Positions 1-29,915 of a stretch of DNA of 29,915 bases are shown piece by piece. The notes beneath the pieces were generated by a model. It had not been told where the DNA came from and made no database searches. It worked only from the letters and a program-made list of their open reading frames with translations. The DNA comes from a virus. Where the stretch lies: positions 1 through 29,915 of the IMG/VR virus record IMGVR_UViG_3300026075_000030; one strand, written 5' to 3'. The position numbers were made by a program, and so were the translations under genes. How positions within the stretch are numbered: the first letter of the stretch is position 1; each line of letters opens with the position of its first letter.

Positions 1-361
1 GGAGGTCCGCGTCCACGTCGTTCTGGTCGGCCTTGACGATGCCCACCCGGGCGCCGGGCGCGGCCATCTGGAGCTTGTTCGCGGTCTGCTTGGCCAGCTC
101 GTCCCGGTGGACCAGGAACAGCGCCCGGCCGCCGTCCGCGTGGACCTGGCCGGCCATCCGGCTGAAAATCACGGTCTTGCCCGCACCGGTCGGCAGGACG
201 CACGCCGGCCGGTTGACGGCCGCGTGGTCCCGGGTGCGCGCCGTCGGACGGCGCTCTCCGGCCCAAGCCCGGCCCAGGGCCACGATGGCCTCGGCCTGGT
301 AAGGCCGGAGCGTCAGTCCCAGACGGTGGGTCAGCCTCTGGTGCTCCCCCACGGCTCTCAC
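1..361 (-). CDS. DEAD/DEAH-box (SF2) helicase, N-terminal part, runs off left edge
   Basis: Only the first 120 residues are inside the window. Translated leftward from GTG at 361 they show a Q-motif-like RPYQ (residues 19-22), a Walker A PTGAGKT (57-63) and a motif Ia-like LVHRDELAKQT shortly after. This is the usual N-terminal order of superfamily 2 helicases of the RecG/UvrB/restriction-helicase type, which unwind DNA with ATP. The GTG overlaps the TGA of the upstream zinc-ribbon gene (GTGA), so translation is probably coupled; a second in-frame GTG at 352 is possible. No good Shine-Dalgarno sequence precedes either start. The gene is last in the leftward transcription unit and probably serves replication or recombination. 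The substrate cannot be told because the C-terminal domains are missing. Confidence 0.85.
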   Translation of the reverse strand, partial: MRAVGEHQRLTHRLGLTLRPYQAEAIVALGRAWAGERRPTARTRDHAAVNRPACVLPTGAGKTVIFSRMAGQVHADGGRALFLVHRDELAKQTANKLQMAAPGARVGIVKADQNDVDADL

Positions 362-525
362 CGACCCGTGCGCGGGTCGACGGCGTACCAGCGGCACTCA
401 CAGACGCCATCCGTGCACGCGCCCAGCTCTCCAGCGGTGTGCACGTCGTTGCGGTGCCCGCAACGGGTGCACGGCCGGGCGGCGCGCGGCTGGCTGTACC
501 GGTTCGGGGTCTCGGTCGTCGTCAT
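358..525 (-). CDS. Small zinc-ribbon protein (55 aa)
   Basis: Starts ATGACGACGACC and encodes 55 residues with CTRC near residues 19-22 and further cysteines at about 37, 42 and 44. This is a likely zinc-binding knuckle, CxxC followed by a clustered Cys group. The stop TGA overlaps the GTG of the helicase gene. The start lies seven bases after a clear -10 box (TAAGGT on the minus strand, 538-533), so the mRNA is probably leaderless or nearly so. An AGAGGA stretch is present but would sit at the very 5' end of the transcript. The function is unknown. Its place just before a helicase suggests a nucleic-acid-binding accessory, but that is inference. Confidence 0.75.
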   Translation of the reverse strand: MTTTETPNRYSQPRAARPCTRCGHRNDVHTAGELGACTDGVCECRWYAVDPRTGR

Positions 526-561
526 GTCCTCTACCTTAACGTCATTCAGGGGCTACCGCAA
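526..561 (-). promoter_or_regulatory. Sigma70-like promoter P1 with CTGAATGACGTTAAGGT operator-like core
   Basis: On the minus strand, TTGCGG (561-556), a 17-nt spacer and TAAGGT (538-533) form a -35/-10 pair. The spacer end and -10 share the core CTGAATGAYGTTAAGGT with promoters at 8731 and 21622, and a variant at 21057. Its -35 overlaps the last codons of the upstream winged-helix gene. Seven nucleotides separate the -10 box from the ATG at 525. Confidence 0.7.
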
Positions 562-915
562 CCGCTCGGGCACGATGGCGTAGCCGCGCCGTCCGTCCAT
601 CGTCGCGACACGGCGGACCCAGCCGTCCCGGACACCGTGCTCCAGAGCGGCCTGGATGCGCGCCTCGGACCAGCCGCGCTCCCCCTGGCTGGACAGGAGC
701 GCCCACAGCTCGCGCGGCGTCACGACGCGCGGCCGGGCTTGGGTGACCGGATCGAACCCCAGGGTGAAGTCGCCCCGAAGGAACTTGGTGTAGATCCAGA
801 GGGAGTCCGTGGCCACCTGGAGGTTGCGCGCGGCCTCGCGCTCGTGGCGCCGTCGCTCGCGCCAGCTCGGGGGCCGGGTGCCGCTGTCGCGTGCCGGGCT
901 CCGACGGAACCTCAC
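553..915 (-). CDS. Tagged winged-helix-like protein 2 (120 aa)
   Basis: The GTG at 915 overlaps the TGA of the preceding gene (GTGA), which fixes the start. The N-terminus is basic and carries the tag RRSPARDSGTRPPSWRER (residues 4-21), closely matching the tag of its upstream neighbour. The C-terminal half (about residues 66-118: TPRELWALLSS, then helices, then RRGYAIVP) reads like a winged helix-turn-helix with a short beta wing. The likely role is DNA binding, in replication or regulation, alongside the TOPRIM and helicase genes. I recognise no named family. The neighbouring gene at 912-1259 has the same arrangement of tag plus winged helix, so the two may be diverged duplicates. Confidence 0.75.
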   Translation of the reverse strand: MRFRRSPARDSGTRPPSWRERRRHEREAARNLQVATDSLWIYTKFLRGDFTLGFDPVTQARPRVVTPRELWALLSSQGERGWSEARIQAALEHGVRDGWVRRVATMDGRRGYAIVPERLR

Positions 916-1259
916 CTGAACCACCCTCCCGGGCCTCGGTTGATCATGTATTCGGTGCCGTTGGTGCCTGTGATCTTGATCAGCTTGCGCTCGGAGACCA
1001 GCAGGTCCAGGGCCTCCATCCGGCGTAGGACCTGGCGCTGGGACGGCTGGCCGTCTCTGGCGTAGTCCTGCCAGGTGTAGCCCGGGTGCAGGGTCCAGCC
1101 AGGTCGTTGCCAGCCCAGGCCCTCCTGGCCGTTCCTGATGCGCGCCCACATCCGATCAGCGTCCCGGCGCACCCGGTTTCGGTGACGCTGTTCGCGCCAG
1201 CTCGGGGGCTTGGTGCCGCCGTTGCGTGCCGGACTCTTCCTGATCCTGTCCTTGGCCAT
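912..1259 (-). CDS. Tagged winged-helix-like protein 1 (115 aa)
   Basis: ATG at 1259, five bases after the stop of the upstream membrane-protein gene. Residues 7-24 are the tag RKSPARNGGTKPPSWREQ, followed by an Arg-rich stretch. Residues about 60-110 (YTWQDYARDG, RQVLRRMEALDLLV, then ITGTNGTEYMI) look like a winged helix-turn-helix with a beta hairpin wing. No catalytic motif is visible. It is translated together with its likely paralogue, whose start overlaps this stop codon. A DNA-binding accessory of the early operon is the simplest reading; replication initiator and regulator are both open. Confidence 0.75.
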   Translation of the reverse strand: MAKDRIRKSPARNGGTKPPSWREQRHRNRVRRDADRMWARIRNGQEGLGWQRPGWTLHPGYTWQDYARDGQPSQRQVLRRMEALDLLVSERKLIKITGTNGTEYMINRGPGGWFR

Positions 1260-1264
1260 GATCC

Positions 1265-1672
1265 TTATCGTCCTGTCGGTCCGTCGTACGGGGGAGGGTC
1301 GGTGCTCTCGTCGTGTGCCGGACTCGGCTTGGGGTCCTCGTTCAGCCACCCGTAGGGGTTGGTGCCGGCGGCGCGCTCCTCGTCCTGGCGCTGGTAGAAC
1401 CTGCCCCAGTCGGTCACCGGGGGCGGCGCGCCTACGGCGTCGTACCAGGCCGGCCGTGGTGGCGTGGCCGGGGGCTGGTAGCCCGACGGCCCGTCGCCAT
1501 AGCGGTTGAAGTCGGGGCTGTTCCACTTCGGCGTTTCGGTGCCGCGCCAGCGGTTCATCCGGTCCACGTCCGAGGCGTCCCAGCCCCCGGAGTAGTTGCG
1601 CGCCCTGTGCGCGACGTAGGCCGCGCTCGCGCCCAGGCCGCCCAGGGCGGCCACGATGGCCTCGGGCCACAT
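1265..1672 (-). CDS. Small membrane-anchored protein with C-terminal SPAR-type tag (135 aa)
   Basis: ATG at 1672, three bases after the TGA of the TOPRIM gene. Residues 3-23 are hydrophobic and Ala/Gly-rich and end in HRAR, so one N-terminal membrane anchor with the rest in the cytoplasm is likely by the positive-inside rule. The middle is rich in Pro, Trp and Tyr with no recognised domain. The C-terminus carries KPSPAHDESTDPPPYDGP (residues 115-132), a divergent copy of the tag found in four other genes here. The codons for its GPT residues also create the 9-mer GGACCGACA on the coding strand, 14 nt before the next gene's ATG. Function unknown. It might localise the replication machinery at the membrane, which is speculation. 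Confidence 0.7.
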   Translation of the reverse strand: MWPEAIVAALGGLGASAAYVAHRARNYSGGWDASDVDRMNRWRGTETPKWNSPDFNRYGDGPSGYQPPATPPRPAWYDAVGAPPPVTDWGRFYQRQDEERAAGTNPYGWLNEDPKPSPAHDESTDPPPYDGPTGR

Positions 1673-1674
1673 GA

Positions 1675-2580
1675 TCAGGCCCCCAGGTGGTCGATCACGT
1701 CGTCCCAAGCGTCGGCCACGGTCCGGAGCTGGGTGCGCTCGCGCTCCTCCTGCTCCTCGGCCTCGGCCCAAGCGTCCGGGTCGATCAGGCCCTGGACCTC
1801 GTCCGTGATCAGGGTCACCAGGGTGTCCGGGTCCAGCGCGTCCAGCTCCCAGGAGTCGTCCCCGAACCGGGCCTGGTAGTCCGCGAACCGCGAGTCCGTG
1901 ATCTTGGCGAAGTTCGGCGGCGGGCTGTACTGCTCCACCTGGTCCATGTTCAGGGCAATCCGGCGCACCTCGGGCGCGTAGAGACCGGCGAACATCTGGA
2001 GCCGGTCCTGGATATCGCGGGTCATGTCGATGCCGCTCGGGTCGTGGTCCCCGAGGTGGATCACGTAGTTGTTCTTGCCCTCGCGACCGTAGGCCGCGAA
2101 CCGGCGACCGGCCGCGTACATCTCGGACTGTGAGACGTAGCCCCGGCACGAGAAATAGACGCACCGAACGCCGTTCGCGGCGCGCTGGGCGATCCCGGCC
2201 AGCGCCTCCTTTTCGATCCACACTTCCACGTGGTTCGGCTGGGTCTCCCACAGCGCGCGGCTGTAGGTGTCGGCCGCCGCTGTCAGCGCGGACTCGGGCG
2301 ACTCGTCGTCGCCGTCGGTCCGGTAGGCGTTCCGGGTCCGGTCCACGATGTACGACCAGTCCAAGAGGCCGGCCAACCGGGCGTTGTCCACGATCGTGCC
2401 GAGCCGCTTGTAACTCTGGAAGTTGTTCAGGATCACGGCGCGCGCCACGAGCTGGTAGTAGAGCTGCCGCAACGTCAGGTCGTACCCCTGGCGCTGGTAG
2501 TCCTCGCAGATCGTGATGCACTGCTGGACCAGATCGGCGGACGCGCCGCGCGGGCTCCAGTCGATGAACTGCTGACGCAT
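1675..2580 (-). CDS. TOPRIM protein related to Spo11/Topo VI A subunit (orphan, Mini-A-like), 301 aa
   Basis: The N-terminal part contains TLRQLYYQLVARAVI (about residues 36-50), which fits the winged-helix motif R-x-L-Y-Y that carries the catalytic tyrosine in Spo11/TopoVI-A proteins. The centre has WIEKEAL (the acidic residue expected of a TOPRIM fold) and HLGDHDPSGIDM, a TOPRIM D-x-D with the typical following G. A protein of about 300 aa with both parts and no neighbouring B (GHKL ATPase) subunit matches the orphan TopoVI-A-like proteins reported from mobile elements. Expected activity is DNA cleavage or binding through a phosphotyrosine, but this is not proven. ATG at 2580 has GAGGAG 7 nt upstream and a promoter of its own. 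It heads the leftward operon. Confidence 0.75.
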   Translation of the reverse strand: MRQQFIDWSPRGASADLVQQCITICEDYQRQGYDLTLRQLYYQLVARAVILNNFQSYKRLGTIVDNARLAGLLDWSYIVDRTRNAYRTDGDDESPESALTAAADTYSRALWETQPNHVEVWIEKEALAGIAQRAANGVRCVYFSCRGYVSQSEMYAAGRRFAAYGREGKNNYVIHLGDHDPSGIDMTRDIQDRLQMFAGLYAPEVRRIALNMDQVEQYSPPPNFAKITDSRFADYQARFGDDSWELDALDPDTLVTLITDEVQGLIDPDAWAEAEEQEERERTQLRTVADAWDDVIDHLGA

Positions 2581-2603
2581 GGTGCTCTCCTCGTTCGAGC
2601 GGA

Positions 2604-2648
2604 TGTCGGTCCGAGGACCACCCTACCGACTTGCGAACACTTGCGCAA
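2604..2648 (-). promoter_or_regulatory. Leftward promoter of the minus-strand operon with GGACCGACA leader motif
   Basis: Minus strand TTGCGC (2648-2643), 17-nt spacer, TAGGGT (2625-2620), which fits the actinobacterial TTGACR / TAGRRT consensus well. Seven nucleotides after the -10 lies GGACCGACA (2612-2604), then GAGGAG and the ATG at 2580. The -35 falls on the palindrome CTTGCGCAAG (2640-2649), shared with the opposing promoter. Confidence 0.65.
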
Positions 2649-2689
2649 GCTAGCGAAACGATGCGAGAATGGGGACCGACGGACCGACA
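2641..2689 (+). promoter_or_regulatory. Rightward divergent promoter with tandem GGACCGAC leader motif
   Basis: TTGCGC (2641-2646) uses the other half of the CTTGCGCAAG palindrome. An 18-nt spacer leads to GAGAAT (2665-2670), a weak -10. Two bases later the leader motif appears twice in tandem (2673-2680 and 2681-2689), then GAGGAGGG and ATG at 2710. The -10 assignment is uncertain; the tandem motif is clear. Confidence 0.5.
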
Positions 2690-2709
2690 TCCTGGACGAG
2701 GAGGGCGAC

Positions 2710-2937
2710 ATGGCCAAGGGCACGTTGACGATCAGGGAAAAGGCGCTGGTGGTGGACTCGCGCGAGGCTTGGGCCGCGCGGTTCGGAGGTACGCCTGTGG
2801 CCGAGTTGTGGCCGGGCTACTGCCGGATGGATGCCAACCGAGTGCCGCACGTGCACGCGCGCTGGAACACGGCTCTGACGTTCAACATCGACCCGCGCAC
2901 GGGCCGCTGGCTGAGCCTGGACCGAGAGGCGAACTGA
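2710..2937 (+). CDS. Hypothetical protein (75 aa)
   Basis: ATG preceded by GAGGAGGG at good spacing. It encodes 75 residues with a mixed N-terminal half and a C-terminal part HVHARWNTALTFNIDP-RTGRWLSLD that looks like a small beta-rich fold. No cysteine cluster or catalytic motif is visible and I recognise no family. It is the first gene of the rightward unit, directly after the divergent promoter region, so it is probably expressed early. Its stop overlaps the next ATG (TGATG), so the next gene is probably translationally coupled. Confidence 0.65.
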   Translation: MAKGTLTIREKALVVDSREAWAARFGGTPVAELWPGYCRMDANRVPHVHARWNTALTFNIDPRTGRWLSLDREAN

Positions 2938-3293
2938 TGCCGCGCCGTCGCAAGGAGTCGGACCGGCCGCCCAAGATCGGCACGAACCCAGCGGCCGGTG
3001 CTGGGCGCTCGGCCACGTGCCGACGTTGCACGGACTCTGGCGTCGTCAGCCTGTGCTCGTGCTTGATCAACTGTGGGCACGTGAAGTGCACGGGCGCGCC
3101 GGCTCCGGGCGTGATCGAACCGGTCTACCCGGTCCAGAACCCGAACCTGAACAACAACCCGGAGGGCCTGGGTGGGCCGCGTCGCAAGACCAGGCCAAGC
3201 CCGGCGCGTGACGGCGGCACCCAGCCCCCGAAGTACGACGGCCCCAAGGACGACAAGCGGCCGAGAGGCTGGAGACGAGGGAAGAGGGCCTGA
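2937..3293 (+). CDS. Zinc-ribbon protein with C-terminal SPAR-type tag (118 aa)
   Basis: ATG overlaps the preceding stop (TGATG). Residues 28-51 hold a Cys cluster (CRRC, then CSC, C and C around HVKC) that probably binds zinc. The middle (VYPVQNPNLNNNPEG) is Asn/Pro-rich and likely disordered. Residues 86-103 read RPSPARDGGTQPPKYDGP, the clearest copy of the tag shared with four other small proteins, followed by a very basic tail. A nucleic-acid-binding role is plausible from the zinc cluster and charge; nothing more specific can be said. Stop and next ATG overlap as TGATG. Confidence 0.7.
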   Translation: MPRRRKESDRPPKIGTNPAAGAGRSATCRRCTDSGVVSLCSCLINCGHVKCTGAPAPGVIEPVYPVQNPNLNNNPEGLGGPRRKTRPSPARDGGTQPPKYDGPKDDKRPRGWRRGKRA

Positions 3294-3505
3294 TGCCCTG
3301 CACCAAGGGCATGACGTCGTGCTACCGGGCGTGCCGCCACCGGTCGTTCGTGGCCGAGTACCGGGCCGCCCGGGAGCACGACGTCCAGCAGGCCGAGGCC
3401 GCCACCAACGGCTGGGCGGCCGAGTACGAGGAGTACATCCGAGAGCACCCCATGATCACGTTCAAGGCGTGGCTGGTGCAGATGACAGGCTGGAGCACGG
3501 CATGA
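3293..3505 (+). CDS. Hypothetical protein (70 aa)
   Basis: A 70-residue product starting at an ATG that overlaps the previous stop. It has Cys residues in the first 15 positions (MPCTK, SCYRACRH) followed by a mainly helical, charged region (about residues 20-50) and a hydrophobic end with FKAWLVQMTGW. No family recognised. Its stop overlaps the ATG of the helix-turn-helix gene (ATGA, 3502-3505), placing it firmly in the small-gene operon that precedes the primase. Confidence 0.6.
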   Translation: MPCTKGMTSCYRACRHRSFVAEYRAAREHDVQQAEAATNGWAAEYEEYIREHPMITFKAWLVQMTGWSTA

Positions 3506-3780
3506 ACGAGACGCGCGAGCACGTCCACGAGTCCGAGGGTGCCGACGCGTGCATGATCACCAAGGATGAGGCCGCTGGACTCGCCGGGGTGACGACGCGC
3601 ACTATCGAGCTGTGGGCGGCCGATGGCTTGATCACCAAGTTCACGGTGGGCCCGACCGGCTACTGGGTCCGGTTCTGCCGTGAGCAGATCAAGGCGGCCA
3701 AGGACCCGGTGGCCGTGCTGATCGACAGTGCTCTGGCGCGGCTGGGGACGCCGGCCGCGAGCGCCAGCGGGTCGGGCTGA
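3502..3780 (+). CDS. MerR/excisionase-like helix-turn-helix protein (92 aa)
   Basis: Residues 18-67 (MITKDEAAGLAGVTTRTIELWAADG, then a wing with GYWVRFCREQI) match the winged helix-turn-helix seen in MerR-type regulators, phage Xis proteins and AlpA-like activators: a helix-turn-helix with a DG-turn, then a beta wing ending in R-F-x-x-x-x-I. It should bind DNA as a regulator or architectural factor. With no integrase in view, an excisionase role cannot be assumed. ATGA overlap with the upstream gene. It is followed by a strong hairpin, so it ends the small-gene operon and might regulate the adjacent promoters. Confidence 0.75.
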   Translation: MNETREHVHESEGADACMITKDEAAGLAGVTTRTIELWAADGLITKFTVGPTGYWVRFCREQIKAAKDPVAVLIDSALARLGTPAASASGSG

Positions 3781-3786
3781 AACGAC

Positions 3787-3826
3787 GCGGCGCCGGTCAC
3801 CCACGGGGGATGATGACCGGCGCCGC
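3787..3826 (+). terminator. Hairpin with perfect 13-bp stem
   Basis: GCGGCGCCGGTCA (3787-3799) pairs exactly with TGACCGGCGCCGC (3814-3826) across a 14-nt loop. There is no U-tract, as is common for actinobacterial terminators. It separates the helix-turn-helix gene from the primase gene. Confidence 0.7.
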
Positions 3827-3833
3827 ATGTCCT

Positions 3834-3842
3834 GGACCGACA
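3834..3842 (+). promoter_or_regulatory. GGACCGACA leader motif before the primase gene
   Basis: Eight bases after the hairpin and 25 nt before the GTG at 3868, followed by a GAGAGGG ribosome-binding site. I see no convincing promoter immediately upstream here. Confidence 0.5.
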
Positions 3843-3867
3843 AGCCCGAACACCGAGAGGGTAGCGC

Positions 3868-6333
3868 GTGGCCGAGAATCTGCCCACCGCAACATCGTTC
3901 AGTGAGCACCAGCGCGAGATCCTGGCGCGCCGCGCGATCAGCGAGGAAACGGCCTGGTTGGCCGGCGTCACGTCGGTGCCGACCGAGGCCGCATTGCCGC
4001 CCGGCGCGCCGGACTACTGGACGGTAGAGGCCGGGTACCTGCCCGGTCTGCTGTTCCGCTACGTGTCGCCGGACGGCGCCGTGGAGCTTCAGCTCCGGCC
4101 CGACGTGCCGGTGGTCAAGGAGACCAAGGCTGGCAAGCCCGAGGTGGCCAAGTACGTGTTCGCCAAGGGCGCGGCGTCGCTGATCCACGCGGCGCGCCCG
4201 GACGAGTTGGCGCCCGACGTCCTGGTGGTGGAGGGCACGTGCCAGGCCATCGCGGCGGCCACCTACGCGCCCGAGGGATGGGCCGTCTACGGGATCGCCG
4301 GGTGCCAGAGCTGGATGAAGGCCGGCGTGCCGGCGGACCTGGCCGTGGTCGACGGGCGCCGGGTGTTCGTCGTGCTCGACGCGGACGCGGCCACCAACCG
4401 CGCGGTGTACGACGCCGGGGACAAGCTGGCCGGAGCGCTCCGGATGAACGGCGCTCGGGAAGTCCGGTTCGTCCGGCTCCCGGCCGGCGGCAAGGCAGGG
4501 TTGGACGACGTCCTGGGCGGCGCGCCCGAGGTCCGGCGTGCGCGGCTCCTGGAGGGCCTGATCCAGGCCACCGAGGAGGCACGGCCGGCCGACAAGCCCG
4601 GGATGCCAGCCCGGCGCCGGCCGGACGCCAAGACCAAGGCGGCGGCGGCCGACGAGGACGGCGCCGGGTCGCCCTGGTTCGACGCGGACGGCGGTCTCCT
4701 GGTCCAGGAGCTGGCCGGAGCCATCCGGGACCAGCACAGCACCTTGTTGGCGCGCGATGACACCGTGGCCGTCTACCGGGACGGCGTCTACGTGATCGAC
4801 AAGCTGGCCATCCGGGGCGCGATCTCGGACCGGCTGGGCGACGCCTACACCACCGGGCGCCGGGCGAACGTGGAGGAGTTCCTGGTGGCCGAGCTGGCGC
4901 GGCTCGGTGAGCGTCTGCCGGCGTACGCGGACCGGCCGCTGGTGAACTTCCGCAACGGCGTCCTGGACCTGGAGTCAGGCGACTGGCTGGAGCATGACCC
5001 CAAGTTCGCCAGCACGCACCAGCTCACCGTGCCGTGGGAACCGGACGCCGTGTGCCCGCTGTTCGACCAGTGGCTGGTGGAGTCGGCCGGCACCCAGGCT
5101 CCGGCGCTCCTGGAGGCTGCCAGCGTCCTGCTGGACCCGTCCGTGAGTCCGACCAAGGCCCTGTTCCTGTTCGGCCCGGCACGGTCCGGCAAGTCCACGT
5201 TCCTCCGGCTCCTGGAGGCCCTGGTGGGCCCCGAGCACGTGGCCGGGGTGTCGCTCCACGCGCTGTCCGATGATCATTTCGCGGCGGCCAATCTCTACGG
5301 GCGCGTTCTGAATGTGGACGCGGACGTGAAGGCGGCCGATGTGCGCGACCTGTCGTTGTTCAAGAAATTGACAGGCGAGGATGTGATTACGGCCAATCGG
5401 AAGTACGGCGCGCAATTCGAGTTCCGGAACAGGGCGCTGTTCGCATTCTCGGCCAATGAAGTGCCGTCGGTGGGAGAGAACAGCCGCGCCTACGTGGAGC
5501 GCATCGTTCCCATTCTGTTCGGGCGCTCTTTCGCTGGGGCTATTGACGTCACCCTGGAGCCAAGGCTCCGGGCGGAGCTGCCCGGGATCGCCGTGCGGCT
5601 GGTCCGGGCGTGGCAGGAGCGCCGGGCACGCGGGCACGACATCGGGGCGGACCCGCGCGTGGTGGAGCTGTTCGAGACGTCCTCGGACCGGGTGCGGCAA
5701 TGGGTGGCCGACCGGTGCGAGCTGGTGGTGGGTGTCCAGGGTCAACCAGCGTTCGGGGCCACGGTGAGTGAGCTTCATACGGCGTTCCGGTCGTGGGCAC
5801 ATGACGCTGGGGCGGCCGAGCTTGGGCGCAAGGCGTTCGCGGCTCGGCTGGCCGGTGTGGCGGGCGTCCAGGAGGTACGGGAGGACGTCACAAGGCGCCG
5901 AGGGTGGAATGTCCGAGTTCGTCCAGAGAACGCCTGGAGTGACGGGAGTGTCCGAGATGTGTATGAGGCAGTCATGGAAGGGGTGACGGCTACAGGACCA
6001 GGGGCCGGGCAGGTTGGGCAGTTTCAGCCCTATCCTGCCGTCACTGGGGGTACTACATATTCAGACGCGCGAGAAACGGACAAGGGTGACGAGGGGGACG
6101 AAAATACCTATCGTCCCCAGTGCCAGCAGGATAGGGCTGAAACTGCCCAACCTGCCCGGAGTGCCCGGCCACGTACGTCTGTTATCCTGAACGGGATTCA
6201 GGCACTGGCACCGACCAAGGGCCGCCGATGCACCCGGTGCGGGGCCCAGGAGGTGCTGGTGGACGGCCATTGGTTCGCCTGTCCGACCTGCCACCCGGCC
6301 ACGGCCAGGGTCCAGCCCGAGGAGGCTCCGTGA
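3868..6333 (+). CDS. Primase-helicase: TOPRIM (DUF3854-type) plus D5/P4 SF3 helicase plus C-terminal zinc ribbon, 821 aa
   Basis: GTG start with GAGAGGG seven bases upstream. N-terminal TOPRIM: VVEG with E122, and VLDADA with D171/D173. A Pro/Ala/Lys linker (about 240-270) follows. The SF3/D5 helicase has Walker A GPARSGKST (436-444), acidic LNVDADV (481-487), sensor FAFSANEVP (526-533) and a following Arg-rich RIVP segment. It should unwind the origin and support primer synthesis; no archaeo-eukaryotic primase motif is visible, so the priming activity is assumed from family. The C-terminus adds a CTRC/CPTC zinc ribbon (about 783-805) after a low-complexity linker whose DNA forms a 45-bp inverted repeat (6005-6159). 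The codon choice around 5270-5560 is more A/T-rich than its surroundings. The stop overlaps the polymerase start (GTGA). Confidence 0.9.
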   Translation: MAENLPTATSFSEHQREILARRAISEETAWLAGVTSVPTEAALPPGAPDYWTVEAGYLPGLLFRYVSPDGAVELQLRPDVPVVKETKAGKPEVAKYVFAKGAASLIHAARPDELAPDVLVVEGTCQAIAAATYAPEGWAVYGIAGCQSWMKAGVPADLAVVDGRRVFVVLDADAATNRAVYDAGDKLAGALRMNGAREVRFVRLPAGGKAGLDDVLGGAPEVRRARLLEGLIQATEEARPADKPGMPARRRPDAKTKAAAADEDGAGSPWFDADGGLLVQELAGAIRDQHSTLLARDDTVAVYRDGVYVIDKLAIRGAISDRLGDAYTTGRRANVEEFLVAELARLGERLPAYADRPLVNFRNGVLDLESGDWLEHDPKFASTHQLTVPWEPDAVCPLFDQWLVESAGTQAPALLEAASVLLDPSVSPTKALFLFGPARSGKSTFLRLLEALVGPEHVAGVSLHALSDDHFAAANLYGRVLNVDADVKAADVRDLSLFKKLTGEDVITANRKYGAQFEFRNRALFAFSANEVPSVGENSRAYVERIVPILFGRSFAGAIDVTLEPRLRAELPGIAVRLVRAWQERRARGHDIGADPRVVELFETSSDRVRQWVADRCELVVGVQGQPAFGATVSELHTAFRSWAHDAGAAELGRKAFAARLAGVAGVQEVREDVTRRRGWNVRVRPENAWSDGSVRDVYEAVMEGVTATGPGAGQVGQFQPYPAVTGGTTYSDARETDKGDEGDENTYRPQCQQDRAETAQPARSARPRTSVILNGIQALAPTKGRRCTRCGAQEVLVDGHWFACPTCHPATARVQPEEAP
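6005..6159. repeat. Long inverted repeat (45-bp arms, 65-nt centre) inside the primase gene
   Basis: Arms 6005-6049 and 6115-6159 are reverse complements with two mismatches, and the first 34 positions are perfect. Each arm also folds on itself: GGCAGG-nn-GGGC, 7-nt loop, GCCC-nnn-CCTGCC (left arm). The centre (6050-6114) is comparatively A/T-rich. The reading frame stays open through it as a low-complexity linker. Candidate replication origin or protein-binding site (inference). Confidence 0.85.
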
Positions 6334-8300
6334 TTACGCTCCGTGCTCGACTCGGGGGGAAGCCCGTCACGATCAAGGCGCCGGAGCTGGACGAGGACCC
6401 GGCCGGCTGGGTTGAGGTGTTCGCGGCCGACTTCCCAGCCGGCGTACCCCAGCTCGTGGGCCTGGACGTGGAGAGCAGGTACATGGACGGCGCCGGCCCG
6501 TGGGCGGCCGACTGGGCCTGTCGTACCGTCCAGCTCGCGCCTACTGATGACGTCTCCTGGGTGCTCCGGTGCGACGACCTGGACCAGATGATCGTGGCCA
6601 AGAATCTGCTGGAGGACGACGCCAAGGAATTCACCAGCCACACCCAGACCGACCCTCACGCGGTATTGGTGGCGCTCGGCTCGGACATCATGGGGCGGTA
6701 TCTCGACACCCACCCGTTCGCCGTAATGGCCCAGCCCGACGACCGGGCCGGACAGGCCGACCTGAAATCGGTGGCGACGCGGCACGGAATGCCCGAGCTG
6801 GCCGAGGCCGACAAGATGCTGGACGAGTTGTTCGACCAGCTCTATCGCGCGGCCCACCCAGAGATCGGCCGGCGTGCCATCGCGCGCACCAAGCGCGAGC
6901 GTCTGGGGTTCGATACCGTTCCGCTGGACCACCCGACGTTCGTCACCTACGCCGGCCTGGACGCTGTGGCCGTGCGGCGCGTCGCCCCGGTGCTCGTGCG
7001 AGACCTCGGGCGCAAGGGGACGCCGGCTCACCTCCTGGCGAACGAGAGGTGGCTGTCGGAACAGGTGACGCGCGCCAAGGCCCGAGGGCTCCTGATCGAC
7101 CCGGAGCGGCTGGAGGCCATGGAAGCCCGGACGGCGGCGGCCGTCGCACGCGCCACCGAGGAGCTGGTGGCCGTGGCCGGCCTGAAGCCCACCCAGAACG
7201 CCAAGCTGGTGCCGTGGTTCGGGGAGCACATCGCGGGGGGCTGGCCGAGCGACCACCCCAGGACCGAGGGCGGCGCCCCAAGCCTCGGGGACGGCGCCCA
7301 CCACCGGCTGGTCCGGTACGACCTGGACGAGGCCGGAGCGGCGGCCCTGGCGGCCTACAGCCGGTGGCAGGAGGTGAGCAACCAGCACACCCTGGCCGCC
7401 CAGGTGCGCGCGGCCATGGACCCCCGGGGGCTGATCCATCCCACGGTCTACTCGGTGGGCACGATCACCAGCCGGATGTCCTCGGCCGGGCCGAACGCCC
7501 AGAACTGGGCCAAGCCCAAGGAGCTGACCGACGCGGCGCGCGACCAGCGAGAGCTGGTCTTGCCGGGCGACGACCTGGACAACGACGACGATCTGGTGTT
7601 CGTCTCGTGCGACTTCAACCAGGTGGAGTACCGGGGTGCCGCCGCGCTGTCCGGGGAGCCGGTGCTGATAGAGACGATCTTGGCCGGGGGTGACCTGCAC
7701 CAGCTCACGGCCGACCGGATCGGCATCACCCGACAGCACGCCAAGACCGTGAATTTCGCGGTGCTCTACGGGACCGGCGGCGCCAAGCTGGCCAAGATCA
7801 TGAACTACGCGATCACGGAATCCCAGGGCAAGGAGATCGTCCGGGCGTACTGGGACGCCTACCCCCGGCTGTCGGCGCTCCGGGACCGGATGATGGGCCA
7901 GGACGGCGTCCGGCTGTTCTCCGGCCGCTGGGTGCCCACCGGGCGCATCACCAAGGGCGAGAGGGCCGGCCAGGCCACGGTCTGGGCGAACCTGAACTAC
8001 CTGATCCAGGGCAACTGCCGCGAGCTGCTGGTGGGTGCCTGGATGACGGCGCGCCGCACGTTCGACGCGTACCCGGAGTGGCGCGCGGACGTCCGGCTCC
8101 CGGTTCACGACGAGCTGGTGGTCTCGTGCCGGCGGCGCTACGCGGCCGAGGTGTGCGCGGCCCTGGAGGCCGCCATGTCGTTCGAGTTCTTCGGCGTGCC
8201 GATCACGGCCGAGGCCGACGTCTTGGTGGATGAGGCCGGGGTGTCTAGGTGGATGTCGGGCGACATCGCGCGCAAGATCAGAGAGGCCCAGGCCGCGTGA
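6330..8300 (+). CDS. polA: Family A DNA polymerase with 3'-5' exonuclease domain (656 aa)
   Basis: Start GTG overlaps the primase stop (GTGA); the longer in-frame extension overlapping the primase gene is not needed. Exonuclease motifs: LDVES (D45/E47), a possible Exo II Asp in TDPH (D108) and YAGLDA (D211). Polymerase motif A CDFNQVEYR (D428), motif B RQHAKTVNFAVLYG (R468, K472, F476, Y480), motif C PVHDELV (H593, D594). All catalytic residues expected of Pol I are present, and there is no 5' nuclease domain, as is usual for phage enzymes. It should replicate phage DNA with the primase-helicase encoded upstream. The downstream resolvase gene starts within its stop codon. Confidence 0.95.
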   Translation: MITLRARLGGKPVTIKAPELDEDPAGWVEVFAADFPAGVPQLVGLDVESRYMDGAGPWAADWACRTVQLAPTDDVSWVLRCDDLDQMIVAKNLLEDDAKEFTSHTQTDPHAVLVALGSDIMGRYLDTHPFAVMAQPDDRAGQADLKSVATRHGMPELAEADKMLDELFDQLYRAAHPEIGRRAIARTKRERLGFDTVPLDHPTFVTYAGLDAVAVRRVAPVLVRDLGRKGTPAHLLANERWLSEQVTRAKARGLLIDPERLEAMEARTAAAVARATEELVAVAGLKPTQNAKLVPWFGEHIAGGWPSDHPRTEGGAPSLGDGAHHRLVRYDLDEAGAAALAAYSRWQEVSNQHTLAAQVRAAMDPRGLIHPTVYSVGTITSRMSSAGPNAQNWAKPKELTDAARDQRELVLPGDDLDNDDDLVFVSCDFNQVEYRGAAALSGEPVLIETILAGGDLHQLTADRIGITRQHAKTVNFAVLYGTGGAKLAKIMNYAITESQGKEIVRAYWDAYPRLSALRDRMMGQDGVRLFSGRWVPTGRITKGERAGQATVWANLNYLIQGNCRELLVGAWMTARRTFDAYPEWRADVRLPVHDELVVSCRRRYAAEVCAALEAAMSFEFFGVPITAEADVLVDEAGVSRWMSGDIARKIREAQAA

Positions 8301-8734
8301 CCGAGGATGGCCGTACCCAGTCCGGCTATCCGATCAGTGGTGGCCGGAAGCCTCGGACGCCGCGCCGAGCGCGCCGGGAGTCGCATGTCCAGCGCACCTA
8401 CGGCGTAGGCCCCGAGGCGCTGGCCGAGCTGGAGGAGCACCAGGGCAATCGGTGCTACGGGTGCGGCCGAGCGACGGGCGCGGCGCGAGCGCTGGCCGTC
8501 GACCACAACCACCGGTCCGGCGAGGTCCGGATGTTGCTGTGCTCCACCTGCAACCGGATCGTGGTCGGCTGGCAGATGCGCGACAATCCGGTGGCCCTGA
8601 TCCGGCTCGGCCTCGCGTTGATCGATCCTCCGACGCGTGCGGCCTGGCTGGCGCCGGGGGCCGTTCATCCTGGCTGGGAGGACGACTCGGCCGAGCTGGA
8701 GGAGTGGTTACAGGCTCATGGATTCTGGGCTTGA
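8297..8734 (+). CDS. Recombination endonuclease VII-type nuclease (145 aa)
   Basis: GTG at 8297 overlaps the polymerase stop (GTGA). The core RTYGVGPEALAEL, then NRCYGCGR with its first Cys pair, LAVDHNH, GEVRMLLCSTCNR with its second pair, matches the zinc-bound HNH-like fold of the T4 endonuclease VII family, which resolves Holliday and branched DNA before packaging. The spacing of CxxC, D-H-N-H and CxxC is complete, so it is probably active. The N-terminus is a basic tail of about 35 residues. It closes the replication operon, and the -35 box of the next promoter overlaps its TGA. Confidence 0.85.
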   Translation: MTEDGRTQSGYPISGGRKPRTPRRARRESHVQRTYGVGPEALAELEEHQGNRCYGCGRATGAARALAVDHNHRSGEVRMLLCSTCNRIVVGWQMRDNPVALIRLGLALIDPPTRAAWLAPGAVHPGWEDDSAELEEWLQAHGFWA

Positions 8735-8760
8735 CCTGGGTGCCTGAATGATGTTAAGGT
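8731..8760 (+). promoter_or_regulatory. Promoter P2: TTGACC - 18 - TAAGGT with CTGAATGATGTTAAGGT core
   Basis: TTGACC 8731-8736 and TAAGGT 8755-8760. The spacer contains CCTGAATGATGT, the same core as promoter P4 at 21622. A GGACCGACA leader motif (8775-8783), then AAGGAG and ATG at 8800 follow. Confidence 0.8.
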
Positions 8761-8774
8761 ACTTCCAGTGCCAA

Positions 8775-8783
8775 GGACCGACA
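8775..8783 (+). promoter_or_regulatory. GGACCGACA leader motif
   Basis: Fourteen nucleotides after the -10 box of P2 and 16 nt before the ATG at 8800, so it would lie in the short 5' UTR. Confidence 0.55.
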
Positions 8784-8799
8784 CCCCAAGGAGACCACG

Positions 8800-9387
8800 A
8801 TGCGACGCTTCCACAACGTGACCGAGGCCACCACTTGCACCAAGTGCGGCACCGACGTTCCGGCCACCCCCGAGGGCGAGACCTACTCGCGCCAGACCGT
8901 GGTGACGTTCGATGAGCGCCCGGACGTGCGCGCTCCCTACTGCTCCAACCGGTGCGTGAACGAGGACAACGAGCGGTTGGTGGCCGAGGCGTTCCCCGTG
9001 GACGCCGCGCTCCGCGAGGTCCGCAAGACCAAGGCCCCGACCAAGCGCGCCGCGCTGGTTGCCCGGTACGTCCTGGAGCTGAAGACCCAGGCCCAGGTGA
9101 ACGAGTTCACGGCCCAGCTCCGGCGAGAGGCCGGCGTCCAGGACGTCGCGCTCCTGCCCAAGGACACCACCTGGAAGGTGCGGCGCTCCAGAGAGCCGCT
9201 CGGCGCCGGGTATCAGTACACCACCGAGGTGTTGCTGAACATGCTGGCCGATTCTGAGGACGTGGCGATCTCCTGGCCGTCGCTGATCTTCCACTGGGGC
9301 GTCATGGTGACGTTCATCTGGGGTGGCGTCCGCTATGTGGCGCACTCGGATGACTACGGACCTACCGAGACCTACCTGTCGAGCTGA
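8800..9387 (+). CDS. Hypothetical zinc-finger protein (195 aa)
   Basis: ATG with AAGGAG eight bases upstream, after promoter P2. Residues 13-16 (CTKC) and 48-52 (CSNRC) probably form a four-Cys zinc knuckle. A charged, Lys/Arg-rich helical middle (about 70-125) follows, then an aromatic C-terminus (FHWGVMVTFIWGGVRYV). No known domain recognised. It is a single-gene unit bounded by its own promoter and a strong terminator, which suggests separate regulation from both the replication genes before it and the packaging genes after it. Confidence 0.7.
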   Translation: MRRFHNVTEATTCTKCGTDVPATPEGETYSRQTVVTFDERPDVRAPYCSNRCVNEDNERLVAEAFPVDAALREVRKTKAPTKRAALVARYVLELKTQAQVNEFTAQLRREAGVQDVALLPKDTTWKVRRSREPLGAGYQYTTEVLLNMLADSEDVAISWPSLIFHWGVMVTFIWGGVRYVAHSDDYGPTETYLSS

Positions 9388-9396
9388 CCCAAGGCT

Positions 9397-9436
9397 CCAG
9401 CACCCGGCCTCGTTCTTCCCCGGGGCCGGGTGCTGG
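9397..9436 (+). terminator. Terminator hairpin, perfect 13-bp stem
   Basis: CCAGCACCCGGCC (9397-9409) pairs with GGCCGGGTGCTGG (9424-9436); 14-nt loop. It follows the stop of the zinc-finger gene by ten bases. Confidence 0.8.
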
Positions 9437-9455
9437 TGTGTCTGGAGGATGTACG

Positions 9456-9803
9456 ATGTTCAGCATGGACGAGGAGGCGCGAATCCGCGCGATGCTGGTG
9501 GCGCTCGGCCCGGGCGGTACGCGAGAGCTGGCCGAGCGCGCGCTGGGGTTCATGGACGCGCACGGGCCCGGTGCCGGCCAGGACTACGCCTGGATGGGTG
9601 GCCTGGCCGAGGTGGCCGCGCTCCTGGACCGGTCGCGCCCGGCTGTCAGTAACTGGATGGGCAAGGACAGCAAGATCGTGTGCCCTGATCCGTTGGCCCG
9701 ACTCCTCGCCACCCCGGTCTGGGACTTGCGACACTGGAGGGAATGGGGCCGGGCTCACCCCGATCTGGTGGGCTCCGGGTTCGACCCGTTCGCGGAGGGC
9801 TGA
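9456..9803 (+). CDS. Helix-turn-helix protein (115 aa)
   Basis: ATG at 9456 has GGAGG with a 7-nt spacer; the upstream in-frame GTG at 9438 sits right against the terminator stem and is less likely. Residues about 50-75 (MGGLAEVAALLDRSRPAVSNWM) form a helix-turn-helix with the typical LAEVAALL and AVSNW pattern, followed by PDPLARLLATPVWDL. A DNA-binding role is likely. Position just before the terminase genes suggests a packaging or late-gene regulator, but this cannot be shown here. Confidence 0.7.
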   Translation: MFSMDEEARIRAMLVALGPGGTRELAERALGFMDAHGPGAGQDYAWMGGLAEVAALLDRSRPAVSNWMGKDSKIVCPDPLARLLATPVWDLRHWREWGRAHPDLVGSGFDPFAEG

Positions 9804-9805
9804 CC

Positions 9806-9892
9806 ATGATCATCAGGCGTCTGATCTGGTGGCTGGAGGAGCGCGCCGGCTGGCTCCGAACCTACGGTTACGTAACCGGTGGGAACCGGTGA
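9806..9892 (+). CDS. Microprotein, 28 aa
   Basis: A short reading frame starting two bases after the previous stop, with GGAGGG six bases before its ATG, and ending in a TGA that overlaps the GTG of the small terminase gene (GTGA). The ribosome-binding site and exact coupling argue that it is translated. The peptide begins MIIRRLIWWLEERAGWL: short, amphipathic and Trp-rich, so membrane or surface association is possible. It may alternatively be only a leader that couples translation. Confidence 0.5.
   Translation: MIIRRLIWWLEERAGWLRTYGYVTGGNR
9865..9891. repeat. Palindrome and direct repeats before the small terminase gene
   Basis: CGGTTACGTAACCG (9865-9878) is a perfect 14-bp palindrome. 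AACCGGTG occurs at 9874-9881 and again at 9884-9891, ten bases apart. This is a possible protein-binding site, for example for the small terminase, but no function is demonstrated. Confidence 0.6.
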
Positions 9893-10359
9893 GTAATCAG
9901 CAACGCCTGGAGGGCCGTAACGGCGCGATCTGGGCTGACTACTGTGCCGGCTACACCCAGGACCACCTGGCCGAGCGCTACGGCCTGTCTCAGACGCGTA
10001 TCTCGGAAATCATCGCGGCTGTGCGCGCGTCGATTCCGCCGACCGACCTGGACGAGGCGCGCCAGCGGCATCTGGACGGCGTGGCCGAGCTTCAGCGCGC
10101 CGCTGTCGAGCTGGCTCGGGCGCCGCTGGCGCCGGCCTACAGCAACGGCCGGATGATGGTGGACGAGGATGGCCGCCCGATCATGGACATGACCGGGCGA
10201 CTCAACGCGCTCCGGGTGGCCACCGGAATCTCCGAGCGCGTGGCCAAGCTCCTGGGGCTGGACGCTCCGGCCAAGGTGGAGCACGGCCTGTCCGACCAGG
10301 CCGCCACGGCCGCGTCCCAGGCCGCCGCTGATGCGCTGTCCAGGTTGCACGGGGAGTGA
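9889..10359 (+). CDS. Putative terminase small subunit (156 aa)
   Basis: GTG start overlaps the microprotein stop. The N-terminal helix-turn-helix (about residues 20-45: YTQDHLAERYGLSQTRISEIIAAV) is followed by helical segments and a C-terminal Ala-rich part. Small terminases recognise phage DNA with such an N-terminal domain and oligomerise through central helices; size and position about 1.3 kb before the large subunit fit. The five-gene gap between the two subunits is larger than usual, so another DNA-binding role is possible. Confidence 0.65.
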   Translation: MSNQQRLEGRNGAIWADYCAGYTQDHLAERYGLSQTRISEIIAAVRASIPPTDLDEARQRHLDGVAELQRAAVELARAPLAPAYSNGRMMVDEDGRPIMDMTGRLNALRVATGISERVAKLLGLDAPAKVEHGLSDQAATAASQAAADALSRLHGE

Positions 10360-10393
10360 CTTGCCTGTAAGCTGTTCAGCGCAAGGACCGACA
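10345..10393 (+). promoter_or_regulatory. Promoter P5: TTGCAC - 17 - TAAGCT, with GGACCGACA leader motif
   Basis: TTGCAC 10345-10350, TAAGCT 10368-10373, then 11 nt and GGACCGACA (10385-10393). AAGGAGG and ATG at 10416 follow. It lacks the CTGAATG core of P1, P2 and P4. The -35 lies inside the end of the small terminase gene. Confidence 0.6.
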
Positions 10394-10415
10394 CCGAACA
10401 GCCAAGGAGGCACCC

Positions 10416-10895
10416 ATGGCAGACTTCAGCGCCGAGCTGGCCCTGATCCAGGAGGCTCGGAACCAGAACGGCGAGGCCGAGGCGCGCGAGCGCGGCGTGG
10501 CCGACGACACGGCCGGAGCGCTCGGCGTGATCGGGGACATGCCGAACAGCCTGGCCACGCTGGCCGACGTGCTGGACACCCAGCTCACCAACCTGAACGC
10601 GGCCCGAGCCCTGGCCGAGGAGGCCCGGGACAACGTCAACCGGGCCGACGAGACCGGGCACTTCACCGAGAGCACCAACGCGCTGGCGCTCCTGGAGCAC
10701 GTGATGGAGACGGCTGACGGCCAGTCCGGCATCGTCACCGAGGCCAAGGAGGCGCTGGTCGTCCTCCTGGCGCGGCTGGACGAGGTCAAGCTGTCGCTGG
10801 AGCAGGTGCACTCGGCGGCCGACGAGACGCTGGTCTCGACCGGCGGCGCCGAGGAGAACCTGGCCCAGCTCGTTCAGCGGCTCGGCGGAAGCTGA
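10416..10895 (+). CDS. Hypothetical helical protein (159 aa)
   Basis: ATG with AAGGAGG six bases upstream, behind promoter P5. The sequence is rich in Ala, Glu, Leu and Asp with no Cys, and looks almost entirely alpha-helical with coiled-coil-like heptads (for example residues 55-95 and 100-145). No enzymatic motif. It sits between the terminase subunits and may be abundant, given its strong ribosome-binding site and own promoter. A virion, scaffolding or packaging accessory role are all possible; I do not recognise a family. Confidence 0.7.
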   Translation: MADFSAELALIQEARNQNGEAEARERGVADDTAGALGVIGDMPNSLATLADVLDTQLTNLNAARALAEEARDNVNRADETGHFTESTNALALLEHVMETADGQSGIVTEAKEALVVLLARLDEVKLSLEQVHSAADETLVSTGGAEENLAQLVQRLGGS

Positions 10896-10897
10896 GT

Positions 10898-11125
10898 ATG
10901 GCCAGCGGTCTGCACCCGGCGCACCGGTACGTAGGTGCGTCGGGTGCGGGCTACCCGACGCACCGGGTGGTCAAGCGAGAGAACTGGACGAACGAGCACA
11001 AGGCGCCGTTCATGAACTGGCAGGCCGCGTGCGGTGCCACGGGCACCAACAGCGGCCACAACTCCACCAAGGACCCGTTCAAGTCGCGCCGCGCCGAGCT
11101 GTGCCGGACCTGCTGGGGGATGTGA
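10898..11125 (+). CDS. Hypothetical Cys/His-rich protein (75 aa)
   Basis: Two bases after the previous stop; weak GGAAG ribosome site inside the preceding gene. The product is basic and has Cys at about residue 45 plus a C-terminal LCRTCWGM, with several His residues, so zinc binding is possible. No named family recognised. It is co-transcribed with the genes on both sides. Confidence 0.6.
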   Translation: MASGLHPAHRYVGASGAGYPTHRVVKRENWTNEHKAPFMNWQAACGATGTNSGHNSTKDPFKSRRAELCRTCWGM

Positions 11126-11126
11126 G

Positions 11127-11420
11127 ATGGGACGACGCGAGGACGATCACGACTACGACCCGCTGGCGGACACCCAGCGCCGGCTGGACCACGAGCTGGG
11201 CAAGCGGCTCCCCGAGCCCAGCGACGACCCGGACGAGGCCATCCTGGACGCCCTGGAGGCCCATCTGAGAGGCACCGGGGGCTACTCGCCTGACGGCTCG
11301 GTGTGGCGGAAGCCCCACCAGGGCCAGGAGCCCGCACCGAGCCCGGCGCGGCACCTACGGACGCCGGGCTACGGTGGGCCGCGTAGGGCCCGACGTCGCT
11401 CCTGGTGGAGGTTCTGGTGA
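11127..11420 (+). CDS. Hypothetical protein with C-terminal SPAR-type tag (97 aa)
   Basis: ATG at 11127, one base after the previous stop, with GGGGGATG close upstream. The N-terminal half is acidic (REDDHDYDPLAD) and ends in a helical segment DEAILDALEAHL. The C-terminal half has APSPARHLRTPGYGGP (residues 70-85), a divergent copy of the tag shared with four genes to the left, then an Arg/Trp-rich end. The stop overlaps the next GTG. Function unknown. Confidence 0.65.
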   Translation: MGRREDDHDYDPLADTQRRLDHELGKRLPEPSDDPDEAILDALEAHLRGTGGYSPDGSVWRKPHQGQEPAPSPARHLRTPGYGGPRRARRRSWWRFW

Positions 11421-11623
11421 GCCCCCAGACCGAGGTGATCGACATGCGGACGCCGGCCACGGCCTCGCTCCCGATCATCACGCGCTGGCCGGCGTCGCAC
11501 GCTCGGCGCCGGCCGAGCCCGGACGCCACGCTCCGGCTGGTCCAGGCCGCCGCGCTCACCAGCGGTTGGGGCACGCTCGCCGTGCTCCTGGTCCGCTGGT
11601 GCTTGACCGTGCCGGTGGTGTAG
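11417..11623 (+). CDS. Small predicted membrane protein (68 aa)
   Basis: GTG at 11417 overlaps the upstream TGA (GTGA). The first 45 residues are polar and basic (WPASHARRRPSP). Residues about 48-68 are hydrophobic (LTSGWGTLAVLLVRWCLTVPVV), a likely C-terminal membrane segment interrupted by one Arg. Its TAG shares its last base with the GTG of the large terminase gene, a very tight coupling. It resembles the 61-aa gene after the portal in length, basic N-terminus and C-terminal hydrophobic end. Function unknown. Confidence 0.55.
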   Translation: MSPQTEVIDMRTPATASLPIITRWPASHARRRPSPDATLRLVQAAALTSGWGTLAVLLVRWCLTVPVV

Positions 11624-13197
11624 TGGCCCGTTGGGACGATGCCTGGTTGCGCCGTCTGGACGAGGAGCTGGTGGAGCTGGCGTTCCAACCACCTCACGTC
11701 CAGACGGCCATCCGGCGTTCCCTGGCCTCGGACCCGGTGGCGTTCGCGATCATCTACTTCAGCCACCACCTAAAGGATCTTGACGGCCGAGTCACGTTCT
11801 CCGAGGCGCACTGGATATGGTGCCGGCTGGCCGAGGGCTGGCGGATCAAGGCCACCGAGCCCCAGCAGAACCGGCACGCGATCATCGCGCCGCGCGAGTG
11901 CGGCAAGTCCACGTGGTGGTTCCTGATCTTGCCGATGTGGGCGGCGGCCAACGGCTACCAGCGCTTCATCGTGGCGTTCGCGCACGCGGCGGCCCAGGCC
12001 GAGGGCCACCTGATGACGTTCAAGAACGAGCTGGACAACAACGTCCTGTTGCGGCTGGACTTCCCCGAGCTGTGCGAACCGGCGCGCCGTCGCTCCGGCG
12101 GCACGGTGGCCGATCGGCAGGGCCTGCTCCGGACGCGATCGGGCTTCACGTTCGCGGCGCGCGGCGCCGACACGGCCGTCCTGGGAATCAAGGTGGACCA
12201 GGTCCGTCCGGGCGTCCTGATCATGGACGATATCGAACCGGACGAGGCGAATTATTCGCCCCTGCTGGCGGAAAAACGGCTCGGTACGGTCACGGACGCC
12301 ATTCTCCCGCTGAACATCTATGCCAGCGTGATCATGGTCGGCACGGTCACCATGCCCGGATCAATCATGCACCAGCACGTTAAGCACGCCACCGGGGTGG
12401 AAAGCGCGGACTGGATTCTGGATGAGAGGTTCAAGGCCCATTATATCCGGGCCATTCTTCCTAATGACGACGGCTCCGAGCGTTCCCTGTGGCCAGAAAA
12501 GTGGCCGATTGCGTGGCTTCAGAGCTTCCGCCATACCCGGTCATTCGCTAAGAACTTTGACAACGACCCGATGTCGCGTGAGGGCCAGTATTGGCGCAAG
12601 GAGGATTTCCAGTACGGGGAGCCCGAAGGCCGGGTGGCTGTGCGCTGGGTGCTCGCTGTGGACCCGGCCGTGACCAGCAAGAAAACCAGCGACTTCACGG
12701 GCCTGGCCATCGTCGGCAAGCTGCCCGAGCTTCGGCGCCGGCCGACCCGTGAGGAGCCCAAGGGCAGGCTCCTGGCGCCGGCTGGCGCGATCATCCGTTA
12801 CTCGGCCGGCGTCCGGCTGACCGGCCAGCACCTGAAAGAGCACGTGGTCCAGCTCTTGGCGGACTACCCCGAGGTGCGCGAGATCGTGGTGGAGACGAAC
12901 CAGGGTGGTGACCTCTGGGCGGACGTGTTCGCCGGTATTCCGAACGTCCGTGTTAAGACAATCAACTCCACTGAGTCCAAGGACGTCCGGTTCGCCACGG
13001 CGCTGGAGCACTGGCAACGGCACAGGGTGTGGCACACGACGCGCCACCCGACGCTGGAGGAGCAGGCTGTGGGCTTCCCCCGGCACGCGTACGATGACGT
13101 CGTGGACGGCGCCGTGATCGGCGTTCAGCACCTTCTGGGCAAGGGCCGTCGCATTAGCACCGTGCCCACCACCGAGAGCTATGTGGAGGCGTCGTGA
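11623..13197 (+). CDS. terL: Terminase large subunit (524 aa)
   Basis: GTG at 11623; the longer in-frame extension to the left overlaps two genes and is not used. ATPase: Walker A variant PRECGKST (residues 90-97) and Walker B VLIMDD (D202, D203) followed by IEPDE. Nuclease: LAVDPAV (D347), IVVETNQGG (E424) and DDVVDGAVIG (D495), the three acidic residues of the RNase H-like headful or cos nuclease. It pumps DNA into the prohead and cuts it, with the portal encoded next. The middle (about 12225-12600) has somewhat more A/T-rich codons than its neighbours. The stop overlaps the portal GTG (GTGA). Confidence 0.92.
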   Translation: MARWDDAWLRRLDEELVELAFQPPHVQTAIRRSLASDPVAFAIIYFSHHLKDLDGRVTFSEAHWIWCRLAEGWRIKATEPQQNRHAIIAPRECGKSTWWFLILPMWAAANGYQRFIVAFAHAAAQAEGHLMTFKNELDNNVLLRLDFPELCEPARRRSGGTVADRQGLLRTRSGFTFAARGADTAVLGIKVDQVRPGVLIMDDIEPDEANYSPLLAEKRLGTVTDAILPLNIYASVIMVGTVTMPGSIMHQHVKHATGVESADWILDERFKAHYIRAILPNDDGSERSLWPEKWPIAWLQSFRHTRSFAKNFDNDPMSREGQYWRKEDFQYGEPEGRVAVRWVLAVDPAVTSKKTSDFTGLAIVGKLPELRRRPTREEPKGRLLAPAGAIIRYSAGVRLTGQHLKEHVVQLLADYPEVREIVVETNQGGDLWADVFAGIPNVRVKTINSTESKDVRFATALEHWQRHRVWHTTRHPTLEEQAVGFPRHAYDDVVDGAVIGVQHLLGKGRRISTVPTTESYVEAS

Positions 13198-14741
13198 TCG
13201 CGGACTTGCTGGAGGCTTGGGCCGAGGTGGAGGACGCCACCCCCGACTACCTGGAGGCCGAGGCGTACGCCACGGGCGAGGTAGACGAGGTGTTCGCCAG
13301 CACCGGCGAGGTGGCGCGCAAGCTCGCGGCGGCCAGCCGGCACTACCGGTTCCCGATGATCTCGGTCCCCATCCGGGCGCGCGTGGAGCGATGCAAGCTC
13401 ACGGCCGTAAAGGGCGAGAACGACGGCGTGACCGAGCGCATCACGGAAATCTGGGACGCGAACGACCTGGACGTCTGGTACCCCGAGCTGTTCTGGAAAA
13501 CGTTCATGTACGGGGACGCCTACCTGATGGTGTGGCCGATCGTGGACGACGACGCCGAGGAGCTGGAGGGCGGAAGCCCGGCCGACGACGAGCTGGTGGC
13601 CGCCGGAATCGAATTCACGGTCCATGACCCCAAGCACTGCCGAATGCTGTACGACCCGGAGAACGCACGCCGTAAGCGGGTGCTCATCAACCGGTGGCAG
13701 ATCGATTCTGGCGAGAACGACGGGTCCAAGGTGTGGCGCGCGGACCTCTGGTACGCGGACACCGTGGAGCACTGGGTTTCCCTGAAGGATGGCGACCTTT
13801 CCAACGAGGAGGGCTGGGCCGAATTCGAGGAGGAGGACCCCGAGCGCGGCGTCATTCCCTCGGTGGAGCCCCACGACGCCGGAGAGATTCCGTTCTTCCA
13901 CCACCGGACAGCGCTTCCCTACGGCGTGCCGGTCCACAAGATGGGTTACGGCGCCCAGAACGCGATCACCAAGGAGCTGTGCACCCAGCTCGACACCTCG
14001 GACTCCCAGGGTTGGCCCCAGCGCTGGCGCCTCCTGGACCCGGACGCCGAGCTGGACCAGAACAGCGACGACCCCCAGTGGCTGGACGACGCGGACGCGC
14101 CCGTGTTCGGCCCTTCCGGGGTCAAGGCCCAGGGCGGCACCAACACCAGCTTGCGCACGGGTGCCGGCACGATGCAGACCTACCCCGGCACCAAGGAGGT
14201 GGGCCAGTTCGACGCGGCCGACCCGATGCTGTTCCTGGAGCCGGCCCTGATCTATATCAAGCTCCTGGCCACGCTCACCAGCACGCCGGCTCACCACTTC
14301 TACCCCGAGGACACCCCGATGGGGCAGGCTCCCTCGGGCGCGGCCCTGACCAAGGCCGAGGCTCCGCTGATCGCGGCCGTCCAGCGACTCCAGACGCTCC
14401 AGCGCGGCGCCGTCCGCGAGGAGTGGACGTTCGGGCTCGGCCTGACGGGGGTCACGGTGAAGCCCGGCGCGCTCAGCGTCCAGTGGGAGCCCGTGGAGCG
14501 CGCGACGTCGCTGGAGGACTGGCAGGTGGTCATGGCCAAGCAGGAGGCCGGCGTCCCCCTGGAGCGCACCCTGGAAGAGGCCGGGTACACGGCCGAAGAG
14601 GCCGAGGAGTGGAAGGCCGAGCGCGAGCGTCAGCAGGAGGAGCAGATGGCCCAGATGGCCGAGCTGGCAGGGGCGTCCGAGGGCGCGCCAAGCAACGGGA
14701 AGCCCCCGGGGCCGGCCAAGGCGCCGGCTGGTGTGAAGTGA
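13194..14741 (+). CDS. Portal protein, SPP1 gp6-like (515 aa)
   Basis: GTG overlaps the terminase stop. Size, position and features fit the SPP1 gp6 portal family, which forms the dodecameric DNA channel at one vertex: an N-terminal helical part with YRFPMISVPIRARVER, WYPELFWKTFMYGDAYLMV, a central stem-like region, and a charged coiled-coil C-terminus (EEAEEWKAERERQQEEQMAQM). The C-terminal tail is Pro/Gly-rich. Stop overlaps the next GTG. Confidence 0.88.
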   Translation: MIADLLEAWAEVEDATPDYLEAEAYATGEVDEVFASTGEVARKLAAASRHYRFPMISVPIRARVERCKLTAVKGENDGVTERITEIWDANDLDVWYPELFWKTFMYGDAYLMVWPIVDDDAEELEGGSPADDELVAAGIEFTVHDPKHCRMLYDPENARRKRVLINRWQIDSGENDGSKVWRADLWYADTVEHWVSLKDGDLSNEEGWAEFEEEDPERGVIPSVEPHDAGEIPFFHHRTALPYGVPVHKMGYGAQNAITKELCTQLDTSDSQGWPQRWRLLDPDAELDQNSDDPQWLDDADAPVFGPSGVKAQGGTNTSLRTGAGTMQTYPGTKEVGQFDAADPMLFLEPALIYIKLLATLTSTPAHHFYPEDTPMGQAPSGAALTKAEAPLIAAVQRLQTLQRGAVREEWTFGLGLTGVTVKPGALSVQWEPVERATSLEDWQVVMAKQEAGVPLERTLEEAGYTAEEAEEWKAERERQQEEQMAQMAELAGASEGAPSNGKPPGPAKAPAGVK

Positions 14742-14923
14742 CCACGGCGGCACGCCACCGGCCAGGTGGCGCACGTCACACGGTCCGGCTGGGGGTTCGA
14801 CGCGTCCAGAGCACCTACAACCAGGCTCGGCCGAGGCGCCGGCACCGCGCGCCCGGGCCGGCGTCGTACCCCTGGCTGCTGTCCGTCGTGCTCGGCGTCC
14901 TCGTGGTGCGTCCGGTCCTCTGA
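14738..14923 (+). CDS. Small predicted membrane protein (61 aa)
   Basis: GTG overlaps the portal stop (GTGA) and the TGA overlaps the next ATG (TGATG), so it is locked into the head operon. The N-terminal 40 residues are strongly basic (RHRPGGARHTVRLGVRRVQ). The C-terminal 18 residues (YPWLLSVVLGVLVVRPVL) are hydrophobic and could cross the membrane. No family recognised. A similar small protein precedes the large terminase. Coupling at both ends argues for a real gene. Confidence 0.55.
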   Translation: MTTAARHRPGGARHTVRLGVRRVQSTYNQARPRRRHRAPGPASYPWLLSVVLGVLVVRPVL

Positions 14924-15924
14924 TGCCCTCCCAGCGCCAGGAGCAGAACGAGCGCGCGGCCGTCTCGCTGGAGACTCGGCAGGCCCGAGCCGCGAGCACC
15001 GACCTACGCGCCCAGGTGGCGGCGGCGGCGGCCGTGATCATCGCGGCTCGGCAGGCCGGCAAGACCGGCGCCGCGCTCCTGGAGGTGGTGGACCGGGTGC
15101 TGAACGCCGTGACGCCGGCCGTCTCGGTCCAGCTCGCGCGTGCTCTGGACCTGGCCTGGAAGCTCGGCCGGCGGCAAGTCATCGGTCATGCCCGGGGCAA
15201 CGTCCGGCCGCGCCCGGACGGCACGCTGGCGGACGTGATCGTCTCGGCCGATGCCCGAGCCCGGCGCCGGCTCGGCCAGGCCCGAGAGCTGGCGCACCAG
15301 CTCCCGATGACGGACGCTCGCGACGTCGCCACGGTGCTCGTGGCCGCCCGGCGCTCGGTGACCGGGGCTGAGACGGACGCCGGCTGGGTGGTTCACCGGG
15401 GCGTCACGCTGTCCAAGCACGTGGCCGCCCAGGAGCTGGGCCTGTCGCTGGTCTGGGTGGCCGAGCGCAACGCGTGCCTGAACTGCCTGGCGTACTCCGG
15501 GCGTGTCATCGCGCCGGGCCAGCTCTTTCCGGCCGGCCTGACCTACGGGGACCACCCGCTGAAGCCCTACGGCCCGCTGGCCGGTCCGCCCCTGCACCCG
15601 AACTGCCGATGCCAGCTCGACACGACGTCGCTGGCGCCCGGAGAGCTGGACATCGGGCTGGCGCGTGAGGCCGCGCGCTCGGTCGCCCGGGGGCTGACGG
15701 ACCACGCGAGCACGCCGGCACGGTTCCGGGCCGTGGACCGGTTGGTCTCGCGCACCCCGGGCATCCCGGACGGCGCGGCGCTCCTGCCGCGCTCGGTCCT
15801 GGATCGGGCCCGGCGTAACCTGCGAGACCAGGAGTTCAGGTTCCGGCCTGGGAGCGGAAGCGCTCGGGCCGAGATCAGACAGCGCGCTCGGGACCGAGCG
15901 CGACGGACAGCGCGGACGCGCTGA
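14923..15924 (+). CDS. MuF-type head morphogenesis / minor capsid protein (333 aa)
   Basis: The C-terminal MuF signature is complete: VWVAERNACLNCLAYSG with C185 and C188, then PPLHPNCRC with H225, C228 and C230. This pattern defines the Mu gpF / SPP1 gp7 family of internal minor head proteins encoded right after the portal; they bind the portal or DNA and may be ejected. The N-terminal 130 residues are helical and Ala/Arg-rich, and the last 60 residues are very basic. ATG overlaps the upstream stop. Confidence 0.85.
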   Translation: MPSQRQEQNERAAVSLETRQARAASTDLRAQVAAAAAVIIAARQAGKTGAALLEVVDRVLNAVTPAVSVQLARALDLAWKLGRRQVIGHARGNVRPRPDGTLADVIVSADARARRRLGQARELAHQLPMTDARDVATVLVAARRSVTGAETDAGWVVHRGVTLSKHVAAQELGLSLVWVAERNACLNCLAYSGRVIAPGQLFPAGLTYGDHPLKPYGPLAGPPLHPNCRCQLDTTSLAPGELDIGLAREAARSVARGLTDHASTPARFRAVDRLVSRTPGIPDGAALLPRSVLDRARRNLRDQEFRFRPGSGSARAEIRQRARDRARRTARTR

Positions 15925-15936
15925 GAGGAGGCACCA

Positions 15937-16617
15937 GTGGCAGGACGAGGCGACGGAGACCTGGACGAGGGTCAGGAGGGCCTGGACGATCTGGGCGACC
16001 TGGGCGACGGCACCGGAGCGGACGACGAGGACGACGACGACGACCTGGCCGACGACGAGGACGACGGCAAGGACGCCAATCCACCGGCCGACACCCCGGC
16101 ACCGACGGCCGACGACTACGCCAAGCTGAAGCGCAAGGCCCAGCGCCAGGAGGAGCGGATCACCCGACTCCTGAAGGCGGCCGGCAGGCCCGTGCGCCGG
16201 AACGCGGCCGGCGGCCTGGAGGACGACGACAAGGGCGGCAAGGAGGGCAAGGACGACGCGCCGGCACCGGACCCGGACCTCCGGGTGAAGCGTCAGGCCG
16301 GGATCGCGGCCCTGACGGACGCCGGCCTCTCGCGCGCCCAGGCCAAGACCGCCGTCAAGCTCCTGGACCTGTCCGGGCTGGACGTGGACGAGGACGGCGA
16401 GGTGGACGACGACGACCTGGAAGGGCTGGTGGACGATCTCAAAGAGCAGTTCCCAGCCATGTTCGGGGGCAAGTCGGCCGCCAGCGGTACCGGGCGCAAG
16501 GTCCCGCGCGTGCGGACGGCGCCGGCACGCTCCGGCGCACCGACCGACGACCCTACGGCCAGGACCACCCGGGCGTTGCTCCGGGAGGCTGGGTTCACGG
16601 TCGGGCGCGGCAGGTAG
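15937..16617 (+). CDS. Capsid scaffolding protein (226 aa)
   Basis: GTG with GAGGAGG six bases upstream. It has a strongly acidic N-terminal half with Asp-rich runs (DEDDDDDLADDEDD), a charged helical segment (KLKRKAQRQEERITRLLKAAG), a second acidic part and a basic C-terminus. Acidic, helical, low-complexity proteins placed just before the major capsid gene act as scaffolds that guide prohead assembly; the basic end usually touches the capsid shell. The assignment is from position and composition, not from a sequence motif. Confidence 0.75.
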   Translation: MAGRGDGDLDEGQEGLDDLGDLGDGTGADDEDDDDDLADDEDDGKDANPPADTPAPTADDYAKLKRKAQRQEERITRLLKAAGRPVRRNAAGGLEDDDKGGKEGKDDAPAPDPDLRVKRQAGIAALTDAGLSRAQAKTAVKLLDLSGLDVDEDGEVDDDDLEGLVDDLKEQFPAMFGGKSAASGTGRKVPRVRTAPARSGAPTDDPTARTTRALLREAGFTVGRGR

Positions 16618-16673
16618 ATCACCCCTGGTCACGGGTGATACGGTGGTCGCTGAACGCCGTATCACCCGTGACC
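16618..16673 (+). terminator. Strong hairpin with an overlapping alternative hairpin before the capsid gene
   Basis: The 17-bp arms 16627-16643 and 16657-16673 pair perfectly (13-nt loop). A weaker 7-bp hairpin (ATCACCC 16618-16624 with GGGTGAT 16633-16639) uses part of the same left arm, so the two folds exclude each other. It could act as a terminator, attenuator or mRNA stabiliser between scaffold and capsid genes. The remaining 88 bases to the capsid start hold only the ribosome-binding site that I can identify. Confidence 0.75.
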
Positions 16674-16761
16674 GGACGGTTACCTGGAACACGGCATAGC
16701 CACAGCCGGACGGCTGGGCGACGACAGGACCATTCATCGTGCCCAGACCGAGGAGGACTAG

Positions 16762-17733
16762 GTGGCACGCGAAACCTTCGGGACCGGCTGGATCGCCGTC
16801 GAAACCGGCGACGTGGCCATTCAGGCCCTGATGACGAACAGCGCCGTGGAGGCGCTGGCCCGTCCGGAGCGCATGGCGACGGACACCAAGCAGGTGCCGC
16901 GCTCGGGTGAGTTCGACATCAGCTCGGTGGCCAAGGGCGCCAGCTACACCGAGACCACGGGCGTCAACGACTACGTCCAGCTCACCGCGCGCAAGGCCGG
17001 TGGTGTGCTCCGGGTGGCCGAGGAGGACATCACGGACACGGGTCCGGACGTCCTGGCCACCAAGCGGGTCGGCGCGGCCCGGAACATGGCCAAGTTCTTC
17101 GACAACTCCACCCTGGGCACCTCGGGCACGGAGAACGGGACCACGATCCTGTACACGTCGATGTACAAGGCGCTCCGGACCACCAACTCGGCGTCCGGGG
17201 CGTTCGCCTACACGGCGGACGCGAACTACCGGGCCATCAACTTCAGCACGACGGCCAGCGGCGCGGCCGGCTACATCGCGCTGTCCAACGTCCTCGCGAT
17301 CTACGAACAGGGCGACTTCTACGACGAGGGCAACACGATCATCATCGCGTCCCCGTTCTGGAAGCAGGCACTCCGGAACGTGGTCGACTCCCAGGGCCGG
17401 CCGATCTTCCACGAGAGCACGGACCAGGGGAAGCCCACGGCCACCCTGTTCGGGTTCCCGATCACCTGGTCCATGGGTGCGCGCGTCTCCGGGACCAACA
17501 CGTCCCGGCCGACCGGCAACCCCCTCCTGGTGATCGGCAACCGGGACTTCCTGATCAAGGGCATGGCGAACCTGTCGGCCCAGATCGCCACCCCCAACCC
17601 CGGGTTCGCGATCCAGCGCGCGGCCAACGGCGTCGGCTTCCTCACGGACGAGGCGCTGATGAAGGCCGCCATGCGCCGGGGGTTCGTCCTCGGCACGGAG
17701 AACGCGTTCGCGCTCGCGGAGAAGACCGGCTGA
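16762..17733 (+). CDS. Major capsid protein, HK97-like (323 aa)
   Basis: GTG preceded by GAGGAGGAC. The order after portal, MuF and scaffold, the length, and sequence features (N-terminal ETGDVAIQALMTNSAVEALARPERM, E-loop-like region, TLFGFPITWS and a C-terminal GNRDFLIKGMANLSAQIATP, AFALAEKTG end) fit the HK97-fold capsid family. It forms the icosahedral shell. It stands alone between two hairpins, which may set its high mRNA level separately from scaffold and connector genes. Confidence 0.88.
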   Translation: MARETFGTGWIAVETGDVAIQALMTNSAVEALARPERMATDTKQVPRSGEFDISSVAKGASYTETTGVNDYVQLTARKAGGVLRVAEEDITDTGPDVLATKRVGAARNMAKFFDNSTLGTSGTENGTTILYTSMYKALRTTNSASGAFAYTADANYRAINFSTTASGAAGYIALSNVLAIYEQGDFYDEGNTIIIASPFWKQALRNVVDSQGRPIFHESTDQGKPTATLFGFPITWSMGARVSGTNTSRPTGNPLLVIGNRDFLIKGMANLSAQIATPNPGFAIQRAANGVGFLTDEALMKAAMRRGFVLGTENAFALAEKTG

Positions 17734-17744
17734 TCCCAGCTCCT

Positions 17745-17777
17745 GGTGCCGGCTGGATTCGACCCCCGGCCGGCACC
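17745..17777 (+). terminator. Hairpin after the capsid gene (9-bp stem)
   Basis: GGTGCCGGC (17745-17753) pairs with GCCGGCACC (17769-17777) across a 15-nt loop, 12 bases after the capsid stop. Probably a partial terminator. Confidence 0.6.
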
Positions 17778-17812
17778 GGGGCACGCTGGAACAGCCGAGA
17801 GAGGAGCGCGAC

Positions 17813-18403
17813 GTGGCCGCGAGCAAGGCCAAGACCCAGACCACCGAGGCGCCGGCCCCCGAGCCGGCGGCCGAGCCCCAGACCACCGAGCCGGCGGCCG
17901 AGCTGACCGACCCCCGACCGGGCCCCCAGGGTCCGGACGAGGTGGACCTGTCCACCGAGCTGATCATCCAGCGCCGGACGCCCGGGGGCACCCGGTGGCC
18001 GGCGGACGGCCGGTTCCGCTGGGTGTTCCACGTCGCCAAGCCCGTGGTGGCCAAGAACGTGCCCGGTGCCGTGGCCGCGTCGGACTGGTCCGACGAGGAC
18101 GGCAGCATGGCCACGATGCACGCGGCGAACAAGGTGGCCACGCTCCAGTTCGCGATGGGCAACGGGCTGAGCCCGATGGCCGAGGCCGAGCTGGACCAGG
18201 TCATCGGCGCCGACGACGAGGACGCCGTGACCGTGGACCTGGTGTACGCCGTGGACGTCGTGCCGGCGTCCGAGCTGGCGCCGGAGGACAACCACAAGGC
18301 GTACACCCCGAGCGCGGCCCTGGGCGACCTGGGAGGCTCCACGCTGGCCGAGCGCGTCACCGTGCCCGAGGGACACCTGAACGTCGGCCAGCCGGCCGAG
18401 TGA
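17813..18403 (+). CDS. Hypothetical virion-region protein (196 aa)
   Basis: GTG with GAGGAG seven bases upstream. The first 45 residues are Ala/Pro/Glu/Thr-rich and probably disordered. The rest looks like a compact mixed fold (FRWVFHVAKPVVAKNVPG, then an acidic ADDEDAVTVDLVYAVDVVP). Position between capsid and connector genes suggests a head decoration or head-tail joining protein; I do not recognise the family. Bounded by hairpins on both sides, the downstream one including its own stop codon. Confidence 0.7.
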   Translation: MAASKAKTQTTEAPAPEPAAEPQTTEPAAELTDPRPGPQGPDEVDLSTELIIQRRTPGGTRWPADGRFRWVFHVAKPVVAKNVPGAVAASDWSDEDGSMATMHAANKVATLQFAMGNGLSPMAEAELDQVIGADDEDAVTVDLVYAVDVVPASELAPEDNHKAYTPSAALGDLGGSTLAERVTVPEGHLNVGQPAE

Positions 18404-18454
18404 GACCCCTGGGCGGCCGGTCCGGGGTGCCTCCTGCCGGCCGCCCAGGTCTCA
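18401..18454 (+). terminator. Large hairpin with 18-bp bulged stem
   Basis: The left arm 18401-18420 pairs with 18437-18454, forming 18 base pairs with a 2-nt bulge (extra CC on the left arm) and a 16-nt loop. The arm begins with the TGA of the preceding gene. Likely terminator or mRNA-end stabiliser. Confidence 0.7.
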
Positions 18455-18471
18455 CCTGAAAGGAGGACGCC

Positions 18472-18933
18472 GTGGCCGTCACCGTGGTCTCGTGGGGCGT
18501 GACCCCTACGGACGTCCAGAACGTGACCGGCGCGAGCGCGACGGCCACTCAGATCGCGATGGCGGACAGCATCGTGACGATCGTGGCGAACCGAACGGCG
18601 GCGGCCTCGGGCGGCATGTCGCCTCGGGACATCACCTGGGTACAGCACGCGGTCTGCTGGCAGTCACGTTGGCTGGCCGGCCAGGCCGGGGTGGAGATCC
18701 GGAACGAGTTCGACAGCATCACCCAGGACGGTCTCAGCGTCCAGACGTCGGCCCAGTGGGCCAAGTACCTCGCACCGCTGGCCGCCCGGGCGCTCCGGAA
18801 CCTCTCGTCCAAGGGCGCGCGCACGGACGCCGTGGAGCCCATCAGCGTTCCGACCGGCCTTGGCGGCGCCGCGTTCTTCCTCACCGAGGAGGGTGACCAG
18901 TTCAGCTCGGGCTGGGAGGACTTGCCGATATGA
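18472..18933 (+). CDS. Head-tail connector (adaptor) protein (153 aa)
   Basis: GTG with a strong AAAGGAGG six bases upstream. Length, helical content and position right after the capsid module fit the gp15/gp6-type adaptor that stacks under the portal. Central residues (about 35-110) are largely alpha-helical, as in that family: MADSIVTIVANRTAAASGGM, WVQHAVCWQSRWLAGQ, KYLAPLAARALRNLS. The call rests mainly on order and size. Stop overlaps the next ATG (ATGA). Confidence 0.65.
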   Translation: MAVTVVSWGVTPTDVQNVTGASATATQIAMADSIVTIVANRTAAASGGMSPRDITWVQHAVCWQSRWLAGQAGVEIRNEFDSITQDGLSVQTSAQWAKYLAPLAARALRNLSSKGARTDAVEPISVPTGLGGAAFFLTEEGDQFSSGWEDLPI

Positions 18934-19094
18934 CCGGATTCAAGTCCAAGGCTCAGTGGCGCTACTTTTTCGCGAACCCGAGGTTGCGCCGGTACGCGCA
19001 CAAGAAAGCTCACCAGACCAAGGGCGGCAAGGTGGTCCGGTACCGCCGTCTCCCGGCGCGCAAGCACGCTGTGCGCGGGCGCCGGGGTGCCTGA
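18930..19094 (+). CDS. Small basic phage protein (54 aa)
   Basis: A 54-residue frame that starts in an ATGA overlap with the connector gene and ends in a TGATG overlap with the next gene. The product is very basic with a distinctive FKSKAQWRYFFANPRLRRYA start, a pattern I have seen in small conserved proteins of actinobacterial phage head genes. No catalytic motif. It may bind DNA or the capsid interior. Coupling at both ends strongly supports that it is real. Confidence 0.75.
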   Translation: MTGFKSKAQWRYFFANPRLRRYAHKKAHQTKGGKVVRYRRLPARKHAVRGRRGA

Positions 19095-19486
19095 TGTACC
19101 TGCCCACGGGGACGTACAGCCAGCTCCGAGGTACTGGGGCCAGCGTGTTCGGGGACGTGACCGACGTCGCCACGGTGATCGCCTCTGGGCTCCTCCTGTC
19201 GATCCTGGAACAGAGCAGGGCGACGACCCGCGCGGCCGACGACCGGGCCCAGTCGGTGGTCTACGCACGCGGCCGGGCGCCGGCCACCCTCAACATCGTC
19301 ACGGGTGACCGGTTCCGGGACGAGGCCACCCTGGCTACCTACGTCGTGACCTCGGTGTCCCGGGTGGCCAACCCGATCTTCCCGAACGATACGGCGCTGG
19401 AGCTGGAGCGCGTCCAGAACAGCACGGACCCGGTGGAGACGTTCGCGGCCATCGGCACGCTGACGCTCCCCTTCACGATTGGCTGA
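19094..19486 (+). CDS. Head closure / head-tail connector protein (130 aa)
   Basis: ATG overlaps the stop of the small basic gene. The sequence is mainly beta-rich (YVVTSVSRVANPIFPNDTALELERV, FAAIGTLTLPFTIG) and has the length of head-closure proteins of the SPP1 gp16 type, which cap the portal channel after DNA packaging. The call is from position and size. After this gene the connector module is interrupted by the GDPD cassette before the next tail-side connector gene. Confidence 0.6.
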   Translation: MYLPTGTYSQLRGTGASVFGDVTDVATVIASGLLLSILEQSRATTRAADDRAQSVVYARGRAPATLNIVTGDRFRDEATLATYVVTSVSRVANPIFPNDTALELERVQNSTDPVETFAAIGTLTLPFTIG

Positions 19487-19489
19487 ACA

Positions 19490-21052
19490 GTGACGTACCT
19501 GATCCTTCCGGCCACGGACGGCGTGACCCCGTACAACGCTGAGAGGGACCAGCACATCCAGCAGGGGATCGCAGACACGGAGACCCTGGCCGCCTCGGGC
19601 ACGACGCTCGGCGCGAGCGCGCTGGCCCTGGCTGGCGCGGCCTACACTCTGGCCGCGAGCGCCAGCTACCCGGACCTGGTGGCCGCGTTCTACACGACGC
19701 CGGCCAGCGGCACGTACCGGGTGATCGGCCACCGGCTCGGGGGTGCGGACCAGTACCCGGAGAACAGCGAGATTGGCTCCCAGAGCGCACTGGAGTCCCA
19801 GGCCGCCGTCGAGATGTCCGCCCAGTGGACCGTGGACGGGCACGGGGTGGTCATGCACGATTCCACCCTGGACCGGACGACGTCCGCCAGCGGCAACCTG
19901 TCGGACTACTCCCTGGCCCAGCTCACCAGCACGGCCCTGGTGGACATCGGGGCGTCGGCGCTGGGCCCTGGCTGGTCAGCCTCCCAGCGGGTGCCGTTGG
20001 TTGGTAACGAGTTGCGCCGCTGGGAGAACCGGGGCGTGATGTTCCTGGAGCCCAAGGCGGACGCCACGAGGACGCTCCGGGCTGCCACAGGCTTCCAGAG
20101 TCCGGGCAACTGGGTGGTCTGGAAGTTCAACCGGGGCGCCAGTGGAGCGCTCCCAAGCCACGCTGTGAACGCCCGGGCGGCCGGTCTGCCTCTCTGGGTG
20201 TACATGACGTCCGGGGACTCCCACAGCTTGATTGACACCGTTCTGGCGACCCTCACGGGGCCGAACGATGCCATCGGTGTGGACGTGGCCGACTCGGACT
20301 CGAACATCGCCTACACCTGCACCCAGGCCGCCGCGCTCGGCGTGACCGTTATCGGGTTCGTGGTCCGGCTACGGTCCGAGCGCGACCGGCTGAAGGCGCT
20401 CGGCGTCAACGCGTTCATGGGGACGGCGCCGCTGTACCTGGTGGACGACCTGGCCCAGTTCACGGTGGATGGTTTCAGTGGAGCCGTACGCCGAGCTGGG
20501 GAGTACGAGGGTGCGTCGAACAAGCTGGTGACGATCGACGGCGCGAACGGGGTGGTGGCTCTCTCCCAGGGCACCACGGCCACCCTGTCCATGGGGTCCA
20601 TGTGCCCGGTGCCGGACCCGGGAGCCTCGGCCAACGGCTACCGAATCTCGTTCGGAATGCGCTGGAACACGCTTCCGGCGTCCACCGAGCACTCGGACGT
20701 CTACTTCGGCCACACCAGTGACGAGCCGTACGCGCACCAGGCCACCACGAACAAGAACGGGTACCATTTCGTGTTCCGGGGCTCGGGAAGCCTGGAGCTG
20801 TTCACCCACACGGCCGGGGTGTCCAGCGGCACGTCGCTCGGGAGCGCGGCCACCACGGCGCCGGCCTCGGGGGCCTGGATGACCTTCCAGATCGATGTCA
20901 CACCCACCCAGGTGATCGTGCGCCGTACCGACGTCGGACCGACGTCCGTCACGGCCAACGACACATCGCGGCGCGGAGGGTACTTCGGGCTGGCGTCTGG
21001 CAGCTCCTCTCAGGCACCGCAGTTCCGGGACATCACGGTGGCCGCCCTGTGA
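19490..21052 (+). CDS. GDPD-domain protein with C-terminal LamG/jelly-roll-like domain (520 aa)
   Basis: GTG start three bases after the previous stop, weak ribosome site. Residues about 75-300 match glycerophosphodiester phosphodiesterases: IGHR (H81, R82), YPEN (E91, N92), E108, DG-HGVVMHD (H123, D124), LDRTT-x-x-x-G (R129-G135), and FLEPKAD (E187, K189). The canonical E-x-D metal site reads EMS, so the Asp is replaced by Ser. The last 190 residues look like a concanavalin/LamG beta sandwich. Phage GDPD proteins are thought to attack teichoic acids or to bind the cell surface. Its position among head-tail connector genes is odd. A virion-attached depolymerase or receptor-binding protein is the best guess. 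Confidence 0.75.
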   Translation: MTYLILPATDGVTPYNAERDQHIQQGIADTETLAASGTTLGASALALAGAAYTLAASASYPDLVAAFYTTPASGTYRVIGHRLGGADQYPENSEIGSQSALESQAAVEMSAQWTVDGHGVVMHDSTLDRTTSASGNLSDYSLAQLTSTALVDIGASALGPGWSASQRVPLVGNELRRWENRGVMFLEPKADATRTLRAATGFQSPGNWVVWKFNRGASGALPSHAVNARAAGLPLWVYMTSGDSHSLIDTVLATLTGPNDAIGVDVADSDSNIAYTCTQAAALGVTVIGFVVRLRSERDRLKALGVNAFMGTAPLYLVDDLAQFTVDGFSGAVRRAGEYEGASNKLVTIDGANGVVALSQGTTATLSMGSMCPVPDPGASANGYRISFGMRWNTLPASTEHSDVYFGHTSDEPYAHQATTNKNGYHFVFRGSGSLELFTHTAGVSSGTSLGSAATTAPASGAWMTFQIDVTPTQVIVRRTDVGPTSVTANDTSRRGGYFGLASGSSSQAPQFRDITVAAL

Positions 21053-21056
21053 GTGC

Positions 21057-21091
21057 TTGACCCCGGGCCTTAATGTCGTTAAGCTAGCCCC
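21057..21091 (+). promoter_or_regulatory. Promoter P3: TTGACC - 17 - TAAGCT, leaderless
   Basis: TTGACC 21057-21062, TAAGCT 21080-21085. The spacer CCTTAATGTCGT is a variant of the CTGAATGAYGT core. Only six bases separate the -10 box from ATG at 21092, so the transcript should start at or within a few bases of the start codon. Confidence 0.75.
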
Positions 21092-21601
21092 ATGACGACG
21101 ACGACGGACCAGCCCCCGACCCAAGCTCAGTTCGACTACCTGAAGGACCTGATCGCCAAGCACGACGTGTCCGGCGTGGCGGACATCGTGGACGCGGCCC
21201 GCGAGCGCGCCGTGGCCGGCACAATGACTCGCGCTCAGGCGTCCGCGCTGATCGACCTGGTCAAGGTCCAGCCGCTCCGGGGCACCAAGACCGAGGCCGC
21301 CGAGCTGACCCCCGGCGTCTACCGGGGCGCCAGCGGCACGCTGTACAAGGTGTACCCGGCGCGCGCCGACCGGTCCCGGATGCTCGCCAAGGAGATCGTG
21401 GTGGACGGCGCGCTGAACCACCTGGAGTTCGTGTACGCCGGGGCGGCCTCGCGGTTCGTCCAGCCCGAGGGTCGGCTGACTCTGGAAGAGGCCAAGGCGT
21501 TCGGCGCCACCACCGGCTACTGCATCGCGTGCGGTGCCGAGCTGACGGACCCGGACAGCATCGCGGCCGGCATCGGCCCGGTCTGCGCCACCAAGTTCTG
21601 A
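21092..21601 (+). CDS. DUF6011-type zinc-binding protein (169 aa)
   Basis: Starts ATGACGACG directly after promoter P3. The C-terminal GYCIACGAELTDPDSIAAGIGPVCATKF is the CxxC...C signature of the DUF6011 zinc-binding family, found in many actinobacteria and their phages, role unknown. The N-terminal half (FDYLKDLIAKHDVSGVADIVDAA) is helical, and the middle contains a small beta region (GVYRGASGTLYKVYP). It is transcribed from its own promoter and ends at a hairpin, so it is an independent unit inside the late region. Confidence 0.75.
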   Translation: MTTTTDQPPTQAQFDYLKDLIAKHDVSGVADIVDAARERAVAGTMTRAQASALIDLVKVQPLRGTKTEAAELTPGVYRGASGTLYKVYPARADRSRMLAKEIVVDGALNHLEFVYAGAASRFVQPEGRLTLEEAKAFGATTGYCIACGAELTDPDSIAAGIGPVCATKF

Positions 21602-21608
21602 GACGGAC

Positions 21609-21634
21609 GGCCCCCGGTCGCTTGACCGGGGGCC
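21609..21634 (+). terminator. Terminator hairpin overlapping promoter P4
   Basis: GGCCCCCGGT (21609-21618) pairs with ACCGGGGGCC (21625-21634), 6-nt loop. Its loop and right arm contain the -35 box of promoter P4. Confidence 0.75.
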
Positions 21635-21656
21635 TGAATGATGTTAAGGTCTTCCC
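21622..21656 (+). promoter_or_regulatory. Promoter P4: TTGACC - 17 - TAAGGT, leaderless
   Basis: TTGACC 21622-21627, TAAGGT 21645-21650, spacer ending CCTGAATGATGT as in P2. Six bases after the -10 box comes ATG at 21657 with no Shine-Dalgarno sequence. Confidence 0.8.
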
Positions 21657-21836
21657 ATGACGACCTCCTTCCCCCTCTCCACCAACCTCAACACCCTCTC
21701 GGCCGACGAGGCGGAGCGCATCGCGCTCCACCTGGAGGCCAACACCTCCCAGGCCGCCTACGCGGCCAACACCGCCATTGCGCGGCGTGCCCGGCGTGCT
21801 CGCGCCGTGGCGGACGCGCTGGCCGCTCGCGGCTAG
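21657..21836 (+). CDS. Small helical protein (59 aa)
   Basis: A leaderless frame beginning ATGACGACC, six bases after the -10 box of P4 and ended by TAG 11 bases before a terminator. The product is helical, with a Ser/Thr start (MTTSFPLSTN), an amphipathic Ala/Glu-rich helix and an Arg-rich stretch (ARRARRARA). Promoter, terminator and codon use support it as a real gene. No family recognised. Confidence 0.7.
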   Translation: MTTSFPLSTNLNTLSADEAERIALHLEANTSQAAYAANTAIARRARRARAVADALAARG

Positions 21837-21847
21837 CCCCCGCACTT

Positions 21848-21883
21848 CGGCCCCGCCCCGGTGACCTGCCCCGGGCGGGGCCG
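21848..21883 (+). terminator. Terminator hairpin after the small helical gene
   Basis: CGGCCCCGCCC (21848-21858) pairs with GGGCGGGGCCG (21873-21883), 11-bp perfect stem with a 14-nt loop. Confidence 0.75.
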
Positions 21884-21965
21884 TTGCGTGTACCCTGGCC
21901 TTGACCAGCGAGCACGGCCCGACAACGGCCAGCCGGTCACTCAGGAGCCCGAGCCGAAAAGGCAG

Positions 21966-22361
21966 GTGATCACGGTGCCGATCGGTGGCGTGCGCGTGAT
22001 CATCAACCCGGCTGGAATCGCTGACCTGGAAGCTGTGGCCGCCCGGATCACTCGGGACATGGCCCACGATATTGCCCAGGACGCGCGGCGCCGGGTGCCT
22101 GTCGATACCGGGGAGCTGAAGTCCACCATCCGGACCGGCATCGTCAACCCGATGCACTGGCGCGTCTGGGTGGGCACCGAGCACTGGGCGCCGACCGAGT
22201 ACGGCTCGGCGCCGCACATCATCCGGTCCACCGGGCCCTGGCCGCTCCGGAACCGCGAGACAGGTGAGGTGTTCGGGCCCGTCGTCCACCACCCCGGCAC
22301 GCCGGCTCAGCCGTTCATGCGGCCGGCCGCGTACACCAAGCGCCGGCCGAGGACGACCTGA
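21966..22361 (+). CDS. HK97 gp10-like head-tail joining protein (131 aa)
   Basis: The pattern IADLEAVAARITRDMAHDIAQDARRRVPVDTGELKSTI, then YGSAPHII and a C-terminal AQPFMRPA matches the HK97 gp10 family (an N-terminal helix, PVDTG turn, and PFMRPA end). These proteins join the tail terminator to the head or tail. The start is uncertain: GTG at 21966 and GTG at 21975 are both in frame, with AAAAGG at 21957 at poor spacing for either. The longer open frame upstream overlaps the terminator and is not believed. Stop overlaps the next ATG. Confidence 0.75.
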   Translation: MITVPIGGVRVIINPAGIADLEAVAARITRDMAHDIAQDARRRVPVDTGELKSTIRTGIVNPMHWRVWVGTEHWAPTEYGSAPHIIRSTGPWPLRNRETGEVFGPVVHHPGTPAQPFMRPAAYTKRRPRTT

Positions 22362-22810
22362 TGGCCCTGCACCCGAACAGCGAGCTGGTGGCCGTCGGTT
22401 GGCTCCAGGGCATCCCGTACCTGGGCTCCCGGGTAGCGACGTCTCTCCCCACTGACAACTCCACGTGGAGCGCCAGCGGGTTCGTGACGGCCGTTGCGGC
22501 CGGCGGCGCCGCTCCGATGTACTCCGGCCAGCTCCGGGAGCCCGTGATCGGCGTCACCTGCTGGGCCGCCGCGCCGACGTCAGGAAAGCCCCAGTGGTAC
22601 ATGGCGTCCCAGCTCGTGGAGGCCATCCTGGCCGCCACCCGGGACACCGTGACCGTGCCGCGTCGGCTCACCCTGCCGGCGGCCTACGCACCCGCGTTCG
22701 TGCGCTCGGTGCGTGTCGTTTCCGAGCCCTCACGGGTGCCGGGCGACGTCGCCAGCTATGCCCGGTACAGCCTGGACATGGTGTTCTCCTGGGTGGAGGT
22801 GCCGGCGTGA
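22361..22810 (+). CDS. Tail terminator protein (149 aa)
   Basis: ATG in TGATG overlap. The 149-residue product (MALHPNSELVAVGWLQGIPYLG, a central WAAAPTSGKPQWYMASQLVEAILAA, C-terminal YSLDMVFSWVEVP) has the length, alpha/beta layout and C-terminal beta strand of lambda gpU / SPP1 gp17-type terminators, which cap the tail tube and fix its length with the tape measure. The call is from synteny between a gp10-like gene and the major tail gene. GTGA overlap downstream. Confidence 0.65.
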   Translation: MALHPNSELVAVGWLQGIPYLGSRVATSLPTDNSTWSASGFVTAVAAGGAAPMYSGQLREPVIGVTCWAAAPTSGKPQWYMASQLVEAILAATRDTVTVPRRLTLPAAYAPAFVRSVRVVSEPSRVPGDVASYARYSLDMVFSWVEVPA

Positions 22811-23022
22811 CGCTGTGGGCGCTGAAGTCGAGCGCCGGCCCGGGCGTGATCACCTACGGTGGCCAGGTGCTGGTCCATGACAACCGGGCCGAGCTGGAAT
22901 GGCTGTTCCCCCACCGGGAGACCGTAGACGTCACCGAGTCCGTATTGCCCAAGATGTCGATCAAGGAACACCCCCAGTGTGCGGTCCTGACGTGGCCGCT
23001 CCGACGAGAGGACTTCCGGTGA
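22807..23022 (+). CDS. Hypothetical protein (71 aa)
   Basis: GTG at 22807 overlaps the tail terminator stop (GTGA), and its own TGA overlaps the next GTG. The 71 residues (ALKSSAGPGVITYGGQVLVHDN, then LEWLFPHRETVDVTE) are beta-prone without Cys. No family recognised. Tight coupling on both sides and position between tail genes suggest a minor tail or assembly role, unproven. Confidence 0.6.
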   Translation: MTLWALKSSAGPGVITYGGQVLVHDNRAELEWLFPHRETVDVTESVLPKMSIKEHPQCAVLTWPLRREDFR

Positions 23023-23213
23023 CCCTGCCCAATCCTGACGACGCCCGACACGGCGTCTACACCACGATGCAGCCCGGCGTGCGGCTGGAGGTGACCACGG
23101 CCGAGCGCGACGAGTTGGCCGCCCAGGGTCTCCTGGCGCGCGAGGAGGACCAGCCGACCGTGGAGCCGGCGACCGAGGCCCGGGCGCGCCGTCAGGAGCG
23201 CTCCACCGAGTAG
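23019..23213 (+). CDS. Hypothetical protein (64 aa)
   Basis: GTG at 23019 overlaps the preceding stop. The 64-residue product has a short folded start (GVYTTMQPGVRLEVTTAERDELAAQGLL) and a charged, Glu/Arg/Pro-rich tail. It is the last coupled gene before the 84-base gap that precedes the major tail gene. Function unknown. Confidence 0.6.
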   Translation: MTLPNPDDARHGVYTTMQPGVRLEVTTAERDELAAQGLLAREEDQPTVEPATEARARRQERSTE

Positions 23214-23234
23214 CACCACGGCACACCCTGTACC

Positions 23235-23243
23235 GGACCGACA
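23235..23243 (+). promoter_or_regulatory. GGACCGACA leader motif before the major tail gene
   Basis: Exact 9-mer in the non-coding gap, 54 nt before the ATG at 23298. No clear -35/-10 pair is visible upstream. A GAGGAGGG ribosome site precedes the ATG. Confidence 0.45.
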
Positions 23244-23297
23244 CCGAGCCAGCGGCCTGCATTCGGCAGGACCACACACGAGAATGAGGAGGGCGGC

Positions 23298-23876
23298 ATG
23301 GCCGTCACAGCCCTGAATCTCCTGGCCGGTCCAGGGGTTCTCTACAGCGCGGCGTTCGGTGCGACCGAGCCGGCCGACTCGACCGTGAACACCTCGCCCA
23401 GCGCGAGCACGTACACGGACGTCGGCGGCACGAACGACGGCGTCAAGATCACGATCAAGCAGGACTACTTCGCCCTGGACGTGGACCAGGTGGTGGACGT
23501 CCCCGGGCGCCGGCTCAGCAAGCGCGACATCCAGGTGGAGACCGGCCTGGCCGAGCCCACCCTGGCGAACCTGGCCCTGGCGCTGAACGAGCCGGCCTCG
23601 GCCATCACGGCCTCGGCCTCGTTCTCCACGTTCGATGTCAGCAACACCAACGCGGCCACTCAGCCGACGTACAAGTCGCTGCTGTTCGACGGCTGGGCGC
23701 CGGGCGCCTCGGCCGGTGGCTGGAACCGGCGCGTGATCGTGCGCAAGGTGCTGTCGATCGAGGGCACCGAGGCCATGTACAAGAAGGACGACCAGACCGT
23801 GTTCAAGGTGACGTTCGCCTCGCACTACGTCTCCTCGTCGGTCCGGCCAGTCCGGGTCATCGACCAGACGGCGTAG
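23298..23876 (+). CDS. Major tail protein (192 aa)
   Basis: ATG with GAGGAGGG in front. The 192-residue product is beta-rich with Ala/Thr/Ser repeats (FGATEPADSTVNTSPSASTYTDVGGTNDGVKITIKQ) and has a phage tail-tube-like layout, including the loop ending in DQVVDVPGRRLSKR. It sits directly before the chaperone pair and tape measure, the standard place of the tube subunit. It should polymerise around the tape measure. Confidence 0.82.
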   Translation: MAVTALNLLAGPGVLYSAAFGATEPADSTVNTSPSASTYTDVGGTNDGVKITIKQDYFALDVDQVVDVPGRRLSKRDIQVETGLAEPTLANLALALNEPASAITASASFSTFDVSNTNAATQPTYKSLLFDGWAPGASAGGWNRRVIVRKVLSIEGTEAMYKKDDQTVFKVTFASHYVSSSVRPVRVIDQTA

Positions 23877-23888
23877 CACCCGCGCGCC

Positions 23889-23902
23889 GTTTCACGTGAA
23901 AC
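23889..23902. promoter_or_regulatory. parS: parS-like palindrome GTTTCACGTGAAAC
   Basis: A perfect 14-bp palindrome identical to the core of the bacterial chromosomal parS (consensus TGTTTCACGTGAAACA) and, as I recall it, to the Streptomyces parS. It is in the 57-base non-coding gap between the major tail gene and the tail-assembly chaperone gene, 31 nt before the ATG at 23934. A host ParB protein would be expected to bind it. I see no second copy in the window and no parA or parB gene. Confidence 0.8.
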
Positions 23903-23933
23903 CTACTCGGCAGTAACCAAGGAGGCACCCACC

Positions 23934-24311
23934 ATGGCAGGACAGAGCACGGCGGCCCGACGTCGGCCGCCCCGACAGCCCGAGGACCGGCTGGGACGCG
24001 ACGGGAGCCGCTACAGCTCCCAGGACCCGGCCATCATCGAACTGGGCGGAGCGGACGACGCCGGCACCGTGGACGTGTTCACGGCGGACGGCCAGGTGTA
24101 CGGGATGCCGCGCACCGTGACGGCCGACCTGGCCCTGGAGGCCCTGGAGCGGATGGCCGTCAACGAACCGGCCGCCATCGTCTGGATGCTCAAGCAGGTG
24201 TTCGGGCGCGAGGGCTACGACGCGCTGAAGCGCACAGCGACGGCCGCTCAGCTCCGGGCCGTCTCGGACGTCGTCAGCGACCACGTGCTGGGTGAGGCCG
24301 AGGGAAACTGA
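23934..24311 (+). CDS. Tail assembly chaperone, short form (gpG-like, 125 aa)
   Basis: ATG with AAGGAGG nine bases upstream. The first 45 residues are basic then acidic and likely flexible; the rest is helical (ALEALERMAVNEPAAIVWMLKQVFGREGYDALKR). It stands between the major tail and tape measure genes, the place of lambda G. Its last codons contain the slippery heptamer GGGAAAC immediately before the TGA, so ribosomes can enter the -1 frame to make the longer form. The chaperone should coat the tape measure protein until tube assembly. Confidence 0.85.
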   Translation: MAGQSTAARRRPPRQPEDRLGRDGSRYSSQDPAIIELGGADDAGTVDVFTADGQVYGMPRTVTADLALEALERMAVNEPAAIVWMLKQVFGREGYDALKRTATAAQLRAVSDVVSDHVLGEAEGN

Positions 24312-24637
24312 CGTGCCGGGCCAGCGAGATCGTCTGGGTGCTGGAGCACCAACGCGATCTGTGGGCGGACTTCCGGTTCGCCTACGGGCTGAGCCCGGCC
24401 GAGGCCCTGGCGCTCCCAGGGCCGGAGTACATGGCCCTGGCGTGGCGCACGCCGGCCTACAGCGGTGTGATGGCTGCCCGGCTGGCCTCGGACGAGGAGC
24501 GTGCCACTTCAGACGCTCCAGCGGGCGCTGGGGGCTCGGGAGCGGCTGAAGCTCGGGACGTCCCGCTGGGGACGGCCGGGGCTGTGGGAGCGGATCGGGA
24601 CGGCCTCCCGATCGGGGACCTGTTCGACATCGGGTGA
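23934..24637 (+). CDS. Tail assembly chaperone, frameshifted long form (gpGT-like, about 234 aa)
   Basis: A -1 shift on GGGAAAC (24302-24308) joins residue 125 to the second frame, which continues LTCRASEIVWVLEHQRDLWADFRFAYGLSPAEALALPGPEYMALAW and ends GLPIGDLFDIG at 24637. There is no other good start for that second frame: its first ATG lies far inside and the upstream frame is open to the slip site. The segment matches the tail portion of lambda gpGT in position and length. The final part (about 60 residues) is Ala/Gly-rich. The tape measure gene follows after a GAGGAGG ribosome site. Confidence 0.85.
24302..24308 (+). other. Programmed -1 ribosomal frameshift site GGGAAAC
   Basis: In the zero frame it reads gaG GGA AAC tga; after a -1 slip it reads GGG AAA C. 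The heptamer follows the X-XXY-YYZ pattern and the stop codon lies next to it, which should favour pausing. Confidence 0.85.
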
Positions 24638-24652
24638 GAGGAGGACGGCAAC

Positions 24653-26749
24653 GTGGCCGAGGGTTTCAAGATCGCGGACGCCTACGTTGACGTTGAGACC
24701 CGGTACGACGAGGACGCCACGGCCGTGGCCGCGCGCCGCGCGGGTGAGGAGGCTGGTGAGAGCTTCACCCGGGGCTCGGACGGCCGGCTCAGGGACGCCC
24801 GGGGCCGGTTCGTCCGGACCACCGAGGACGTCCTGGGCGACGCTGGCGACCGAGGTGGCCGTACCGGCGGCCGTCGGGGCGGCCGGTCACTGATGCGGCA
24901 CCTGGGCGACGCGATCAAGGGCACGGCCAGCGTGCTGTTCACCCCCAAGCTGACCAGCGCCATCGGGGACGGCCTGATGGGCGCCGTCAAGAGCCCGGTG
25001 GGCATCGCGGCTATCGCCTCGGTGGCCGCGAGCGCCGGTACCATGCTGGCCGCTGGGATCGCCAGCACGCTGGCCGTGGCGTTCGGCTCGGGTATCGGCC
25101 TGGGCTTCATCGGCCTGGGCGCGCTCCTCCTGAAGGATGAGCCTCGGCTGATCAAGGCCGCCGAGCGGATCAAGCACACATTCCTAGACGTTTTCGGGAG
25201 TGCGGCCAAGCGTAATTTCTTGGGACCGATGGTGGAAGCTCTCACCATCGTAAACCGGCTCCTCCACAACCTCCGGAATCCGATCAACGAGATTTTCAAG
25301 GCGCTGGCCCCTGCCATTGTCCCGCTAGCGCGGGGCCTGGAAGGGATGATTACCAACATGATGCCGGGCCTTACCGCGCTTATGCAGGTGGTGGGCCAGA
25401 CTCTGGGGTTCGAGGAGCCCCTGATGTCACTCGGGGCATTTCTCAACGACATGTTCCTGGCGCTGGCCGAAAACTGGCCGCAGATCATGGAATCGTTCTT
25501 CCAGTTCACCACTGATCTCGGCACGGTCCTCCGGGTGCTCGGGACGGCCTTTATCTGGCTGGCCACGCATTACGAGCAGGCCCGGAGCGTGTTCCTGGGG
25601 ATCATGGCCGCGTCCAACCTGGCCGTGGTTGCCGTGGTGGCCGTCTGGCACGCGTTCAAGTACCTGGCGGACAACATCCCCCGGTGGCTGAGTTCGGCCT
25701 GGGGCGCCGTGACGGGATTCTTCAGCGCCATCGGCTCCACGATCTCCGGCTGGTACAACGCCACGATTGGCTGGTTCCAGGGGGTCGGGAGCGCCATCGT
25801 GGGTTTCTACAACACGGCCACGGCGTGGCTGGGCGCGCTCCCCGGTCGCATTGCCGGGTTCCTTTCCAGGCTCCCCGGAATTGTCGTCCACTGGCTGGGT
25901 GAGATGACGAACAAGGGCCTGTTCGCCATCGGGTACATGATCGGCTCCTGGCTGAAGTTCTACATTGACCTGCCCGGCCGCATTGCGCGCGCCGTCTCGC
26001 GGACCTGGTCCCTGATGGTGAGCACCTGGAACACGGTCCGGACGAACGTCACGAACTGGACTCGGACGGCCGTGGACAACGCTGTCCGGTTCTTCCAGGC
26101 CCTGCCCGGCCGCGCGGCGCGCGCCGTCTCGTCGCTGTGGTCGATGCTCTCGGGCGCCTTCACCCGGGCCCGGACCAACGCCACCAACTCGGCCAGCTCG
26201 CTGGTATCCGGGACCGTCCGGTGGCTCTCCGGCCTGCCTGGCAAGGCCCGAGCGGCCATCGCGAGCACGCCGGGCCGGATCAAGAGCGTGTTCGCGGGCG
26301 CCGGCTCCTGGCTGTACGGCGCTGGGCGAAACATCCTCCAGGGCCTCACCAACGGCATGAAGGGCGCCGTGGGCGCCGCGATCAACGCGGCCAAGAACGC
26401 GGCCCAGCAGGTCATCAACGGGCTGAAGTCGGCGCTGGGCATCGGGAGCCCGTCCAAGGTGGCCGAGGAGGAGGTGGGCCGCTGGGTCATGCCGGGTGTC
26501 GGCCGGGGGATCACCAAGAGCGCGGCCCAGCTCCCGGACATGGTCCGGCCGGCTGGCCAGGCCGTCGCGCGTGAAGCCGTCCAGACCACGATCACGGCCA
26601 CGCCGGCCGGCGGCGGCCGGGGGCTGGTGATCCACAATCTCCACGTGAACATCCGGGGTGTGATCGACTTCAGCGACAAGCTGGCCGTTCGGCGCATCGT
26701 CGGCAAGCTCTACGCCGAGCTGGCCCAGTACGAACGGGAGTACGCCTGA
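24653..26749 (+). CDS. Tape measure protein (698 aa)
   Basis: GTG with GAGGAGG eight bases upstream. It has a charged N-terminus, long hydrophobic segments (about residues 115-165 and 315-340), and a C-terminal part of Trp/Phe-spaced repeats with recurring LPGRIARAVS-type units, then the ALGIGSPSKVAEEEVG motif often seen in tape measure proteins. It sets tail length and is ejected at infection. With the usual 0.15 nm per residue the tail would be near 105 nm, an inference. The segment 25170-25560 is slightly more A/T-rich in codon choice. Confidence 0.92.
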   Translation: MAEGFKIADAYVDVETRYDEDATAVAARRAGEEAGESFTRGSDGRLRDARGRFVRTTEDVLGDAGDRGGRTGGRRGGRSLMRHLGDAIKGTASVLFTPKLTSAIGDGLMGAVKSPVGIAAIASVAASAGTMLAAGIASTLAVAFGSGIGLGFIGLGALLLKDEPRLIKAAERIKHTFLDVFGSAAKRNFLGPMVEALTIVNRLLHNLRNPINEIFKALAPAIVPLARGLEGMITNMMPGLTALMQVVGQTLGFEEPLMSLGAFLNDMFLALAENWPQIMESFFQFTTDLGTVLRVLGTAFIWLATHYEQARSVFLGIMAASNLAVVAVVAVWHAFKYLADNIPRWLSSAWGAVTGFFSAIGSTISGWYNATIGWFQGVGSAIVGFYNTATAWLGALPGRIAGFLSRLPGIVVHWLGEMTNKGLFAIGYMIGSWLKFYIDLPGRIARAVSRTWSLMVSTWNTVRTNVTNWTRTAVDNAVRFFQALPGRAARAVSSLWSMLSGAFTRARTNATNSASSLVSGTVRWLSGLPGKARAAIASTPGRIKSVFAGAGSWLYGAGRNILQGLTNGMKGAVGAAINAAKNAAQQVINGLKSALGIGSPSKVAEEEVGRWVMPGVGRGITKSAAQLPDMVRPAGQAVAREAVQTTITATPAGGGRGLVIHNLHVNIRGVIDFSDKLAVRRIVGKLYAELAQYEREYA

Positions 26750-27993
26750 TGGCCACCACCTGGGGCACCGTGACCGTGGGCCGGCTCACGCTCCGGGAGG
26801 GTTTCACCCTCACGGCCGCCCGGAACGCCAGCACCGGGGACCGGACGCTGACCATGACCGGTGAGGAGTCCAGCCCACCGAACACCCTGGCCGAGGTGGC
26901 CCAGCGCCAGGAGGATCTTCTGGGCCTCCTCGGTCGCTACGTGCCGGTAACTTTCACGGACAAGACCGACCACAACGGGTTTTATCTGGTCAATGACGTG
27001 GACGCCGGACCCCTGACGAACTGGGGTAACGAGGTGGTCAAGTTCTCGTGGCAGATTCAGGCCACGAGGGTGGGCCCGGAGAACGCTGTGGACGTCTCCA
27101 GCCGCGTGACCGGCGTCGCGCGTACCAACGACTTCGGGCTCTCGGGGGAGCGCTGGCACGCGCCGGCCGCGAGCGCCTACGCCTACTTCACCGGGGTAGG
27201 CTCCCAGCCGTCGGGCTCGGTGGCGCGCGCCATCGCGGACGGCGGCCAGCTCGTGGTCTACCGGGGCGTGCCGGCGTCCGCCAGCCCCCGGTGGGGCGTC
27301 ACCCTGACGAACTACCAGCGGGGCCGTGTACGCGTCCTCCTGGCCGGCGTAGAGCGCACCGGGGCCAACCTCTCGGCCTCGGCCGCCAGCGGCTCCTGGA
27401 GCCTGGAGAACGCGCTGGTGCGCGTCGGCCAGGCCGCCTCGGCTACGTTCACGGTCTCGGCCTGGGACGGGTCGACCTGGGACGCCATCGACTGGAACGT
27501 CTCGGTGACCGGTTCGGCCACGGGCGGCCTCACGAGCTGGGACGCCGTGACAGTCCTCCGGAACGATTACGAGCTGGGCACCGTGCGGCTGGTCAAGGCC
27601 ACGGCCGGAGCGTCCGGCGTCGGGCGCGCCATCCTGGACTTGACGCTCCGGCGCGGCTCCCGGTTCGTGGAGGCGACCCTTCAGACCGACGCGAGCACGA
27701 CGGTAGGCGTCTACCGGTCCACGAACGAGGCCGGCACGGCGCCGGCCAGCGGCGGCCACGTCACGGCGACGGCCAACGATGCGGCCGGCAACCGCTACGT
27801 GGTGATCGCTCCCCGGACGTTCACGGCCATGACCACGGTCGGCGGCATCACCAAGAGCGCGGCCACCCGGCTGGACTTCGGCATCGGTTCGGTGGTCGGG
27901 GGCTCGGCCGCGCCGTCCGGCGACAGCGCCAGCGCGATGGTGGCTCAGTACCTCACCGCGATGGGCCTGGAGGACATGGTGGTGGTTCGGTGA
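26749..27993 (+). CDS. Distal tail / minor tail protein (414 aa)
   Basis: ATG in TGATG overlap with the tape measure gene. Beta-rich throughout, with early GTVTVGRLTLREGFTLTAARNASTGDRTLTMTGEE and a later YLVNDVDAGPLTNWG region reminiscent of distal tail (Dit-like) N-terminal domains. The C-terminal two-thirds look like a galectin/carbohydrate-binding beta domain (SWSLENALVRVGQAASATFTV). The place after the tape measure supports a baseplate hub role. Stop overlaps the next GTG. Confidence 0.7.
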   Translation: MATTWGTVTVGRLTLREGFTLTAARNASTGDRTLTMTGEESSPPNTLAEVAQRQEDLLGLLGRYVPVTFTDKTDHNGFYLVNDVDAGPLTNWGNEVVKFSWQIQATRVGPENAVDVSSRVTGVARTNDFGLSGERWHAPAASAYAYFTGVGSQPSGSVARAIADGGQLVVYRGVPASASPRWGVTLTNYQRGRVRVLLAGVERTGANLSASAASGSWSLENALVRVGQAASATFTVSAWDGSTWDAIDWNVSVTGSATGGLTSWDAVTVLRNDYELGTVRLVKATAGASGVGRAILDLTLRRGSRFVEATLQTDASTTVGVYRSTNEAGTAPASGGHVTATANDAAGNRYVVIAPRTFTAMTTVGGITKSAATRLDFGIGSVVGGSAAPSGDSASAMVAQYLTAMGLEDMVVVR

Positions 27994-29915
27994 GCGTCAC
28001 CGAGGTCCGACAGGCTCTCGGCTCCTGGCAACTCTCGCTCGACGCGAACACGCCGGCCGACGTCCTGGACGCGCTCACCCCGTTCGGGCACCTGGTGATC
28101 GTGCCCGGCCGCATGACGTCGGGCGACATCCAGGCGACCGGGGACGCGCTCCTGACGGCCGCCCGCTACGTCGGTGTGCTCCGGGGCCGGGAGGCCGGGG
28201 GAGAGGCCGGCAGGGCCGTCCTGAAGGGCGCCGGGATGGCGTTCTGGCTGGGCGACGAGGACGGCAAGGGCTACGTGTACGAGAGCACCCTGACGGCCTC
28301 GGGGACGTTCTCCTCCACCGTGTCCCAGCTCCTGGCCCCGGTGCTCAGCGTCTCCACGGGCGTTCTCACAGCCGTACCGGGCGACGGCGGCGCCTTCACC
28401 TCGCGGCACATCTACGTGAGCCCTCGCGAGGCCCTGACCTACGTGACGGACAGCTTCAGCTCCTCCACTGTGCCGGTGGGCTGGCGCGTCAACGGTGACG
28501 GCACGGTGGACGCCGGCCCCGAGTCGGCGCTGTACCGCACGACCCCGGTGGCCATGCTCGTGGCCAAGGACGACGACGAGGGCCGAGACCTGGCCATCGT
28601 GGGGATGCGCGGGAACCTGGAGCTGGAGTCCGACCTGACGGACTACACCACGCGCGTCGTCCTGCTGGCCGAGGGCGAGGAGAACGCCACGGCCACGGGC
28701 TCGGCCACGCTGGGCGCTGTCCCGTACAAGGACATTCGGGGTAATACGGTCAAGTTCACCCGGCTGGTGTCGGAGGACCAGACCAGCTCGGGGAACGCCA
28801 CGGTGCGCGCCCAGCTCCAGCTCAACCGCTTCAGCGGGCCGCGCTACGCCGTGACCCTGGACACCAGCCAGTACGACGTCAAGGGCGAGTTCGTGGTGGG
28901 CGACACCATCATGATCTTTGACCCGGCCGTGGGCTTCATCGACCTGGCGCGCGAGCAGGTGTACCGGGGCCTGGTGATCAACCCGATGTTCGTCCAGGTC
29001 ACCGAGATGACCTGGCCAGTCCAGGAGGACTGGACCGTTGCCTATCGGGACGGCAACGGGGTGTGGACGGACCTCTCGGCCTACTACGTGCCCGAGGGCG
29101 GCGCCACCACGGTGGTGGTCGGCCAGTTCTCCCGGGACATCCTGGCGAACAGCTTCCAGCAGGTGGGCTCTCGGCCGCTCCCGGACGCGTCGATCCCGGC
29201 CACGCCGGCCTTCAGCGCGAGCGCGACGTCCGCCTACTTGTCCGAGCTGGACGGCAGCAGCGACACCAAGGCCGTGATCCAGCTCACCTGGAACACGCCG
29301 CTGAACAGCGACGGCTCCACGGTGGTCGACGGAGACCACTACACCTTGCGCTACCGGCCGGTAACGATCACCCCCTACTCGGCCACGCACCTCCAGATGG
29401 CGTCCAAGCACCATGACCAGCTCCTCACCCACCAACAGCCGCTCATTCCGGCCATCGTGGACACGAACTGGCACCTGGTGTTCGTCCCCTGGGGCACCAA
29501 CACGGCCTTGGTGTCGGAGCTGACCCCCGGCGTCCGGTACGAGTTCCAGGTCCAGGCGACCGACGGCGCGTCGCCACCGAACAGCTCGGCCTTCAGCGCC
29601 TCGTGGATCGTGCCGGCGGCGCTCGACAACCTGGCGCCGGCTCAGCCGGCGGCGCCCGAAGTGGCCGGCTCCCAGGTCTCTATCCAGGTCGTCCACCGGC
29701 TCGGCGCGAACAGTGGTGGAACGTTCAACCTGGACGCGGACCTGGACCACCTGGAGGTCCACGTCTCGGGTGACCCGGCGTTCGCCCCGGACGACTCCAC
29801 GCGCGTCGGCAAGCTGATGGCCAACGTGGCCCTGATGCGCGCCGGTATCCCGGTGGTGGGCACGTTCCCGATCCCCCAGGTGGACGGCGTCCAGGTCAAG
29901 GTCGTGGCCGTCGAT
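27990..29915 (+). CDS. Tail-associated / baseplate protein with FN3-like domain, runs off right edge (642+ aa)
   Basis: GTG overlaps the distal tail stop (GTGA). The reading frame is open to the window end, so the C-terminus is missing. The N-terminal 350 residues are beta-rich with a tail-tip-like layout (LVIVPGRMTSGDIQATGDALLTAARYVGVLRG, and YVSPREALTYVTD). Residues about 405-540 resemble a fibronectin type III domain (TWNTPLNSDGSTVVDGDHYTLRYRP, then LTPGVRYEFQVQATD). It probably forms the tail tip (Tal/minor tail) that touches the host surface. No lysin motif is seen in the visible part. Confidence 0.75.
   Translation, partial: MSVTEVRQALGSWQLSLDANTPADVLDALTPFGHLVIVPGRMTSGDIQATGDALLTAARYVGVLRGREAGGEAGRAVLKGAGMAFWLGDEDGKGYVYESTLTASGTFSSTVSQLLAPVLSVSTGVLTAVPGDGGAFTSRHIYVSPREALTYVTDSFSSSTVPVGWRVNGDGTVDAGPESALYRTTPVAMLVAKDDDEGRDLAIVGMRGNLELESDLTDYTTRVVLLAEGEENATATGSATLGAVPYKDIRGNTVKFTRLVSEDQTSSGNATVRAQLQLNRFSGPRYAVTLDTSQYDVKGEFVVGDTIMIFDPAVGFIDLAREQVYRGLVINPMFVQVTEMTWPVQEDWTVAYRDGNGVWTDLSAYYVPEGGATTVVVGQFSRDILANSFQQVGSRPLPDASIPATPAFSASATSAYLSELDGSSDTKAVIQLTWNTPLNSDGSTVVDGDHYTLRYRPVTITPYSATHLQMASKHHDQLLTHQQPLIPAIVDTNWHLVFVPWGTNTALVSELTPGVRYEFQVQATDGASPPNSSAFSASWIVPAALDNLAPAQPAAPEVAGSQVSIQVVHRLGANSGGTFNLDADLDHLEVHVSGDPAFAPDDSTRVGKLMANVALMRAGIPVVGTFPIPQVDGVQVKVVAVD

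Follow-up and report, generated by a model that had tools for sequence, protein, structure and literature searches.

Mirrored pairs of 9-bp iterons within a phage primase-helicase gene form a predicted replication site

A long inverted repeat inside the P4-family primase-helicase gene of a soil phage is very probably a cis-acting replication site, either an origin or a partner site comparable to the crr of satellite phage P4, bound by the primase-helicase encoded around it. The repeat lies in the window, by which we mean the whole 29,915-nucleotide (29.9-kb) stretch of an incomplete virus record that was analysed here. An earlier note on this DNA had proposed a candidate origin tied to a P4-type primase-helicase, and the proposal is supported by a layout shared with the origin of the archaeal plasmid pRN1, with the P4 crr and with the published description of PICI origins.

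Results

Paired iterons in an inverted repeat of the primase-helicase gene

The features of the locus are listed in Table 1. In a search for inverted repeats up to 400 bp apart, the two arms were by far the longest near-perfect inverted repeat in the window, the next best being 31 nt at 81%. Folded as single-stranded DNA, the repeat reached -60.2 kcal/mol compared with -23.0 (sd 2.9) for shuffled sequences (z = -12.7), and folded as RNA it reached -102.7 compared with -52.2 (z = -13.3), with no shuffle equally stable in either case. Only 0.15% of all 65-nt windows are as AT-rich as the centre. Two 45-bp arms with two mismatches around a 65-nt A/T-richer centre had been described before, and that description stands. 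The further proposal that the single arms are imperfect hairpins in their own right has marginal support (z = -2.2 and -1.25), and the arm is better described as two direct 9-bp iterons. The GGGCAG cores of these are found at 6007-6012 and 6016-6021 and are mirrored at 6143-6148 and 6152-6157; moreover, the best self-shift of the arms is 9 bp, matching the iteron spacing. No second copy of the iteron pair was found in the 29.9-kb fragment, and its GC skew has no inflection at the element, the skew of an incomplete fragment being uninformative.

Table 1. Features of the primase-helicase locus, in window coordinates.
Feature	Coordinates	Strand	Basis
P4-family primase-helicase ORF, 821 aa, contains the element in frame	3868..6333	+	TIGR01613, D5_N, DUF5906, phrog_16213
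primase_Cterm (D5/SF3-type helicase) region, aa 359-657	4942..5838	+	profile match
Winged-helix domain (predicted), likely iteron-binding	5683..5925	+	confident structure model
Disordered linker, aa 708-784, pLDDT under 50, holds the repeat	5989..6219	+	structure prediction
Left arm of inverted repeat	6005..6049	+	repeat search; DNA fold z -12.7
Iteron 1, left arm, CGGGCAGGT	6006..6014	+	iteron search and alignment with relatives
Iteron 2, left arm, TGGGCAGTT, 9 bp after iteron 1	6015..6023	+	iteron search and alignment
Inner box CCCTATCCTGCC	6028..6039	+	CCCT-type boxes after iterons in several relatives, comparison by eye
Centre, AT-richer, candidate melting region	6050..6114	.	51% GC vs 70% for window
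Right arm, 43/45 complementary to left arm	6115..6159	-	repeat search
Iteron 2, right arm, mirrored	6141..6149	-	iteron search and alignment
Iteron 1, right arm, mirrored	6150..6158	-	iteron search and alignment
Cys-rich zinc-ribbon-like tail (CTRC...CPTC)	6229..6291	+	translation
Family A DNA polymerase gene, overlaps primase stop	6330..8300	+	PF00476 1.1e-36

The product of the gene carrying the repeat scored 140.7 bits against TIGR01613 (primase_Cterm), above the curated cut-off of 108.7, and its predicted helicase structure was best matched by the SaPI5 primase-helicase (Z = 30.1). The C-terminal domain was modelled with confidence over its residues 70-150. For the winged-helix model, the P4 origin-binding domain 1ka8 gave a match at Z = 8.8 (rmsd 2.9, 79 aligned), level with the RFX DBD, while unrelated winged-helix rows score under 6. 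This match came from a second look with VIA and not from Foldseek, which alone returned no match with E < 0.001 and did not have 1ka8 among its best 50. A sequence-based search for a solved structure of the C-terminal part returned nothing useful. The inverted repeat encodes approximately residues 713-764; the segment is in frame and lies within the predicted disordered linker, ahead of the Cys-rich tail. The repeat is probably tolerated inside the ORF because this linker is disordered, only an open frame being required.

Elsewhere in the window, and near the replication genes, a 301-aa protein encoded on the minus strand (1675-2580) matches the phrog_6247 DNA topoisomerase (1.6e-102). A terminator-like inverted repeat of 22 nt with a 3-nt loop (16627-16673) lies between two head-region genes, and a 520-aa structural-region protein (19490-21052) appears by eye to contain a glycerophosphodiester phosphodiesterase-like domain.

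The repeat is kept in relatives while its sequence changes

Relatives of the primase were drawn from viral contigs, genomes and phages. The strongest inverted repeat of the relative's own locus falls within the 410 bp after the winged helix in 17 of 33 cases, each locus being judged against its own control windows (1153 in total, 99th percentile 16.5) and the 17 including some close pairs. An eighteenth relative with a repeat at that place (L041) was recognised by eye. Iteron cores differ between relatives, GGGCAG in the window being replaced by TGGCAG, AGGCAG, CGGCAG or TGTGGG, and most relatives have a common plan of two 9-bp iterons, often a CCCT-type box, and then a centre of 49-109 nt. 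Of 26 elements, 18 had 9 bp as their best spacing (null 0.11); in L030, L034 and L037 the spacing was closer to 8 bp, and a clear 9-bp repeat was not found in the arms of L013/L015. No DNA similarity of the element or of the gene end to public phages was detected, and the exact arm sequence was not found in viral contigs. In the closest relative (L005/L025, 66% identity) the primase contains several frame breaks, probably assembly errors, leaving the frame across the element uncertain.

Thirteen loci were aligned on their iterons; for one of them (L023) the left arm in the alignment is not the true arm but an additional iteron pair of that locus, close to the primase ORF start. Pairing holds across iteron positions 1-18 in nearly all of these loci and most of the positions have 2-4 different letters, matched in both arms, with positions 2 and 11 changing jointly in all four iteron copies. 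The inner stem is much looser than the iterons. Covariation between the winged helix and the iterons was borderline (Mantel p = 0.05). Arm covariation in relatives had been named beforehand as a test of the origin proposal, and it turned out in its favour, as complementarity and paired iterons persist with concerted changes. A linker kept with its complementarity lost had been named as the contrary outcome; the opposite was seen, in that linker peptides differ and complementarity persists.

The position of the element relative to the gene also varies. Depending on the relative, the iteron core begins at codon position 1, 2 or 3, and the peptides encoded by the iterons are accordingly GQVGQF in the window, VAEVAE in L018 (similar in others) and GGRSGR in L017. 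The element is found just past the stop codon in L016, spans the stop in L018, and lies in the linker of a helicase-polymerase fusion in L023 and L038. A fusion ORF of primase and polymerase in a gammaproteobacterial MAG (L044, 5350-5670) has a linker with many GGTCGGCACTTTT repeats in both orientations. In a second branch (group B: Woodruffvirus and kin) no repeat was found behind the primase gene. Here, long inverted repeats precede the primase ORF by about 140-610 bp, that of L028 overlapping its ORF start as drawn stop to stop. These elements vary, several having 9-bp iterons and several being without clear 9-bp spacing. In Streptomyces phage Mischief19 (L007, 4400-4724) inverted arms of 116 nt, with 93 nt between them, lie upstream of the primase gene and contain GCATGCTCWGTGAA-like repeats of approximately 14 bp, a candidate Woodruffvirus origin.

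Concerted change of the iterons, together with their occurrence in three frames, after the stop and upstream of the gene, favours a protein-binding DNA site over a peptide or an RNA. An RNA-level element would consist of a 45-bp mRNA stem tuning translation of either the primase tail or the polymerase encoded downstream, and both the very stable RNA fold and the overlap of the polymerase start with the primase stop suit such a role. However, a stem alone needs no four-copy iteron pattern, the inner stem is not conserved in relatives, the site may stand past the stop, across it or, in another branch, upstream of the gene, and no terminator-like site was found. We therefore regard an RNA element as improbable. 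The cruciform or RNA control that the earlier note gave as its alternative is likewise weakened, since conservation is stronger in the iterons than in the inner stem, and since the site can follow the stop or precede the gene.

Binding of the iterons by the primase or another regulator could alternatively serve transcription control with no role in initiation. Iterons often serve both as replication-initiation sites and as operators, which counts for this reading, as do the location of group B elements within a divergent intergenic region and an extra lone copy of the iteron pair beside the primase ORF start in L023 (3166-3181), which is perhaps an operator. Against it, the group A element is found at the 3′ end of the gene or behind it, no sigma-70-like promoter was found near the element in the window, and the same layout is required for replication in pRN1 (PMC4234260). 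An operator alone seems to us just as improbable as an RNA element.

A mobile-element remnant (MITE-like) or recombination site would account for long inverted repeats at the two ends of a short centre, but is highly improbable, given that relatives have another repeat in this position, its iterons changed in concert, and that no target duplication is evident in the flanks. Constraint at the protein level, with the repeat encoding a conserved linker peptide, fits its in-frame position but is refuted by the differing reading frames, the iterons being read in all three and the linker being predicted as disordered.

Searches independent of homology to the window primase

Viral contigs were searched with the two-arm iteron pattern, which gave seven matches, four of them beside a P4-family primase. 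These four are three known relatives and L110, a contig with a P4-family PrimPol-helicase that had been missed by homology. A P4-family primase was not detected in the other matches: L108 and L111, which are short contigs, and L109, whose 17-kb record is possibly partial. A one-arm pattern, TGGCAGTTGTGGCAGTT, was rejected as a marker: nearly all of its 40 matches were unrelated coding repeats and a single arm is therefore not specific.

Ten P4-family loci from actinobacterial genomes were picked regardless of repeats, one of which (L126) was already known. An inverted repeat is present in 7 of the 10, and in 6 of these 7 the strongest repeat is located on the 3′ side of the helicase, at a distance of no more than 450 bp (p = 2e-5); by the ungapped method, no such repeat was found in L128, L130 and L133. 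Inverted repeats were also found directly after the primase stop in an Acidithiobacillus and a Streptococcus phage. The ungapped method, which overlooks even the irregular crr of P4, detected no comparable repeat near the primase in regions from phages N15, PY54 and 9NA and from Vibrio and Staphylococcus phages.

Comparison with known systems

P4, like the window, has a P4-family primase-helicase with a C-terminal winged helix. The P4 record places crr immediately downstream of the alpha gene. Type I repeats are annotated there at 4314 and 4323, a spacing of 9 bp, and about 35 bp further on come the inverted copies (4366 and 4384). In the window, too, iterons spaced by approximately 9 bp have inverted counterparts close to the primase-helicase gene, and its modelled C-terminal winged helix has the P4 origin-binding fold. 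In contrast to the window element, crr lies outside the gene, is duplicated, is separate from ori and has the iterons TGTTCACC; its spacing is less regular and it consequently forms no long stem. P4 needs both ori and crr, and therefore the window element could be only one of two sites.

In pRN1, a stem-loop of 100 bp immediately after the primase-helicase gene forms the origin and is required for replication, and the shape of such stem-loops is conserved among relatives while their sequence is not (PMC4234260). The window also has a large stem-loop directly 3′ of the SF3 helicase-winged helix, of which shape and not sequence is kept. The pRN1 stem-loop differs in being noncoding, in its shorter stem of 21 nt and in the archaeo-eukaryotic-type primase domain of its protein. 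The authors who described it mention no iterons, and they suggest that phages have stem-loops of a similar type (PMC4234260). Read here from sequence, each stem arm of pRN1 (L135, 5084-5183), pRN2 (L136) and pHEN7 (L137) appears to contain two 9-bp iterons, which differ in concert between the plasmids (TGTCC, GGAC and TGTCAC) and go unmentioned in the part of the pRN1 paper available to us. These three short arms provide a strong lead in support. Taken together, one description of a shared layout would cover the window element, the P4 crr and the pRN1 origin.

A PICI origin is described as an AT-rich region, directly 3′ of rep, with a set of iterons on either side (PMC6092414). The window has this layout within the ORF itself, whereas PICI/SaPI origins lie outside the gene and belong to satellite islands, not phages; the likeness is to the layout as described. 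The window itself is not a PICI, as its terminase, portal, major head and tape-measure genes are those of a phage. In SCCmec, the C-terminal domain of the Cch2 helicase binds direct repeats downstream of its own gene (PMC7581432); these differ from the window element in being three direct repeats (AAGTG) that are not inside the gene. For N15 and PY54, repA alone suffices for circular plasmid replication (PMC10612081), so there is a precedent for an origin within the gene beside a P4-like primase, although no iteron inverted repeat comparable to that of the window was found in repA by the ungapped method.

Discussion

The iteron pairs, their persistence with concerted change and their link to the gene family were read from sequence, and the winged-helix fold from a structure prediction. 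We infer from these that the C-terminal winged helix of the primase-helicase would recognise the 9-bp iterons. Since the two pairs are oriented towards one another, with the AT-richer centre between them, a pair of helicase hexamers may assemble on them head to head. The hexamers would then melt the centre and start bidirectional forks, the primase-helicase itself presumably priming and the adjacent PolA extending, so that the origin would fire.

Origins of this kind are already known. Their embedding in coding sequence and the shared rule of paired 9-bp iterons are new, as far as a limited literature search shows, and no direct report of iterons inside phage primase genes was found in the open-access literature. 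Whether inverted, paired 9-bp iterons around a melting region are the general cis-partner of the D5/P4-type primase-helicase clade, spanning archaeal plasmids (pRN1, pRN2 and pHEN7), satellites and actinophages, is a reading to which we give an even chance. If true, the 'stem-loop origin' of pRN1 would in fact be an origin of the iteron type, with the hairpin following incidentally from the inverted arrangement, the origin would move freely into and out of coding sequence in many phages, and the shared mechanism would be head-to-head loading on mirrored iterons, as in SV40 or papillomavirus. The result also points to a means of deciding between stem-loop and iteron function at pRN1-type origins.

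For uncultivated actinophages, these data provide a concrete origin prediction, in which the predicted origin is kept within coding sequence by means of a disordered linker, sometimes between the halves of a helicase-polymerase fusion. The rule of two 9-bp iterons per arm, mirrored and next to a P4-family primase-helicase, could be used to locate, by sequence alone, the origins of many phages, satellites and plasmids.
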